64,000 nt of DNA, taken from positions 2,304,939 through 2,368,938 of the forward strand of contig NZ_AP028056.1 in the NCBI RefSeq assembly GCF_030297015.1. The letters run 5' to 3'. Below, in pieces: positions 1 to 64,000 of this stretch (positions are counted from its first letter, which is position 1; every line of letters begins with the position of its first letter). This DNA is from Brooklawnia propionicigenes (lineage in GTDB: Bacteria; Actinomycetota; Actinomycetes; Propionibacteriales; Propionibacteriaceae). The notes beneath the pieces are model-generated. The model worked only from the letters and a program-made list of their open reading frames with translations. It was not told where the DNA came from and ran no database searches. Made by a program: the position numbers and the translations under genes.

Positions 1-354
1 AAGCCCGAGGTCAAGATCTACGCCGTGGAGGCAGCCGAGTCCCCGGTGCTGTCGGGTGGCCAGAAGGGCGTCCACAAGATCCAGGGCATCAGCCCCGGCT
101 TCGTTCCCTCGATCTTCGACCGCGACGTCATCGACGGCATTATCCAGGTGACGTCGGAGGATGCGCTGGCCTGGGCTCGCCGCTCGGCCAAGGAGGAGGG
201 CCTGCTGGTGGGCATCTCGTCCGGTGCCGCCCTGCGCGCTGCAGCCGATCTGGCGGCCGATCCCGCCAATGCCGGCAAGACGATCGTGGTGATCGTCCCT
301 GACTGGGGCGAGCGCTACCTGTCCACTCCGCTGTACTCCGACCTGCTCGACTGA
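1..354 (+). CDS. cysK: Cysteine synthase A, C-terminal part (5' end outside window)
   Basis: The last 117 residues of an O-acetylserine sulfhydrylase are present; the reading frame is open from base 1. Family-typical stretches are visible: [12 protein letters not shown], the substrate-proximal GISSGAAL segment and the closing [18 protein letters not shown]. The enzyme is a cytosolic PLP enzyme that makes L-cysteine from O-acetylserine and sulfide. The PLP-binding lysine lies upstream and cannot be checked. A stem followed by five T residues lies about 20-90 bases downstream, so this is probably the end of a transcription unit. Confidence 0.93.
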
Positions 355-370
355 ACGGCACGTCGCTGAT

Positions 371-442
371 CGATCGGCCGCCCCGGCCGGCGCCTGGCCC
401 CCCATCGGTACTCCAGGCGTCCCGGGACGGCCGATCGTTTTT
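371..442 (+). terminator. Terminator after cysK
   Basis: CGATCGGCCG at 371-380 pairs exactly with CGGCCGATCG at 428-437, and TTTTT follows at 438-442. The 47-base loop contains its own stem (CGCCTGG with CCAGGCG). A third GATCGGCCG copy at 448-456 could pair with 428-436 as an alternative hairpin. Confidence 0.7.
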
Positions 443-467
443 GTCGTGATCGGCCGACGATTCTGTC

Positions 468-473
468 TACCCT
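468..473 (+). promoter_or_regulatory. Candidate -10 box (TACCCT) for the sugar dehydrogenase gene
   Basis: TACCCT ends at 473, one base before an upstream in-frame GTG at 475. If it is the -10 box, transcription starts near 480, which excludes the GTG and supports translation from the ATG at 517. No clear -35 box is seen. Confidence 0.35.
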
Positions 474-516
474 GGTGACAGGCTCGTTCCTCGAAGTGCT
501 TGTCGGAAGGACGATC

Positions 517-1665
517 ATGACACCGATGACGGTCGCTGGCCCGAGAACCCGCCCAATACGCCGGCGCTCCACCGCGCGGCGTGCCCGCGATCTCCTGGTC
601 ACCGCGGTGGCCGCTGTCCTGCTGGCCTCCTGCACCGTCGAACCCGACCCCGGTATAGGCACAGCGGCGACGGACGCCACAGGCACAGCGGCCCCGGGCA
701 CCACAGGATCGGTGAGCGGCGCGGTGGAGATCATCTCGACCGGTCTTGCTGCGCCCTGGTCGATCGCCTTCCTGGACGACACGCCCCTGGTCAGCGAGCG
801 CGACAGCGGCCGCGTCCTCGAACTCGATGGCGAGGGGAACGGCCGCGAAATCGCCACCATCGCCGGCGTCGTGGCGCGTGGTGAAGGCGGGCTGCTGGGG
901 ATCGCCGTGCACGACGGTTACCTGTATGCGTACTTCACCGCGAGCGGTGAGAACCGGGTCGAGCGCTTCGAGCTCATCGGCGAGCCCGGCTCGCTGAGCC
1001 TGGGTGAGGCCGAGACCATCCTGGATGGGCTGCCTGCCGCAGGCGTCCACAATGGTGGCCGCATCGCGTTGGGCCCGGACGGCATGTTGTATGTCACCGC
1101 GGGTGACGCCAATGATCGAGCCAGCGCCCAGAGCCTCGACGCGCTGTCCGGGAAGATCTTGCGGCTGACCCCGAGCGGGGACGTGCCCGACGACAACCCG
1201 TTCGCCGGATCACCGGTCTACAGCTACGGCCACCGCAATCCGCAGGGGATCGCCTGGGATGCCGAGGGCACCCTGTACGCCAGCGAGTTCGGCCAAAACA
1301 CCTGGGACGAACTCAACATCATCGAACCCGGGGGCAACTACGGCTGGCCGCAGGTCGAGGGCATCGCCGGACAGGAGGCGTTCATCGATCCGGTGCAGCA
1401 GTGGCGTCCCGCCGATGCCAGCCCCAGCGGTATCGCCATCGCAGGAGACACCCTGTATGTCGCCAACCTCCGTGGCCAGCGACTACGTGCAGTGCCCCTC
1501 GCCGATCCGAGCACCGCCACCGAACTCCTGGTCGGCGAGTACGGCCGTTTGCGCGATGCCGTGGCGGCACCCGACGGGTCGATCTGGGTACTCACGAACA
1601 ACACCGATGGACGAGGCCGCCCCGCCGCAGACGACGATCGCATCCTCCGCCTCCCGGTGGCCTGA
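517..1665 (+). CDS. PQQ-dependent glucose/sorbosone dehydrogenase-family lipoprotein
   Basis: A 382-residue protein of the soluble glucose/sorbosone dehydrogenase (GSDH, six-bladed beta-propeller) family. The N-terminus is Arg-rich, followed by a hydrophobic stretch and a lipobox LLASC with the acceptor Cys near residue 39, so it should be a lipid-anchored extracytoplasmic protein. Family motifs follow in order: HNGGRIALGPDGMLYV, YSYGHRNPQGIAWD, EFGQNTWDELN and GGNYGWP. The ATG at 517 is chosen because GGAAGG sits six bases upstream and a candidate promoter overlaps the upstream GTG at 475. The expected role is periplasmic oxidation of a sugar or alcohol with PQQ. The real substrate cannot be read from the sequence, and no PQQ biosynthesis genes are in the window. 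Confidence 0.85.
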   Translation: MTPMTVAGPRTRPIRRRSTARRARDLLVTAVAAVLLASCTVEPDPGIGTAATDATGTAAPGTTGSVSGAVEIISTGLAAPWSIAFLDDTPLVSERDSGRVLELDGEGNGREIATIAGVVARGEGGLLGIAVHDGYLYAYFTASGENRVERFELIGEPGSLSLGEAETILDGLPAAGVHNGGRIALGPDGMLYVTAGDANDRASAQSLDALSGKILRLTPSGDVPDDNPFAGSPVYSYGHRNPQGIAWDAEGTLYASEFGQNTWDELNIIEPGGNYGWPQVEGIAGQEAFIDPVQQWRPADASPSGIAIAGDTLYVANLRGQRLRAVPLADPSTATELLVGEYGRLRDAVAAPDGSIWVLTNNTDGRGRPAADDDRILRLPVA

Positions 1666-1837
1666 GGCCGAACCGTCGCCGCGGATCAATGTCCGGGCTG
1701 CCGAGGTTGCGGCCGGGAGCCCTGACGCTGGGCGCCGGCCGGGAGCACTGGTGGCACGCTGCGGAACCGGGCGATCGGAATAACCACGCGGTGATGGCGT
1801 GTTTCCTGTCTACGTATCTGCGGAACGGAGACTCAAC

Positions 1838-2413
1838 ATGGCGAGCATCACGATCATCGGTACCGGCAATATGTCCAAGGCACTTCAGACACTGTTCGAG
1901 CGCAGCCGCTCACAGGTCCAGGTCATCAACCACAAGGAGTCCACCAAGGCACCGGTCGAAGGCGACATCGTCGTCCTGGCAGTGCCGTATACGGCGCTGT
2001 TCGACATCGTGGCGAAGCTGGGTGATGAACTGAGCGACAAGGTCGTTGTCGACATCTGCAACCCGGTCGACGCGGCGAGCTTCACGCTGATCAGGCCGGA
2101 AGCGGGCAGTGCCGCAGCCGAGTATGCCGCAGCCCTGCCGGGTGCCCACGTCGTGAAGGCGTTCAACACGAACTTCGCGGCCACCCTGGCCAGCGGTTCT
2201 GTTGCGTCTGCTCCCATCTCGGTGCTCATCGCCGGTTACGACGCAGAAGCGAAGAAGGCGCTCAGCGACGTGGTGACCGCGTCCGGGGCTGCGGCATACG
2301 ACGTAGGTGGCCTGGCGCGTGCTGCCGAACTCGAGGCGCTCGGCTTCCTCCAGATCGCGCTGGCCGCCTCCGGGCAGATCGGCTGGACGAATGGATTCGC
2401 GCTTTACCAGTAA
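1838..2413 (+). CDS. NADP-binding F420 reductase-like oxidoreductase (COG2085)
   Basis: A 191-residue single-domain Rossmann protein. The N-terminal MASITIIGTGNMSKAL is a GxGxxx dinucleotide-binding loop, followed by DIVVLAVPY, VVVDICNP and HVVKAFNTNFA, an order typical of the NADPH:F420 oxidoreductase/COG2085 family. GGAACGGAG lies about seven bases before the chosen ATG; the reading frame extends further upstream but without a better start. It is likely a cytosolic hydride-transfer enzyme. Whether it uses F420 or another acceptor is unknown. Neighbours give no pathway. Confidence 0.8.
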   Translation: MASITIIGTGNMSKALQTLFERSRSQVQVINHKESTKAPVEGDIVVLAVPYTALFDIVAKLGDELSDKVVVDICNPVDAASFTLIRPEAGSAAAEYAAALPGAHVVKAFNTNFAATLASGSVASAPISVLIAGYDAEAKKALSDVVTASGAAAYDVGGLARAAELEALGFLQIALAASGQIGWTNGFALYQ

Positions 2414-2593
2414 CCGATAGCCGGATTTCGGGCGAGCCGGCGGTCGTCAACCGGTCGAGCGTTCGGGTGGTACATCCCTCACTCGATCCGTTCAGCGAGG
2501 GCGCCGATCGTTCACGGCTCAGATCGTTGTCAGCGCCAGTGCATGCAGGCTGGACGAGAACGCTGTCGCGCCTCGTCCAGCCTGTCGCTAGGT

Positions 2594-3319
2594 TCAGTCT
2601 TCTTGTGGGCCGTGGCCGCCATGGCCGTGCGGGCCATGATGCTCGTGCGGGTCCTGCGACGCCGGGGGAGTGGGACGTCCACCACGGGGACCCCAGGGTC
2701 CGCGTCCGAACTCATCGTCTGGCGCCGAGCCGAACTCGGGGAAGGCGTCCGCGGGAAATCCCGGGAATCCGCCGCGTCCGCGGGGACCGCGACCGTGATG
2801 GCGCCGGAACTCCTGAAGCACCTGGACGCGCTCCTTGAAGTTGTCATCGGATTCCTGCTCCAGGCGCTCGATGATGCGGCCCAGGTAGTCGGCCAGCTGC
2901 GCGACCTCGTCATCGGTCAGGCACTCGAGGAACGTCAGGCGGGCGGCGGTGTCGGGATCGGTGTCCTGAGCGGCGTTGTGCCCGGCCTCGGTGAGCGTGA
3001 CGGTGACGGCGCGGCGGTCGTCGGGCGACGGCTCGCGCTTGATGAGGCCCTGCGTCTCCAGCTTGCGGAGTAGTTCGGCCATCGACTGACGGGACATGCC
3101 CATCAGGTAGGTCAGCTCACGCTGAGTCATTTCGGGCTTCAGCTTGAGCACGGCCAGTACGCGACCCTGTCCGTTTCGCGGATCGCGCCAGGGCTCGCCG
3201 CCGGGGCCTCTGCGTTGCCTGCGGAACTGGAGAACGGCCACGTGCCGCAGCCGCTCGGCCGCCAGTCGGCGGGTGTCGGATTGTTCAGTCTGTTCTTGTT
3301 CGTTGATGTGGTCAGTCAT
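2594..3319 (-). CDS. MarR-family regulator with a His/Gly/Pro-rich C-terminal tail
   Basis: A 241-residue protein. Residues about 45-125 form a winged helix-turn-helix of MarR type (MTQRELTYLMGMSRQSMAEL followed by KLETQGLIKR and SPDDRRAVTVTLTEAG). After the dimerisation helices there is an unusual tail of about 70 residues rich in Gly, Pro, Arg and His, ending with a run containing HEHHGPHGHGGHG. AGAAGGA precedes the ATG. Two 16-bp palindromes lie 37-94 bases upstream of the start, so the protein probably represses itself. The His cluster could bind metal, but that is inference. The ligand and other targets are unknown. Confidence 0.85.
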   Translation of the reverse strand: MTDHINEQEQTEQSDTRRLAAERLRHVAVLQFRRQRRGPGGEPWRDPRNGQGRVLAVLKLKPEMTQRELTYLMGMSRQSMAELLRKLETQGLIKREPSPDDRRAVTVTLTEAGHNAAQDTDPDTAARLTFLECLTDDEVAQLADYLGRIIERLEQESDDNFKERVQVLQEFRRHHGRGPRGRGGFPGFPADAFPEFGSAPDDEFGRGPWGPRGGRPTPPASQDPHEHHGPHGHGGHGPQED

Positions 3320-3355
3320 TGTTGTTGTCCTTCTGGTTGTATGGCCCTCACCTTC

Positions 3356-3371
3356 TGTCAGGTACCTGACA
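3356..3371. promoter_or_regulatory. Operator 1 upstream of the marR gene (perfect palindrome)
   Basis: TGTCAGGTACCTGACA is a perfect 16-bp palindrome, 37 bases upstream of the marR start. It lies just downstream of the -10 region expected for the TTGACA of operator 2, a typical repressor position. Confidence 0.75.
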
Positions 3372-3397
3372 TCAATAGTGCGCGGCCCCGACCGATA

Positions 3398-3413
3398 TGT
3401 CAAGTACCTGACA
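3398..3413. promoter_or_regulatory. Operator 2 with embedded -35 box of the marR promoter
   Basis: TGTCAAGTACCTGACA matches operator 1 at 15 of 16 positions and is 42 bp away, about four helical turns. On the minus strand it carries a consensus TTGACA (-35) at 3403-3398 directed toward marR. A weak -10 candidate lies at 3380-3372. Confidence 0.7.
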
Positions 3414-3498
3414 AACATCTTTTCTTCATTCGTGGGTCGACCTGTCTGCAGGGGCCGCGGATAGGTAGACCCAAGTACGCGGGTGGCGGTGCGACCGC

Positions 3499-3532
3499 GG
3501 GGGTGGGGGCGTGTGGGGGCGTGGGTGTGGGG
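3499..3532 (+). other. G-quadruplex-forming sequence in the kinase leader
   Basis: Five G-runs of five, five, five, three and four residues are separated by loops of 1-5 bases on the coding strand, ending about 30 bases before the kinase start. This fits the usual G4 pattern. Confidence 0.55.
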
Positions 3533-3563
3533 CGTGCGGACGTGGATGCGGGGTGCGGGCACA

Positions 3564-4227
<664 letters not shown>

Positions 4228-4232
<5 letters not shown>

Positions 4233-4330
4233 TCAGGACCAGTGCCTGCTCATCAGGACTAGTGCGCTGATCAGGACCGGTGCCCGCTGATCAGGACTAA
4301 TGCGCCAATGCCTGTGATCAGGGATAATGC
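4228..4330. repeat. Five degenerate tandem repeats of about 18-20 bp
   Basis: The core GATCAGGACYRGTGC recurs at about 4228-4245, 4246-4265, 4266-4283, 4284-4303 and (diverged) 4304-4330. The first unit contains the TGA stop codon of the kinase gene. The copies fill the space between the convergent kinase and esterase genes. Confidence 0.75.
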
Positions 4331-4343
4331 CTGCTCGGCAGCA

Positions 4344-5498
4344 CTAGCGGCGGTTCACGGACACCGGAAGAACGGCATCGGTGAAGTCTTCGATGCCATC
4401 CAGGATCGCCTCGAAACGCCACGAACTGACCAGATCGAAGCCGTGCTGGGCGCCGGGGAGCTCCGCATAGACCGGACGCGTCGGCGCCTCGGCGCGCAGC
4501 TTGGCGGCGAGTTCGCGGGAGTTCTCGACCGATGCATTGTTGTCCACCGTGCCATGGGTGAGGAAGAACGGCGGGGCCGACGAGGCGTCCATCACCAGCG
4601 GCGAGGACGGCAGCGCAGCGTTCCAGTCGTCGCCGTAGTACGGCCCGTAGTAGCCGTAGAGTCCGACGACTGCTGACACGGAGGTGTCCGCCGACTCGAA
4701 TCCCGGCTGGTAGCGGGGGTCCTGCTGACTCAGCGCGGAGATCGAACTCATGTGCGCGCCGGCCGAACTTCCCGACATCACGACCCGGCGGCCATCCCCG
4801 CCGTAGTCGCCGGCATGCTCATGCAGCCAAGCCAGTGCCCGTTTGGCGTCCGCCATGTGATCGGGGAAGCCCGCCTGCGGTCGCAGCCGGTAGTTGGCGC
4901 TGACGCAGACCCAGCCGCGATCGGCGAATCGGTACAGCAGCCCCCGGGCCTCGTGATGCTTGCTGCCCAGGAAGTAGCCGCCACCGTGCAGGTAGAGCAG
5001 CGTCGGGCCTCCGGTGGGCCGGTCTTTGCGGTAGTAGACGTCCAACTGCTGCTTGCGGTGCGGCCCGTAGCTCACATTGCGCTCCCGCACCACCGACCGT
5101 GGCCGCACGGCGAACGGGAAGAGCGTGATCTGCCAGCCGCGCCGGGTGGCATGTTCATTGCTCGACCGTGCCGGCTCGATGCCGGCGTCGCGGAGTGCCG
5201 CCGCCACGATCGCCCGCGAAGTGCGGGCCCGCCATCCGAGTGCGAACAGGCCGGCAGCCACCAGCGCGGTCAGCGCGACAGCCACCGTGATGTCGGCTGG
5301 CGTCCCGAAATCGCCGCTCACAATGGAGATGCCAAGCCAGATGGCCAGCAGGAGGGCGCCGTAGTGGGGTATCTCGTTGATCACCATGCCGAGGATGTAA
5401 GTGATGTTGGCAAGCACGCGCGGGCGTTGCGGCGGCCACAGCGCGGCTGCAACGAAGATGCCAAGGCCGGCGATGGAGAAGTACAGTCCATAAGGCAT
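4344..5498 (-). CDS. Membrane-anchored alpha/beta hydrolase (HSL/carboxylesterase type)
   Basis: A 384-residue protein. The first about 90 residues contain three to four hydrophobic segments, predicting a membrane anchor. The catalytic domain starts near residue 140. It has the oxyanion motif HGGGYFLGS (171-179), the nucleophile elbow GSSAG (Ser about 245), an acid in HGTVDNNAS and a catalytic His in GAQHGFDL, as in COG0657 esterases. AAAGGAG lies upstream of the ATG. It should hydrolyse an ester or lipid-like substrate at the membrane; the true substrate is unknown. It diverges from the DUF1361 gene across a repeat-containing intergenic region. Confidence 0.85.
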   Translation of the reverse strand: MPYGLYFSIAGLGIFVAAALWPPQRPRVLANITYILGMVINEIPHYGALLLAIWLGISIVSGDFGTPADITVAVALTALVAAGLFALGWRARTSRAIVAAALRDAGIEPARSSNEHATRRGWQITLFPFAVRPRSVVRERNVSYGPHRKQQLDVYYRKDRPTGGPTLLYLHGGGYFLGSKHHEARGLLYRFADRGWVCVSANYRLRPQAGFPDHMADAKRALAWLHEHAGDYGGDGRRVVMSGSSAGAHMSSISALSQQDPRYQPGFESADTSVSAVVGLYGYYGPYYGDDWNAALPSSPLVMDASSAPPFFLTHGTVDNNASVENSRELAAKLRAEAPTRPVYAELPGAQHGFDLVSSWRFEAILDGIEDFTDAVLPVSVNRR

Positions 5499-5541
5499 GT
5501 CCGGCTCCTTTCCGGTGTCTATCCAGGCTAGCCCGGTGGGG

Positions 5542-5651
5542 GTGAGCGACCGATGGACGCAATAGCCCGGGGCGGATGCGCGAGATGTGCCTGTCCATCC
5601 ATGTCATCGATGGCCAGTGAGCTACCGATGGACGGAATATCCCGCGACGGA
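5542..5651. repeat. Direct 35-bp repeat pair and GATGGAC heptamers between divergent genes
   Basis: 5542-5576 and 5617-5651 match at about 30 of 35 positions. Each contains CCGATGGACG, and an inverted GTCCATC lies between them at 5593-5599. They occupy the shared upstream region of the esterase and DUF1361 genes and may be regulatory or simply a local duplication. Confidence 0.5.
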
Positions 5652-5709
5652 CCGGCCGTTGTCGGTCTGTGGAGCTGACTGCGTCCGGCATTGAACCGAA
5701 GGAGACGAC

Positions 5710-6408
5710 GTGAACGCTGTGGTGCTGCTCACCGTCGGAACGCTGCTGCTCAGCCTCTATGCGCTGTGCCTGGTGCTGCTGAGGGCTCCCGTCTTCGGGA
5801 CTGCTGTGTATCGTCCGATGATCGTCAACATCGGGTTGTCGCTGACCCCGACGGCCATCCTCATCGCGGTGCTGGGCGCCATGATTGGCATCACCTTGCT
5901 CGCACCCTCAGCGGTGGCGCTGTGGGCGGTGATCGCCGTGGGCGCTGCCGGGTGGTTGCTGATGCTGCCGAACTCGGCCTATCTGATCACTGAACTGAAC
6001 TTCTCGCACCGCGACGAATCCGAACGCGTGCCGTTGTGGTACGACATCGTCCTCGTGTTGACATTGGCGCTGTCCGGGGTTTTCAACACCCTGCTCAATC
6101 TGGCGCTGGCGCAGAGCCTGTATGTGCTTGTGGTCAGGCCGAACGACGATCACCCGCTCCGTCATCCGGACTCGTGGGTCATGTCCGTCGTGGTGCTCGT
6201 GCTGGTGACCTTCGGGATGTATCTGGGCCGCTATATCCGGTTCAACAGCTGGGACATCCGCCACCCGATCTCATTCGTCCGCAAGCTGGTGGGCTATTTC
6301 GCCGAGCGGGGGCACATCCGCGAGGCGCTGGGGTTCTGCACCGCGCACTCGGTGTTGCTGGCCATCTTGTACCTCATCGTGGTGGCCCCGCTCGTCGCCG
6401 TGCTGTGA
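5710..6408 (+). CDS. DUF1361 family integral membrane protein
   Basis: A 232-residue polytopic membrane protein with about seven hydrophobic helices. LPNSAYLITELNFSHR near residue 90 and YLGRYIRFNSWDIRHP near residue 178 are hallmark DUF1361 segments with conserved Asn, His and Arg residues. AAGGAG lies six bases before the GTG at 5710. The biochemical function of the family is not known. The conserved polar residues at membrane boundaries hint at an active or binding site. Convergent with the ThrE-like gene downstream. Confidence 0.88.
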   Translation: MNAVVLLTVGTLLLSLYALCLVLLRAPVFGTAVYRPMIVNIGLSLTPTAILIAVLGAMIGITLLAPSAVALWAVIAVGAAGWLLMLPNSAYLITELNFSHRDESERVPLWYDIVLVLTLALSGVFNTLLNLALAQSLYVLVVRPNDDHPLRHPDSWVMSVVVLVLVTFGMYLGRYIRFNSWDIRHPISFVRKLVGYFAERGHIREALGFCTAHSVLLAILYLIVVAPLVAVL

Positions 6409-6442
6409 GCGGCCGCCGCTGCCGGGCTCAAGCAGGCGAGGA

Positions 6443-7918
6443 TCAGGCCGCGTAGCGCCAGGTGTGCACTGCGGCCCGTACCTCGCGGCTGAGGCTGGCG
6501 CCGACAAGTGTTCCCAGGGCGATGGCGAGCAGCGAAATGAAGACCTGGACGATGAGCCCGAGCGAGCCGGTCTGCGATGCGGCCTCACTGACGCCGATGA
6601 ATCCGAGAGCACCGGGTACCAGCAGGAAATAGCCGGAGGTTCGCAGCACGACGCTGGGCGGAGCTGAACCGAATCGCTGAACCGCACGGGCTACCGGTTC
6701 GAGCACCATCGCGCCGGCGAAACCGGACAATGCCGCCCCCACAAGCAGCGATCCCAGAACCTGCGCCGCGTAGACGATGACATTGGCGAACAGGATCCAG
6801 CGCAGTGCACCCTTCGGCGCCACGGAATAGAGGTTGAATCCGATGCTGGTGAGCACCACACCCGCCCAGGGCGCCCAGGGCCCCAGCGTGGGGGCGATTC
6901 CGACCGGCTCGGGCGCGTTCACGATGACCCACGCCACGTACACACCGAACGCCAGCAGGCCCAGCTGCGCGAATCCGTAGACCAGGCGGCTGGCGCCGGC
7001 GATGACCTGGTTGCTCGCGAGCTCCACCGCGGCCACGGTGAGCATGTGGCCGGGCAGGAAGGCCAGCAGCGCGGGGGCAACCAGCCGCAGGGGGTCATCC
7101 GGCACCAGGCCGTCGAGCACGAGCAGAGTGATCAACGTGAGCACGAACGATGTCAGAACCGGCAGCAACAGCTGCACCGAGGTGCGTCCGCGCGTGAAGG
7201 TGATCATGAGACCGACGAACGCGCCCAGCACCAGGTAGACCGGGATTGCCGTTGCCGTCGGATTGATTACCATGCCGAAACCGAGCGTGAGAATTGTATG
7301 GCCGAGGATCATCGTCGGCCGATTGAACCGGGCCGGGGTTTGCTCGATCCGGGTGATCTCGCGGATGGCTTCGGCGGGTTCGGGATGCTCGTTGATCACC
7401 CGGACCACCAGCTTCTCCATCGCCCCGGCCTGATCGAGCCGATACGGCGCGGAAACCAGCGGGAAGACACCGGTGTGTGTTTGCGCGGGGTCCTCGACGA
7501 GGATCGCGGTGGGCAGCACGACCATTCGCAGATCGGGACGGCCGTAGGCGCGCGCGATCTCACCCAGCTGGCGTTCGATGTCGCTGGTCGGTAGCTGGGA
7601 CGAGAGCATCGCGAGCCCGAGACTGCCGAGCAGGTCCGGGATGGACATGCTCACTTGCACCGGCTTGGCAGGGCCGCCGTGGCTGCCCCAGCCGCGCGCG
7701 ATCCTCAGCATCCGCCGGACGATCAGCCGATCCCGGCTATGTCGCTTCCGGTCCTTGGTCGCCACCTGTCCGCCGGCCGGCCGGACGACCGGGGCGAACG
7801 ACGCCGTCGCGGCCGGCAGCACCGTGGTCTGCTCAGCCGAGGCCGGTGTCTCGGGCTCCGGTGCATCCTGGCTTGTCAGATCGCTGTGGTTGATCGACCG
7901 CACCTCTTTCTCCAGCAC
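6443..7918 (-). CDS. Threonine/serine exporter family protein (ThrE domains fused)
   Basis: A 491-residue protein. A hydrophilic N-terminal region of about 80 residues is followed by the ThrE cytosolic domain (PSQLPTSDIERQLGEIARAYG to TRIEQTPARFNR region) and then about ten membrane helices. This is the fused ThrE/ThrE_2 arrangement known from Corynebacterium ThrE, which exports L-threonine and L-serine. GGAGG lies four bases before the GTG chosen at 7918; the open frame reaches further upstream but overlaps the divergent HEAT gene. Substrate assignment rests on family only. Confidence 0.85.
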   Translation of the reverse strand: MLEKEVRSINHSDLTSQDAPEPETPASAEQTTVLPAATASFAPVVRPAGGQVATKDRKRHSRDRLIVRRMLRIARGWGSHGGPAKPVQVSMSIPDLLGSLGLAMLSSQLPTSDIERQLGEIARAYGRPDLRMVVLPTAILVEDPAQTHTGVFPLVSAPYRLDQAGAMEKLVVRVINEHPEPAEAIREITRIEQTPARFNRPTMILGHTILTLGFGMVINPTATAIPVYLVLGAFVGLMITFTRGRTSVQLLLPVLTSFVLTLITLLVLDGLVPDDPLRLVAPALLAFLPGHMLTVAAVELASNQVIAGASRLVYGFAQLGLLAFGVYVAWVIVNAPEPVGIAPTLGPWAPWAGVVLTSIGFNLYSVAPKGALRWILFANVIVYAAQVLGSLLVGAALSGFAGAMVLEPVARAVQRFGSAPPSVVLRTSGYFLLVPGALGFIGVSEAASQTGSLGLIVQVFISLLAIALGTLVGASLSREVRAAVHTWRYAA

Positions 7919-8043
7919 CCGGCCTCCACGATTTCGAAGCTCACGTTGATCGTCTGCGGGCTGTCGCCGCTGACGCTTCCTCCACGGCACCTTGACCCTG
8001 ACACGGTGGCAGGTAGTTGGGTGGTCGTCAGGAGGGGAATGAC

Positions 8044-8691
8044 ATGACGTCGACAGACTATCGCACCACTCGGCTGGACTCAGCGCTCCAGTCGCCCGAT
8101 GCCTCGTTGCGGCTGCGTGCCGCGCTGGCCGCGGGAAGCGACCCGATGCCCGCTGATGTGCCCGTGCTGATCGCGCACTGCGGGACCGAGTTGGACTTCT
8201 TCGTCCGGGACATGCTGACGTGGGCACTGACCTGCCATCCGGCCGATCGGACGGTGCCCCTGCTGCTGACCGAGCTGGGTTCACCGAACCCGCAAGCCTG
8301 CGCTCAGGCATTGCACACGCTTTCGAAGATCGGGGACGCCCGGGCGTGGCCACAGATCACCGACGGTCTGCTCGGCGCGCCCGACGACGAGGTGGCCCGG
8401 GCGGCGTGGCGGGCCGCGGTTCGGCTGGTGCCGGCGGGGCAGCGGGCGAACTTGGCCCGCCGACTTGCCGGGCAGTTGGGTCGCGGCGGACGCGACGTGC
8501 AGCTCAGCCTGAGCAGGGCGTTCGTGGCGTTGGGTGCGGCCGCCGAGGATGTGCTGGCGGAGGCTGCCCTGCGAGGTAGCCCGGTGGCGCGGCTGCATGC
8601 CGCCGCCACCCAACGGCTGGTCAGCGATCCGGACTCGGGCTTCGATGCGGCGCTCGCCGAAGCCAAGAGGGTCCTTGCGTTAGGTTCGTAG
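8044..8691 (+). CDS. HEAT-repeat protein
   Basis: A 215-residue soluble protein made of about five helical HEAT/PBS-type repeats, recognisable from recurring motifs such as LRLRAALAAG, RDMLTWALTCHP, QACAQALHTLSKIGD and AAWRAAVRLV. AGGAGGGG precedes the ATG. It ends two bases before the ATG of a MerR-HEAT fusion gene, and both share the same repeat type, suggesting the two products act together or interact. There is no catalytic motif. Function unknown; a scaffold or protein-interaction role is inferred. Confidence 0.75.
   Translation: MTSTDYRTTRLDSALQSPDASLRLRAALAAGSDPMPADVPVLIAHCGTELDFFVRDMLTWALTCHPADRTVPLLLTELGSPNPQACAQALHTLSKIGDARAWPQITDGLLGAPDDEVARAAWRAAVRLVPAGQRANLARRLAGQLGRGGRDVQLSLSRAFVALGAAAEDVLAEAALRGSPVARLHAAATQRLVSDPDSGFDAALAEAKRVLALGS
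8681..8686 (+). promoter_or_regulatory. Candidate leaderless promoter -10 box (TAGGTT) of merR-HEAT
   Basis: TAGGTT ends seven bases before the ATG at 8694 and lies inside the last codons of the HEAT gene. The spacing equals that before several other starts in this window. Confidence 0.45.
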
Positions 8692-8693
8692 GC

Positions 8694-9502
8694 ATGCAGA
8701 TCGGTGAGGTCTCGCGTCGGTCGGGAGTGAGCGTGCGGATGCTGCGGCACTACGACCGGATCGGGCTGGTCAGGCCATCGGCGCGGACGGGCGCAGGCTA
8801 CCGCGAGTACGCCCAGGCCGACCTGCGCAGACTGTTCCAGGTGGAGGCGCTGCGGACGCTGTCGTTGCCGCTGGCACAGGTCGCTGCTGCCCTCGATGAC
8901 CCGGAATTCGACGCCGCCGCGGCACTGTCGAGGCTCATCGGCGAGACCGAGGCGCGGATCTCGGCCGAGCGGCAGCTGCTCGGCCGGCTGCGGGAGATCG
9001 AGGCCACGGCTCCGCAGGGCTGGGACGAGGCACTGGATGTCGTCGAGCTGCTCACCGGGCTGCGATCGGGGACCGCGAGCGACCGGCAGTCGGCGGCGCT
9101 CCGCTCCGGAGCGGCCCCGCAGCCGGTTCTCGGACAGCTGGTGGACGCCTACCTCGCCGAGACCGAGCCGAGCGTTGCCGGCGCGCTGCGGTGGGCGATC
9201 GTGCAGGCCGGCGGGCCTGCGGTGGCCCTGCTGGCCGCTCGCGCGACCGATGCGGATCCCGATGTCCGTTCGCGCATCGTGTGGGCGTTGACCGCGGTCG
9301 ATTCCGCTGCGTCGTCGGCGGCCCTGGCGGGCTTCGTCGATGACCCGGTGCCCAGGATCGCCGGCCGCGCGGTGCTGGCACTTGCCTCGCGCCAGCCGCC
9401 GCAGCCGGGGCCCGGGCTGGAACAGATGTGCTCGCGACTGGTGGACATGATCGCCGCGGGCATCGACGATGTGGACGCCGCCGAGAAGCTGGGCGCACTG
9501 GC
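8694..9502 (+). pseudogene. MerR-HEAT fusion regulator, 5' part, interrupted by an ISL3 element
   Basis: Residues 1-about 110 form a MerR-type winged helix and dimerisation helix (MQIGEVSRRSGVSVRMLRHY, then RIGLVRPSARTGAGYREY). From about residue 140 the protein continues with HEAT-type repeats like those of the upstream gene (ALRWAIVQAG, RSRIVWALTAVDS, RIAGRAVLALASR). The frame is native up to 9502, where the IS begins, and then runs into the IS to a stop at 9564-9566. The 3' part resumes in the same frame at 10947. Joining the two at one copy of the 8-bp target sequence gives an intact 346-codon gene. The DNA-binding half might still be made as a truncated protein. Confidence 0.85.
9495..9502 (+). 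repeat. Target-site duplication, left copy
   Basis: GCACTGGC directly precedes the left inverted repeat and is repeated exactly at 10939-10946. Eight bases is the usual ISL3-family duplication length. Confidence 0.95.
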
Positions 9503-9570
9503 GGCTCTTCGCGATCCGGGGTGTAGCGGGGGGTTGAGTCTGGCTGGCGTGTCGGGGTGGGTGTGAGGGT

Positions 9571-9621
9571 CGGGGTCTTCCGATGATGGGAGTTCCTACG
9601 CTGCCCATCTGAAAGACCCCG
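9571..9621 (+). promoter_or_regulatory. Hairpin in the IS just upstream of the transposase start
   Basis: CGGGGTCTT (9571-9579) pairs with AAGACCCCG (9613-9621), with an inner GATGGG/CCCATC stem (9585-9590, 9604-9609). The transposase GTG follows at 9624. Such a structure could limit translation from read-through transcripts. Confidence 0.55.
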
Positions 9622-9623
9622 AC

Positions 9624-10932
9624 GTGTCCCACGCTACCTTTGCTGCCCCCGATCTGACCACGTTCGCCCGCCTGGATGACCTCGGCCTCGTGGTGGTGGG
9701 CCAGAGAGTCCTCCCGGATCGCTGCGAGGTGGCCTGCCGGGTGGTGGACGATGACCGGTGGTGTCGCGAGTGTGGGTGCGAAGGGATCCCCCGCGACACC
9801 GTGGTCCGTCGCCTCGCCCACGAGCCCTCGGGCTGGAGACCGGTGACACTGGTGGTGCGAGTGCGTCGCTACCGCTGTTCGGGGTGTGGGCGTGTGTGGA
9901 GGCAGGACACCACTGGGGCGGCCCAGCCGCGCTCGAAACTGTCCCGGGGCGGACTGCGTTGGGCCCGTGGCGGGCATCGTCGTCCAACACCTCACCGTCG
10001 CCCGGGTCGCTGAGGGTCTGGGCGTGTCCTGGGACTGCGCCAACACCTCCGTCCTGGAGGAGGGACGCAGGGTCCTCATCAACGATGAGCATCGCTTCGA
10101 GGGTGTGACCACGATCGGGGTGGACGAGTACGTGTGGCGGCACACGCGCAGGGGCGACAAGTTCGTCACCGTGATCATCGACCTCACCCCGCTGCGCGAG
10201 GGAAGGGGTCCTGCCAGGTTGTTGGACATGGTGGAGGGCCGCTCCAAGAAGGCCTTCAAGGAGTGGCTCAGCCAGCAAGACCCTGCGTGGCGCGACCGGA
10301 TTGAGGTGGTCGCCATGGACGGCTTCACCGGGTTCAAGACCGCAGCGAAGGAAGAACTCCCCGACGCGGTGGAGGTCATGGATCCCTTCCACGTCGTCCA
10401 GCTCGCCGGCGATGCCCTGGACCACTGCCGCCAGCGCGTCCAGCAAGACACCACCGGACATCGAGGCCGGTCCGGGGACCCCCTGTACGGGGTGCGCAAG
10501 ACCCTGCACACCGGGATGGATCTCCTCACAGACAAGCAACGCACCCGCCTGGAGGGCGTCTTCGCCCAGGACGCTCACGTCGGGGTGGAAGCCACCTGGG
10601 GCATCTACCAGAAGATCGTGGCCGCCTACCGCGATCCCGACCCCAAGGCCGGGCGAGCCCAGCTGGCCCACGTCATCGAGGTCATCAGCCGCGGCGTTCC
10701 CGCCGCCCTCGCTGAGATCATCACCCTGGGGCGCACCCTCAAGCGGCGCGCCACAGACGTCCTGGCCTACTTCGAGCGCCCCCACACCTCCAACGGCCCG
10801 ACAGAAGCCCTCAATGGCCGACTGGAACACCTGCGCGGCTCAGCCTTGGGCTTCCGAAACCTGACGAACTACATTGCCCGCAGTCTCCTCGAGGCCGGAG
10901 GATTCAGACCCCAACTACACCCTCAATCGTGA
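9624..10932 (+). pseudogene. ISL3-family transposase, frameshifted
   Basis: The first part (from GTG 9624) carries the N-terminal zinc-binding region WCRECGCEG and CSGCGRVWRQD typical of ISL3 transposases. The catalytic DDE part is in the +1 frame: TIGVDEYVWRHTRRGDK, VVAMDGFTGFK, VMDPFHVVQLAGDALD and the late TSNGPTEALNGRLEHLRG. The switch lies at about 9966-9976; removing one G from the GGCGGG tract at 9969-9974 restores one reading frame of about 435 residues. It may be a true inactivating mutation, a sequencing error in a G-rich tract, or a programmed shift, which is not usual for this family. Confidence 0.85.
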
Positions 10933-10938
10933 AGAGCC

Positions 10939-10946
10939 GCACTGGC
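10939..10946 (+). repeat. Target-site duplication, right copy
   Basis: GCACTGGC directly follows the right inverted repeat and equals 9495-9502. Confidence 0.95.
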
Positions 10947-11178
10947 GGCGCGCTCGCCAGACACCGCAGCGACGGTGATCGCCCTAGTCGAGTCGCGGAT
11001 GGCGGCGCTTGAGCAGACCGGACCCGCGGGCACCGATGCGTCCGGCCGCGGTCGGCTCGTCCAAGCCCTCGGCGAGGTACCCGGCGAGTCCGCCGGCAAC
11101 CTGCTGCGCAGCCTGCTGGACGATCCGGACGCTGCGGTCGCGCGGACGGCGCGCTACCTGCTCGACGGCCGGCGATGA
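10947..11178 (+). pseudogene. MerR-HEAT fusion regulator, 3' part
   Basis: This segment encodes the last about 76 residues of the interrupted regulator, including HEAT-like SGRGRLVQALGEVPGE and DPDAAVARTARYLLDG, and ends with TGA at 11176-11178. It is in frame with the 5' part once the IS and one target copy are removed. An internal GTG at 10975 exists but nothing suggests it is used. Confidence 0.82.
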
Positions 11179-11193
11179 CGACGTCTGCGTCGT
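11178..11193. terminator. Small hairpin between convergent genes
   Basis: ACGACG (11178-11183) and CGTCGT (11188-11193) form a six-pair stem with a four-base loop between the merR-HEAT and dsdA stop codons. There is no T-run. Confidence 0.3.
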
Positions 11194-11197
11194 GGGA

Positions 11198-12547
11198 TCA
11201 GCCCAGCGCGGCGCCGCGGTCGAGGTAGGACGCCATCTCGGGCGCGGGAACCATGCCGCCGCCGGTCGCCCACGCGATGTGGGTGGCCTGCGCCAGCCGA
11301 GCGCTGTCGAGGTCGTGTTCCTCACGGTAGTGAGGATCGCTCAGTAGGCGCCAGGGTCCGGGCAGCCCGGCCGCTGCGGAAGGCTCGACGTCCAGGCCCT
11401 CGGCCTCGTGCAGCAACCAGATCAGCCGGAAAAGTTCGTCATCGGAGACTGTGTAGCAGCCGTCGATCAGGTGCTGCATCCGGCGACCGACGAATCCGGA
11501 TGGGCGCCCGACGGCGAGGCCATCGGCGGCGGTCACGTTGTCGATCCCGAAATCGGCGACGCTGACCCGCTCGTGGGCGCCGGTGACCATGCCCAGCAGC
11601 ATGCTCGATGAGTGCGTCGGTTCGGCGAAGACGCAGTGCACGTCGTCCCCGAACAGGGTCTTCAACCCGAACGCCACGCCGCCGGGGCCGCCGCCGACAC
11701 CGCAGGGCAGATAGACGAACAGCGGATGGTCGGCGTCCACCTGCACCTCGAGAGCCTGCAATTGACCCGCCAGCCGTCTGGCCGCGACGGCATAGCCGAG
11801 GAACAGCCGGGCAGAGTTCTCGTCGTCGATGAAATAGGTCAACGGATCGTCGAGGGCCTGCTGGCGTCCGGCCGCCACGGCCATCGAATAGTCGGCGTCG
11901 TATTCGATGACATTGACGCCATGGGAGCGGAGCAGATCCTTCTTCCACTGCCGGGCGTCTGCGGACATGTGCACGGTCACCCGGAAGCCGAGCTGGGCCG
12001 CCATGATGCCGATCGAGAGCCCGAGGTTCCCGGTCGATCCGACAGCGATGGTGTGGTGGCTGAAAAACTCGCGGGCCTGGGGGCTGTTGAGGGCGCGATA
12101 GTCGGCCCCGGGCGTCAGCAGTCCGGATTCGACAGCCAGCGATTCTGCGTGGGCGAGTACCTCGTAGATGCCGCCGCGGGCCTTGATCGAGCCGCTGATC
12201 GGCAGCACGCTGTCGAGCTTGGCGAATTGCTGACCGGGCAGGGTGAATCCGTATCTGTGGCCGAGGGCCTGCTGCATCCCGCTGATCGCCACCAACGGCG
12301 ATTCGATGATTCCCGCGCTGGGTCGCGTCTGCGCGAAGACCTCGGCCAGATAGGGCGCGAACCGCTTCAGGCGGTCGGCTGCATCGTCGATGTCAACCGC
12401 AGTCAACCCGACCGCGGCCAACCCCTCGGCCGCCGGCAGCAAGGCAGGATTGAACCAGGTGGTCTCGCGGAGCCGGACCACATCGTCCAGCGGGGGACAG
12501 TCCGCCAGCCAGTCGGACAGGCTTTTGCCCATGATCATTTGCGTCAC
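11198..12547 (-). CDS. dsdA: D-serine dehydratase (D-serine ammonia-lyase)
   Basis: A 449-residue fold-type II PLP enzyme that converts D-serine to pyruvate and ammonia. The PLP lysine lies in [15 protein letters not shown], the phosphate-binding loop is in [16 protein letters not shown], and the glycine-rich [17 protein letters not shown] is typical of DsdA. Length matches the E. coli enzyme (about 440). It starts with GTG at 12547, GGGGAG lies seven bases upstream, and a near-consensus -10 TACAAT sits further upstream. No DsdC-type activator or D-serine transporter lies next to it. The role is probably detoxification or use of D-serine. Confidence 0.92.
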
Positions 12548-12569
12548 TGCGTTTCTCCCCGCGTACAGA

Positions 12570-12575
12570 ATTGTA
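12570..12575 (-). promoter_or_regulatory. -10 box (TACAAT) of dsdA
   Basis: TACAAT on the minus strand differs from TATAAT at one base and would start transcription about 16 bases before the dsdA GTG. No clear -35 is seen. Confidence 0.45.
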
Positions 12576-12609
12576 GGTGAACGGTCATCGCCGACGAGAG
12601 GAACTTGCC

Positions 12610-13491
12610 ATGCAGCGCATCATTCCCAACATCTGGTTCGACCGCAATGCAGCTGAGGCGGCCGACTTCTACACCGCTGTCTTCCCGGACGCCCGGGTGC
12701 TTGACACCCAGTACTACCCGACCGAAGGCCTGCCGGACTTTCAGGCGGGCTTGGCAGGCGAGGTGCTGACGGTTGATTTCGAACTGGCCGGATACCGGTT
12801 CACGGCGATCAATGCCGGCCCGGAGTTCACAGTCAATCCGTCGGTCTCCTTCATGGTGCTGTTCGACTCATCGCGTGATCCGCAGGCGCGGAGCCATCTG
12901 GACGAATTGTGGGCTGCGCTCGTGGAGGGCGGACGGGCGCTGATGCCCCTCCAGGCCTACGACTTCAGCCCGCACTTCGGCTGGATCGAGGACAAGTACT
13001 CGGTGAGCTGGCAGCTGATGCTGACCGACGGGTCGGCCGGGCCGAGGCCGTTCATCGTGCCGAGCATCATGTTCGGGAGCAGCGTGCAGGGGCGGGCCAA
13101 GGAGGCGATCGACTACTACACGGGAGTTTTCGGCGGGACGATCGAGACGGCGACCTTCTACCCGGCCGAGGCAGGTGCGGTAGCCGGCGAGGTCAACTTC
13201 GCCGAATTCCGGATCCTCGACCAGTGGCTCGCCGCGATGGATTCGGCCGATCAGCAGTTCACGTTCAACTGCGGGGTCTCCTTGTTGGTGAAGTGCGCTG
13301 ATCAGGGCGAGATCGACCGCTACTGGGACCGGCTCAGTGCGGTACCCGAGGCCGAGGCATGCGGCTGGTGCGCCGATCGGTTTGGGCTCAGCTGGCAGCT
13401 GGTCCCGGCGAACATGGCCGAGCTGATGACCAGACCCGGCGCCTACCAGCGAATGCTCGCCATGAAGAAGCTGGTGATCGCCGACCTGTAG
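12610..13491 (+). CDS. Duplicated VOC/PhnB-like (3-demethylubiquinone methyltransferase-like) protein
   Basis: A 293-residue cytosolic protein with two PhnB-like VOC domains. Repeat 1 starts [18 protein letters not shown] and repeat 2 starts [20 protein letters not shown]. Each ends with a similar sheet ([10 protein letters not shown] and [10 protein letters not shown]). GAGAGG precedes the ATG at 12610; an upstream in-frame ATG at 12577 lacks a ribosome site. Despite the database name, these proteins have no shown methyltransferase activity. Function unknown. Confidence 0.85.
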
Positions 13492-13545
13492 CGGGCCGCG
13501 GGCGCTGTCGTGAGACGGTCCTTGGCCGGGTCGTCGTGACGTGCA

Positions 13546-13551
13546 CATACT
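13546..13551 (+). promoter_or_regulatory. Candidate leaderless promoter -10 box (CATACT) of the CDF gene
   Basis: CATACT ends six bases before the GTG start at 13558, and there is no ribosome-binding sequence before that start. TTGGCC at about 13522 is a weak -35 candidate. Confidence 0.4.
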
Positions 13552-13557
13552 TGGTCA

Positions 13558-14508
13558 GTGACCCCACGACGTCCTATCGAACCCGAGCCCGACCATTCGC
13601 CTCGGTACGCACCACCGCCCGACCTCAGCAAGTACGCGATCTTGTCCATCGCGGCGGCTGTCGTCACGATCATCCTCAAGGGTGGCGCTGCCTGGCTCAC
13701 CGGCTCGGTCGGCCTGCTCTCGGACGCCGCAGAGTCACTTGTCAATCTGGTCGCTGCCATCGTCGCCTTTGTCGCACTCAAGGTCAGCATCAAGCCCGCG
13801 GACGACAACCACCCCTACGGCCACAGCAAGGCTGAGTACTTCAGCGCGGTCATCGAAGGCGTGATGATCTTCGTCGCTGCGGCCTTCATCATCGCGACGT
13901 CGGTCGAGCGCCTGATCAATCCGCGTCCGCTGGAGCGGCTCGGTCTGGGCCTGATGATCTCGGTGGTCGCCGCGATCATCAACGGTGTGGTCGGATACCT
14001 GCTGCTGCGCAAGGGCCGTGAGACCCGATCGGCGACCCTTCTCGCGGACGGGAAACACCTGCTCACCGACGTCGTCACTTCGGCGGCGGTGCTGTTGGGG
14101 GTTGCGCTGGTCGCCATCACCCAGCAGCCGCGACTCGACCCGATCGTCGCGTTGCTGGCGGGCCTCAACATCTTGTGGACGGGCATCGCGCTGATCCGCG
14201 ACTCCGTCAACGGCCTGATGGATATTGCCCTGCCCGAGGAGACCAACGAGAAACTCGAAGCAGTCCTCGACCGCTTCCGTCAGCCCGGCGCCATCGAATT
14301 CCACGCCTTCCGCACGCGGCGCGCCGGCAGCCGTCAGTTCATGGACGTCCATGTGCTCGTCCCCGGCACCTGGAGCGTCTATCGCGGCCACGATCTCACC
14401 GAGGACGTCATCGATGCGCTCGTCGAGGTCGTCCCGGACATCCGGGTCTCCGCCCATCTCGAGCCGATCGACGATCCACGCTCCTACGCAGACGAGGACG
14501 ACTACTGA
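13558..14508 (+). CDS. Cation diffusion facilitator (CDF) family metal efflux transporter
   Basis: A 316-residue inner-membrane protein. Six transmembrane helices are followed by a cytosolic domain. The metal-site signatures are present: GLLSDAAESLVN in helix 2 and ADGKHLLTDVVTS (HxxxD) in helix 5, plus the loop HPYGHSKAEYFSAV. The C-terminal part (HAFRTRRAGSRQFMDVHV, then H and E residues near the end) resembles the regulatory dimerisation domain. It exports a divalent cation such as Zn, Mn or Fe in exchange for protons; the metal cannot be read with certainty. The start appears leaderless. The last codons form half of a perfect hairpin. Confidence 0.9.
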   Translation: MTPRRPIEPEPDHSPRYAPPPDLSKYAILSIAAAVVTIILKGGAAWLTGSVGLLSDAAESLVNLVAAIVAFVALKVSIKPADDNHPYGHSKAEYFSAVIEGVMIFVAAAFIIATSVERLINPRPLERLGLGLMISVVAAIINGVVGYLLLRKGRETRSATLLADGKHLLTDVVTSAAVLLGVALVAITQQPRLDPIVALLAGLNILWTGIALIRDSVNGLMDIALPEETNEKLEAVLDRFRQPGAIEFHAFRTRRAGSRQFMDVHVLVPGTWSVYRGHDLTEDVIDALVEVVPDIRVSAHLEPIDDPRSYADEDDY

Positions 14509-14530
14509 GGGTTGCTCAGTAGTCGTCCTC
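14494..14530. terminator. Perfect 15-bp hairpin spanning the CDF stop codon
   Basis: GAGGACGACTACTGA (14494-14508, including the stop codon) pairs exactly with 14516-14530 around a seven-base loop. It probably terminates the CDF transcript and possibly the opposing PRC-barrel transcript. There is no T-run. Confidence 0.6.
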
Positions 14531-14583
14531 GGTCAGTGGGCGTGCGTGGCCGTCCCGGTCAGTGGTCGTGCGTTGGCCGTCCC
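14530..14583. repeat. Direct repeat of about 26-28 bp
   Basis: CGGTCAGTGGGCGTGCGTGG and its continuation (14530-14555) recur with minor changes at 14556-14583. They lie in the gap between the CDF and PRC-barrel genes. Confidence 0.6.
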
Positions 14584-14602
14584 CGGTCAACGCGACCGGT
14601 TG

Positions 14603-15388
14603 TCAGCGGGCGTCGTAGAGATCCTCGCCGTTGATCGCGACGGTCGGCTCGCCGGCCTCGGCATCGTCCGACTGTGCTTCGTCCTGCTGGGCGGCGGCCT
14701 GCTCGGGCGCATCCGCGGTGGCCGACCCAGCTGAGCCAGTCGTGAACTCCGTCGGCTGCCCGGCTGCGCCCTCGATGACTTCGCCGGTCACATCGTCCTC
14801 GGTCACGTCGAGATCCGCGCTGTCGGTGTCGTCGTCGGTGACCTCGGCCACGGCATCGTTGTCGGCCACCTCGGTGATCACGTCGTCCTGGGTGATCTCC
14901 GCGGCTGCAGCATCCTCGGCGGTGGTCAGGTCCTCGGCGAGGCCGAGGTCGTCGGCCTCCGTCAGTGGCTCGGTCTCGGTGGCCTCCACCTGAACATCGA
15001 CGATGTCTTTGGCGGCCTCGTCAGCGGTGTCGTCCTCGCTGGCGGCCTCGGCGGCAACATCCGGTTCCACTGCCACGATGGTGGCGATCCCGTAATAGTT
15101 GTACAGCTGGGCTTCCTCATCGGCGTCCAGATGCTTGTCCGGATCGACTCGTGGGGCTTCCTTGATCTTCTCCGTCGAGTACGGAGTGGTGATCTTGCCG
15201 TCGGCCACGATTGCCTGCTCCAACGGTACGAAGGTCTCCTTCAAACCGAACAGCCCGGTCTTGACCGTCACCCAGCTGGGCTGTCCGGTCTGATCGTCGA
15301 GGTAAACCTGGCCGACGCTGCCGACCCGGTCGCCGTTCACGTCGATGACGTCGCAGTTGAAAAGTTCTTCGTAAGCGTTATCGGCCAT
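14603..15388 (-). CDS. PRC-barrel domain protein with a long acidic tail
   Basis: A 261-residue protein. Residues about 8-80 form a PRC-barrel (DVIDVNGDRVGSVGQVYLDD, then TGLFGLKETFVPL). A conserved EEAQLYNYYGI helix follows near residue 100. The remaining about 150 residues are low-complexity, rich in Asp, Glu, Ala and Thr, with no positive residues for long stretches, and are probably disordered. The ATG at 15388 follows AAAGGA; an ATG at 15409 is also possible. It is a paralogue of the next upstream gene. PRC-barrels occur in RNA-processing and photosynthetic proteins; the role here is unknown. Confidence 0.8.
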   Translation of the reverse strand: MADNAYEELFNCDVIDVNGDRVGSVGQVYLDDQTGQPSWVTVKTGLFGLKETFVPLEQAIVADGKITTPYSTEKIKEAPRVDPDKHLDADEEAQLYNYYGIATIVAVEPDVAAEAASEDDTADEAAKDIVDVQVEATETEPLTEADDLGLAEDLTTAEDAAAAEITQDDVITEVADNDAVAEVTDDDTDSADLDVTEDDVTGEVIEGAAGQPTEFTTGSAGSATADAPEQAAAQQDEAQSDDAEAGEPTVAINGEDLYDAR

Positions 15389-15417
15389 AGCGGCAATCCT
15401 TTCATTCATGCCCAAGA

Positions 15418-15753
15418 TTAGTTGAGGCTGCTGGGCTCGGGCAGGATGAACGGCAAACCGTAGTGTCGCAGGATCGCCGCCTCCTGATCGGGGGTCAAGT
15501 GGGGATCATCGGTAGCCAGCGGCGCTCGCTTGACCAGTTCGGTGCTGAAAGGCACCTCGACCAAGCCATCGCTGACTAGGGCTCCCGCCAGCGGGACGAA
15601 GACCTCACGCTGGCCGAACAATCCCGCCCTCGCGGTCAGGAAGGTCACCTCACCGGTGGCATCGTCCAGATAGATCCGGCCGACGCTTCCGATGCGCGAA
15701 CCCTCGTCATCAATCACGATGCTCTTGCGGAGCCCCTCACGTTGGTCGGCCAT
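15418..15753 (-). CDS. Short PRC-barrel domain protein
   Basis: A 111-residue protein nearly all PRC-barrel: IVIDDEGSRIGSVGRIYLDD and RAGLFGQREVFVPLAGALV align with the N-terminal half of its downstream neighbour, and AAILRHYGLP matches that protein's YNYYGI helix. AGAGAGG precedes the ATG. It lacks the acidic tail. The two genes are 29 bases apart in the same direction and likely arose by tandem duplication. Function unknown. Confidence 0.82.
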   Translation of the reverse strand: MADQREGLRKSIVIDDEGSRIGSVGRIYLDDATGEVTFLTARAGLFGQREVFVPLAGALVSDGLVEVPFSTELVKRAPLATDDPHLTPDQEAAILRHYGLPFILPEPSSLN

Positions 15754-15778
15754 CGAGACCTCTCTGTTCGTCGGACAA

Positions 15779-17068
15779 TCACCGGGTTGTCCCGCCATCG
15801 ACCTCTTCACTGAGGCTACCGCGCTCCAGATGCAGCCAGCCACGACGATGCGGGTCGAAGCTGAACCGCAGCTGATCGGTCCGCATGATCACCCAGGTGA
15901 TGATGATCAGTCCGAGTGCCACGAAGAAGACCCCGAAAAGCACCGTCGACTGCGGGCCGACGTTGTCACCGAACCATCCGACCACCGGCGAGATCAGGGG
16001 AGTGACGCCCATGATCACCAGACCCCACAGCGCCATCACGCGTCCCCGCATCTGGGGTGAGGTGGCCGACTGCAGCATCGTGTTTGCGGTAACCAGCACG
16101 GTGATGGTGGCGAAGCCGACCGGGATCTGCCAGCCCACGAACCAGCCAAACTGCGGCGCGAATGCCGCCAGCACGTTGAACAGCACATAGCCGCCCATCC
16201 CCACCAGCACGAAACGCAACCGCGGACGCTCGCGTCCGGCCGCCCACAGCGCAGCGAACAGCGCACCCAGGCCCATCGCCGAACCGACGATGCCGAACTC
16301 GCCGGGACCACGGTCGAAGAACTGCGTCGACATCACGGCATTCGAGATCTGATAGTTGAATCCCAGCCCGCCGACCGTGAATCCGCAGGCCAGCAAGATC
16401 ATCAGGTCCGGACGATGCCACGCATAGCGCAGACCCTCGCGGGTGCGCCCGCGTCCCTTGACCACCGGCGCCGGGTGCAGGTGCTCTTCTCTCAGCATCG
16501 CCAAGCAGGTGAGCATCACGACATAGCTCAGCGAATCGACGGCGATCGCCCAGCCGGTGCCGACCAGTTCGATCAGCAGGCCTGCCACGCCAGGCCCGAT
16601 CAGTCGAGCGGTGTTGAAGCTCGCCGAGTTCAAGCCGATGGCGTTCGGCAGATTGGCCGGCGGCACCACCTCGCTGACGAAGGACTGCCGGGCCGGATTG
16701 TCGAAGGTATTCGCCAAGCCATCGTTGAGCGCCAGCAGATAGACCATCCACAGTTGGGCGTGCCCGCTCAGCACCAGGCCCGCCAGGATGATCGAATCCA
16801 TCGCCATGATCGATTGGGTGACCAGCAGGATGCGCCGCTTCGGGAAGCGGTCGGCGATCGACCCGGCATAGGCGGACAGCACCAGTTGCGGAGTGAACAT
16901 AATCGCGGTGACAATGCCCAACGCCGAGGCGCTGCCGTCGGTCAGCTCCATCAGCACCAGCCAGGAGACGGCGGTGCGGCCCACCCAGGTGCCGGTATTG
17001 CTCGTCAGAGCACCAGTGAAATACCGACGGTAACCAGGGAGAGCCAGGGAGCTGAAAGTCGCGTTCAT
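15779..17068 (-). CDS. MFS transporter, EntS/MFS_3-like drug or siderophore exporter
   Basis: A 429-residue protein with about twelve membrane helices. The loop after helix 2 reads GSIADRFPKRRILL, the MFS signature, and NTFDNPARQSFVSEVV in the middle is characteristic of the MFS_3/EntS group, whose members export enterobactin or drugs. It starts at ATG 17068 and lies upstream of the PRC-barrel pair on the same strand with 25 bases between. The substrate is not predictable. Confidence 0.85.
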   Translation of the reverse strand: MNATFSSLALPGYRRYFTGALTSNTGTWVGRTAVSWLVLMELTDGSASALGIVTAIMFTPQLVLSAYAGSIADRFPKRRILLVTQSIMAMDSIILAGLVLSGHAQLWMVYLLALNDGLANTFDNPARQSFVSEVVPPANLPNAIGLNSASFNTARLIGPGVAGLLIELVGTGWAIAVDSLSYVVMLTCLAMLREEHLHPAPVVKGRGRTREGLRYAWHRPDLMILLACGFTVGGLGFNYQISNAVMSTQFFDRGPGEFGIVGSAMGLGALFAALWAAGRERPRLRFVLVGMGGYVLFNVLAAFAPQFGWFVGWQIPVGFATITVLVTANTMLQSATSPQMRGRVMALWGLVIMGVTPLISPVVGWFGDNVGPQSTVLFGVFFVALGLIIITWVIMRTDQLRFSFDPHRRGWLHLERGSLSEEVDGGTTR

Positions 17069-17109
17069 GTCAGGCCAAGGCTATGCCCAGCCGGAAACCG
17101 CTTCCCGGG

Positions 17110-17361
17110 TCACAGCCCGCGCAGAAAATCCTCGTTCTCGTCCGGCGGAAGCGAGCGCGGCGGCGGATTACCACGTCCCGGTGGCAGCGGACGACCGAAG
17201 AAAAGCCACGCCAGCGGTCCGATGCCCGGCACGCAGATGACGGCCACAGCCCACAGCCACTTGGGTGCGCGCCGCACCTCCCAGGTACGTGCCTGGGCCA
17301 CCTCGATCGTGCAGTAGATCGTCAACGCGATCAGCACGAGAATCGGGATAATGCGGGCCAT
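17110..17361 (-). CDS. PLDc_N-domain small membrane protein
   Basis: An 83-residue protein. There are two hydrophobic helices (residues about 3-22 and 36-58) around the motif RRAPKWLWAVAVICVPGIGP, then WLFFGRP and a Pro-rich, acidic tail. This matches the phospholipase D N-terminal transmembrane domain found alone in many actinobacteria. No nuclease or PLD catalytic HKD motif is present. Function unknown. It diverges from menE, 26 bases away. Confidence 0.82.
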   Translation of the reverse strand: MARIIPILVLIALTIYCTIEVAQARTWEVRRAPKWLWAVAVICVPGIGPLAWLFFGRPLPPGRGNPPPRSLPPDENEDFLRGL

Positions 17362-17375
17362 GGCTCCAGTCTACC

Positions 17376-17381
17376 TACCAT
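17376..17381 (+). promoter_or_regulatory. Candidate leaderless promoter -10 box (TACCAT) of menE
   Basis: TACCAT ends six bases before the GTG at 17388, and no ribosome-binding sequence precedes that start. Confidence 0.45.
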
Positions 17382-17387
17382 GGCTAC

Positions 17388-18452
17388 GTGGCCTCCCGTT
17401 TGCAGCTGTGTGACCCTCGCGATGCCGGCAGGTTGCTGCCGCGGGCATTGGACGGTGAGTTCGTGCTGGCGCCGGTCGCCGACGATCGTGCGGCGCAACT
17501 GATCGATGCTGCCGTTCCGGTCACCGAGCCGGACGCCGCCGTCATCGTGACGACCTCCGGCTCGACCGGCGATCCCAAACAGGTCGTCTTGTCCGCGTCC
17601 GCGATCCGGGCGTCCGCGAGCGCCTTCCGGCAGCGCTACGGGGCCTTCAGCTGGACCTGCGTGCTGGGCGCCCAGCACGTGGCGGGCCTGATGGTGCAGG
17701 CCCGTGATCTGCTCGACCGCCCCTATGCCGATGGACGCACCGCCATCTCGATCGTGCCGACCCAGCTGGTGCGGGCGCTGCGCGAGCCTTCCTCGGCCGC
17801 CGAACTGGCCGCCTACGACGCGGTGCTGGTGGGGGGAGCGGCCATCCGGCCCGCGCTGCTCGACCAGGCCGAGGCCGCCGGCATCGCGGTGCTGACCAGC
17901 TATGGCATGAGTGAGACCTGTGGCGGGGTGGCCTTCGATGGGAGCCCGCTGCCCGGTGCCGATATCGCAATCGGCGACGACGGGCGCATCGACATCGGCG
18001 GCCCGATGCTGTTCTCCGGCTACCGGCTGGACCCGGAAGCCACGGCGAAGGTCCTGGTGAACGGCAGGCTGCTGACCAACGACCGGGGGCAATGGGTGAT
18101 CGATGACGACGGGCAGCGGCAGCTGCGGGTGCTCGGGCGCATCGACGATGTGATCATCTCGGGTGGTGTCAACGTCGATCTCGCCCGGCTGCAACGGGTG
18201 CTGGATGCCCGCATCGATCGTCCCGCGGTCGTCGTGGGAGTGCCCGATCCCGAGTGGGGCACCAGAGTCGTGGTCGCGACGACCAGCGACGAGGCCGTGA
18301 TCGGCCAGTGGCGCGACGAACTGCGTCCGTACCTGGAGCCGGCCGCGCTGCCCAGGCAGCTGCTCGTGGTCGAGGCCTTCCCGCGTACCGATTCGGGCAA
18401 GCTGGATCGCCGGCGGCTCGCCGAATGGGCCGCTCAGCCGGGCAGATCGTGA
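17388..18452 (+). CDS. menE: o-Succinylbenzoate-CoA ligase (MenE, short actinobacterial form)
   Basis: A 354-residue adenylate-forming enzyme that activates o-succinylbenzoate with ATP and CoA in menaquinone synthesis. ANL motifs: TSGSTGDPKQ (about 56-65), SYGMSETCGG, the hinge GRIDDVIISGG and the catalytic lysine in RTDSGKLDRR near the end. It is shorter than E. coli MenE (about 450) but typical for actinobacteria. It starts with GTG and is probably leaderless. First gene of the menE-menA-menC-menD run. Confidence 0.92.
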   Translation: MASRLQLCDPRDAGRLLPRALDGEFVLAPVADDRAAQLIDAAVPVTEPDAAVIVTTSGSTGDPKQVVLSASAIRASASAFRQRYGAFSWTCVLGAQHVAGLMVQARDLLDRPYADGRTAISIVPTQLVRALREPSSAAELAAYDAVLVGGAAIRPALLDQAEAAGIAVLTSYGMSETCGGVAFDGSPLPGADIAIGDDGRIDIGGPMLFSGYRLDPEATAKVLVNGRLLTNDRGQWVIDDDGQRQLRVLGRIDDVIISGGVNVDLARLQRVLDARIDRPAVVVGVPDPEWGTRVVVATTSDEAVIGQWRDELRPYLEPAALPRQLLVVEAFPRTDSGKLDRRRLAEWAAQPGRS

Positions 18453-18602
18453 CAGATCTTCTTCAGTTGGCGCGTTGGATCGATCCAAAAGCCGAATCCG
18501 GGCCCGAGCGGCCCCAAGTGAAGAAGGATAGGCACGCCGAGCGTGGCAAGATTAGGGACCTCAGCGCTGAAACCGGCCAGCCGAGCCGAGGGGGAATTGA
18601 AC

Positions 18603-19481
18603 GTGGCGAGTGTCGCCGAGTGGATCGAGGGCGCGCGTCTGCGGACGTTGCCCGCAGCCGTCGCACCAGTGCTGGCGGGTGCCGGTATCGCGATTCACGA
18701 GCAGGGGTTCAGCGCGACCCGCACGATCCTGGCCGCGCTGGTCGCCCTCGGGCTGCAGGTCGGAGTCAACTACGCCAACGATTATTCGGATGGGGTGCGG
18801 GGCACCGACGCGCAGCGGGTCGGCCCGCAGCGGCTGGTGGGGTCCGGAGCGGCCCGTCCGGGGCAGGTGAGAGCGGCGGCGTTCGGCTGTTTCGGTCTGG
18901 CTGCAGTCTTCGGGCTGGTACTGGTCGCCCTGGCCGGCCAGTGGTGGCTGATCGGAGTCGGAGCTGCCTGCATCCTGGCCGCTTGGTATTACACCGGCGG
19001 CAAGCATCCTTACGGCTATCTCGGACTGGGCGAGGTGTTCGTCTTCATCTTCTTCGGCCTGGTCGCCACCGTCGGAACCGCCTATGTGCAACTCGGGCAG
19101 GCGCCCTGGCCCGCCTGGACCGCCGGCACAGGCATGGGAGCGCTCGCCTGCGCCGTGCTGGTCTGCAACAACCTGCGGGACATCGCCAATGACAAGGCCG
19201 CCGGCAAACGCACCCTCGAGACTCGACTGGGTGAGCGCGGCAGCCGCATCTTCTACGCCATCCTCGCCGGCATCGCAGTGCTGGCCGTGATCGCCACCGC
19301 CGCCGGCACCACCTGGTGGGCGCTGGCCGGCCTCGCCATGGTGATCTTCCTCATCCCTGCCACCCAGCATGTGCTCGGCGGTGGCCAGGGCCTGACGCTC
19401 GTCCGCACACTGAAATTCACCGGCTTCGCCGAGCTGGCCGGTGGCCTGGGCATTTTTGCCGGAATGTTGATCGGAGCCTGA
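18603..19481 (+). CDS. menA: 1,4-Dihydroxy-2-naphthoate polyprenyltransferase
   Basis: A 292-residue UbiA-superfamily membrane enzyme with about eight helices that attaches the polyprenyl chain to DHNA, giving demethylmenaquinone. The first Asp-rich motif is in VNYANDYSDGVRGTD and the second in NNLRDIANDKAAGKRTL. The GTG at 18603 is chosen because GAGGGGG lies eight bases upstream; in-frame TTG at 18597 and GTG at 18543 are less likely. A 150-base gap separates it from menE. Its stop is one base before the menC ATG. Confidence 0.92.
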   Translation: MASVAEWIEGARLRTLPAAVAPVLAGAGIAIHEQGFSATRTILAALVALGLQVGVNYANDYSDGVRGTDAQRVGPQRLVGSGAARPGQVRAAAFGCFGLAAVFGLVLVALAGQWWLIGVGAACILAAWYYTGGKHPYGYLGLGEVFVFIFFGLVATVGTAYVQLGQAPWPAWTAGTGMGALACAVLVCNNLRDIANDKAAGKRTLETRLGERGSRIFYAILAGIAVLAVIATAAGTTWWALAGLAMVIFLIPATQHVLGGGQGLTLVRTLKFTGFAELAGGLGIFAGMLIGA

Positions 19482-19482
19482 A

Positions 19483-20457
19483 ATGTTCGCCGGAGTCTTC
19501 GACGAGGTATTTGTCTACAGCATCCCCATGCGTCTGCCGATGCGCAATATCACCACCCGTGAAGGCATGCTGCTGCGTCGCCGGGACCGGTGGAGCGAGT
19601 GGAGCCCCTTCCTCGAGTACTCGGACGCCGACGCCGCCCGCTGGCTGCAGGCATCGCTGCTGAGAACCGATCCGGAGATCAGGCGCGACCGTATCCCGGT
19701 CAATGTCACCATTCCGGTCGTCTCGCCGCGCCGCGCAGCCGACCTGGTGCGCTGCTCGGGCTGCCGAACCGCCAAGGTCAAGGTCGCCGACCCCAACTCC
19801 TGCCTGGAAGACGACCTCGCGCGGCTCGCGTCGGTACGTGCCGCACTCGGCGACGAGGGTGCGGTCAGGGTGGACGCGAATGGCGCCTGGAGTGTCGATC
19901 GCGCCGAACGGGCGCTGACCGCGATGGCGGCCTACAACTTGCAGTATGCCGAGCAGCCGTGCGCCAGCGTCGAAGAGCTGGCCGAGCTGCGGCGCCGGCT
20001 GCGAGACAAGCAGATCGACGTGCCGATCGCCGCGGACGAGTCGATCCGCCGGGCCGAGGACCCCTACCGGGTCGCCGAACTCGATGCCGCCGACGTGATC
20101 GTGCTGAAGACCCAGCCGTTGGGTGGCTGGCGTCGCTGCGTCGAGTTGGCCACCGATCTGGGCTTGCCTGCTGTGATCAGTTCTGCTTTGGAGACCAGTG
20201 TCGGCATCTGGGCGGGCCTGCAGGCCGCGGCAGCATTGCCGTCCCTCGACCTGGCGTGTGGCCTCAACACCGTCAAGATGCTCGCCGACGATGTGATCGA
20301 TCAGCCCCTGATCGCCACCGACGGCTATCTGGTGCTGGGGGAGCGCCCGATACCGTCGCCCATCGCGCTGCTGCGTGTTCGCGCGGACTCCGCGCGCCAG
20401 ACCTGGTGGCGCGACCGGCTCAACCGCTGCCTCGCACTGGCCATGGACAAGCACTGA
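19483..20457 (+). CDS. menC: o-Succinylbenzoate synthase
   Basis: A 324-residue enolase-superfamily enzyme that dehydrates SHCHC to o-succinylbenzoate. The catalytic KxK is in CRTAKVKVAD, metal ligands follow in VRVDANGAW, YAEQPC and IAADESI, and the second lysine in VIVLKTQPLGG. Length is typical of the actinobacterial form. It starts one base after the menA stop and ends overlapping the menD ATG by one base, so the three are translationally linked. Confidence 0.93.
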   Translation: MFAGVFDEVFVYSIPMRLPMRNITTREGMLLRRRDRWSEWSPFLEYSDADAARWLQASLLRTDPEIRRDRIPVNVTIPVVSPRRAADLVRCSGCRTAKVKVADPNSCLEDDLARLASVRAALGDEGAVRVDANGAWSVDRAERALTAMAAYNLQYAEQPCASVEELAELRRRLRDKQIDVPIAADESIRRAEDPYRVAELDAADVIVLKTQPLGGWRRCVELATDLGLPAVISSALETSVGIWAGLQAAAALPSLDLACGLNTVKMLADDVIDQPLIATDGYLVLGERPIPSPIALLRVRADSARQTWWRDRLNRCLALAMDKH

Positions 20458-22043
20458 TGGGCTCAGCCGGTTTGGGACTGACGCTGGCCGAGGGGCTGGC
20501 GTCGGCGGGCATCACGCAGGTCGTGGTCTGCCCGGGTTCACGCAGCACGCCGGTGGCGCTGGCCCTGGCCCGCCTGGCCGGCGAGGGCAGAGTCCGGCTG
20601 CACACCAGAACCGATGAACGCGCTGGCGGCTTCCTCGCCCTGGGGCTGGCCAGGGCGGGCGGGGCAGCGGCGGTGCTGGTGACCTCGGGAACCGCGGTCG
20701 GCAATCTGATGCCGGCGGTGATGGAGGCCCGCGCGTCCGGGGTGATGCTGGTGGTCATCACGGCCGATCGTCCGGCCACGTTGGTGGGCACCGGCGCCAA
20801 CCAGACCACCCATCAGGTAGGCATCTTCGGCCGCCATGTCGTCGGCGACCTGGCGCTGGCCGGCAGCGACGACGCGCCCGCAGCGTGGTCCGCGCAACTG
20901 TCGCGGCTGTTCGCGGCAGGGTTCGGGCTGCGCACCCGCGAGCCCGGCCCGGTGCACATCAACGCCGCCTTCACCGAACCCTTCGTCGATGATCTGATGG
21001 CCGATCCGGAGCCGACCAGGCTGACCTCGGTCGCCCGTTCGCGTCCGGCCGTGCCGGCCCAGCTGGTCGCGGGCCCGCGCACCGTCGTGCTGGCCGGGGA
21101 CGCCCCCGCCCAGGTCGGGCACCGCGCCCGCGAACTGGCCGAGACCGCCCGGCTGCCGCTTTTCGCCGAACCGTCCAGCAATGCACGTTCGGGCCGGTGC
21201 GCGATCGCCGGGTACCGGCTGCTGCTCGACACCGCACTGGGCGAGCGCATCGAGCGCGTCCTGGTCTTCGGCCATCCCACCTTGTCGAGGCCGGTTCATC
21301 GGCTGCTCAGCCGGCGCGACATCGAACTGGTCGTGGTCAGCCCCTCGGCGAGCTGGCCGGATCCGGGATGGGCCGCCAGCCAGGTCTGCGATGATGTCGA
21401 GCTGGCTCCCGGCGACGATGACTGGCTGAACGAGTGGCGGCTGGTCGACCGCGAGCTGCCCACCGACCCGAGTCCGGCCGGCCGGCGCGCCGCAGGCCGT
21501 GGCGGCGGTGTGCTGACCGGGCAGTCGGTCGCCGATGCCGTGGTCGCGTCCGCACCGCAGAACTTGGTGTTCGGCGCGTCCAGCCTGATCCGCAACGCGG
21601 ACCTTTCCCCGATCGCCGACCCGGTACCCGACGACCCGCCGACCATCTGCTGGGCCAACCGGGGACTGTCCGGCATCGACGGGGTGATCTCGACCGCCGC
21701 GGGCATCGCGTTGGCCACCGCTCGCCCCGCGACCGTGCTGATCGGCGACCTGGGCTTCCTGCACGACGCCGGCTCCCTGCACATCCCGGCCGGTCAGCCG
21801 GTGCCTGATCTGCGCATCGTGGTCGGAGACGACGACGGTGGCAGCATCTTCGGCACGCTCGAGGTCGCCGATGCGCCCTGCTACCAGCCGCTTTTCGCCA
21901 TGCCCCACGGACGCGATCTGGCCGCGATCGCCGAAGGCTACGGCTGGCCCGCCCGACGCGTCGACGGCGTCGATGAGCTACTCGAATATCTCGGCCGGCC
22001 GGTGCACGGCATCGAGGTGCTGGTCGCCGTGTTCGGCGCGTAG
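20457..22043 (+). CDS. menD: SEPHCHC synthase (2-oxoglutarate decarboxylase/isochorismate condensing)
   Basis: A 528-residue thiamine diphosphate enzyme that joins isochorismate and 2-oxoglutarate. Visible signatures are the N-terminal VVCPGSRSTPVALAL, TDERAGGFLALGLA, TSGTAVGNLMPAVMEA, ITADRPATL and, in the ThDP-binding part, NRGLSGIDGVISTAAG and GDLGFLHDAGSL. The family's length is about 550. Its last 66 bases overlap, on the opposite strand, the end of the nuclease gene. Confidence 0.94.
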   Translation: MGSAGLGLTLAEGLASAGITQVVVCPGSRSTPVALALARLAGEGRVRLHTRTDERAGGFLALGLARAGGAAAVLVTSGTAVGNLMPAVMEARASGVMLVVITADRPATLVGTGANQTTHQVGIFGRHVVGDLALAGSDDAPAAWSAQLSRLFAAGFGLRTREPGPVHINAAFTEPFVDDLMADPEPTRLTSVARSRPAVPAQLVAGPRTVVLAGDAPAQVGHRARELAETARLPLFAEPSSNARSGRCAIAGYRLLLDTALGERIERVLVFGHPTLSRPVHRLLSRRDIELVVVSPSASWPDPGWAASQVCDDVELAPGDDDWLNEWRLVDRELPTDPSPAGRRAAGRGGGVLTGQSVADAVVASAPQNLVFGASSLIRNADLSPIADPVPDDPPTICWANRGLSGIDGVISTAAGIALATARPATVLIGDLGFLHDAGSLHIPAGQPVPDLRIVVGDDDGGSIFGTLEVADAPCYQPLFAMPHGRDLAAIAEGYGWPARRVDGVDELLEYLGRPVHGIEVLVAVFGA

Positions 22044-23831
22044 CCAGGCCCGCAGTGCGGCCGTCGCCCGTACGTCGTCCTCGTTGTAGTCGAGGACGCG
22101 CTGCCGGGCGTCGTCCCGGGTCCGCGGGTCGGGACCGTGCGCAGCCTCGGCGAACCAGCTCTGCGAATTGAGCCCACCGGGGGAGTCGTCGCGCCAGCTG
22201 AATCCCGCACCCGCATGCGCGACCGTCTTCAGGCCGAGCCCGTGCGCGCCGAAGAAGTGCTTCCTGATCACGGTGAACAGGTCCACATGGGCGCTGCGGA
22301 GCAGGTCCAGGGCCTGGCGCAGCTCCGGGGACTTGGAGACCTGAACGAGTTTGGTGAGGTGCACCATCTCGTAGTCCGAGTAGTGATAGACGCGGGTGTG
22401 CGGATGCTCGGCCAGCATCGAGGTCAGCCAGCTCATCGCCTGGATCGCCAGCCGGATCTCGCCCTCGGCGTCCAGATCGCGGAACTCACCGAACCAGGCA
22501 TAGCGCCCCGATTGCCAGTCGTCGCTGCCGGCCACCCAGAACCCCCACAGATAGATCCGGTCGGCTGCCGAGGTCTCGATATCCCAGTCGATCTCGATCT
22601 GCGACGACGGCAACCCGATGGCACCACGGGTGGTCCGCTCCAGGTCGACCCCGCTGCTGATCATCCGGGCCCGGCGGGCAGCCAGCAGCAGCCGGTCGTC
22701 CGCATGATCGCGGTGGCGCACCTCGGGCAAATAACGCGGCAGCAGCGCGTCCAGGTCGGTGGTCGCCAGGTCGTGGATGGACTGGATGCCGAGACTGCGC
22801 AGCACGCTGACCTCGCGGACGTCGAGCGGTGACTTGTCGATGCGCAGCGACAGATCGTCCGAACCCAGGATCGGCGCGCATACCGCCCACCACTGGCAGG
22901 AGCTGCATTCGCGGACGAAGATGGGCCGCACCATCGGGCCGACGCCGGTCTCGCCGTGCGCGCGCTCGCGGGCCGCCCGGGCCAGGTTGACCCGGAAGGT
23001 GTGCTCGTGGTCGTAGCGTTCCAGCGGCGAACGCAGCGTCCAGCCGGACGATGATGTTCGCGAGAAGGTGCGGATCTGCTTGCGGCTCAACTCCACCCAG
23101 GCGACCATCTGGGTTCCCGATGATCCCGGCCCGCTCGCCAGGCTCAGCGCCGGTTCGCTGGCCCGCTCACCCTCGGTGAAGAAGGTGCGGCGCACGGTGT
23201 CCTTGCCGATGATGCCGGCGACCGGCTCCCCGGCCGACTGCCAGCCGGCCGCCTCCAGGAGCCGCCAGAAGTGGGCGAGCTGCAGCTGATCGTTCTCGCG
23301 TCCGGTGCGCAGCCGGGCATCGGTCATCTCGAGCCGCTCGCCGTGCCACGGGGTCGCCAGCGGGCTGCCGGCCAGCTGATGGGCGCGGCTGTGGCGCTCC
23401 AGCATCCGCTTCGGCTTCACGTGGACGGGCAGATAGCCGGGTGTTCCCTCGGCATGGTCGGCGCCCCGGACCAGCACCGACGGGCTGCCCCAGCGGTGTC
23501 CGGCGTAGTCGATCGGCAATTGCGGGGCGATGATCAGCGGCACACCCGAGCCCACCGCGTCGCGGGTGGCGTCGCGGATGACCGCCAGGTCTTCACCGGC
23601 CAGCAGCCGCAGATCCAGCGCTCCGGTGACGCGGGCCAGCCGGTCGAGCATCTGGTCGATGAACTCCCGGCTGGCGAAACGCTCGGCCTGAAGCTCGCTG
23701 CTGATGCGCACCCCGGCCATACTGCCGCCCACCGGCGACGAGATCGAGGTATCGAAATGGTTCTGCACCTTCACCGGGCAACGGATCGCTGCGTAGGAAT
23801 CGAGCAGAACCGGATCGTCCGGCAGGCTCAC
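21978..23831 (-). CDS. TM0106-family RecB-like putative nuclease
   Basis: A 617-residue protein. The N-terminal half has RecB/PD-(D/E)XK-like features (pattern [20 protein letters not shown], then [10 protein letters not shown]) and a Cys cluster [12 protein letters not shown] that may hold an Fe-S centre. The C-terminal half is an RNase H/DEDD-like exonuclease domain: [29 protein letters not shown] and [17 protein letters not shown]. The GTG start overlaps the menG stop as GTGA, so it is translationally coupled to menG. A role in DNA repair or processing is inferred from the domains; no link to menaquinone is known. Confidence 0.85.
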
Positions 23832-24520
23832 TTCACCCAGCCGCGATGCATGGCGACGATGCCGCCGGTCAGGTTCTTCCACTGGACGTCCCGCCAGCCC
23901 ACCTCGGTCATCAGCTCGGCCAGGCTGCGCTGGTCGGGCCAGGCCAGGATCGACTCCACCAGGTAGTCGTAGGCCGGTGCGTTCGACGAGACCACCCGGA
24001 AGCGGGGCATCACATGATGCATGTACCAGCGGTAGGCGACGCGGAACGGCGTCCAGGTGGGGGTGCTGAACTCGCAGACCAGGATGCGTCCGCCCGGCCT
24101 GGTGACCCGCAGCAGTTCGGCCAGCCCGGCCCGGGTGTCGTGCACATTGCGCAGGCCGTAGCTGATCGTCACCGCGTCGAAGCTGTCGTCGGCGAACGGC
24201 AGCGCCAGCGCGTCGCCGGCCACGAACCGCAGATCGGGGTAGCGGTGATGTCCTTCGGTGAGCATGCCGAGCGACAGGTCCGTGGGGAACGCGATGGCAC
24301 CGGCTCGGGCCAGCGGTTCGGACGACGTGCCGGTGCCGGCAGCCAGATCGAGGATGCGCTCGCCCGGCTGGGGTGCGATCGCGGCCAGCACGGCCTTGCG
24401 CCAGAACCTGACCTGGCCGAAGGTCATCAGGTCGTTCATCAGGTCGTAACGGCGGGCAACGTCGTCGAACATGCCGGCGACATCGCCGGGCTGCTTATCG
24501 AGATCTGCGCGGTTTGGCAC
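23828..24520 (-). CDS. menG: Demethylmenaquinone methyltransferase
   Basis: A 230-residue SAM-dependent class I methyltransferase (UbiE/MenG) that carries out the C-methylation of demethylmenaquinone. The signatures are [22 protein letters not shown] motif [30 protein letters not shown] and [12 protein letters not shown]. The GTG at 24520 has no ribosome site but a CAATGT box six bases upstream, suggesting leaderless expression. It is followed with a 4-base overlap by the nuclease gene. Confidence 0.93.
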
Positions 24521-24526
24521 CCCACT

Positions 24527-24532
24527 ACATTG
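24527..24532 (-). promoter_or_regulatory. Candidate leaderless promoter -10 box (CAATGT) of menG
   Basis: CAATGT on the minus strand ends six bases before the menG GTG. Confidence 0.35.
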
Positions 24533-24589
24533 CCACAGCCCGCGCCGAAAGTAGCGTGCCGGCCGGTCGCCAATCGGTGCAATGTGCGG

Positions 24590-24695
24590 CCGGGCTGCTA
24601 TGCTGATGTCAATCCGCGTGGAGAATCGGGTGAAATTCCCGAGCTGACCCGCAACCGTCATTGGCCGCAAAAGCCGAGAGCCGGACCGAAACGTG
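24590..24695 (+). promoter_or_regulatory. Cobalamin riboswitch (short form)
   Basis: The conserved core is present: GGGTGAAATTCCCGAGCTGA followed by CCCGCAACCGT (24628-24658), then, after a short spacer, the B12-box-like AAGCCGAGAGCCGGACC (24670-24686). Spacing between core and box is short, as in compact cobalamin riboswitches. The exact ends are uncertain. It points to the + strand. Downstream are only two tiny ORFs and, about 380 bases on, an ABC transporter gene. The target is therefore unclear. Confidence 0.8.
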
Positions 24696-24710
24696 GAGAG
24701 TAAGAGAACC

Positions 24711-24733
24711 GTCTCGTCGCGGTAAAGCGAGAC
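24711..24733 (+). promoter_or_regulatory. Hairpin in the riboswitch expression platform
   Basis: GTCTCG (24711-24716) pairs with CGAGAC (24728-24733) just after the riboswitch. There is no T-run, so it is not a typical intrinsic terminator. Confidence 0.4.
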
Positions 24734-24800
24734 TGGGCCAGCCCTCGGGCTCCCCGGACAAGCAATGTCGCACAAGGCTCGGGAACCGAGAGGCATCACG

Positions 24801-24893
24801 ATGCGTAGTCCCACTAGCTCCCTCCGTGCTAGCACGCGGCCTGTTTGTCGATCGCTCCCTTCCGCCTCCAGCACGAATCCACGGTCGCGCTGA
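24801..24893 (+). CDS. Possible small ORF 1 downstream of the riboswitch (30 aa)
   Basis: ATG at 24801 follows GAGAGG (24788-24793) at good spacing. That ribosome site is partly enclosed in the CTCGG-GAA-CCGAG hairpin. The 30-residue product is rich in Ser and Arg and resembles nothing known to me. Coding potential is doubtful, but the position after a cobalamin riboswitch makes it worth noting. It could be a leader peptide. Confidence 0.3.
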
Positions 24894-24901
24894 GGAGGCT
24901 C

Positions 24902-25039
24902 TTGAGCAGGGCCCGGCACTCCAACGGATGGGTTTCCCTCCCAAAACAACCCATCGTCACCTCGTTGCGAAGCGCCGGGTCCTGCCTTTTCTCTGCCTGG
25001 TTCGCCTGCTGCACGCGGCCGGGCCGTCCATGTCGATGA
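24902..25039 (+). CDS. Possible small ORF 2 downstream of the riboswitch (45 aa)
   Basis: TTG at 24902 has GGAGG three bases upstream, directly behind the stop of small ORF 1. The 45-residue product has a Cys-containing end ([18 protein letters not shown]). The rare TTG start and short spacing make it weak. No homology recognised. Confidence 0.22.
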
Positions 25040-25073
25040 CCTGAGGTGAAACCGGTTGGGTCCGAAGGCCACA

Positions 25074-25763
25074 ATGGGAGCCATGGCCAAGCGCGAGACG
25101 GTCCTCAAGGTGACCGACCTGATGAAGAAATATGGCGATCATGTGATCGTCGACCGATTCAACCTGACTGTGTACTCGGGTGAGGCTGTGGCATTGACCG
25201 GACGCAACGGTTCCGGTAAGTCGACCGTCCTGCGCTGCATCATCGGCGCCGATCGTCCCAGTGAGGGGCGGGTCGAGGCATTTGGACGCAAGGTCAGCGA
25301 AACCGACCCGGCATTCCGCCGCGATGTTGCCACCATCGTGGACGACCTGGATTTCTTCCCCGACCTGTCGGTCGTCGAGCATCTCGATCTGCTCGCGCGT
25401 GCCCACGGACTGGCCGATCCCGACGCGCTGGTCGACGAGGTGCTCGATGAGGTGCAACTCGTCCCGCAGTCGGCTCAGTTGCCCGGCACGCTGTCCAGTG
25501 GCCAGCGGCGCAGGCTCGCCCTGGCGACCGCCCTGGTCCGTCCGCGCAAGCTGCTGGTGATGGACGAACCCGAGCAGCGCCTCGACGTCGAGGGCGTCGC
25601 CTGGCTGGGCGCTCGGCTGAAGCATGAGATGAGCAAGGGCCTGGCGATCGTGATGGCCAGCCATGAGCCGACGCTGGTGAACGCGCTGGGGGCGCGGATC
25701 GTGCGCCTCGGTGCAGCCGCCGAGGCCAGCGAATCGCAGGTCGAACCGGAGTACGAGTTGTGA
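25074..25763 (+). CDS. ABC transporter ATP-binding protein
   Basis: A 229-residue nucleotide-binding domain. Walker [10 protein letters not shown], signature [12 protein letters not shown], Walker B KLLVMDEP and the H-loop in MASHEP are all present; the Q-loop region is atypical (TIVDDLDFF). Start at ATG 25074 is favoured by GAAGG five bases before it; ATG 25083 is the alternative. Its stop overlaps the GTG of the next gene by four bases, so the membrane protein is its partner. Cargo is unknown; the closest class is the CcmA/multidrug export type of ATPase. Confidence 0.88.
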
Positions 25764-27520
25764 GTCGCACCAGCAAACGCAATCGGCGTCAGTCGAAACC
25801 CAAGCCCCAGCAGGCCCCCCGCCCCGAACAGGCACAGCCGGAGCCGGCCGCGCCCGAGCCCGTGCTCTACGAGCGTCAGACCGCGTTCGCCGACGTGGAG
25901 GACTTCGAGACCGGACTGGCCGACGAGAAGCAGCTTCAGCTGCTGATGAAGGACTGGCGCAAGGGCAGGGCCACCCGGACCATCTGGGACATGATCACCG
26001 ACGGCTATGTGGTGATCTTCTCGCTGGTCGTCATCATGGCGATGATCGTCAGCGGCATCATGTCGGTTCAGCAATCGGCGGCCGGCTGCAGCACGTCCGG
26101 CTGCCTGACGGCGCGCGGTCTGCTGCCCTGGCTGGTTCTTACGCTGGTGGTCGTCGTCGGTGTCAGCGTGTCACGGATCTTCGGGCCGGTCATCGCCTCG
26201 GCCGCCGAGGGTTTCTGGCTGCTGGACGCCCCGGTGCGGCGCAGCCGACTGCTCAACCGGCGGCTGTGGGCCGTGGTGATCGGAGCCTGCGCGATCGGTG
26301 TGGTGCTGGGTGGTGCGGTCACCATGGTGACCGGACTCAGCTGGACCGCGATCGGCACCTGGGCAGCGGCGATCGGCCTGGCCACCGCCGCGGTGGTCGC
26401 TCTGGCGGCCATCGAACAGGCCGCCGAGCGCACCACCGTGCTGGCCGTGCTGCAGGCAGTGATCTCCGTGCTCGCGATGGGCGTGCTGGTCGCCATGATC
26501 GCGGTGGCCTCCGATTGGATCAGCCTGCCGATCGATCCGGCGCACACCGAGGAGTTCGGCGTGGGCGTGCTGGCCGTCGCTGGCGTGGCTGCCATCGTCT
26601 GCTCGGTGATCGCCCGCCGCAACCTGCACAATGTCCGGCGGACCCGCCTGGTCTCGGGCGGTGACCTGCTGTCGGGCATGCAAGGCGCCATGTTCGCGCT
26701 CGACTTCGGGCTGATGCGCGACATCGTGGTGAACCGCCGCTGGCTGGCGAAAGGCCATGTTCATCCGTCGAAGGGACGCTCGTCCGGACGCGCGGCGCTG
26801 ATCTGGCGTGAGGTCGAGCGGCTGCTGCGCAATCCTCGCGGCGTGGTCGTCCTGCTGGTCAGCGCGGTGGTGCCCTACGCGCTGCTGTCGCTGGGATTGG
26901 GGAACCTGACCCCGGCGGTTTCGGCGATCGTGCTGATGTTCGTGATGGTGCCATTCTTCGACTCGTTGCGGGTGCTGAGCCGCACCCGGGGCCTGGCGCG
27001 AGCCTTCCCGATGTCCACTTCCCAGCTGAACGGTTCGCTGACGGTGGTGCCGGCCGTTCTGGCGCTGCTGTGGGCGATCGCCGCCGGACCCGCATTCGTG
27101 CTGATCGGGCCGGACGCCCCGACCCCCGCAGGGCTCGGCAACGGCCTGATGAAGGGTCTGATCACGGCGGTGGCCGGGTACATCGCGGCGATGCGCTGGG
27201 TGACGGCCAAGTCGGCCGACTACTCGTCCCCGATGGTGGCCACCGGCTTCGGTGCGCTGCCGCCCGGGCTGATGTTCAACCTGGTGCGTGGCTTCGACGT
27301 CATCGCCCTGATCACCCTGCCGGTGCTGTTCGGCTGGAGCCCGATGATCTCGATCGTGATCGCGATCATCTGTTACATGGTGTTGCGCTCCGGCGGTATC
27401 AATACCCAGGACCTGATGGAGCAGAACGAGGAGGCGCAGCGCCAGCTGGCCGCCGCCAAGAAGGGCGGCGGTGTCTCCGGGCAGCGGGAGAAGATCACCT
27501 ACACCCGCAGCAAGCGCTGA
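25760..27520 (+). CDS. Multi-span membrane protein, putative ABC permease (DUF6297-like)
   Basis: A 586-residue protein. The first about 80 residues are hydrophilic and rich in Gln, Pro and Lys, followed by about twelve hydrophobic helices. Between the halves lies a charged stretch with KGRSSGRAALIWREVERLLR, recalling the conserved loop of bacterial ABC-2-like exporters. The family label DUF6297 is from memory and should be checked. It overlaps the ATPase gene as GTGA, so together they probably form an exporter. Substrate unknown. Confidence 0.72.
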   Translation: MSRTSKRNRRQSKPKPQQAPRPEQAQPEPAAPEPVLYERQTAFADVEDFETGLADEKQLQLLMKDWRKGRATRTIWDMITDGYVVIFSLVVIMAMIVSGIMSVQQSAAGCSTSGCLTARGLLPWLVLTLVVVVGVSVSRIFGPVIASAAEGFWLLDAPVRRSRLLNRRLWAVVIGACAIGVVLGGAVTMVTGLSWTAIGTWAAAIGLATAAVVALAAIEQAAERTTVLAVLQAVISVLAMGVLVAMIAVASDWISLPIDPAHTEEFGVGVLAVAGVAAIVCSVIARRNLHNVRRTRLVSGGDLLSGMQGAMFALDFGLMRDIVVNRRWLAKGHVHPSKGRSSGRAALIWREVERLLRNPRGVVVLLVSAVVPYALLSLGLGNLTPAVSAIVLMFVMVPFFDSLRVLSRTRGLARAFPMSTSQLNGSLTVVPAVLALLWAIAAGPAFVLIGPDAPTPAGLGNGLMKGLITAVAGYIAAMRWVTAKSADYSSPMVATGFGALPPGLMFNLVRGFDVIALITLPVLFGWSPMISIVIAIICYMVLRSGGINTQDLMEQNEEAQRQLAAAKKGGGVSGQREKITYTRSKR

Positions 27521-27539
27521 CCCGCGAGCGGTATCGATG

Positions 27540-27566
27540 GATCGCCCTGGGGCGCCCGGGGTGATC
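27540..27566. terminator. Imperfect 27-bp palindrome between convergent genes
   Basis: GATCGCCCTGGGGC and GCCCGGGGTGATC can pair with two G-U or mismatch positions, immediately after the permease gene. It probably acts as a terminator. Confidence 0.5.
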
Positions 27567-27575
27567 TGCGGGCAG

Positions 27576-27622
27576 GCCTCAGCGGGGCACCAGGAATGAG
27601 CCAGCCTCAGCGGGGCACCAGG
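27576..27622. repeat. 19-bp direct repeat containing the hydrolase stop codon
   Basis: GCCTCAGCGGGGCACCAGG at 27576-27594 is repeated exactly at 27604-27622. The right copy is the end of the hydrolase gene (codons for LVPR plus stop on the minus strand). Confidence 0.85.
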
Positions 27623-29307
27623 GAAGCGTTGATCGCCTGCGCGATCGCCGCCAGTTCGGCGTCCGAGGCCGGTTGGCCGAGCACGGCGTTCCAGACCGGG
27701 ATCAGCTCGCTCTGGTACTGGTGTCCCTGACCTGCCTGCGGTGTGAGGGCGTCCGGCATGTCGAGGGTGATCTGCCAGAACGTCACCCACGGCATCCAGG
27801 TCATCGTGGCCCCCGACTGGTTGCTGGTCTGTTCCCGCATCCAGTCCGGCTCGCGCCACAGCAGATCCGCCGACCACCAGACCACCGGATCCGACGCATT
27901 CTGCAGGTACACGACCCGGGGATGCTGCTGCCATGGTTCGTACAGGCCGCCGAAATGGTCGTGCTCCAACTCGGCCACGTTGGTGGCGAATCGGATACTG
28001 CGCCCGTTGTCGATCACCGGGGCGACCTCCGGGGAGCCGATCCGGCGGGCCGCGGTCAGCTGTGCCCACAGCGGAGTGAAGCGCGGAGTGCCCGCCCAGA
28101 CCGCGCCGTAGGCCTCGTCCAGCAGTTCGCCGGGCGAGTCGAAGGCGGCCTGGCTGCCGAAGGCGCCCATCGATTCCCCGCTGACCAGCAGCTTCGGACG
28201 ATGATCGGCCGGCAGTTGCAGCCAGCGCTGGTAGATGGCCTGCCACAGGTCCCGGCCGGCCTCTGCGGCGCTGCTGCGGTCGATGACGTAGGCCACGCCG
28301 CTGGGCAGGAACGAATACTGCATGCTGGCCGAGGCGACATCGCCACGGGTCAGGTACTCGACCGACGCCAGCGTGTACTCCTCGGTCCAGCCGTTGCTGA
28401 CGGCGGTCGCGACCATGAGATAGGAACGCTGCCACGCGTTGGTGCGGTCGAGTTCGGCGACCACGGCCTGGGCGGTCGCCTCGATATCGCGTCCCGCACT
28501 CAGCCCCGCGTATGCCCGGATCGGTTCCATGGCCGGCTCGCCGGTGACGCGGGCGATGTCCGCCGCGCGAGGGCCGTCAGCGACTACGGCCCGGCCTTGG
28601 CGTCCCAGGGACTCCCAGGACTCGTTCGAGGCTGCACTGCCCGAACGCTCCGGTTCGACAGGTGGCTGGCGCCCGGACCCGGTGATGCCGTTGCTGGCCG
28701 CGGCAGCCTTGGTGATCTCGTCCAGCAGCGGCAAGATGACAGCGCCGCGGGCGAGCAGAACCACGATCAGGGTGACGGTGCTGACCGTGGTGAGTAGAGC
28801 CAGCCAGCCGGGCAGCACGAGGCGCAGGCGATGCCCGATCAGGTGAGCGATCCACAGCGTGGTGCGGCCGGCGCCCAGCAGCAGCGCGAAGATGACGATG
28901 CCCAGCAACAGCCCGAGCGACTGTCCTCGCCAGCCGGCCGAGGAGACTCCGACGCTGGTAGCCAGCCCCTGCTGGCGTTGCACATTGGCCCACCATGAGA
29001 CGGCGGTGAGCACCACCAGCGCACCGAACCAGCCGCGACGCAACCACCGCTTCCAACCGGGGCTGATGCTGACGGTGAGCTTGGACGCCCGGCTGAGCGC
29101 CACCCAGCCGGCTTGGACGAGCGTGCCGACCGCGTAGCCCACGATCGCCGACAATCCGACGGTGATACCGGTGGCCCACCAGTTGCGGGGCAGCAGGCTG
29201 GGCGACAGCGCCACCCAGCTCATGGCCAACGCCAGGGTGGCTCCGGTGCCGGTGAGCGTCCAGACTGCGGGCCCGTCGCTGGGACGGCGCGTTCGGGTCG
29301 CTGGCAC
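27607..29307 (-). CDS. Abhydrolase_9-type alpha/beta-hydrolase with membrane N-terminus (PF10081/PF15420)
   Basis: A 566-residue protein. Residues about 20-215 contain four to five transmembrane helices with the typical LSPSLLPRNWWATGITVG opening. The C-terminal domain has the nucleophile motif LLVSGESMGAFGS near residue 380 and the conserved WAGTPRFTPLW and VYLQNASDPVVWWS segments. This architecture is widespread and uncharacterised in actinobacteria. The GTG at 29307 lacks a ribosome site and has TACGCT seven bases upstream, pointing to a leaderless transcript. The substrate is unknown, perhaps a lipid or envelope component. Confidence 0.85.
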   Translation of the reverse strand: MPATRTRRPSDGPAVWTLTGTGATLALAMSWVALSPSLLPRNWWATGITVGLSAIVGYAVGTLVQAGWVALSRASKLTVSISPGWKRWLRRGWFGALVVLTAVSWWANVQRQQGLATSVGVSSAGWRGQSLGLLLGIVIFALLLGAGRTTLWIAHLIGHRLRLVLPGWLALLTTVSTVTLIVVLLARGAVILPLLDEITKAAAASNGITGSGRQPPVEPERSGSAASNESWESLGRQGRAVVADGPRAADIARVTGEPAMEPIRAYAGLSAGRDIEATAQAVVAELDRTNAWQRSYLMVATAVSNGWTEEYTLASVEYLTRGDVASASMQYSFLPSGVAYVIDRSSAAEAGRDLWQAIYQRWLQLPADHRPKLLVSGESMGAFGSQAAFDSPGELLDEAYGAVWAGTPRFTPLWAQLTAARRIGSPEVAPVIDNGRSIRFATNVAELEHDHFGGLYEPWQQHPRVVYLQNASDPVVWWSADLLWREPDWMREQTSNQSGATMTWMPWVTFWQITLDMPDALTPQAGQGHQYQSELIPVWNAVLGQPASDAELAAIAQAINASLVPR

Positions 29308-29314
29308 GGCACCA

Positions 29315-29320
29315 AGCGTA
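29315..29320 (-). promoter_or_regulatory. Candidate leaderless promoter -10 box (TACGCT) of the Abhydrolase_9 gene
   Basis: TACGCT on the minus strand ends seven bases before the GTG start. Confidence 0.4.
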
Positions 29321-29340
29321 GGACGCTCAGCTGGAGGCGA

Positions 29341-30588
29341 TCACAGTGTTTCGCGCAAGGCGGCTTTCATCGGCGAGAACTTGGCGTCGGTCTCGACCAG
29401 TTCGGCGTGCGGGTCGGACGCGGCCATGATCCCTCCGCCTGCGTACAACCGCATCCGGGTGGCGTCGGTGGCGTCGATCTGACCGCAGCGCAGCGCGACC
29501 GCCCACTCGCCGTCGCCCTGGGCGTCCATCCAGCCCACGGGCCCGGCGAACCGTCCACGGTCCAACTGCTCGTAGTGGGCGATCAGCTGCCGGGCCACAT
29601 CGGTCGGTGCACCACAGACCGCGGCCGACGGATGGGCGGCGTCGGCCAGCGCCAGCGTGCTCAGCCCGGGCTCCGAGATGCCGCAGATGTCGGTGGCCAG
29701 ATGCAGCACATTCGGCAGCGTCAACACATAGGGTGCCTCGGGCACATGCATGGCCAGCAGATGCCCGCGCAGGGACTCGATCACCGAGTTCACCGCGAAG
29801 CGGTGTTCCTCCAGATCCTTCGCGGACGAGACCAGCTGGGCGGCCCGCTGGGCGTCGTCCACTCCCTCGACCCGGGGAACGGTGCCGGCCAGCACCCGCG
29901 AGGTGGTCAGGCCGCGTTCACGGCGCACCAGCATCTCGGGGGTCGACCCGACCAGCCCGTCGATCAGGTAATTCCAGCAGGAACCGTAGCTGGCCAGCAG
30001 CTGGCGCAGCGGCCAGCGGGGGTCTATCGGGCCGTCGGTGCGCGCCTCGATGTCGCGGGCCAGCACGACCTTGCTCGCCTGGCCGGCGCGGATGCGCAGG
30101 GTCATGTCGCGGACCACGCCCATCCACTCGCTCTCGGTGATGCTTCCGGAGCTGAACCGCAACCCGGTGGGTGGGCTGGGCTTCGAGTGGCAGGGCGGCA
30201 ACTCGGGGCTCACCCGGTCGTATCCGATTTGGGTCAGCCAGGAGTGGCCCCGGTGCCGGCCGATGATGATCTCCGGGACGATCAGCACCGAGGAGTACTC
30301 GGTGTGGCCAGGATCGAAACAGAAGGTGCCGTAGGTCAGCGGACCGGTGCCGAAGCGCCCCGGCATCTCCGACTCGTTCTCGATCTCGGACACCATCTGG
30401 CGCCACCAGGCGTCCGCCTCGGTCATCGACGTGCTTTCGTGGCGCGCGACTTCGCCCAGGGCGACGAAGCCGTCGGAGCCCCGCAGGAAGCAGGCGTCTT
30501 CGGCGCAGAGGAAGTCGGTGAGCGGGCCAGGGTCGTCGATCCAGATAGTGGAGGCATGCAGACGAGATGACCCCGGGTTGATGATCAC
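29341..30588 (-). CDS. menF: Isochorismate synthase (menaquinone type)
   Basis: A 415-residue chorismate-binding enzyme that converts chorismate to isochorismate, the first committed step of menaquinone synthesis. Family signatures are KVVLARDIEA, STPEMLVRRERGLTTSRVLAGT, SSAKDLEEHRFAVNSV, HPSAAVCGAP and the final RMRLYAGGGIMAASDP with the metal-binding acids. The GTG at 30588 is preferred because TACTGT ends seven bases upstream; a GTG two codons earlier (30594) is possible. Isochorismate rather than salicylate synthesis is inferred from the men gene neighbourhood. Confidence 0.9.
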   Translation of the reverse strand: MIINPGSSRLHASTIWIDDPGPLTDFLCAEDACFLRGSDGFVALGEVARHESTSMTEADAWWRQMVSEIENESEMPGRFGTGPLTYGTFCFDPGHTEYSSVLIVPEIIIGRHRGHSWLTQIGYDRVSPELPPCHSKPSPPTGLRFSSGSITESEWMGVVRDMTLRIRAGQASKVVLARDIEARTDGPIDPRWPLRQLLASYGSCWNYLIDGLVGSTPEMLVRRERGLTTSRVLAGTVPRVEGVDDAQRAAQLVSSAKDLEEHRFAVNSVIESLRGHLLAMHVPEAPYVLTLPNVLHLATDICGISEPGLSTLALADAAHPSAAVCGAPTDVARQLIAHYEQLDRGRFAGPVGWMDAQGDGEWAVALRCGQIDATDATRMRLYAGGGIMAASDPHAELVETDAKFSPMKAALRETL

Positions 30589-30595
30589 CTGCACG

Positions 30596-30601
30596 ACAGT
30601 A
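30596..30601 (-). promoter_or_regulatory. Candidate leaderless promoter -10 box (TACTGT) of menF
   Basis: TACTGT on the minus strand ends seven bases before GTG 30588 and only one before GTG 30594. Confidence 0.4.
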
Positions 30602-30664
30602 CCTGATGACAGCGACCGGGCCCGGGGGGCGCGACCTCGTTAGGGCTGGGCGATGCCCGCGGGC

Positions 30665-30670
30665 TAGACT
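30665..30670 (+). promoter_or_regulatory. Candidate -10 box (TAGACT) of menJ
   Basis: TAGACT, with TTAGGG about 19 bases upstream as a possible -35, precedes the GGAGG and ATG of menJ and would give a short leader. Confidence 0.4.
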
Positions 30671-30704
30671 TCCCCGAGTGGATCACAGGTCGAGGAGGTG
30701 TGTT

Positions 30705-32036
30705 ATGCCGGAAGCTTCCCGTGCCTCGAGTATCGCTGGGCCACGAGCGTCGGCGATGACGTTTGCCGATCCACAAGCCACCCAGGACGCCGATGTGGTC
30801 GTGGTCGGCGCCGGACCCGGCGGTTCATCGGCGGCGACGTTCCTGGCCCGTCAGGGTCTCGATGTTCTGCTCTTGGAGAAATCCGAGTTCCCCCGTGAGA
30901 AGGTGTGCGGCGACGGGCTGACCCCGCGCACCGTGCGGATGCTGGGCAGGCTGGGCATCGACACCAGCCCGTCGTCGGGATGGGTTCGCAACAAGGGGCT
31001 GCGCATCCACGGCGGACGAACCGAGCCGTTCACGATGGCCTGGCCCGAGCTGACGGCATTTCCTGATTTCGGCCTGGTCTGTCCGCGTTCGGTCTTCGAC
31101 GACCTGCTGGCCGGCACGGCCGTGCAGGCCGGTGCGCGGCTGCACACCGGCGTGCGGGTGAGCGCCCCGATCGTCGACGACCGCAGCGGCCGCGTGGTCG
31201 GCGTCACCGATGCGCGCGGCCGCGAGTACCGGGCGCCCATCGTGGTCGCCTGCGACGGTGTCTCGTCCAGGCTGGCCGAGGCGACCGGGCGCACCAGGCT
31301 GGCCAAGCGGCCGCTCGGAGTGGCGGTACGCAGTTACTACACCAGCCCGAAATCCGACATGGAGTGGATCGAGAGCTACCTCGAGCTTTGGGACGGCAAG
31401 CCCGGCGAGTCGAACCTACTGCCGGGCTACGGCTGGGTCTTCGGCTTGGGTGACGGCTCGGCCAACGTGGGGCTGGGCATGCTCGATTCGAGCAAGGCCT
31501 TCGGCAAGACCGACTACCGCCAGCTGATGCGCACCTGGCTCGACAACACTCCCGAGGAGTGGGGTTTCCGCGAAGCCAACCGGCTCGAACCGATCCGCGG
31601 CGCCGCGCTGCCGATGGCGATCAACCGGGCCCCGCTGTACCGCGACGGCCTGATGCTGGTCGGCGACTCCGCCGGCATGGTCAATCCGTTCAACGGCGAG
31701 GGCATCTCGTATGCGATGGAGTCGGCCGAGATGGCCGCCCGTGCCATCGTGGACGCCCGGGCACGCGGCTTCGGCAGCCCGGGCGCCGAACTGGCCTTCC
31801 AGTCCTACCCGAACCAGGTGAAGCAGGCCTGGGGAGGCTACTACCGGCTCGGCACGGTCTTCGTCCAGTTGATCGGGCGGCCCGAGATCATGCACCTGTG
31901 CGTCACGTATGGACTCCCGCGTAAGCACCTGATGTACCTGGTGCATAAACTGTTGGCGCACCTCACCGATGAGCCACCGGCTGATTTAAGTGATCGTCTT
32001 ATTGCATTAATGTCCAGGGTGGCGCCTTCGACATGA
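30705..32036 (+). CDS. menJ: Geranylgeranyl reductase family FAD enzyme, menaquinone reductase
   Basis: A 443-residue flavoprotein. The FAD Rossmann motif is DVVVVGAGPGGSSAATFLA near residue 30, then EKSEFPREKVCGDGLTPR and the late LVGDSAGMVNPFNGEGISYA, all hallmarks of the GGR family. Next to men and nuo genes it most likely saturates one isoprene unit of menaquinone, as MenJ does in mycobacteria. GGAGG lies six bases before the ATG. The last about 60 bases are notably AT-richer than the rest. It ends 82 bases before nuoA. Confidence 0.88.
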   Translation: MPEASRASSIAGPRASAMTFADPQATQDADVVVVGAGPGGSSAATFLARQGLDVLLLEKSEFPREKVCGDGLTPRTVRMLGRLGIDTSPSSGWVRNKGLRIHGGRTEPFTMAWPELTAFPDFGLVCPRSVFDDLLAGTAVQAGARLHTGVRVSAPIVDDRSGRVVGVTDARGREYRAPIVVACDGVSSRLAEATGRTRLAKRPLGVAVRSYYTSPKSDMEWIESYLELWDGKPGESNLLPGYGWVFGLGDGSANVGLGMLDSSKAFGKTDYRQLMRTWLDNTPEEWGFREANRLEPIRGAALPMAINRAPLYRDGLMLVGDSAGMVNPFNGEGISYAMESAEMAARAIVDARARGFGSPGAELAFQSYPNQVKQAWGGYYRLGTVFVQLIGRPEIMHLCVTYGLPRKHLMYLVHKLLAHLTDEPPADLSDRLIALMSRVAPST

Positions 32037-32118
32037 CGATCACGACGTGATAGGACAGAATGGTCCTTGATCGCCACCCATTGTTGATCGCGAAAAAGTA
32101 GAGAAGGGCGGAGCAGAC

Positions 32119-32478
32119 ATGAACCCCTATATTCCCATTGCCGGGATGGTGGTTCTGGCTACGGTATTCGTGCTGGCAGCGATCCCGCTGAGCACGGTAA
32201 TCGGGCCCGCGCGATACAACCGCACCAAGTACGACTCCTTCGAGTGTGGGCTTCAGGCGACGCCTCAGCCCACAAATGGCGGTCGCTTCTCGGTGAAGTA
32301 TTACGTAACAGCAATGTTGTTTATTATGTTCGACATCGAGATCGTATTCCTTTACCCCTGGGCGGTGGCCTTCGGTGCGCTGGACACGCTCGCCGTCGCC
32401 GCCATGATCTTGTTCATCGTCACCGTCGTCGTTGCCTACTACTACGACCTGCGTCGTGGTGGCCTGGACTGGGACTGA
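32119..32478 (+). CDS. nuoA: NADH-quinone oxidoreductase subunit A
   Basis: A 119-residue membrane subunit with three helices. The loop KYDSFECGLQATPQP and the second helix MLFIMFDIEIVFLYPW with conserved acids are diagnostic. First gene of the full nuoA-N operon; GGAG precedes the ATG. Part of the proton-pumping membrane arm next to the quinone site. Confidence 0.96.
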   Translation: MNPYIPIAGMVVLATVFVLAAIPLSTVIGPARYNRTKYDSFECGLQATPQPTNGGRFSVKYYVTAMLFIMFDIEIVFLYPWAVAFGALDTLAVAAMILFIVTVVVAYYYDLRRGGLDWD

Positions 32479-32496
32479 ATCGGAAGGGGAGTACTC

Positions 32497-33054
32497 ATGG
32501 GTATCGAAGACCACGTACCTTCGGGTGTCCTGCTGACCACCGTCGAAGCGATCGCAGGCTGGACGCGCAAGGCGTCGTTCTGGCCACTCACGATGGGCCT
32601 GGCCTGCTGCGCCATCGAAATGATGCAATACGGCGGCCCGCGTCACGATGCCGGACGATGGGGTCAAGAGGTCTTCCGCGCCTCACCCCGCCAGGCGGAT
32701 CTGATGATCGTCTCCGGACGCGTCAGCCAGAAGATGGCGCCGGTCGTCCGCCAGCTGTGGGACCAGATGCCCAACCCGAAGTGGTGCATCTCGATGGGCG
32801 TGTGCGCGAGCACCGGCGGCATGTTCAACAACTACGCGATCATTCAGGGCGTCGATCACATCGTCCCGGTCGACATGTACGTGCCGGGTTGTCCGCCGCG
32901 TCCCGACATGTTGATCGATGCAGTCTTCAAGCTGCGTGAGAAAGAACTGCAGTGGGGCCCGATCGGTGCCGATCGCGACAAGGCGATCTCCGAGAAGGAG
33001 GCTGCTGCTCTCGAGGCTCCGGCGCTGCTTGAGCAGAAGGGGCTCATGCGATGA
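32497..33054 (+). CDS. nuoB: NADH-quinone oxidoreductase subunit B
   Basis: A 185-residue peripheral subunit carrying cluster N2, which reduces the quinone. The cysteine ligands are in [21 protein letters not shown] and VPGCPPRP. Its stop overlaps the nuoC ATG (ATGA). A charged C-terminal extension follows the conserved core. Confidence 0.96.
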
Positions 33055-33881
33055 GCGAGAAGAACTCCGAAGGCAGGGATCCGAAGGTGGTCGGTACGGC
33101 AGACAACCCGGTCGCCGGTCCCGAAGAAGTGACCAAGGGCCAACTGATCGCCGAGGGGACCGGCTCGGCCAGCGAATTGGCGAGCGGGCCGCACGCGCAT
33201 CTGGACCGGGTGCTGGTGCCCCAGGCCCCGACCGAAGGCCCCGTGGTCACGGTCCGCAAGGGCATGTGGGGTCCCGGCCACGGATCCGGCGACACCAGCG
33301 GCTTCTCGGGCATGACCCGCATCATCGAGATGCCGGGCACCGCCACCCCGCCGTTCGGCGGCTGGTTCGATGATGTCGCCGACCGGGTGGCCGAGCTGGT
33401 GCCGCACTTCGCGTCCCGGGTGATGATCTGGCGCGGCGAGATCACCTTCGTCGTGCTGCGGGAGAAGCTGCTCGAGGTGGTCAAGGCGTTGCGCGATGAT
33501 CCCGCGCTGCGTTTCGAGGTCTGCATGAGCGTTTCCGGTGTGCACTACCCGGAGATGACCGGCAGCGAGTTGCACGCGGTCTACGACCTCCTCAGCTACA
33601 CCCACAACCGCCGCATCAGGCTGGAGGTCACCTGCCCCGATGGTGACGCTCATATTCCCAGCGTCGTCCCGGTGTACCCGATGGCGAACTTTCACGAGCG
33701 CGAGACCTGGGACATGTTCGGCATCATCTTCGATGGCCATCCGGCGCTGACCCGTATCCTGATGCCCGACGACTGGGTCGGTCATCCGCAACGCAAGGAC
33801 TACCCCTTGGGCGGCATTCCGGTCGAGTACAAGGGAGCGGTCGTGCCGCCCCCGGACGAGCGCAGGAGCTACCAGGCATGA
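33051..33881 (+). CDS. nuoC: NADH-quinone oxidoreductase subunit C
   Basis: A 276-residue subunit of the connecting arm. The signature [17 protein letters not shown] and [15 protein letters not shown] are visible near residues 215 and 248. The first about 90 residues form an extra N-terminal region common in actinobacteria. Overlaps nuoB and nuoD by four bases each. Confidence 0.95.
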
Positions 33882-35248
33882 GCGAACAGACGAAGCGGAG
33901 TGCGGGCGTTCCCGGCTCGGAGGACGTTTTCGCGGTACCGGGCGAGCCGATCGCCGATCAGGCCTACTTGTCCTCGGGTGCCGACTGGGACCAGATCATC
34001 GAATCCCAGCGCGAACGCGCCGACGAGATCATCGTGGTCAATCTCGGCCCGCAGCACCCCTCGACCCACGGCGTGATGCGTCTGGTGCTCGAGATGGACG
34101 GCGAGAACGTGATGAGCTGTCGTCCGGGCATCGGATTCTTGCATACCGGCATCGAGAAGAACTCCGAGTACCGCACCTGGACGCAGGGCTCGACCTTCTT
34201 CACCCGGATGAACTACGTAGGCGGCATTCATAATGAGGCCGCCTATTCGTTGGCCGTGGACAAGCTGCTCGACATCACCGATGACATCCCGCGGCGCGGC
34301 AACCAGCTGCGGGTGCTCGCGATGGAGACCAACCGCATCGCCTCGCACCTGACCGCGGTGGGCGCCAACTGCCTCGAACTGGGCGCCACCTCACCTCAGG
34401 AGGTCGGCCTGCGCGAGCGGGAACGCATCCTCGAGTTCACCGAGGCGCTGACCGGTCTGCGCATGAACAACGCCTACATTCGGCCGGGCGGCGTCCAGAA
34501 CGACATGCCGGACGACGGCATCGACCTGCTGGACGAGTTGATCAAGCAGCTGAGGATCAACGTCCCCGAGATCGCGCTGTTCATGCTCGACAACCCGATC
34601 TTCAAGGCCCGCACTCAGCACATCGGCGTGCTGGATCTGAGCACCTGCATGATGCTCGGCATGACCGGCCCGGTGCTGCGGTCGACCGGCTACCCCTGGG
34701 ATCTGCGCAAGACCCAGCCGTATCTGGGCTACGACCACTACGACTTCGATGTCTGCACCGAGACCAGCTGCGATGCCTATGGACGCTTCAAGATCCGCTG
34801 CGACGAGATGATGCAGTCGCTGCGCATCCTCGAGCAGGTGCGCGACGAGCTGGTCGAAAGCCAGGGCGAGCCCTTCCGGGTACAGGATCCCGACCTCGAA
34901 TGGCCGAGCGATCTGACGGTGGGCGCCGATGGCCAGGGCAACTCGAACGAGCACATCAAGCACATCATGGGTGAGTCCATGGAAGCGCTGATCCACCACT
35001 TCAAGAAGGTGACCGAAGGCTTCAAGGTGCCGGCGGGCCAGGTCTACGTGGCCATCGAAGGCCCCGCCGGTGAGCTGGGCGCTCATCTGGTCTCCGACGG
35101 AGGTACCCGGCCGTACCGGGCACATATGCGCGACCCAGGCTTCAACCACGTTCAAGCCCTGCCGATCATGTCCGAAGGTGCGATGCTGTCCGACCTGCTG
35201 ATGGCGCTGGCCAGCATCGACCCGGTCATGGGAGGCGTCGACCGATGA
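33878..35248 (+). CDS. nuoD: NADH-quinone oxidoreductase subunit D
   Basis: A 456-residue subunit lining the quinone-binding pocket with NuoB. The motifs are [48 protein letters not shown] and the C-terminal DPVMGGVDR. Homologous to the large subunit of NiFe hydrogenases but lacking the nickel cysteines, as expected. It is 31 bases from nuoE. Confidence 0.96.
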
Positions 35249-35279
35249 CGGATATCTTGCTGACAAGGAGTGAGACTCG

Positions 35280-36023
35280 ATGAGCGGGCATGAGTTCGTC
35301 GCGGCATTCGACGATGCCTCCGGTATTGACGTGCATGACGACCGCACCAATATCGGCGAAGACACGATCGCGGAGTTGCGCCAGATCATGGCGCGCTATC
35401 CCGAACCGCGCTCGGCGCTGCTGCCGATGCTGCATCTGGTGCAGTCCGTCGACGGACGTGTCACCGATGCCGGCGTGCAGATCTGCGCCGACCTGCTGGG
35501 CATCTCCACCGCCCAGGTCAACGGCGTGGCCACCTTCTACACCATGTACAAGCGGCGTCCTGCCGGCCATCACCACATCGGGGTGTGCACCACGACGGTC
35601 TGCGCGGTCATGGGCGGCGACATCCTGCTGGATCAGATGAAGGAACGGCTGGGCATCGACGAGGGCGAGACCACCGAGGACGGCATGTTCAGCCTGGAGC
35701 GCCTCGAGTGCAACGCGGCCTGCGACTTCGCCCCGGTGATGATGGTCAACTGGGAGTTCATGGATTCCATGACCCCCGAGAAGGCCGCCGCCCTGATCGA
35801 CAACCTGGAGGCCGGACGCGAGGTCCGCTCCACCCGCGGAGCGCACATCACCAGCTGGGCCGAGGCCGAACGCGTGCTCGCGGGATTCCCGGACGGGCTG
35901 GCCGACGAAGGTCCCACCGCGGGCCCGGCGTCGCTGGCAGGTCTGAACATCGCCCGCGAGAAGGGCTGGGTTTCGCCGGTTCCTCCCACTTCTGCTGCTC
36001 TCGATGGAGGTGCGTCCGAGTGA
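35280..36023 (+). CDS. nuoE: NADH-quinone oxidoreductase subunit E
   Basis: A 247-residue thioredoxin-fold subunit of the NADH dehydrogenase module holding 2Fe-2S cluster N1a. Cysteine ligands are in GVCTTTVCAVMGG and LECNAACDFAPVMMVN. AAGGAG precedes the ATG. The C-terminal about 70 residues extend beyond the E. coli form, as in mycobacteria. Its stop overlaps the nuoF GTG. Confidence 0.95.
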   Translation: MSGHEFVAAFDDASGIDVHDDRTNIGEDTIAELRQIMARYPEPRSALLPMLHLVQSVDGRVTDAGVQICADLLGISTAQVNGVATFYTMYKRRPAGHHHIGVCTTTVCAVMGGDILLDQMKERLGIDEGETTEDGMFSLERLECNAACDFAPVMMVNWEFMDSMTPEKAAALIDNLEAGREVRSTRGAHITSWAEAERVLAGFPDGLADEGPTAGPASLAGLNIAREKGWVSPVPPTSAALDGGASE

Positions 36024-37360
36024 GCGTTGACGTCCTGACCCCGACTCTGACCGATAACTGGGATCAGCCCGAGGCATGGAAGATCGCCAACTACGTCGCC
36101 CAGGGCGGCTACCAGGCCGCGCGCAAGGCGGTCGGCATGGATCCGGATGCGATCATCACCTTGGTCAAGGATTCCGGACTGCGCGGTCGTGGCGGCGCCG
36201 GCTTCCCGACCGGCGTGAAGTGGAGCTTCATCCCGCAGACCAACCCGAAGCCCAAGTACCTGGTCATCAACTGCGATGAGTCCGAGCCGGGCACCTGCAA
36301 AGACATGCCGATGCTAATGGCGACCCCGCACACGCTGGTCGAGGGCGTCATCATCAGCTCGTACGCGGTGCGCGCCCATCACGCCTTCATCTACGTGCGC
36401 GGTGAGGTGCTGCATGTGATCCGCCGGCTGCAGCAGGCCGTCGCGGACGCCTACCAGGCCGGCTACCTGGGCAAGGGCATCTTCGGCACCGAGTACGACC
36501 TCGACATCGTCGTCCATGCCGGTGCCGGCGCCTACATCTGTGGTGAGGAAACCGCGCTGCTCGATTCCCTCGAGGGACGCCGGGGCCAGCCCAGGCTTCG
36601 CCCGCCGTTCCCGGCGGTCGCCGGCCTGTACGCATCGCCGACCGTGGTCAACAACGCCGAGTCCATCGCCTCGGTGCCGGCCATCGTGGCCCGTGGGGCC
36701 GACTGGTACAAGCTGATGGGCACCGAGAAGTCGGCGGGTTCGACGATCTACTCGGTCTCGGGTCATGTCAAGCGCCCCGGACAGTACGAGGCGCCGCTGG
36801 GCACCACCTACCGGACGCTGCTCGACCTGGCCGGCGGCATCCGCGACGGTCACCAGCTGAAGTTCTTCACACCGGGTGGCTCGTCCACCCCGATCCTGAC
36901 CCCCGACCAACTTGACGTGCACCTCGACTACGAGGGCGTCGCGGCGGCCGGCTCGATCCTGGGCACCAAGGCGCTGCAGACCTTCGACGAGACGGTCTCG
37001 GTGGTACGCACGACATTGCGGTGGACCGAGTTCTACAAGCACGAGTCCTGCGGCAAGTGCACGCCATGTCGAGAGGGCAGCTGGTGGCTGGTGCAGACCC
37101 TGCACAATCTCGAGCAGGGCAAGGGCCACGAGGGCGACATCGAGAAGATCCTCGACCTGTGCGACAACGTCACGATGAAGAGCTTCTGTACCCTGGCCGA
37201 CGGCTTCGTGGCCAACATCACCAGCTCCATCAAGTATTTCCGGGACGAGTTCGAGGCCGGATACCACACCCCGGCCTGGGAACTGTTCCCCTACGAGAAG
37301 AGCGTCTACTTCCCGTACGAACGCGAGAGGATCGCTGTCAGTGAGGGGGCAGACCAGTGA
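36020..37360 (+). CDS. nuoF: NADH-quinone oxidoreductase subunit F
   Basis: A 446-residue subunit that binds NADH and FMN. The nucleotide sites are LRGRGGAGFPTGVKW and KYLVINCDESEPGTCKD; ICGEETALLDSLEG follows. The 4Fe-4S N3 ligands are in ESCGKCTPCREGSWW and a further Cys near residue 390. GTG at 36020 overlaps the nuoE stop, which decides the start although the frame is open further upstream. Confidence 0.96.
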   Translation: MSVDVLTPTLTDNWDQPEAWKIANYVAQGGYQAARKAVGMDPDAIITLVKDSGLRGRGGAGFPTGVKWSFIPQTNPKPKYLVINCDESEPGTCKDMPMLMATPHTLVEGVIISSYAVRAHHAFIYVRGEVLHVIRRLQQAVADAYQAGYLGKGIFGTEYDLDIVVHAGAGAYICGEETALLDSLEGRRGQPRLRPPFPAVAGLYASPTVVNNAESIASVPAIVARGADWYKLMGTEKSAGSTIYSVSGHVKRPGQYEAPLGTTYRTLLDLAGGIRDGHQLKFFTPGGSSTPILTPDQLDVHLDYEGVAAAGSILGTKALQTFDETVSVVRTTLRWTEFYKHESCGKCTPCREGSWWLVQTLHNLEQGKGHEGDIEKILDLCDNVTMKSFCTLADGFVANITSSIKYFRDEFEAGYHTPAWELFPYEKSVYFPYERERIAVSEGADQ

Positions 37361-39774
37361 GCACCGACGTCAAGAAGCCTGACGGCGAGGTGGCCAAGGC
37401 CGACCTGGTGACCGCCACCATCGACGGCATCCAGGTCAGCGTGCCGAAGGGCACCCTGGTCATCCGGGCTGCCGAGCGGCTGGGCATCGACATCCCGCGG
37501 TTCTGCGATCACGAACTGCTCGATCCGGTCGCCGCCTGCCGGCAGTGCCTGGTCGAGGTGCCCGACGGAGGCAATGGGCGTCCGATGAAGCCGCAGCCTG
37601 CCTGTGCGCTGACCGTGATGCCGAACATGGTCGTCGAGACCGCCGCCACCAACGAGAAGGTCGCCAAACACCAGCAGGGCATGCTGGAGTTCCTGCTGAT
37701 CAACCACCCGCTGGACTGCCCGATCTGCGACAAGGGCGGCGAATGCCCCCTGCAGAACCAGACGATGAGTCATGGTCCGGGCGAATCGCGGTTCGAGGGC
37801 CTCAAGCGCACCTACCCGAAGCCGGTGAACATCTCGGCGCAGATCCTCATCGACCGGGAGCGCTGCGTGCTGTGCCAACGCTGCACGCGCTTCGGTGAAC
37901 AGATCAGCGGCGACGACTTCATCTCGCTGTCGGAGCGGGGCGCGCTGAGCCAGATCAACATCTACGCGAGTCATCCCTACGAGAGCTACTTCTCGGGCAA
38001 TATCGTCCAGATCTGCCCGGTCGGTGCCCTGACCAGCGTCGACTACCGCTTCCAGGCTCGCCCGTTCGACCTGGTCAGCACCACGACGACGTGTGAGCAC
38101 TGCGCCAGCGGCTGCCAGTTGCGCACCGATCACCGGCACTTCCAGGTGAAGCGGCGACTGGCCGGCGACGACCCCGAAGTCAACGAGCAGTGGAACTGCG
38201 ACAAGGGCCGTTTCGGCTTCTACTACGGACGACAGGCCGACCGGCTGAGCTATCCGCTGGTACGCCGCGACGGTGAACTGGTACCCGCCAGCTGGCCGGA
38301 GGCCATCGACGCGGCAGTCGCCGGCCTGAAAGCCGCCGGAGCCTCGTCCGGTGTGCTCACCGGCGGCCGGTTGACCTTGGAGAACGCATTCGCCTATTCG
38401 AAGTTCGCACGCGCGGTACTCGGCACCAACTCGATCGACTTCCGGACGCGCCCCTACGGCGCCGACGAGGCCGGCTTCCTGGCCGCCGAGGTCACCAGCC
38501 GCGAGATCGACGTCACCTTCACCGACCTGGAGAACGCTGCCAAGGTCGTGCTGGTCGGCTTCGAGCCGGAGGAGGAATCCTCGGCGGTCTTCCTGCGGCT
38601 GCGCAAGGGCAACCGCAAGAACGGCACGCGGATCCTCGCGGTCGCGCCATTCCTGACCAACGGATCACGGAAGCTGGGTGCCGTTCTGGTTCCCACGGCG
38701 CCCGGCGACGAAGTGCAGGCACTCGACTCGATCGCTGCCGAACTCGACGAAGGCACCATCGTGCTGGTGGGGGAGCGGGCGGGACTGGTTCCCGGGCTGC
38801 TGCCGAAGGTCCGCGAGTACGCCGCCAAGGGCCTGCGCTGGGCGTGGATTCCGCGCCGGGCCGGCGAATTGGCCGCCCTGGAAGCCGGTTGCCTGCCGCA
38901 GCTGCTGCCGGGTGGACGCCCCGCCTCCGATGCGTCGGCGCGCGTCGACCTGCAGGCTGCCTGGGGTATCGACCATCTGCCCGATACCGCTGGCCTGGAC
39001 GCCGAGCAGATGCTCGCGGCGGCTGCCGCGGGTTCGCTGAAGGCCCTGGTGACCGCGGCTGTCGATCTGGCCGACATGGCCGATCCCGAAGCCGCCTACG
39101 CCGCCTTGGCAAGCGATGATGTCTTCGTCGTCAGCCTCGAACAGCGGCGCAGCGCGGTGACCGAGGTGGCCGACGTGGTCTTCCCGGTCGCGCTGCTCGA
39201 AGAACAGCTCGGCACCTTCATCAACTGGGAGCACCGGCTTCGTCCGGTGAACATCATCAACACCGACGCGCCATCGGTGATGACCGACGTGCGGGTGCTG
39301 GCGGCACTTGCCGATGCGCTCGGATCCGACCTGGGCATGCGCACGCCGCCGCAGGCGCAGGCCGCCTACTACGAGATCACCGACTGGGAGGGCGCCAAGC
39401 CCGGCTTCACCGCCGCGGCCGGCGCACCGGCCCAGGCCGGCGGCGAGGGCCTGAAGCTGGCCAGCTGGCATCAGGCGATCGATGACTCCCGCTGCCTCGA
39501 CGGTGCCGAAACCCTGCGGCTCACCGCCCCGGCCCCGCTGGCACGGATTTCGCCGGCCACCGCGGCCGCGCTGGGAGTGCGCGACGGCGAGCCGGTGACG
39601 ATCGGCACCGACAGCGGCGAGGTCGTGCTACCGGCGGCGGTCACCGCCTCGATGGTGGACGACGTGGTCTGGGCGCCGACCAACTCGGGCGTCGAATTGT
39701 TCCGTACGCTGCATGCCCGCCCGGGTGACCGGGTCCGGCTGGCGGTAGTCAAGACCGCAGGAGGTGCGGCATGA
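37357..39774 (+). CDS. nuoG: NADH-quinone oxidoreductase subunit G
   Basis: An 805-residue Fe-S subunit. In order: 2Fe-2S ligands in PRFCDHELLDPVAACRQCLV, 4Fe-4S ligands in HPLDCPICDKGGECPLQNQ and RERCVLCQRCTRFGE, then the N7-type set CEHCASGCQL within a molybdopterin-oxidoreductase-like domain that fills the rest. It conducts electrons from NuoE/F toward NuoI. Overlaps both neighbours by four bases. Confidence 0.96.
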   Translation: MSTDVKKPDGEVAKADLVTATIDGIQVSVPKGTLVIRAAERLGIDIPRFCDHELLDPVAACRQCLVEVPDGGNGRPMKPQPACALTVMPNMVVETAATNEKVAKHQQGMLEFLLINHPLDCPICDKGGECPLQNQTMSHGPGESRFEGLKRTYPKPVNISAQILIDRERCVLCQRCTRFGEQISGDDFISLSERGALSQINIYASHPYESYFSGNIVQICPVGALTSVDYRFQARPFDLVSTTTTCEHCASGCQLRTDHRHFQVKRRLAGDDPEVNEQWNCDKGRFGFYYGRQADRLSYPLVRRDGELVPASWPEAIDAAVAGLKAAGASSGVLTGGRLTLENAFAYSKFARAVLGTNSIDFRTRPYGADEAGFLAAEVTSREIDVTFTDLENAAKVVLVGFEPEEESSAVFLRLRKGNRKNGTRILAVAPFLTNGSRKLGAVLVPTAPGDEVQALDSIAAELDEGTIVLVGERAGLVPGLLPKVREYAAKGLRWAWIPRRAGELAALEAGCLPQLLPGGRPASDASARVDLQAAWGIDHLPDTAGLDAEQMLAAAAAGSLKALVTAAVDLADMADPEAAYAALASDDVFVVSLEQRRSAVTEVADVVFPVALLEEQLGTFINWEHRLRPVNIINTDAPSVMTDVRVLAALADALGSDLGMRTPPQAQAAYYEITDWEGAKPGFTAAAGAPAQAGGEGLKLASWHQAIDDSRCLDGAETLRLTAPAPLARISPATAAALGVRDGEPVTIGTDSGEVVLPAAVTASMVDDVVWAPTNSGVELFRTLHARPGDRVRLAVVKTAGGAA

Positions 39775-41120
39775 CCAGCATGGAAACGGTCTTCCTCAAC
39801 GATCCCTGGTGGCTCATCCTGATCAAGGTGGTGGGCGTCTTCGTCCTGCTGCTGACCTGGACCATCTTCAACGTGTGGTTCGAGCGCCGGGTACTCGGCA
39901 AGATGCAGAACCGCAAGGGCCCGATCATGAACGGCCCCCTCGGCCTGGGCCAGGCGCTCGGCGACGGCGTGAAGCTGCTCTTCAAGGAGGACTTCCGCCC
40001 GGCCCGCACCGACGCGCTGGTGTTCAACATCGCACCGATGCTGACCGCGGTCGCCGCATTCGCCTCCTGGTCGGTCATCCCGCTGGGCGGCCCGGTGCGG
40101 ATGTTCGGGATCGAGACCCGGCTGCAGCTGACCGATCTGCCGGTGGCAGCCCTGCTGGTCATGGCCATCGCCGGCGTGGGCTTCTACGGCTTCGTGCTGG
40201 CCGGCTGGTCGTCCAACGGCACCTATTCGCTGCTCGGCTCGATGCGCGCCACCGCGCAGGTGATCAGCTACGAGATCGCGATGGGTCTCTCCCTGGTCGC
40301 CGTCTTCATGTACGCGGGGACGATGTCGACCAGCCAGATCGTCGCGGCTCAGGCGGAGCCGATCAATCTGTTCGGCGCCACGATCGCGTTGCCGAGCTGG
40401 TACGGCCTGCTGCTGTTGCCGAGTTTCGTCATCTACTACGTTTCGATGTTCGGCGAGACCAACCGTCAGCCGTTCGACATGCCCGAATGCGAATCGGAAC
40501 TGGTTTCGGGACACATCACCGACTACTCCGGCTTCCGTTACGCGCTCTACTTCCTCGCCGAGTACATCAACGTCGCGACCGTTTCGGCGGTGTCGGTGAC
40601 GCTGTTCCTCGGCGGTTTCCACGCACCGTGGCCGTTGAACGGCACCTTCTTGGATCAGGGCTGGTGGACGCTGCTGTGGTTCGTCCTCAAGGTGCAGATC
40701 ATGATCTTCACCGTCGCGTGGGTGCGGGCAGCGGTTCCTCGCGTGCGCTACGACCAGATGATGAAGCTCGGCTGGAAGGTGCTGATTCCGGCGAACCTGG
40801 CGTGGATCGTGCTGCTCGCCCTGGTGCGCGGCGCATCGGTGCACGGCTGGTGGGCCGACCCGATCTTCATCGGCATCCTGATCGTCTTCCTGGCGGCGGT
40901 GGTGGCGGCGATCTGGTTCAGCGGTCCCGAACCGCAACCCGAAGCCGAGCCGATCGACCTGGACGCCGAGTTCGACGCCTTCGCCGGGGGCTATCCGGTA
41001 CCGCCGATGCCCGGCCAGAAGCTGATCACCGCGGTGGTGGCAGAAGGTACCGCCGAGCCGGCAGGGGCGACGGCCTCGTCCGCCCGGCGCGCGGCGACAT
41101 CGAATGGAGCTGAACTGTAA
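39771..41120 (+). CDS. nuoH: NADH-quinone oxidoreductase subunit H
   Basis: A 449-residue membrane subunit with eight or nine helices that forms part of the quinone chamber. Signatures are [34 protein letters not shown] and [19 protein letters not shown] hydrophilic tail of about 70 residues extends beyond the E. coli length. Its stop overlaps the nuoI ATG by one base. Confidence 0.96.
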
Positions 41121-41671
41121 TGGGCGCCTGGTCAGGATTCGGCATCACCTTCAGGACGATGTTCCGCAAGACCTTCACGCAGGGTTACCCGCAAAAAGGT
41201 GAGGAGAAGATCACCGCTCCGCGCTACCACGGCCGTCACCAGCTGAACCGCTGGCCCGACGGACTGGAGAAGTGCGTGGGTTGTGAGCTCTGCGCCTGGG
41301 CGTGCCCGGCCGACGCCATCTACGTCGAAGGCGCCGACAACACCGAGGAGGAGCGCTACTCGCCCGGTGAGCGCTACGGCAAGGTGTACCAGATCAACTA
41401 TCTGCGCTGCATCCTGTGCGGCTACTGCATCGAGGCCTGCCCGACGCGCGCGCTCACCATGACCAACGATTTCAAGTTCTCGAACCGGACTCGCGAGCTG
41501 ATGATCTACGAGAAGGATCAGTTGCTGGCGCCTCTGCTGCCTGGCATGGAGGAGCCACCACACCCGCGCAGGCTCGGCGCTGACGAAAAGGACTACTTCC
41601 TGGGGCTTCCGCCCACCGGCCAGCCCGACACCCGGACCGGCCAGCCCGCAGCCAAGGAGGCTGAGAAGTGA
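41120..41671 (+). CDS. nuoI: NADH-quinone oxidoreductase subunit I
   Basis: A 183-residue ferredoxin-like subunit with two 4Fe-4S clusters: [16 protein letters not shown] and [16 protein letters not shown]. It hands electrons to NuoB. The tail contains a small internal duplication ([12 protein letters not shown]). Stop overlaps the nuoJ GTG by three bases. Confidence 0.96.
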
Positions 41672-42570
41672 TTCCGCTCATAACCGGGCAGGTGGTGGCG
41701 TTCTGGATCTTCGCGCCCCTGTCCATCGCTGGGGCCCTGGGCATGGTGATCGCCCGCAAGCCCGTGCACTCGGCGATCAGCCTGGCAGGCATGATGGTGG
41801 CGCTGGGCTGCCTGTACGCCTCGCTGGACGCGCCCTTCCTGTTCGTCGCGCAGATCATCGTCTACACCGGCGCCATCATGATGCTCTTCTTGTTCACCAT
41901 GATGATCGTCGGCGTTGACACGACCGACTCCCTGATCGAGACGCTGCGCGGCCAGCGGGTCGCCGCAGCGATCTTCGTCTTCGCTTTCGCGGCGTTCATC
42001 ATCGTGGTGGCCGGCAACGGCATCGTCACCGGTGCCGGTGGCCTGGAGACGGCGAATGCCGGGGGCAACGTCGAAGGCATCGCGAAGATCATCTTCGGCA
42101 CCTACGTCTTCGCCTTCGAGTTGACCGCCGCCCTGCTGATGGTCGCCGCGCTGGCAGCCATCGTCCTGGCACACGGTGAGTCGCTGCGCAAGCGTGAGAC
42201 CCAGGCCGAACGGGCCCGCCGCAAGACTCTGGAGTTCGCCGAGACCGGGAAGGATCCTGGTCCGCTGCCCGGCCCCGGTGTCTACGCCCGGCACAACTCG
42301 ATCGAGTACCCGGCGTTGCTGCCGGACGGGTCGATCGCCGAGAAGTCGGTCTCGCCGACGCTGGCCATCCGCGGAGTCGCGGTCGTCGAGAACGACGGTC
42401 TGCGTGCCGCGCATCGAGCAGCGATCACCGAGTTCGTCGAGGTTCAAGACGAGAACACCGGCAGCGATGAGGCGCCGAAGGTCGCCGAAGAGCTCGCCGA
42501 TCCGGGTTCTGTGGAGCGCACCGCCATCGAGACGACCGATGGCGATCCTGACACCCCCAAGGAGCAGTGA
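41668..42570 (+). CDS. nuoJ: NADH-quinone oxidoreductase subunit J
   Basis: A 300-residue subunit. The first about 175 residues contain five helices with the conserved [21 protein letters not shown] charged, acidic hydrophilic tail of about 120 residues follows, longer than in E. coli but common in actinobacteria. Coupled to nuoI and nuoK by overlaps. Confidence 0.95.
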
Positions 42571-42869
42571 TGAGCCCGAACGCCTACGTTGTGCTGTCGG
42601 CGATCCTCTTCTCGATCGGGCTGCTCGGCTTCCTGATCCGCCGCAATGTCCTGATCGCTTTCATGTCGGTGGAGCTGATGCTGAACTCCGCCAACCTCGC
42701 GATGGTTGCTTTCAGCTATGCCAACGGCACTCTGCTGGGCCAGGTCGGCGCCTTCTTCGTGATGGTCGTCGCCGCCTGTGAAGTCGTAATCGGATTGGCC
42801 ATCATCATGATCATCTTTAAGACCCGCCGCTCGGCCTCGGTCGACGACCAGAACCAGCTGAAGCACTGA
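42570..42869 (+). CDS. nuoK: NADH-quinone oxidoreductase subunit K
   Basis: A 99-residue three-helix subunit with the two conserved membrane glutamates in [14 protein letters not shown] and [21 protein letters not shown] at 42559-42564 is five bases before ATG 42570, which is preferred over GTG 42567. Length equals the family standard. Confidence 0.96.
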
Positions 42870-42879
42870 GGGGGCTGTG

Positions 42880-44787
42880 GTGAGTCTGTTGGAAATCGTC
42901 ATCCCGGTGGAAGCCACTGGGCTGTTCTCCTACGCCTGGCTGATGATCGCGATACCCCTGGTGGTGTCGGCGATCCTGCTGCTCGGCGGCAAAGCCACCG
43001 ACGCCTGGGGCCATTGGCTCGGGGTACTCGGCGCGTTGGGTTCGTTCGTCGTCACGGCGGTGCTGTGGATCCAGATGCTCGGTGCACCGGTCGACCAGCG
43101 GGCGGTGCACGTGCCGATGTTCGACTGGATCAGCGTCGGCAGCCTGGATCTGAAGGCCGCCCTGCTGGTCGACCAGCTGTCGATTCTCTTCGCGCTGCTG
43201 GTGACCGGGGTCGGATCGCTGATCTTCATCTACTCGGTCGGCTACATGGCCCACGACCCGAACCGCCGTCGCTTCTTCGCATTCCTGAACCTGTTCATCG
43301 TGGCGATGCTGACGTTGGTGCTGGCCGACAACTACGCGCTGCTGTTCGTCGGCTGGGAGGGTGTCGGCCTGGCGTCCTACCTGCTGATCGGTTTCTGGCA
43401 AGAGCGGCATTCCGCGGCACTGGCAGCCAAGAAGGCCTTCGTGGTCAACCGCATCGGTGACCTCGGGCTGCTGCTCGCGATGTTCACCATGGTCGCGCTG
43501 TTCGGCTCGGTGAATTTCACCGAGGTCAACCAGGCGGCCAGCTCCGCCGGCTCCGGCTGGCTGACTGCGCTGGGTCTGTTCCTGCTGCTGGCCGCCTGTG
43601 GCAAGTCGGCCCAGGTGCCGTTGCAGTCCTGGCTGTTGGACGCGATGGAGGGCCCCACCCCGGTGTCGGCGCTCATCCACGCCGCGACCATGGTCACCGC
43701 CGGCGTCTACCTGGTGGTGCGCAGCCACTCGATCTACGAGCTGACCGCCGCCGCCTCGCTGGCGGTCTGCATCGTCGGTGTGGTCACGCTGCTGGCCGGC
43801 GCCTGGATCGGGTCCACCAAGGACGACATCAAGAAGGTGCTCGCCGGTTCGACCATGAGCCAGATCGGCTACATGATGCTGGCCGCGGGCATCGGCCCGG
43901 CCGGCGGCGCATTCGCGATCTTCCATCTGTTCACCCACGGCTTCTTCAAGGCCAACATGTTCTTGGGTGCCGGTTCGGTGATGCATGCCATGAACGACGA
44001 CACCGACATGCGGCACTTCGGTGCGTTGCGCAAGGTGATGCCGTGGACGTTCATCACCTTCGCGATCGGCTACCTGGCCATCATCGGCATCCCGCCGTTC
44101 GCGGGCTTCTACTCCAAAGACCACATCGTGGTTGCGGCCTGGGAACGCGGCTGGTACTTCGGTGTGCTGGCGATCGTGGGTGCCGGTATCACGGCCTTCT
44201 ACATGACCCGGCTGATGATGATGACCTTCTTCGGGACGAAGCGGTGGGCCGACGGCGTTCACCCGCACGAGTCGCCGAAGATCATGGTCGGCCCGCTGGT
44301 GGTGCTGTCGATCGGCGCCGCGGTGCTCGGCATGATTCTCAACAATTCGATCCAGCATTGGCTGGCTCCACCGACCGGCGGCCATCCGCATGACGCCGCG
44401 CTGTGGGAGATTCCGTGGCAGGGCTGGGTGACGCTGCTGGTCGTCCTGGTCGGTGTCGCGATCGGTTACCTGATGTATCGCGGTGAGATCAGCTTCGAGC
44501 AGCCGCACACCACCAATCCGATCGTCTACATCGGACGCAACGATCTGCTGGCCGACAAGTTCAACGACGCGGTCTTCGTCCGTGGCGGTGGCAAGGCCGC
44601 GGCCGGTGTGGCGGCAGTGGACGATCTCCTGGTCGATGGCGGGGTGCGCAGCACCGCAACGCTGGCCACCAGCCTGGGCGGCGCGCTCGGCAAGCTGGAG
44701 AACGGCTACACACGAAGCTACGGCTTGACGATGGTAATCGGCGTCGTCGTGGTCGGCGCGGTCTTGATCCTCGGCCGGCTGGCCTGA
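42880..44787 (+). CDS. nuoL: NADH-quinone oxidoreductase subunit L
   Basis: A 635-residue antiporter-like subunit with about 16 helices. Signatures are LLFVGWEGVGLASYLLIGFW, GKSAQVPLQSWLLDAMEGPT and STMSQIGYMMLA; the long lateral helix lies in the last 100 residues. Adjacent GTG codons at 42877 and 42880; the second has better spacing from GAGGGGG. Pumps protons. Confidence 0.96.
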   Translation: MSLLEIVIPVEATGLFSYAWLMIAIPLVVSAILLLGGKATDAWGHWLGVLGALGSFVVTAVLWIQMLGAPVDQRAVHVPMFDWISVGSLDLKAALLVDQLSILFALLVTGVGSLIFIYSVGYMAHDPNRRRFFAFLNLFIVAMLTLVLADNYALLFVGWEGVGLASYLLIGFWQERHSAALAAKKAFVVNRIGDLGLLLAMFTMVALFGSVNFTEVNQAASSAGSGWLTALGLFLLLAACGKSAQVPLQSWLLDAMEGPTPVSALIHAATMVTAGVYLVVRSHSIYELTAAASLAVCIVGVVTLLAGAWIGSTKDDIKKVLAGSTMSQIGYMMLAAGIGPAGGAFAIFHLFTHGFFKANMFLGAGSVMHAMNDDTDMRHFGALRKVMPWTFITFAIGYLAIIGIPPFAGFYSKDHIVVAAWERGWYFGVLAIVGAGITAFYMTRLMMMTFFGTKRWADGVHPHESPKIMVGPLVVLSIGAAVLGMILNNSIQHWLAPPTGGHPHDAALWEIPWQGWVTLLVVLVGVAIGYLMYRGEISFEQPHTTNPIVYIGRNDLLADKFNDAVFVRGGGKAAAGVAAVDDLLVDGGVRSTATLATSLGGALGKLENGYTRSYGLTMVIGVVVVGAVLILGRLA

Positions 44788-44801
44788 GGGGAGGAGCTGA
44801 G

Positions 44802-46331
44802 ATGAGTAACTCGATCCCCTTGCTGACGATCCTCGGTGTGCTGCCGCTGGCTTTCGCGTTGATCGCCTTCGTGGTGCGCGGAAAGGCCGGCAAACAGCTC
44901 GCGCTGGTCGGTTCGCTGGTGACCCTCGCGGTGGGCGTGTGGGCGTTCTTCGCCGCAGGTTCTGGCGACCTTTCGGAGCTGGTTCCCTGGATTCCGCAGA
45001 TCGGCGCCTGGTACGCGCTCTCGCTGGACGGCATGGGCCGGGCGATGGTCTTGCTGACCGTCATCCTGGTGCCGATCGTCCTGGGCGCCGAGTGGACGCT
45101 CGACCAGAAGAAGGCCGAGGCACATGCCGAACCCCGCTGGGGCGGCAACGTCTTCGGCGCCCTCGCCCTGCTGGTGGAAGGCTTCGCACTGTTCGTCTTC
45201 ATGTCGGCCGATGTGCTGCTGTTCTACATCTTCTTCGAGGCGACCCTGATCCCCATGTTCTTCCTCATCACCGGATGGGGCGGGGCCAAGCGGGGCAGGG
45301 CAGCCATGAAGTTCCTGCTCTTCTCGCTCGCCGGCGGCCTGGTCATGCTGTTCGCGGTGATCGGCGTCTACGGCATCACGGCCGGCGCCGGACAGCCCAG
45401 CTTCCTGATCGACGACTTCGCGTCCATCCCGATGAGCGAGACCGTGCAGAAGGTACTGTTCGCCGGGTTCTTCATCGCCTTCGCGGTGAAGGCGCCGATG
45501 GTTCCGGTGCACACCTGGCTGCCGGACACCGCCGAACAGGCGCTCCCGGGCGCGACCGCCCTGCTGGTGGGCATCCTCGACAAGATCGGCACCTTCGGGA
45601 TGATCCGGATCTGCCTGGGCATGCTGCCCGGTGCGAGCCTGTGGGCGACCCCGTTCGTGGTGGTGCTCGCGGTGATCTCGATCATCTACGGTGCAGTGCT
45701 GGCCATTACCAGCACCAACCTGCTGCGGCTGGTCGCCTACACCTCGGTCAGCCACTTCGGGTTCATGGTGCTGGGCATCTTCGCCTTCACCACCACCGCG
45801 ATGAGCGGTTCGATCTTCTACATGCTCGCCCACGGCTTCAGCTCGGCGGCGCTCTTCCTGGCTGTCGGGTTCTTGCTGAACCGCCGCGGATCGGTCGAGA
45901 TCGCCGATTTCGGTGGCGTGCAGCAACTCGCCCCGCTGCTGGCGGGAGTCTTCCTCATCTCGGGCCTGGCCACCCTCGGCCTGCCCGGCACCGCGAACTT
46001 CGTCGGCGAGTTCTCGATCATGACCGGCTCGTGGCAGCGCCAGACGGCGGCCGTCGTGATCGCCGTGCTCGGTACCGTGCTGGCTGCGGTCTACGTGCTG
46101 TGGGCCTACCAGCGGGTGTTCACCGGCCAGCCCACCGACGAGGTGAAACAGTCGGTCACCAGTGATCTGGGTGGTCGCGAGAAGCTCGTGATCGGCCCGC
46201 TGATCGCGCTGCTGCTGCTGTTCGGGTTCTACCCGCAGCCGATGATCAACGTGGTCGAGCAGACGGCCAGTACCACCATGAACGTCGTAGGCATGACCGA
46301 TCCGCTGCCCGGGTCGATGGGAGGAAAGTGA
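44802..46331 (+). CDS. nuoM: NADH-quinone oxidoreductase subunit M
   Basis: A 509-residue antiporter-like subunit with about 14 helices. Motifs include LLFYIFFEATLIPMFFLITG, KAPMVPVHTWLPDTAEQAL and YTSVSHFGFMVLG with the conserved lysines and glutamates. GGGGAGGAG precedes the ATG. Its stop overlaps the nuoN ATG by one base. Confidence 0.96.
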   Translation: MSNSIPLLTILGVLPLAFALIAFVVRGKAGKQLALVGSLVTLAVGVWAFFAAGSGDLSELVPWIPQIGAWYALSLDGMGRAMVLLTVILVPIVLGAEWTLDQKKAEAHAEPRWGGNVFGALALLVEGFALFVFMSADVLLFYIFFEATLIPMFFLITGWGGAKRGRAAMKFLLFSLAGGLVMLFAVIGVYGITAGAGQPSFLIDDFASIPMSETVQKVLFAGFFIAFAVKAPMVPVHTWLPDTAEQALPGATALLVGILDKIGTFGMIRICLGMLPGASLWATPFVVVLAVISIIYGAVLAITSTNLLRLVAYTSVSHFGFMVLGIFAFTTTAMSGSIFYMLAHGFSSAALFLAVGFLLNRRGSVEIADFGGVQQLAPLLAGVFLISGLATLGLPGTANFVGEFSIMTGSWQRQTAAVVIAVLGTVLAAVYVLWAYQRVFTGQPTDEVKQSVTSDLGGREKLVIGPLIALLLLFGFYPQPMINVVEQTASTTMNVVGMTDPLPGSMGGK

Positions 46332-47881
46332 TGCTCGAGGAGTTTCTGCCCGCCGCACCGGTCCTGCTGGTGCTGCTGGGTGGCACGATCGCCATCGTCT
46401 TCGAAGGTGCGGTACCGCGACTGGTTCGTCCGACGGTTCAGGCGGCCTGGGCGCTGCTGGTGCTGATCGGCGCATTCGGCTGGACGCTGGTCAACTGGTC
46501 GGCCAATGCGCCACAGCTGGCCGCGATGAACGCGCTGACGCTTGACGGCCCGGCCCAGCTGACCTGGATGCTGCTGCTGTTCTTCGGAGCGCTCGCGGTG
46601 CTGTTGTTCGCCGAGCGGCGGGTCGGCGGCGGCGAGTCGCCGTTCGCGCCCAACGCGTCCGCGGTGCCCAGTTCCCAGGCCGAGCGTGAGGCCATCGCCG
46701 CCCGTCAGGAGCAGACTGAGGTCTTCCCGCTGCTACTGTTCTCGCTTGCCGGCATGATGGTCTTCGCCGCCGCCAACGATCTGCTGACCATGTTCGTCGC
46801 TCTCGAGGTGCTGTCGTTCCCGCTGTACGTCTTGTGCGGTATGGCACGGCGCCGCCGGCTGCTGAGCCAGGAAGCCTCGTTGAAGTACTTCCTGCTCGGC
46901 GCGCTCAGCTCGGCCATCTTCTTGTACGGTGTGGCGCTGACCTTCGGATATGCGGGCTCCTTCCACTTCCGTGACATCGATCTGGCCGTCCAGTCCAATG
47001 CGCAGTCGCCGTGGCTGCTGCTCGCCGGTCTGGCCCTGCTGGGCGTCGGGGTGCTGTTCAAGATGGGCGCGGTGCCCTTCCACAACTGGGTGCCGGACGT
47101 CTACCAGGGCGCACCGACCCCGGTCACTGCCTTCATGGCGATCTGCACCAAGCTGGCGGCGACCGTCGGCCTGCTGCGGTTGCTGTACGTGGCGTTGGGG
47201 TCGCTGCGCTGGGACTGGCAGACCGCGCTGGCCGTCATCGCGGTGGCCACCATGGTCGTCGGCTCGCTGATCGGCCTCATCCAGACCGATGTGAAGCGGC
47301 TGCTGGCGTACTCGTCCATCGCGCACGCCGGGTTCATCCTGGTGGGTGTGGTCGGCGCTGTCACCACCGCGAATGGTCTTGCGGACGACCGGGTCGGCTC
47401 GGTTGCCGCGATTCTGGTGTACCTCGCAGCCTACGGACTGGCCACCATGGGCGCCTTCGCGATCGTCACCCTGGTTCGTCGTTCGGGTGCCGAGGCCACC
47501 AGCTTCGCCGCCTGGTCGGGGCTGGGACGCCGTGATCCGCTGCTCGGTGTGCTGATGACGATCTTCCTGCTGAGCATGGCCGGCATCCCGCTGACCGGTG
47601 GTTTCATCGGCAAGGTGGCGGTCTTCGCGGCAGCCTGGAACGGTGGCTATTCCTGGCTGGTGCTGATCGCCGTGATCGCCAGCCTGGTGACTGCCGGCTT
47701 CTACTTCCATGTCATCTGGGTGATGTTCGGGCCGAACCCCAATGATGAGACCGCCCTGGTGAGCCCCGGAATCGGCACCCAGATAGTGATTTGGGTGGGT
47801 GTTGCCGGTACGCTTCTTCTTGGTGTGCTACCTGGCCCGCTGCTGGATATCGCGATCAACTCTGCAGGATTCATACGCTGA
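46331..47881 (+). CDS. nuoN: NADH-quinone oxidoreductase subunit N
   Basis: A 516-residue antiporter-like subunit with about 14 helices: MFVALEVLSFPLYVLCG, GAVPFHNWVPDVYQGAPTPV and RLLAYSSIAHAGFILVG are diagnostic. GTG 46328 is an alternative start. Last nuo gene; the polyprenyl synthase ATG follows its stop by two bases, so that gene probably shares the transcript. Confidence 0.96.
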   Translation: MLEEFLPAAPVLLVLLGGTIAIVFEGAVPRLVRPTVQAAWALLVLIGAFGWTLVNWSANAPQLAAMNALTLDGPAQLTWMLLLFFGALAVLLFAERRVGGGESPFAPNASAVPSSQAEREAIAARQEQTEVFPLLLFSLAGMMVFAAANDLLTMFVALEVLSFPLYVLCGMARRRRLLSQEASLKYFLLGALSSAIFLYGVALTFGYAGSFHFRDIDLAVQSNAQSPWLLLAGLALLGVGVLFKMGAVPFHNWVPDVYQGAPTPVTAFMAICTKLAATVGLLRLLYVALGSLRWDWQTALAVIAVATMVVGSLIGLIQTDVKRLLAYSSIAHAGFILVGVVGAVTTANGLADDRVGSVAAILVYLAAYGLATMGAFAIVTLVRRSGAEATSFAAWSGLGRRDPLLGVLMTIFLLSMAGIPLTGGFIGKVAVFAAAWNGGYSWLVLIAVIASLVTAGFYFHVIWVMFGPNPNDETALVSPGIGTQIVIWVGVAGTLLLGVLPGPLLDIAINSAGFIR

Positions 47882-47883
47882 CA

Positions 47884-48849
47884 ATGGCTGACGAACTATT
47901 TGCGCAAACTGTTGCCGAAACGCTTGCCCTCATCGAAGACAGGCTGATGGAGGCAACAGTTTCGCAGTATTCGTTCGTCACCGAAGCCGCCCAGCACATC
48001 GTCTCGGCCGGGGGGAAGCGATTTCGTCCGGCCCTGGTGGTGACCGCTGCCCACCTCGGCTCCGATTTCGATCTCGACGAGGTGATCGGCGCGGCCTTGG
48101 TGATGGAACTGACCCACGTCGCGAGTCTTTATCATGACGACGTCATGGACGAGGCGGACCTGCGGCGCGGCGTTTCCAGCGCCAACAACCGATACGGCAA
48201 CTCGACGGCGATCCTGGTCGGCGATTACCTGTTTGCACGGGCTTCTCGTGAAGTGGCCAGGCTGGGCCCCGAGTACGTCGATCTGCAGGCGCAGACCTTC
48301 GCCGAGCTGGTCGAGGGACAGATGGCCGAGACGACCGGGCCGCTGGCCGGTGAGGACCCGATCGATCACCATTTCAAGGTGCTGGCGGGTAAGACCGCCT
48401 CACTGATCCGGGCATCTGCGCTGTTCGGGGGCATGGTCGGGGGCGTCTCGGATCTGGCGTTGGACGCCCTGGGACGCTTCGGCTTCGAGATCGGGATGGT
48501 CTTCCAGCTTTCGGACGATCTGATCGACATCGTGTCCGACACGACCGGCAAGACCCCGGGCACCGACCTGCGCGAGGGCATCCCCACTTTGCCGACGCTG
48601 TTGTTGGCCTCGTCGCCGGCGGTTGGCGATCACGAGTTGGCTGAGCGTATTGCCGCCGGCCTGGACGATGATGGCGATCTGGCCGAGGCGCTCGCGGCGC
48701 TTCGGGCCAGTGCCGTGATCGATCAGACCCGGTCGGAGATCGCCCGTCGCGCGTCGGTCGCCCGCGATTACCTGACCCCGCTGCCCGCCGGTCCCGCCAA
48801 GGACATGCTGGACCGCCTCTGCGATGAGGTCGTAACCCGTTCGTCCTAG
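47884..48849 (+). CDS. Long-chain polyprenyl diphosphate synthase (menaquinone side chain)
   Basis: A 321-residue trans-prenyltransferase. FARM is in ASLYHDDVMDEADLRRG and SARM in FQLSDDLIDIVSD, with GGKRFRPALVV at the start. It elongates isopentenyl diphosphate onto an allylic starter; the position right after nuoN and near men genes indicates the octa/nonaprenyl chain of menaquinone. The equivalent in relatives is called HepT, GrcC or IspB. A strong hairpin follows. Confidence 0.9.
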   Translation: MADELFAQTVAETLALIEDRLMEATVSQYSFVTEAAQHIVSAGGKRFRPALVVTAAHLGSDFDLDEVIGAALVMELTHVASLYHDDVMDEADLRRGVSSANNRYGNSTAILVGDYLFARASREVARLGPEYVDLQAQTFAELVEGQMAETTGPLAGEDPIDHHFKVLAGKTASLIRASALFGGMVGGVSDLALDALGRFGFEIGMVFQLSDDLIDIVSDTTGKTPGTDLREGIPTLPTLLLASSPAVGDHELAERIAAGLDDDGDLAEALAALRASAVIDQTRSEIARRASVARDYLTPLPAGPAKDMLDRLCDEVVTRSS

Positions 48850-48859
48850 TCGTCGCACA

Positions 48860-48901
48860 CAGTGCTGGGCCCACCCGGGGTGACGGGCGGGCCCAGCACT
48901 G
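48860..48901. terminator. Hairpin terminator at the end of the nuo-polyprenyl synthase unit
   Basis: CAGTGCTGGGCCC (48860-48872) pairs perfectly with 48889-48901 across a 16-base loop. It lies between convergent genes and probably serves both strands. No T-run. Confidence 0.65.
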
Positions 48902-48925
48902 CAGCTGCTGCCGCGGTGGCAGAGC

Positions 48926-49882
48926 TTACTGCGCGATGAGTTCGGCGATCTTGCGATATCCGACCGGCAGGTTGATCCCGGCCAAGGAGGACGCCTCCGT
49001 CATCGCAATCAGGTGCACATTCTGGTTGGCGATGGCCGGCACATCTTGCACGGCCGTGTTGGCGAGGAGTTCGGCGAAGGGAGCCTGGCCGCTTCCCTGG
49101 AAATCCTCCAGCAAGATGATGTCGGGGTTGGCTCGTATCAACAGCTCGGCATCAATCGTCCCGGTGGCGGTGATGCCTGCCGTTTGTGCCGCATCGCTGG
49201 CACCGGCGCGCAGCGCAAGGCCTGGCAGCATATTGTCCGACGACATCGCCATCACGTTGCCCCCTCGCGCCATCAGCGCCAGCACGCTGGGGTGCTTGTC
49301 GGACCGCTGCGAGTCGATCTCGGCGATGGCATCGTGCAGTTCACTGGCGTACTTTTCGGCCTTCTCGGGTTGTCCGACGGCGTCTCCCACGGTGCGCAGT
49401 GCGGATTCATAGGCCTCGGGCGTGTTGAAATCCGCCGACTCGAAGGTGATCATCGGCACTCCCGCGGCGGCGAGTTGCTCGTTGGCGGTCTTTTCGCCGC
49501 CGTGGCGCGAGGTGGTCAGCACCAGATCGGGCTGGTAGGACAAGATCTGCTCGGGATCGGGAGTCACTCCGGCCGGCAGCGTGGTCTCGACCTGTCGGGC
49601 CAGATCGGGGACCATCCCCATGGTCGGCGACTGGGAACCAACGGCAATGGCTGCCATCGACTGGGGACCGGCCAGCAGCAATGCCATGTCCGCGGTTTCG
49701 CTGGTTATCGCCACGATGCGCTGAGGCCGGACGATGTCGGCTGACGCCTCGGATTGGCTGGTGGCCGGGGCGGCGGCCGATGCCGCGCCCGGGGCCGAGC
49801 AGCCGACCAACAGCGCTCCGCCGGCCACCAGGGCCATCAGCGCCTTGAGTGGGTGAAGAGGTCGTGTCATGGGTCCTTTCAT
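48926..49882 (-). CDS. Metal/heme ABC transporter substrate-binding lipoprotein
   Basis: A 318-residue Peripla_BP_2 (FecB/HmuT-type) protein. A signal peptide ends in the lipobox LLVGC (Cys about 28), followed by an Ala/Ser/Pro-rich linker. Binding-lobe signatures are RIVAITSETADMALLL, EQILSYQPDLVLTT and LLIRANPDIILLEDFQ. ATG 49882 has no ribosome site and may depend on coupling to the ATPase gene seven bases upstream; ATG 49870 has AAAGGA very close. The ligand may be heme, a ferric siderophore or cobalamin. Confidence 0.85.
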   Translation of the reverse strand: MKGPMTRPLHPLKALMALVAGGALLVGCSAPGAASAAAPATSQSEASADIVRPQRIVAITSETADMALLLAGPQSMAAIAVGSQSPTMGMVPDLARQVETTLPAGVTPDPEQILSYQPDLVLTTSRHGGEKTANEQLAAAGVPMITFESADFNTPEAYESALRTVGDAVGQPEKAEKYASELHDAIAEIDSQRSDKHPSVLALMARGGNVMAMSSDNMLPGLALRAGASDAAQTAGITATGTIDAELLIRANPDIILLEDFQGSGQAPFAELLANTAVQDVPAIANQNVHLIAMTEASSLAGINLPVGYRKIAELIAQ

Positions 49883-49889
49883 CTGGAAG

Positions 49890-50681
49890 TCATAGAGCGG
49901 TCACGCTGAGAGAGTCGGTGACCGGCGAACGACGCACGTCGACATCGATGCCGTAGGCGGCCCGCAGGAGGTCCACGGTGAGCACGTCGTCGGGGGTTCC
50001 GTGAGCGGCGATCACGGCTCCGTGCCGGCCGGGAGTGAGCAGGATGAGGTCGTCGCAGAACCGAGCGGCCAGCGACAGATCATGCAGGACGACTACGACG
50101 AGCCTGTTCGCCGGATCTTCGTCGAGCCAGGGGTGCAGCAGACAGAGCACGGCCATCTCGTGTGACATGTCCAACGCCGAGATCGGTTCGTCGAGAACCA
50201 GCACCGGAGCCTCCTGAGCCAGTGCTCTGGCCAGGCCGGTGAGCTGACGCTCCCCGCCGCTGGTGCCTGCTACCGGTCGCTGCGCCCATGCGTCGGCGCC
50301 GGTGAGTCTCAGGGCGGCGTCCACGGCGCGTTCGTCGGCCGAACTCATTGCTGCGAACCGGGACTGGCGCGCGTAGCGCCCCATCTCCACAAGCTGACGC
50401 CCGGTGAAATCGGCCGGCGAGGAAGTCTCCTGGGCAAGATAGGCCAGGTGCCGGGCTCGTTGCCGAGGGTTCATGGAGGCCAGACTGCGCCCGGACACCG
50501 TCACGGAGCCTTCGTACGCGATCAACCCGAGAACAGCCTTCACCAGGGTGGACTTGCCTGCTCCATTGGGTCCGATCAGACCATGGACTCTGCCGGGTGT
50601 CAGATCGACAGACAGTTCATTCAGGACGGTCCGCGGCCCATAGCTCACCGTCAGCCCGGTCAGCGATAGCCCCGCACTCAT
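49890..50681 (-). CDS. Metal/heme ABC transporter ATP-binding protein
   Basis: A 263-residue FecE/HmuV-type ATPase. Walker A GPNGAGKST, signature TSGGERQLTGLARAL, Walker B VLVLDEPISALD and the H-loop VVLHDLS are present. It overlaps the permease gene by four bases and drives import of the ligand bound by the downstream lipoprotein. Confidence 0.92.
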   Translation of the reverse strand: MSAGLSLTGLTVSYGPRTVLNELSVDLTPGRVHGLIGPNGAGKSTLVKAVLGLIAYEGSVTVSGRSLASMNPRQRARHLAYLAQETSSPADFTGRQLVEMGRYARQSRFAAMSSADERAVDAALRLTGADAWAQRPVAGTSGGERQLTGLARALAQEAPVLVLDEPISALDMSHEMAVLCLLHPWLDEDPANRLVVVVLHDLSLAARFCDDLILLTPGRHGAVIAAHGTPDDVLTVDLLRAAYGIDVDVRRSPVTDSLSVTAL

Positions 50682-51694
50682 CTGGGATCCTTCTTGCGCA
50701 AGACCAGGAAGAGCAGGAATGGCGCACCGATCAGCGAGGTGATGGTTCCGGTCTGAAGCACCACGGGGTTGAAGATCATTCGGGCGGCGGTGTCTGCGCT
50801 GGTCAAGAAGATGGCCCCGACCAAGAACGATGCCGGCAGCAGGAAGGTGTGATCGGCGCCGAAAACCAGACGCACCAGATGCGGTACCACCAGGCCGACG
50901 AAGGCGATGATCCCGGTGGCCGCCACTCCCGCGGCGGTGGCCAGCGCAGCGAACGCCAAGACCAGGTTGGACACCAGACGGACGTTCACGCCTGCTGATT
51001 GTGCGGTGGCCTCTCCCAGCGCCAGCATGTTGAGTTCGCGGGCGAAGAACAGCACACCGCTCACTCCGATCATCAGCGGGGCCACCACCATCCAGACGTC
51101 GGCCATCGTCCGCCCGGTGAGGTCGCCGTTCAGCCAGAACATGGCCGATCTGGCGTTCTCCGCGTCCGGCGCGTTGGCGATCAGCGCAGCGGTGATCGCG
51201 CCGAGAAACGAGTTGAGGGCCATGCCGACCAGCAGCAGCGAAGCCGTCGACCTACTGGCTCGTCCGTAGCCGACACCTTGGACGATCGCGGTCGCGCCCA
51301 GCGCCCCAACGAAAGCGCCGACCGGCAGCAGCCAGGAGGTGGCGCCGACCATGCCGGTCACGATCAGGCCGGCCGCGATGACCGCTGCGCCGGCTGAGAC
51401 ACCGGTGATACCCGGCTCGGCCAGGGGATTGCCGAAGACTGCCTGCATGGCGGCGCCGGCCACCGACAGGCCGCCTCCCACCAGGATCGAGATGAGAATG
51501 CGCGGCAGCCTGATCTGGGTGATCAGGGCGTCGCGTGCGCCGTCGCTGGTGCCCGCGAGCATTCGGCCAACCGCATGAAGCGCGGTACTCGTGGGCACAT
51601 TGACCGGGCCGATACAGATGGCTGCGACCGCCCCGACAGTGACGGCCGCGGCGAGCACCATGAGCCAGCGGATCTGGCGACGAGAAAGGATCAT
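50678..51694 (-). CDS. FecCD-family metal/heme ABC transporter permease
   Basis: A 338-residue membrane protein with about nine or ten helices. Signatures: LPRILISILVGGGLSVAGAAMQ, GNPLAEPGITGVSAGAA and the ATPase-contacting GIIAFVGLVVPHLVRL. It is the first gene of the three-gene operon, behind a Fur/Zur-like box. The order permease, ATPase, binding protein is less common than binding protein first. Confidence 0.92.
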   Translation of the reverse strand: MILSRRQIRWLMVLAAAVTVGAVAAICIGPVNVPTSTALHAVGRMLAGTSDGARDALITQIRLPRILISILVGGGLSVAGAAMQAVFGNPLAEPGITGVSAGAAVIAAGLIVTGMVGATSWLLPVGAFVGALGATAIVQGVGYGRASRSTASLLLVGMALNSFLGAITAALIANAPDAENARSAMFWLNGDLTGRTMADVWMVVAPLMIGVSGVLFFARELNMLALGEATAQSAGVNVRLVSNLVLAFAALATAAGVAATGIIAFVGLVVPHLVRLVFGADHTFLLPASFLVGAIFLTSADTAARMIFNPVVLQTGTITSLIGAPFLLFLVLRKKDPR

Positions 51695-51730
51695 GCAGGC
51701 AGGACCTTAGGTGAGCGAGTTGACCACCGA

Positions 51731-51759
51731 ACAATAACGATAATCGTTATCGCATGCAA
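51731..51759 (-). promoter_or_regulatory. Promoter of the metal/heme importer operon
   Basis: On the minus strand TTGCAT (51759-51754) and TATTGT (51736-51731) are spaced by 17 bases, a good sigma-70-type pair reading toward the permease gene about 40 bases away. Confidence 0.6.
51734..51750. promoter_or_regulatory. Fur/Zur-family operator
   Basis: ATAACGATAATCGTTAT is a perfect 8-1-8 inverted repeat lying between the -35 and -10 boxes. It resembles the Fur-box core GATAATGATAATCATTATC with T-to-C changes on both sides. Repression by a metal-loaded Fur-type regulator is inferred. Confidence 0.65.
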
Positions 51760-51862
51760 CTCTGGTGAGGCCTCCCCGCCAGGCGCAGCCCAGCAGTCCT
51801 GCACCAGAAGGAATCGGGTCCGAGCGATCCGGTCCCGCAGATCTCCGGCCTGCAGACAAGTG

Positions 51863-51896
51863 GGTGGCCCCCGGACGCTAGCGTCCGGGGGCCACC
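51863..51896. terminator. Perfect 34-bp palindrome, probable bidirectional terminator
   Basis: The 17-base half GGTGGCCCCCGGACGCT is followed directly by its exact complement. It lies downstream of the DUF805 gene. A stem this GC-rich should stall transcription from either side; no long T-run is present. Confidence 0.6.
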
Positions 51897-51944
51897 TATT
51901 AAGTCTACGCTGCCGACCTCAGTCGGAGCGCCGTCAAATGGCGA

Positions 51945-52328
51945 TCAGTATCTGAGTGCACCGTCCACCGGCGCACCGTATTGGTTCGCAATCGGCTGCG
52001 GGGCTCCCAGGCAGAGCACCAGGAGGATAATCCAGCCGACGACGGGGATCAGGTTGAGCAGGATGAGCCAGCCGCTCTTACCGGTGTCATGCAGCCGGCG
52101 AACAGTGACCGCCAGCGAGGGCAGCAGAATTGCGAGGCTGAACAGGCTGAGCAGGATGGAGATCGGCGAGTTGCCGTTCGCATTGGTGGTGAGCGAAACC
52201 AGCAGGCCGAGTACGGCATTGATGACCAGGCACGACAGCCACCAGGTGACCCACTCCCGGCGGCTTGCGCGGCCATCGAAGACCACGTATTTGGAAAGGG
52301 TGTACTTGAGGGATTCGGTTATGTTCAT
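51945..52328 (-). CDS. DUF805 family membrane protein
   Basis: A 127-residue protein with four hydrophobic helices. The N-terminus YVVFDGRASRREWVTWWL and the loop VTVRRLHDTGKSGWLILL are the DUF805 hallmarks. AAGGAAA lies upstream of the ATG. The family is found in many bacteria, with no established function. Confidence 0.9.
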   Translation of the reverse strand: MNITESLKYTLSKYVVFDGRASRREWVTWWLSCLVINAVLGLLVSLTTNANGNSPISILLSLFSLAILLPSLAVTVRRLHDTGKSGWLILLNLIPVVGWIILLVLCLGAPQPIANQYGAPVDGALRY

Positions 52329-52381
52329 GAGTTTCCTTCAGTAAGGGCATACGCCGGGACCAAGCTTAGTCCAGCGGGGGG

Positions 52382-54334
52382 TCACCAGATGCGGACGCGT
52401 TCGCTCGGCTCCAGCCACAGCGCGTCGCCGGGTGTCGTCCCGAACGCGTCATGGAACTCGTTGATATTGCGGACGGTCTGATTGCAGCGGATCTCGTCCG
52501 GCGAGTGCGGGTCGGTGGCCAGCCGCTCCTTCTGAGCCTGCGGGCGCAGGATCGTCCGCCAGGTCTGGGCCCAGCCGAAGAAGAGCCGCTGATTGGCGGG
52601 GATGCCGTCCACCGGTTCGGGGTCGGTATCGCCCACGGCCAGCCGCCAGGCCTGATAGGCCACCTGCAGGCCGCCCAGGTCACCGATGTTCTCGCCGAGG
52701 GTCAGCTTGCCGTTGACATGCACGTCGGGCACTTCGGCGGGGGAGAGCCGGTTGTACTGGTCGACCAGCGACTGGGTGCGCTTCTCGAAAGCCTCGCGGT
52801 CCTCGTCGGTCCACCAGTTGCGCAGCCGCCCATCCCCATCGCAGGTGGAGCCCTGATCGTCGAAGCCATGACCGATCTCGTGCCCGATGACCGCGCCGAT
52901 GCCGCCGTAGTTGACCGCATCGTCGGCGTCCGCGCTGAAGAACGGCGGCTGCAGAATCGCCGCGGGGAAGACGATCTCGTTGCGCAGCGGGTGGTAGTAG
53001 GCGTTGACGGTCTGCGGGTACATCAGCCACTCCTCGGGGTCGATCGGCCCCGAAAGCTGGTGAATCATGTAGTCGAAGGCGAAGCTCTCGGCCCGCAGCA
53101 CGTTGCCCAGCAGATCGTCGGAGGTCACCTCGAGCGCCGAGTAGTCACGCCAGCGGTTCGGGTAGCCGATCTTGGCGCGGAACTTGCTCAGCTTCTTGAG
53201 GGCTTCGGCGCGGGTGGCGTCGGTCATCCAGTCGAGCTTGCTGATCGATTGGTGGTAGGCCTCCAGCAGGTTGGCGACCAGTTCCTCGGCGCGAGCCTTG
53301 GTGGCCGGCGGGAAATGCTCGGCGACGTAGATGCGCCCGACGGCCTCGCCCAGCACGCCCTCGACCAGCGAGACGCCCCGCTTCCAGCGCTCCCGCAGCA
53401 CGGGGATGCCCTGCAGTGTCCGGCCATAGAAGGAGAAGTTCTGCTCCACCAGCGCCTCGGGCAGGTAGGGTGCGAGCGCATCCACGATCTGCCAGCGCTC
53501 CCAGGCCCGCCAGTCGTCCAGCGAGTCGGCGGTCACCAGGGCCGCGGCATCAGGCAGGAAGGTGCGCTGGCAATTGATAACCTCGGCTACAGCGGCCTCG
53601 GGCAGTTCGGCGCCGGCCAGGAAGTCGTCCCAGGCCAGGTCGGGGCTGAGAGCGGTGAACTCCTCCCAGGTCTGCGGGAAGTACATCTGCACCATGTCGC
53701 GGGTGCGTACCTTGTCCCAGTGGCAGGCGGCGATGCGAGTCTCCAGATCGAAGATCCGGCGGGCTTGGTCAGCCGCATCGGGGATCCCGGCCAACGACAG
53801 CATGGCTTCGATGTGCGCCAGGTAGGCCTCCCGGATCTCGGCATGCTCGTCGAGACGGTAGTACTCCTCGTCCGGCAGGCTGATCCCGGACTGGCCGACG
53901 AACAGCAGGTAGCGCGCCGGATTACCCGGATCGGCGTCGTTGTCCAAATCGAAAAGACCGCCGATGCCGTGTCGCAGCGACCATCCCCAGAAACGTGCCA
54001 GATCGGCGGTCGAGGTGATCTGGTCCACCTTGTCGAGCAGCGCGCGCAGCGGCGCGATGCCCAGTTTCTCAACGGCCTCGGTGTCCATGAAGGAGGCGTA
54101 GAGGTTCGCGATACGCGCGGCGTCCGCGCCCTCGCCCTCGGCGTCCCGAGTCTCGATGATCTGGCGGACGGCCGCCTCCGAGGCCTCTCGCAGCTCGTAG
54201 AACGCACCCCACCCGCTGCGATCCTCCGGGATCTTGGCCCGAGCCAGCCAGGCGCCGTTCACATGCCGGAAGAGGTCGTCGGACGCACGGATGTCGTCGT
54301 CGAAGAAGTCGCGGTTCAAAGCTTCGCTAGTCAC
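52382..54334 (-). CDS. M13 family zinc metallopeptidase (PepO-like)
   Basis: A 650-residue endopeptidase of the neprilysin group. The zinc motif VIGHEIGHGFDDQG (HExxH) is near residue 490, the third ligand is in GENIGDLGGLQVAYQAW, and NEIVFPAAILQPPFF and the C-terminal SERVRIW complete the signature. There is no signal peptide, so it is probably cytosolic and degrades oligopeptides. GTG at 54334 is probably leaderless: TAGGCT ends six bases before. Confidence 0.93.
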   Translation of the reverse strand: MTSEALNRDFFDDDIRASDDLFRHVNGAWLARAKIPEDRSGWGAFYELREASEAAVRQIIETRDAEGEGADAARIANLYASFMDTEAVEKLGIAPLRALLDKVDQITSTADLARFWGWSLRHGIGGLFDLDNDADPGNPARYLLFVGQSGISLPDEEYYRLDEHAEIREAYLAHIEAMLSLAGIPDAADQARRIFDLETRIAACHWDKVRTRDMVQMYFPQTWEEFTALSPDLAWDDFLAGAELPEAAVAEVINCQRTFLPDAAALVTADSLDDWRAWERWQIVDALAPYLPEALVEQNFSFYGRTLQGIPVLRERWKRGVSLVEGVLGEAVGRIYVAEHFPPATKARAEELVANLLEAYHQSISKLDWMTDATRAEALKKLSKFRAKIGYPNRWRDYSALEVTSDDLLGNVLRAESFAFDYMIHQLSGPIDPEEWLMYPQTVNAYYHPLRNEIVFPAAILQPPFFSADADDAVNYGGIGAVIGHEIGHGFDDQGSTCDGDGRLRNWWTDEDREAFEKRTQSLVDQYNRLSPAEVPDVHVNGKLTLGENIGDLGGLQVAYQAWRLAVGDTDPEPVDGIPANQRLFFGWAQTWRTILRPQAQKERLATDPHSPDEIRCNQTVRNINEFHDAFGTTPGDALWLEPSERVRIW

Positions 54335-54340
54335 TGAGTC

Positions 54341-54346
54341 AGCCTA
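54341..54346 (-). promoter_or_regulatory. Candidate leaderless promoter -10 box (TAGGCT) of the M13 peptidase
   Basis: TAGGCT on the minus strand ends six bases before GTG 54334; the same hexamer is used before two other starts at 57483 and 61016. Confidence 0.5.
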
Positions 54347-54381
54347 CCCTTGGGTCCGGGACGGGAGCCGGAGTCCGCAGG

Positions 54382-55470
54382 TCAGCTGACCGTCCAGGGA
54401 TCGTCGCCGGCCAGCAACTGTTGCAGCTGGGTCTGCTTGTCGTCACGGCTGTCGGCCGGCCCGCCCTCGGCGGTGGCGATCTGCTGCCGCGCCAGGTCAT
54501 CGAAACTCGGACGCTCGACACTGCGGAAGATGCCGATCGGGCTGCGGCGCATCACGCCGGAGTCGGTGATGCGGCTCAGCGCGAAGGCGCGGGTGGGGTC
54601 ATCGGCGCCGGGATCGTGGACGATGACGTTCTCCAAACCGACCTCGTCGACCGCCTTGACCTGCAGATGCCCGTCCGGAGCCTGCACGACCCCGAAGCTG
54701 CCGCCCGGGGTCAGCACCGGTTCGCCGGCCTCCAGCTTGATGACACCCTCTCCGTCCGGAGCGTCCGGGGAAGTGAGCTGATCCCAGGCGCCATCGTTGA
54801 AGATCGGGCAGTTCTGGTAGACCTCGACCAGCGAGGACCCGCGATGCTCGAATGCCGCACGCAGCACGGAGGTCAGATGCGCGCGATCCGAATCGATGCT
54901 GCGCGCCACGAACGTCGCCTCCGACCCCAGCGCCAGACTGACCGCGTTGACCGGGGTGTCCAGCGACCCCGCGGGGCTCGACTTGGTGACCTTGCCGATC
55001 TCGCTGGTCGGTGAGAACTGGCCCTTGGTCAGCCCGTAGATGCGGTTGTTGAACAGCACCACGGTCAGGTTGACATTGCGGCGCAGCGCGTGGATCAGAT
55101 GGTTGCCGCCGATGGACAGCGCATCCCCGTCGCCGGTGGCCACCATGATCGCCAGATCGGGCCGGGTGACGGCCAGGCCGGTGGCGATCGTCAGAGCGCG
55201 GCCATGAATCGAGTGCATGCCGTAGCTGTTCACGTAGTAGGGGAAGCGCGCCGAGCATCCGATACCGGAGACGACCACGGTGTTCTCGCGGGCGATACCC
55301 AGTTCGGGCAGCAACGCCTGCACCGCGCTCAAGATCGCATAGTCACCGCAGCCCGGGCACCAGCGGACTTCCTGATCGCTGGTGAAGTCCTTGCGTTTCA
55401 GCGGGTTGATGCTCAAGGGCACCTGCCCGAGCCCGCCGACTCCGAGCCCGTGCACGGAAGCTTCAGACAT
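54382..55470 (-). CDS. korB: 2-Oxoglutarate:ferredoxin oxidoreductase, beta subunit
   Basis: A 362-residue ThDP-binding subunit. RWCPGCGDYAILSAVQ provides cluster/ThDP contacts and MVATGDGDALSIGGNHLIHA with VVLFNNRIYGLTKGQ is the ThDP motif. With KorA it oxidatively decarboxylates 2-oxoglutarate to succinyl-CoA, reducing ferredoxin. Its start overlaps the korA end by eight bases. Confidence 0.93.
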   Translation of the reverse strand: MSEASVHGLGVGGLGQVPLSINPLKRKDFTSDQEVRWCPGCGDYAILSAVQALLPELGIARENTVVVSGIGCSARFPYYVNSYGMHSIHGRALTIATGLAVTRPDLAIMVATGDGDALSIGGNHLIHALRRNVNLTVVLFNNRIYGLTKGQFSPTSEIGKVTKSSPAGSLDTPVNAVSLALGSEATFVARSIDSDRAHLTSVLRAAFEHRGSSLVEVYQNCPIFNDGAWDQLTSPDAPDGEGVIKLEAGEPVLTPGGSFGVVQAPDGHLQVKAVDEVGLENVIVHDPGADDPTRAFALSRITDSGVMRRSPIGIFRSVERPSFDDLARQQIATAEGGPADSRDDKQTQLQQLLAGDDPWTVS

Positions 55471-57310
55471 GCTGCACCTCCTCGACTTGTGACAGCAGGT
55501 ATTCGGTCAGCTCGCTGACTCCCAGCGGCAGGCCTCGCATTCTCGACCAGCTCCTGGCGTCCACCAGGTATTTCGCCCGCACGATCATGGCGAACTGGCC
55601 GAGATTGACTTCTGGGACGATGACTCGGTCGGCCCGGTGCAGCAGCTGCCCGAGGTTGGCCGGCAGCGGATTCAGGTTGCGCACGTGTATCTGGGCGATC
55701 GGGACGCCCAACTCGCGAACCCGGCGCACCGCGGCGGTGATCGCACCCCACGTCGAACCCCAGCCGAGCACCGCCAGCTTGGCGACCCCGCTCGGGTCGT
55801 CCCAGGTGGCCTCCGGTACTGCAATACGTGCGATGTGCTCGGCGCGCAGCTTGACCATGGTGTCGTGGTTGTCGCCGTCGTAACTGATCGTGCCGAGACC
55901 ATTCGACTTCTCCAAGCCGCCGATCCGGTGCTCAAGACCCGGGGTGCCCGGAATGGCCCACGGCCGGTCGAGCGTCAGCGGATCGCGGTGGTAAGGCGCG
56001 AAGGTGCCCTGCTCGGTATTGGCTTCGGTCGCGAACCCGGGATCGATCGTCGGCAGGCTACCGGCGTCCGGAACCAGCCACGGCTCCGAACCGTTGGCCA
56101 GGTAGGCGTCGGAGAGCATGATCACCGGCGTGCGGTGGGTGAGCGCGATCCGGCAGGCCTCGAAGGCCGCGCTGAAGCAGTCGGCCGGCGAACTGGGCGC
56201 GATCACCGGCACGGGGGACTCGCCGTTTCGTCCCCACATGGCCTGCAGCAGATCGGCCTGCTCAGTCTTGGTGGGCATCCCGGTGGACGGCCCGGCGCGT
56301 TGCACGTCGATGATCACCAGCGGCAGTTCGGTCATCACCGCAAGGTTGATCATCTCCTGCTTCAGCGCCAGCCCCGGCCCCGACGTCGTGGTCACACCCA
56401 GCGCACCACCGAAGGACGCACCCAGGGCTGCACCGACGGCGGCGATCTCGTCCTCTGCCTGGAAGGTCTGCACGCCGAACGCCTTGCGCTTGCTCAGCTC
56501 ATGCAGCAGATCGGAGGCCGGGGTGATCGGGTAGGCACCCAGGAACAGTTGCAGGCCGGAGGCGACCGAGGCGGCCAGCAGGCCGAGCGCGGTCGCCTGG
56601 CTACCGGAGATCTGACGGTAGCGTCCGGGGGCCTGGAAGATGGAGGCCACCTCGTAGCGCACCGCGAAGGTCTCGGTGTTCTCGCCGTAGTTCCAGCCGC
56701 CCTCCAAGGCGGCCAGGTTGGCGTCTCGAACCTCGGGCTGGGCCGCGAACTTCTGCTGCAGCCACTCCCGGGTGGGGGTCATGTCGCGGCTGTACAGCCA
56801 GCTGGCCAGTCCCAAGGCGAACATATTGCGTGCCCGGGAGACGGCTTTGCGGCCCAGTCCGAACGGCGCCACCGCATCCCCGGTCACCGAGTTCAGGTCG
56901 AGGCGGACCAGCTGGTAGCTGGCTTCGAGGCTGCCGTCGTCCAGCGGGCTCACCGCATAGCCGGCATGGTTGAGATTGCGCTTGGTGTACTCGGACGAGT
57001 CGGTGATCAGCACGCCGCCGCGGCGCAGCGAGGGCAGATGCACCTTCAGCGCGGCCGGATTCATGGCGACCAGGACGTCCAGATCTTCACCGGGAGTGAC
57101 GATGTCGCGGTCGGCGAAATGCACCTGGAAGCTGCTGACGCCACCGATGCTGCCCTGCGGGGCGCGGATCTCGGCCGGGAAGTCGGGCAGAGTGACGATG
57201 TCGTTGCCCTGGCGGGCGGATTCGGCTCCGAATCGGCCACCGGTGAGTTGCATGCCGTCGCCGGAATCTCCGGCGAACCGCACGACTACCCTGCTGACTT
57301 GCTCAGGCAC
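55463..57310 (-). CDS. korA: 2-Oxoglutarate:ferredoxin oxidoreductase, fused gamma-alpha subunit
   Basis: A 615-residue protein. Residues 1-about 190 are the gamma domain (VVVRFAGDSGDGMQLTGGRF), then the alpha ThDP/pyrimidine domain with YPITPASDLLHEL, FQAEDEIAAVGAALGASF and VQRAGPSTGMPTKTEQADL. This fusion is typical of actinobacterial KorA. GGAGG lies eight bases before the GTG. Transcribed before korB; the enzyme replaces or supplements the 2-oxoglutarate dehydrogenase complex. Confidence 0.94.
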   Translation of the reverse strand: MPEQVSRVVVRFAGDSGDGMQLTGGRFGAESARQGNDIVTLPDFPAEIRAPQGSIGGVSSFQVHFADRDIVTPGEDLDVLVAMNPAALKVHLPSLRRGGVLITDSSEYTKRNLNHAGYAVSPLDDGSLEASYQLVRLDLNSVTGDAVAPFGLGRKAVSRARNMFALGLASWLYSRDMTPTREWLQQKFAAQPEVRDANLAALEGGWNYGENTETFAVRYEVASIFQAPGRYRQISGSQATALGLLAASVASGLQLFLGAYPITPASDLLHELSKRKAFGVQTFQAEDEIAAVGAALGASFGGALGVTTTSGPGLALKQEMINLAVMTELPLVIIDVQRAGPSTGMPTKTEQADLLQAMWGRNGESPVPVIAPSSPADCFSAAFEACRIALTHRTPVIMLSDAYLANGSEPWLVPDAGSLPTIDPGFATEANTEQGTFAPYHRDPLTLDRPWAIPGTPGLEHRIGGLEKSNGLGTISYDGDNHDTMVKLRAEHIARIAVPEATWDDPSGVAKLAVLGWGSTWGAITAAVRRVRELGVPIAQIHVRNLNPLPANLGQLLHRADRVIVPEVNLGQFAMIVRAKYLVDARSWSRMRGLPLGVSELTEYLLSQVEEVQHV

Positions 57311-57469
57311 TCCGATAACCTCCAGTAAGAAACGCCTCGTTCATCGTCCTTGGCGAGGATTTCGCGTGTGCGCGTCGGACGAGCTTTTTCAACGATAGTT
57401 GTTGTAGAAAAGTTGGCGGGCGGTCTCGGACGCGGGTAGTGCCTTCTGCCGGGCTGTTCACTCAGGGCG

Positions 57470-57475
57470 TAGGCT
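57470..57475 (+). promoter_or_regulatory. Candidate leaderless promoter -10 box (TAGGCT) of the mptB leader
   Basis: TAGGCT ends seven bases before the ATG at 57483. Confidence 0.45.
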
Positions 57476-57482
57476 TATGCGC

Positions 57483-57524
57483 ATGCCCGCAGACCCCCCT
57501 CAGTTGAGGCCTTGCGCCCAGTGA
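57483..57524 (+). CDS. Possible 13-residue leader peptide of mptB
   Basis: ATG at 57483 follows a TAGGCT box at leaderless spacing. It encodes MPADPPQLRPCAQ, and its stop overlaps a GTG (GTGA) that is in frame with mptB. This arrangement suggests translational coupling. A one-base error in the CCCCCC run at 57494-57499, joining the two frames, cannot be excluded. Confidence 0.35.
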   Translation: MPADPPQLRPCAQ

Positions 57525-59065
57525 TCGGCTGGTTCGCGTCCCACTGGGCAAAGGTTGTCGAAGCCTGGCGCGTGAAGAATGTGCGCCGGGGTTTCTACGG
57601 CACGCTGCTCATCACCCTCGGCGCCTTCTCGCCCGCCTACCTGCCGCGCAATTCGCCGTGGTGGCAGATGCTCACGGACGCTCAGATAAGCGGCTGGCCG
57701 GCCAAATTGGCGGGCACCTTGTTCACGATGGTCGGGCTGTTCCTTCTCCTGGACGCCTGGTTCCGGCTGCGACCCAAGGACGGGGCCAGCGAAGCCGACG
57801 TCTACGCCTACCATCACGTGCGGCATTGGGCGATCCTGCTGATCTGGGGTGCACCGTTTCTGCTGGCGCCGCCGATCTTCAGCCATGACGCCTACAGCTA
57901 CGCGGCGCAGGGCTGGCTGGTGCACAACAACATCAACCCCTATGAGGCCGGCCCGGCCGTGCTGCCCGGCGCGTTCGCCGACCAGGTCTCCTGGGTCTGG
58001 CGAGACACCCCGGCCCCCTACGGGCCGCTCGCGCTGCAGTTGCAGCACCTGATCGTCGACCTGATGGGCTTTCGTCCCTACGCCTCCGCGGTCGCGATGC
58101 GGGCCCTGGCGGTGATCGGCGTCGGCCTGATCGGCTTGCTGATTCCGCGGATCGCGCGTATCCGGGGCGCGGACCCTGCCTTCGCGGCGTGGTTCGGGAC
58201 GCTCAACCCGGTGCTGGTGATCGACTTCATCGGCGGCGCGCACAACGACTCGCTGATGATGGGCCTTGTGGTGGCGGGGTTGTGGGTGACCCTGCTGCCC
58301 GTCAAGGGCCGCTTCAACGGCTGGTGGCTGCTCGGTGCGGTGCTCGTCGGTATCGGTGCGGCGATCAAACAGCCGGCCATCATGGCTGCCTATGCGCTGC
58401 CGTTGATGGCGCGTCCATGGGCGGACTGGAGCCTGCGCGAGGTCGCCATCACTGCCGGACGCGTGCTGGCCAGCTTCGCCGTGGCGATCGGCTCGTTCAG
58501 CCTGGTCACGGTGGCCACCGGACTGGGATTCGGCTGGATCAATGCGGTCAGCGTGCCCGGCCGGGTGCTCACCATCGCCCCGTTCACCATCATCGGCCAA
58601 GCCATTCAGCTGGTGTTGAACCTGTTCGGGCTCGACCCGAGCGGATGGGCGGCGATTACGGTTTCCCGTGCCGCCGGCGTGGTGATCGCCGCAGTGGTGA
58701 TTGCAGCGATGGCGGTGACGATCGCGCGGACTCGTCCGCTGCTTTTCTTGGCCCTGGGTTATCTGACCGCCGCCCTCGCCCTGCCCGCGGTGCGCAGCTG
58801 GTACGTGTTGTGGGGCGGATTGCTGCTGCCGCTGTCCGATCCGCCGCGGCGGGTGGTGAATGTGGCGGTCTGGGCCACGGTCGTGCTGCTGTGCTACAAC
58901 GGCATCAACATGGCGTGGCGCAATGATGCTATGGCTCTCGGGTTCGCGGCCGCCGCCGGTATCTGGTGGCTCGCGCGGACCCATCGTGATACCTCGCCCG
59001 GCAGGGGCGACCGGCGCCGGAAGGTTCCCGGGGGCGCCGCCCATATCGAGTTGCAGGAGGACTGA
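57521..59065 (+). CDS. mptB: Polyprenol-phosphomannose-dependent alpha-1,6-mannosyltransferase
   Basis: A 514-residue GT-C membrane glycosyltransferase with about 13 helices. The first loop carries IFSHDAYSYAAQGWLVHNNI and NPYEAGPAVLP, typical of MptA/MptB, and the central loop has IGGAHNDSLMMGLVVAG. It adds alpha-1,6-mannose from polyprenol phosphomannose to lipomannan-like lipoglycans on the outer membrane face. The start is GTG 57521 (overlapping the leader peptide stop) or TTG 57512. The C-terminal tail is basic. Confidence 0.85.
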   Translation: MIGWFASHWAKVVEAWRVKNVRRGFYGTLLITLGAFSPAYLPRNSPWWQMLTDAQISGWPAKLAGTLFTMVGLFLLLDAWFRLRPKDGASEADVYAYHHVRHWAILLIWGAPFLLAPPIFSHDAYSYAAQGWLVHNNINPYEAGPAVLPGAFADQVSWVWRDTPAPYGPLALQLQHLIVDLMGFRPYASAVAMRALAVIGVGLIGLLIPRIARIRGADPAFAAWFGTLNPVLVIDFIGGAHNDSLMMGLVVAGLWVTLLPVKGRFNGWWLLGAVLVGIGAAIKQPAIMAAYALPLMARPWADWSLREVAITAGRVLASFAVAIGSFSLVTVATGLGFGWINAVSVPGRVLTIAPFTIIGQAIQLVLNLFGLDPSGWAAITVSRAAGVVIAAVVIAAMAVTIARTRPLLFLALGYLTAALALPAVRSWYVLWGGLLLPLSDPPRRVVNVAVWATVVLLCYNGINMAWRNDAMALGFAAAAGIWWLARTHRDTSPGRGDRRRKVPGGAAHIELQED

Positions 59066-59069
59066 ATCA

Positions 59070-60020
59070 ATGACCAACGAGATCCTCAGTGAAGTCGGCG
59101 ACGGTATCGCCACGTTGACACTGAATCGTCCACAACGCATCAACGCGGTGAATCGTGCCATGGTCGACCAGATGTCGGACATCCTGCATGCCTGGGCCGA
59201 TGACGACCGGGTGCAGCAGGTGAGGCTGGCCGGTGCCGGGGAGCGCGGTTTTTGCGCGGGGGCCGATGTGCGCGCGCTGCGTGACAGCATCGTGGCCGGC
59301 CATCCCGATCAGGCGCTGGACTTCTTGTACGCCGAGTATGAGATGGAGCGCTACATCGCCTACTATCCCAAGCCGGTGACCTCATATCTGTCGGGTATCG
59401 CGATGGGTGCGGGGTTGGGCATCGGATTGCACAACACGACCAGCATCGGGCAGCCGGGCACCCGGTGGGCGATGCCGGAGACCGCGATCGGGCTGTGGCC
59501 CGACGTCGGGGTCTGCTACGAGCTGTCGCGTGCCCCGGGGCGCATCGGGGAGTACCTGGCGATGAGCGGGCAGACGATCGACGGACTGTCGGCCCACTGG
59601 GCGGGGCTGCTGGTCGAATGCCGTGGAGGTGACGACCCGGCATCGTCGGCGCTGGCAGCCGCGTCTGGCTGGATCGATGAGTGCTTCGCCGGTGAGGACG
59701 CCGGCGAAATCGTCGCTGCGCTGGAGTTGCATCCGGACAAGGATGCGCGAGGCGCTGCCGAAACGATCCGGGCGCGCAGCCCGTTGTCGGTCTGTGTCGC
59801 GCTGCAAGCTGTCCGCAATGCCCGCGCGATGGCCGAGATCGGCGATGTCTTCGACCAGGACGGGAAGCTGGCCACCACATTCATGGCCGATCCGGCCGAC
59901 TTCGTGGAGGGCGTTCGGGCCAAGATGGTCGACAAGGACGGCGACCCGCGCTGGCGGCACGCTCGCATCGAGGACGTCGACCCCGCCGAGGTGGTCACGC
60001 GCTTCATGACGGAGATCTGA
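59070..60020 (+). CDS. Enoyl-CoA hydratase/isomerase family, 3-hydroxyisobutyryl-CoA hydrolase-like
   Basis: A 316-residue crotonase-fold enzyme. ERGFCAGADVRALRDS supplies the oxyanion region and SGIAMGAGLGIGLHN the second. WAMPETAIGLWPDVGVCYEL carries the Glu and Asp expected for HIBYL-CoA hydrolases rather than true hydratases. It would cleave 3-hydroxyisobutyryl-CoA in valine breakdown. CAGGAGG is nine bases before the ATG. The length is slightly short for the family (about 350). Confidence 0.8.
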   Translation: MTNEILSEVGDGIATLTLNRPQRINAVNRAMVDQMSDILHAWADDDRVQQVRLAGAGERGFCAGADVRALRDSIVAGHPDQALDFLYAEYEMERYIAYYPKPVTSYLSGIAMGAGLGIGLHNTTSIGQPGTRWAMPETAIGLWPDVGVCYELSRAPGRIGEYLAMSGQTIDGLSAHWAGLLVECRGGDDPASSALAAASGWIDECFAGEDAGEIVAALELHPDKDARGAAETIRARSPLSVCVALQAVRNARAMAEIGDVFDQDGKLATTFMADPADFVEGVRAKMVDKDGDPRWRHARIEDVDPAEVVTRFMTEI

Positions 60021-60049
60021 CCCGCCGCCGGTTCGTCCGAGCTCAGATC
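60014..60049. terminator. Weak hairpin joining two convergent stop codons
   Basis: GATCTGA (60014-60020, containing the hydrolase stop) pairs with TCAGATC (60043-60049, containing the exonuclease stop) over a 22-base loop. Confidence 0.3.
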
Positions 60050-60948
60050 GCGTAGTCGATCACCACGGGCGCGTGGTCGCTGATCCGCGCTTCATAGCAG
60101 GTCTCCTTGTCGACCTGACCCGCGGTGGCCAGCCTCGCCAATCGGGGGGTGGCCAACTGATAGTCGATCCGCCATCCGGTGTCGGCGTCGAACGCCTTGC
60201 CACGCCAACTCCACCACGAGTACGGGCCGTCGGCGTCCGGATGCAGCTGCCGCATCACATCCACCAGGGTGCGCGGCGACACGATCGAACCGAACCATTC
60301 ACGTTCTTCCGGCAAGAACCCGGCCGAGGTCTGGTTGCCGCGCCAGTTGCGCAGGTCCCGCCGGGTATGGGCGATGTTGAAATCGCCCAGCACCACGTAC
60401 TCCCGGCCGCGTCCGGCCGCCGCCAGCCGCGCCCGGCGCAACTGCCGCGCGAAACCGGCGAGGAAAGCCATCTTGCGTTGATAGCGGACCTGGGCAGCCG
60501 CGCTGCCCGACCGATCGCGCGGGGCAACGGGGGAGTCGCCCTTCGGCACGTAGACACTGGCGATCGTCACCGGCGCCCCGGCCAGATCGACCTCCAGGTA
60601 GCGTCCCTCGGCGACGAACGCACGCAACTCGCGGGCCAGCACGCAGTCGTCTTCAACGTCGGCCAGCACCGGCACCGTGCCGGGCGCCCAGGATAAGACC
60701 TGGGTTCCCCAGGACCGCACCGCAGCGACCGGCTCCCGGGTGAGCACGGCGACGCCGTTGCGTCCGGCCAGAGTGCCCGGATCATAGGTCACGTGATAGC
60801 CGCCGAAGACCTCCAGCGGCAGCTGATCGGCCGGGCAGCGCACCTCCTGCAGCCCGATGACATCGGCCATCCGCTCGTCACGCCAGGTTTCGAACCCTCG
60901 TCGCTGAGCAGCCCGGATCCCGTTGACGTTGTGTGTGGCGATGCGCAT
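60043..60948 (-). CDS. xth: Exodeoxyribonuclease III family AP endonuclease
   Basis: A 301-residue EEP-superfamily nuclease for base excision repair. MRIATHNVNGIRAA, IGLQEVRC with the metal-binding Glu, ASVYVPKGDS, VVLGDFNIAHT and the final WRIDYQLATP and ISDHAPVVIDY with the catalytic Asp-His pair are present. An insertion after the YVPKGD motif (APRDRSGSAAAQ) makes it slightly longer than E. coli Xth. ATG at 60948 has TATGGT six bases upstream, suggesting a leaderless transcript. Confidence 0.92.
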   Translation of the reverse strand: MRIATHNVNGIRAAQRRGFETWRDERMADVIGLQEVRCPADQLPLEVFGGYHVTYDPGTLAGRNGVAVLTREPVAAVRSWGTQVLSWAPGTVPVLADVEDDCVLARELRAFVAEGRYLEVDLAGAPVTIASVYVPKGDSPVAPRDRSGSAAAQVRYQRKMAFLAGFARQLRRARLAAAGRGREYVVLGDFNIAHTRRDLRNWRGNQTSAGFLPEEREWFGSIVSPRTLVDVMRQLHPDADGPYSWWSWRGKAFDADTGWRIDYQLATPRLARLATAGQVDKETCYEARISDHAPVVIDYAI

Positions 60949-60954
60949 GGCGCC

Positions 60955-60960
60955 ACCATA
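60955..60960 (-). promoter_or_regulatory. Candidate leaderless promoter -10 box (TATGGT) of xth
   Basis: TATGGT on the minus strand ends six bases before the ATG. Confidence 0.45.
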
Positions 60961-61003
60961 GACGACCCGCGCCGAGCCTCCGACCGGGCAAAGCGACGGC
61001 GGC

Positions 61004-61009
61004 TAGGCT
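61004..61009 (+). promoter_or_regulatory. Candidate leaderless promoter -10 box (TAGGCT) of the next gene
   Basis: TAGGCT ends six bases before the GTG at 61016; no ribosome site is present. Confidence 0.5.
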
Positions 61010-61015
61010 CGCCGT

Positions 61016-61462
61016 GTGAGCAAGCGGCGAGCAACGGCGAAGCACAGCATCGGGCCCGGTTTCCGCAGCCGTCCTGCCTGGATCGCGGTGATCGGCTGGT
61101 GGAGCGCGGTCGTCCTGGCGATCGTGGCGACTGTGCTGCTGAACAGCTGGCTGGCCGACGAAACCCGCATCGGCGCCCAGCGCGCCGGCATCTGGCTGGC
61201 CGGTTTCGCCGCGCTGGCCGCGATCACCGGCTGGGTCGGCAGCATCGGTTCGGTACTCAAGGACGATGGACGCGTCCGCGCCGGCGCCAGCTGTCTGCTC
61301 GCCATACCGATCGTCAGCCTGGTGATGGGAATCATCGCGGTCTCATCGACCGTCGAACGGCCTACTGATCCGCTGCCGGTGTTGTGGGTGATCATCTCGG
61401 GCCTGTTGCTGCTGGTGGGAACGCTGCTGATCGTGTTGCCAGAGCATCTGGGTACTTCTTGA
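61016..61462 (+). CDS. Small integral membrane protein of unknown function
   Basis: A 148-residue protein. A basic N-terminus (MSKRRATAKH) precedes four hydrophobic helices at about residues 22-42, 57-76, 88-108 and 120-142. I do not recognise a family. GTG start, probably leaderless. It is divergent from xth and is followed 31 bases later by the S4 protein gene. Confidence 0.65.
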   Translation: MSKRRATAKHSIGPGFRSRPAWIAVIGWWSAVVLAIVATVLLNSWLADETRIGAQRAGIWLAGFAALAAITGWVGSIGSVLKDDGRVRAGASCLLAIPIVSLVMGIIAVSSTVERPTDPLPVLWVIISGLLLLVGTLLIVLPEHLGTS

Positions 61463-61493
61463 ATCGCCGATCCCGACCGGCAAGGATCAGCCT

Positions 61494-61715
61494 ATGAGCA
61501 TCGAAACGGTGGACGTCGGCAGCATGATCCGGCTCGGGCAGTTCCTCAAGTACGCGGGCATCGCCGAATCGGGGGCGCATGCCCGCGAAATGATCGAGGC
61601 CGGCGATGTGGAAGTCGACGGTGAGATCGAGACCCATCGCGGCCGCCAGTTGCACGGGGGCGAGGTGGTGACGGTGATCACCGAGGCCTTCGAGACCACC
61701 GTGCGCGTCGGCTGA
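61494..61715 (+). CDS. S4-domain RNA-binding protein (YbcJ-like)
   Basis: A 73-residue protein that is one S4 domain: IRLGQFLKYAGIAESGAHAR followed by EMIEAGDVEVDGEIETHRGR and QLHGGEVVTV. AAGGAT precedes the ATG. It likely binds structured RNA, perhaps ribosomal. It is 13 bases from the UbiB-like gene in the same direction. Confidence 0.88.
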   Translation: MSIETVDVGSMIRLGQFLKYAGIAESGAHAREMIEAGDVEVDGEIETHRGRQLHGGEVVTVITEAFETTVRVG

Positions 61716-61728
61716 GCCGGGGGCGGGA

Positions 61729-63693
61729 ATGACTTTCTGGGAGGTCCTCGGACAGGGCGCGGTCGCGCTCTACAGCCTCATCACGCTGGCGCTGGTCACC
61801 TTGCTGGTGGCGCGCACCAGCAAACGGGTGCTCGGCATTCAGGTGTCGGCGATACGGGCGATGCTGGTGGTGATCGGCATTTTCGCGATGCTGGGCCCGG
61901 TGCTCGTCTACTTCGGCGAGCACACCGATCTGGAGGGCACCTCGGCGTCCAATATGGTCGCCGTGACCGTGCTGATGGTCGGCCTGGCACTTGGCGTGTT
62001 CGCGCTGGGGCTGCTGGCGCTGATGGTGCTCGAGGTCATCATCCCCACCGGGTCGACCCCGCCGCTGCGGGTGATGCTGACCGGCTGGCGCGCTCGCCTG
62101 CGCCGCACCGGACGTTACGTGCAGATCATGGTCATCCTCTTCCGGCGGGGCCTGACCGCCCCTCTGCGCGGGGTGCTCAACGTCGGGCCGAGCACGGCCG
62201 AGTCGGTGCGGCTGGCTATGGAGGACGCCGGAGTCACCTTCGTCAAGCTCGGGCAACTGTTGTCGACCCGCAGCGACCTGCTGCCCCCCGAGTACATCGC
62301 CGAACTGTCCAAGCTCACCAGCCAGGCCGAACCCCAGCCCTACGAACGGGTCCGCGCGACCCTCGAGAAGGAACTGGGCGACAAGCTGGCCAGACTGGAC
62401 GTCGATCCCGCCCCGCTTGCCTCCGCATCACTGGCCCAGGTGCATGCCGCAACTCTGGACGGCAAGTATCAGGTGGTCGCCAAGGTGCAGCGCGCAGGCG
62501 CCCCCGAGCAGGTCGAGATCGATCTGCAGATACTCGGACGCCTGGCCCGCAGGTTGGTCCGCAACGCCGAATGGGCCCGCAGGCTCGGCGTCGACGACAT
62601 CGTGGGCGGTTTTGCCGACTCGGTGCGCGATGAGCTCGATTTCACCATCGAGGTCAGCAATATGGATGCGCTGCGTCCCGAACTGGTGGCCGGTGGGGTG
62701 CGGGTGCCGGCGGTCTACCACGAGCTGTGCGACGAGCGAGTGATCATCATGGAACGTTTCGACGGCGTTCCCGTCTCGCGGGCGAGCGAACTGATCGCGT
62801 CCATTCCGCAGCCGGTCCGTGAGAAATCCGCGACGGTGCTGCTCAAAGCCGTGCTGGGGCAGATCCTCGGCAAGGGCATCTTTCATGCCGATCTGCATGC
62901 CGGCAATGTGCTGATCTGGCCCGACGGCGCCGTCGGCCTGCTCGACTACGGCTCGGTGGGACGCCTGGACGCCACGGCTCGCCGCAGCCTGGGTCTGCTG
63001 CTGTGGTCGGTGGACGCCGATGATGCCGCGCTGGCCACCGACGCCGTGCTGGAACTGCTCGATCACGACGGGCAGATCGATGAGCGCGATCTGCAGCGCC
63101 AGCTCGGAAGCATCATCACGCAGGTGCGGGCGGGTGCGACCGGCACCACGATGGCCTTCTTCTCCCAGCTGCTGCGGCTGGTGCTGGACAAAGGCATGAG
63201 CGTGCCGGGCAATATTGCGTTGGCGCTCCGCTCGCTGGGTGCGCTGGAGGGCACCTTGAAGCAGATCAATCCGTCGCTGGATCTGATCGACACCGCCCGC
63301 GACCAGGCCCGCGCCGTGGTCGGCGATGTCACCCCCGCCGGCGCCAAGCAGCAGATCGCGAACCAGGCGATCCGGCTGGTGCCGCTGATCAGCCACCTGC
63401 CGCGCCGGGTCAACCGCATCACCGAAGACCTTGCCACCGGACGCTTCACCACCCACACCCGGATCGTCTCGCATCCCGACGACCGGGCCTTCCTGACGGG
63501 CCTGGCGAACCAGGTGGTGGTCGCGATCCTCGCCGGTTTCGCCGTGATCGGGGCGATCCTGTTGGTGACGGCATCGGGCGGGCCCGAGATCTACGGTTTC
63601 CGCATCTCCGACCTACTCGGCTTCCTGCTGGGCTTCAGCGGATTCATTCTCGCGTTGCGATCGGTGGCGATGGTCTTCGGCCGCCGCACGTAA
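61729..63693 (+). CDS. ABC1/UbiB/AarF atypical kinase-family membrane protein
   Basis: A 654-residue protein. Three or four helices at residues about 1-110 are followed by the ABC1 kinase-like domain: the KxGQ motif in VTFVKLGQLLSTRSDLLPPE, the Ala-rich loop ASASLAQVHAA in place of a Gly-rich loop, the catalytic FHADLHAGNVLIW and GLLDYGSVGRLD. Two more helices lie at the C-terminus. UbiB proteins support isoprenoid quinone biosynthesis; here it may aid menaquinone or another lipid. The ATG has GGGCGGG upstream. Confidence 0.88.
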   Translation: MTFWEVLGQGAVALYSLITLALVTLLVARTSKRVLGIQVSAIRAMLVVIGIFAMLGPVLVYFGEHTDLEGTSASNMVAVTVLMVGLALGVFALGLLALMVLEVIIPTGSTPPLRVMLTGWRARLRRTGRYVQIMVILFRRGLTAPLRGVLNVGPSTAESVRLAMEDAGVTFVKLGQLLSTRSDLLPPEYIAELSKLTSQAEPQPYERVRATLEKELGDKLARLDVDPAPLASASLAQVHAATLDGKYQVVAKVQRAGAPEQVEIDLQILGRLARRLVRNAEWARRLGVDDIVGGFADSVRDELDFTIEVSNMDALRPELVAGGVRVPAVYHELCDERVIIMERFDGVPVSRASELIASIPQPVREKSATVLLKAVLGQILGKGIFHADLHAGNVLIWPDGAVGLLDYGSVGRLDATARRSLGLLLWSVDADDAALATDAVLELLDHDGQIDERDLQRQLGSIITQVRAGATGTTMAFFSQLLRLVLDKGMSVPGNIALALRSLGALEGTLKQINPSLDLIDTARDQARAVVGDVTPAGAKQQIANQAIRLVPLISHLPRRVNRITEDLATGRFTTHTRIVSHPDDRAFLTGLANQVVVAILAGFAVIGAILLVTASGGPEIYGFRISDLLGFLLGFSGFILALRSVAMVFGRRT

Positions 63694-63721
63694 CCCGCCG
63701 CACGTAACCCTCCGCACGTAA
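63681..63721. repeat. Three tandem 13-14 bp repeats spanning the stop codon
   Basis: The unit CCGCCGCACGTAA occurs at 63681-63693 (the end of the gene, with its TAA stop) and again at about 63695-63707 and, with one change, 63709-63721. Confidence 0.8.
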
Positions 63722-63781
63722 GCCCCCGCGCCCAGCCCGCCGCGCGCAATCCACTGCCCATCTGACCGGCCGGTGAGGAAC

Positions 63782-64000
63782 TCAGCGGTAGTTGACGAAC
63801 TGCACCGCGAACTCGTAGTCGGCGTCCTTGACCATCTTCTGCACCTGCTGCAGTGCATCGCGTGACTTCGAGCTGACCCGCAGCTCGTCGCCCTGAATCT
63901 GCGCCTTCACGCCCTTCGGACCCTCATCGCGGATCAGCTTGGAGATCTTCTTCGCATTCTCCTGCGAGATGCCGTTCTGCATGTCGGCGGTCATATGCCA
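63782..64000 (-). CDS. YajQ/UPF0234 family nucleotide-binding protein, C-terminal part
   Basis: The last 72 residues of a protein of the YajQ family, which runs off the window end. [40 protein letters not shown] and the final FAVQFVNYR match the family C-terminus. Members bind nucleotides and cyclic di-GMP and some act as effectors. The first part lies beyond base 64000. Confidence 0.9.

Follow-up and report, generated by a model that had tools for sequence, protein, structure and literature searches.

A compact cobalamin riboswitch ahead of a short ORF, a C-rich loop and a terminal hairpin in Brooklawnia, a possible stand-alone B12-gated RNA

What does a cobalamin riboswitch control when no B12 gene lies behind it? 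Few riboswitches are known to control anything but the next gene, and the window analyzed here (a 64,000-nt stretch of the Brooklawnia propionicigenes genome) presents a case that may strain that rule. The first-pass annotation had proposed a cobalamin riboswitch on the + strand, back to back with menG and followed by no gene for B12 transport, synthesis or a B12-independent isozyme. Pfam searches agree on what follows: the next genes encode an ABC transporter ATPase and a DUF6297 membrane protein. The features of the sensor, all on the + strand, are as follows.

24599..24604, + strand: -10-like TATGCT 5' of the aptamer (TAnnnT box comparison)
24613..24697, + strand: cobalamin aptamer (Rfam match, 18-row alignment and covariation)
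24613-24619/24691-24697, + strand: closing helix of the aptamer (alignment)
24626-24630/24638-24642, + strand: aptamer helix P5 (alignment)
24679-24687, + strand: B12-box core AGCCGGACC, likely assignment (alignment)
24711..24733, + strand: P13-like hairpin 3' of the aptamer, arms 24711-24716/24728-24733 (alignment)

A scan of the whole window at Rfam gathering scores returned no match for a cobalamin riboswitch, because the element falls just short of the threshold: with E-value reporting, the Rfam cobalamin covariance model (RF00174), which the first-pass annotation had suggested running, gives a 30.6-bit match (E 7.4e-6) to 24581-24730 of the + strand, against a gathering cut-off of 31.5 bits. 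Across the whole genome (one contig, 3.2 Mb) the same model gave three matches, of which this one was the weakest (E 7.1e-6) and the only one below the cut-off. Related sequences were collected by blastn with 24600-25000 against 198 family genomes, 42 of which gave matches at E <= 0.001. From 20 stretches fetched, 13 related aptamers were aligned with the five genus copies to give 18 rows; L162, L165, L167, L169, L170, L171 and L173 were left out, L165 because the pattern had taken the wrong site. Double changes occur in 19 of the 25 aptamer pairs of this alignment. The five-helix structure has 84.6% of its cells paired (shuffles, 66.5 ± 1.5%) and a covariation score of 0.547 (shuffles, 0.207 ± 0.021), values of pairing and covariation that none of 500 shuffles reached, and sliding the partners cut the covariation score to 0.14-0.16. 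A model made from the 18 aptamers scores the window element at 126 bits, a figure that is high partly by construction because this element is one of the model's 18 sequences, and covariation is thus the firmer support. Together, the sub-cut-off match and the covariation bear out the proposed identification: the element is a cobalamin riboswitch on the + strand and a predicted sensor of B12.

The alignment also refines its anatomy. Both the core and a B12-box had been called clear. AGCCGGA within AGCCGGACC is invariant in 18/18 rows, and the Rfam fit places the 3' half of the aptamer elsewhere; it is likely that AGCCGGACC at 24679-24687 is the B12-box core and that the Rfam fit misplaces this half. 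With 85 nt between the ends of its closing helix (24613-24697) and no P8-P12 extension, the aptamer is compact, the feature by which class II cobalamin riboswitches are described in PMC11260477, and we regard it as class-II-like. The same paper gives the class IIb signature as GGAA at J3/4 and UCU at J6/3; J3/4 in the window reads GGAGAA. The P13-like hairpin has a C, a G and a G in its loop that are invariant in 18/18 rows and shows double changes in five of six pairs, but with 64.2% of cells paired it is the weakest helix. It is rightly placed as a candidate L5-L13 partner, and the loops, compared by eye over the 18 rows, show no clear covariation. A sigma-70 scan called no full promoter for the riboswitch transcript. 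A TAnnnT box sits at the equivalent place 5' of the aptamer in 16/18 aptamer loci and 5/5 in the genus (counts made with no shuffle control), and because of it we place the RNA start probably at ~24610-24612, near 24611.

The element lies between menG and the ABC/DUF6297 pair in five of seven species of the genus (the window genome, G000, together with G002, G003, G005 and G006, three of the five being closely related), and it is also present in G103, another genome of the same species as the window. The element has stayed at one site although the ABC genes of the carriers are only 0.36-0.68 identical at four-fold sites. In G001 and G004 the menG-ABC spacer lacks it. When the window and 80 ABC loci (L064-L143) were searched with the model, it appeared in the window, L064, L065 and L068, with an insignificant match in L089 (E 0.62); G001 and G004 stand in this set as L066 and L067. 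No aptamer was found upstream of the ABC gene in the 75 other family loci, which were classed as family members by name rather than by tree and of which a few had <1.5 kb of upstream sequence. The ABC protein tree does not settle the placement of G001 and G004 against the carriers, but quick DNA trees put both among them, alongside G002, G000 and G005 when all codon positions are used (0.876 at the joining fork) and with G002 when positions 1+2 are used (support 0.493). Because of this placement the element was likely lost in these two species.

Beyond the aptamer, the following features come into play.

24788..24793, + strand: Shine-Dalgarno (SD)-like GAGAGG ahead of the short ORF (same sequence in G000, G002 and G005)
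24801..24893, + strand: short ORF of 30 codons (MRSPTS...NPRSR), start position common to five species
24905..24985, + strand: GC-rich terminal hairpin resembling a terminator, followed by the tail CTTTTCTCTGCC (folding z -6.3, covariation)
24936..24942, + strand: CCCUCCC loop of the inner hairpin (CCUCCC hairpin loop in carriers)
25070..25075, + strand: -10-like CACAAT upstream of the ABC ATG, with its T at -8 (80-locus comparison)
25083..25763, + strand: ABC transporter ATPase (PF00005, E 1.4e-29)
25760..27520, + strand: DUF6297 membrane partner (PF19814, E 4.8e-131)

Two tiny ORFs had been noted in this interval, and they fare differently: the one at 24801-24893 begins at a conserved position, while the other (24845-25039, 64 aa) seems, on inspection by eye, not to be conserved. 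Neither 24765-24893 nor 24845-25039 has a Pfam match. Measured from the aptamer core, the ATG lies at +158, +160, +162, +155 and +159 in G000, G002, G005, G006 and G003 (the order of all five-value series below), behind an SD-like site that matches AGGAGG at 4/6 positions in 5/5 carriers, and opens ORFs of 30, 47, 30, 50 and 32 codons. In shuffles of the downstream sequence, an SD and ATG opening a frame of 25-55 codons arose in 0.5-0.8% of cases per species, the accepted range of start positions having been fixed after inspection of the data. At 24888-24899, the ORF stop codon overlaps GAGGAGGC, which is able to pair with GCCTCC upstream; this region forms a second SD-like site with no obvious conserved ORF after it.

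The locus could instead encode a B12-controlled microprotein of 30-50 residues: 5/5 carriers retain the SD-like site and the position of the start codon, and in 4/5 the stop adjoins the terminal hairpin. We nevertheless consider such a gene improbable, as likeness among the peptides is confined to MRSPTS at one end and NPRSR at the other, and to three close species that have the same DNA at those ends. In segments picked after viewing the alignment of these three species, the blocks at the ORF start and end (24783-24817 and 24869-24899) are 0.90-0.94 identical and the aptamer and terminal hairpin 0.76-0.80, while the ORF middle, at 0.61-0.67, evolves like the four-fold sites of the ABC gene (0.57-0.68). 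The open frame alone is weak coding evidence, since shuffled ORF middles remain open in 67-77% of trials. Because the blocks at the ORF ends are kept while its middle drifts like four-fold sites, it seems to be RNA blocks, and not the peptide, that are constrained.

The ORF stops 11, 12, 10, 6 and 50 nt before a terminal stem whose folding is stronger than that of shuffles (z -6.3, -5.6, -4.5 and -5.9 in G000, G002, G005 and G006); in G003 the first stretch tried gave z -1.2 and a hairpin just downstream z -4.3. Across three sequences, double changes occur in 5/38 pairs of the downstream helices (the outer terminal stem, of 16 pairs, accounts for four), and 25/500 shuffles reach the covariation observed for the helices 3' of P13, so the signal is modest. 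The 12 bases after the stem contain 6, 1, 6, 4 and 0 T residues, and a consensus terminator scan did not call the hairpin; its one + strand call, a weak one, lay at 24824-24839. A CCUCCC hairpin loop is found in 5/5 carriers, inside the terminal hairpin in all except G003, where it is located before it; equal hairpins arise in shuffles at frequencies of 0.036, 0.028, 0.024, 0.156 and 0.0015, the values for G000, G002 and G005 not being independent. TTTCCCTCCCAAA is identical in three species. Past the terminal stem, identity falls to 0.48-0.58, and there conservation ends. The comparison with related genomes that had been recommended uncovers a conserved downstream ORF start, CCUCCC loop and terminal hairpin in five carriers. 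The suggestion that the riboswitch could serve a small protein or a regulatory RNA holds up.

The first-pass annotation had also entertained a long leader controlling the ABC pair. That reading is weakened because the ABC gene has a conserved -10-like element of its own, seen over 80 loci and kept in the two riboswitch-less members of the genus, and because conservation stops at a strong terminal hairpin, 97 nt short of the ABC start. Counting upstream from that start in the 80 loci (L064-L143), A occupies -12 in 70, -10 in 67 and -9 in all 80, and T occupies -8 in 68; the element is present in genus members with the riboswitch and in those that lack it (G001, G004), and suggests a leaderless mRNA. 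What survives of the long leader is an attenuator in cis that adds B12 control to the ABC/DUF6297 pair, the main rival explanation, which we judge possible though doubtful. With little B12, the ORF would be translated and the ribosome at its stop would cover the foot of the terminal stem, permitting read-through; with B12, the ORF would fall silent, the hairpin would form and read-through would cease. The geometry suits this scheme: the ABC gene is on the same strand, starting 97, 114, 104, 63 and 72 nt after the end of the stem, and the ORF stop is 6-12 nt from the stem in four carriers, if 50 nt in G003. M. tuberculosis moreover supplies a precedent in a B12-gated, translated uORF upstream of its target gene (PMC11260477). 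The scheme sits poorly with the ABC gene's independent promoter-like element, with the presence of that gene without a riboswitch in G001, G004 and 75/75 other family loci searched, and with the loop: that of a terminator should vary freely, yet TTTCCCTCCCAAA is identical in three species.

This independence of the ABC promoter-like element, together with the retained loop sequence, leads us to favor a stand-alone RNA. In our reading, to which we give a probability of about 0.5, the locus is a self-contained B12-sensing unit, composed of a leader ORF and a regulatory RNA, and not mainly the leader of the ABC pair. The unit would span ~375 nt (370-432 in five carriers), comprising promoter, aptamer with P13, ribosome-binding site with ORF, and terminal hairpin, and would end ahead of the promoter-like element that belongs to the ABC/DUF6297 pair itself. 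B12 riboswitches are generally OFF switches. Bound B12 would here stabilize the aptamer and P13, mask the ribosome-binding site of the ORF and lower its translation; folding with and without a P13 constraint gave no consistent masking of the SD. Since the stop lies 6-12 nt before the stem in four carriers, the hairpin there could be disturbed by a ribosome that reaches the end of the ORF, and we propose that translation up to this point (50 nt away in the fifth carrier) changes 3' folding or survival. B12 would in this way determine what form a short RNA takes, or how much of it there is. Because RNA blocks are conserved and the encoded peptide is not, the functional product is most probably the RNA. 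Perhaps, and this is a guess, the RNA acts in trans through its C-rich loop on purine-rich ribosome-binding sites. In its most specific form, the proposal is that a B12 riboswitch heads a free-standing actinobacterial RNA, that translation of a throw-away ORF of 30-50 codons remodels the hairpin, and that the CCUCCC loop silences mRNAs in trans at their ribosome-binding sites; as a whole, this chain is speculative and rather unlikely.

Among the closest known systems is the class-IIb riboswitch of M. tuberculosis ppe2, as portrayed in PMC11260477: it too is compact and actinobacterial, and it acts first on uPPE2, a short ORF of partial conservation after the L13 hairpin. An SD and start downstream of the equivalent hairpin are present in 5/5 of our carriers, at +155 to +162. 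The two differ in what comes afterwards. According to PMC11260477, uPPE2 is coupled to ppe2 by a stop/start overlap, whereas here the ORF ends at 24893 and the ABC gene starts at 25083, with a terminal hairpin in between that follows the ORF by 6-12 nt (4/5 carriers) and a promoter-like element that belongs to the next gene itself.

Rfam includes a family of the 6C/B11 kind of sRNA, and because scans of the window gave no match to it, we do not file the element as a member; to our knowledge, the 6C/B11 sRNA has no riboswitch part. The resemblance lies in C-rich hairpin loops, which in the mycobacterial 6C/B11 sRNA could pair with G-rich mRNA leaders, as reported in PMC10470900, and which in the window take the form of CCUCCC, a candidate trans-acting loop. 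This loop occurs in 5/5 carriers, equal hairpins being found in 0.15-16% of shuffles. As a candidate target sequence we tried the complement of TTTCCCTCCCAAA (13 bases, <=1 mismatch), whose sole match in G000 is the element itself; any trans pairing by the loop would therefore be shorter than 13 bases.

An RNA of the eut type, likened in the first-pass annotation to those of Enterococcus and Listeria, finds no support, as no eut gene appears among the scanned neighbors and no RNA of this type in the Rfam scan. The corresponding explanation, a sponge RNA for an ANTAR protein of the EutX/Rli55 type, gets very little credence from us. The riboswitch does seem to head its own transcript, as in EutX/Rli55, sRNAs that carry a cobalamin riboswitch near, and separate from, downstream genes (PMC5821096, accessible part), an arrangement that we infer here. 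However, none of the neighbor proteins scanned is a eut product, the Rfam scan of the region lists no such element, and the visible loops are C-rich; in place of the ANTAR binding site of EutX/Rli55, as outlined in the accessible part of PMC5821096, of which none is recognized here, the element has a short ORF with an SD-like site and a C-rich loop.

The same aptamer type, with its P13-like hairpin, recurs before long ORFs in Propionibacteriaceae. Among the 20 stretches fetched by blastn, 12 were examined, and in 12/12 the riboswitch leads into an ORF of 217-981 aa (taken as the longest with a start 80-350 nt downstream), whereas the window element leads into 30 codons and a terminal hairpin. 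Compact riboswitches with P13-like hairpins lie 5' of the long ORFs at L154-L159, L162, L164, L166, L168, L169 and L173; by eye and not by family search, many of the 12 ORFs look like secreted or surface proteins, with leucine-rich and other repeats, and they may be surface proteins for corrinoid uptake. G001, G004 and G003 each also have a riboswitch copy before a long ORF, and G006 has a riboswitch-linked surface protein copy, one of the 12 stretches examined.

The window element could on this view be a remnant, the decaying leftover of an ancestral unit of riboswitch and surface-protein gene from which the coding body has gone. The 12/12 stretches and the copies in G001, G004 and G003 favor it, as do the secreted look of many of the long ORFs by eye, a G005 peptide that resembles a signal peptide, likewise by eye, and the two genus members that lack the element. 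Decay, however, would not be expected to keep pairing in the aptamer and terminal hairpin through double changes, nor to hold the ORF start in place, and we rate a remnant as quite improbable. A search for DUF4430 as a lost riboswitch target found none in the eight genus genomes searched, and is uninformative on loss because G006, which has a riboswitch-linked surface protein, also lacks DUF4430.

The self-contained, B12-gated unit remains our preferred account. That a few species retain the riboswitch, ORF start, C-rich loop and terminal hairpin as a set, although the peptide drifts, makes possible a direct test of B12 regulation through a leader ORF or RNA instead of an enzyme or transporter, and would extend the link between B12 riboswitch and uORF in M. 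tuberculosis to another actinobacterial family. Our literature search, which most subscription papers lay outside, turned up no description of the element. Cobalamin riboswitches have been described before cbiL, cobD and cbiM in Propionibacterium freudenreichii (PMC11494915).

Other riboswitches were seen in passing. L190, in G003, is a like riboswitch 5' of a partly masked ORF that resembles a binding-protein gene. The window genome itself holds two further cobalamin riboswitches, both above the cut-off (L001 and L002; G000:C1:1066825-1066977 and 444006-444121), which precede ORFs that look by eye like a precorrin methyltransferase and a substrate-binding protein.
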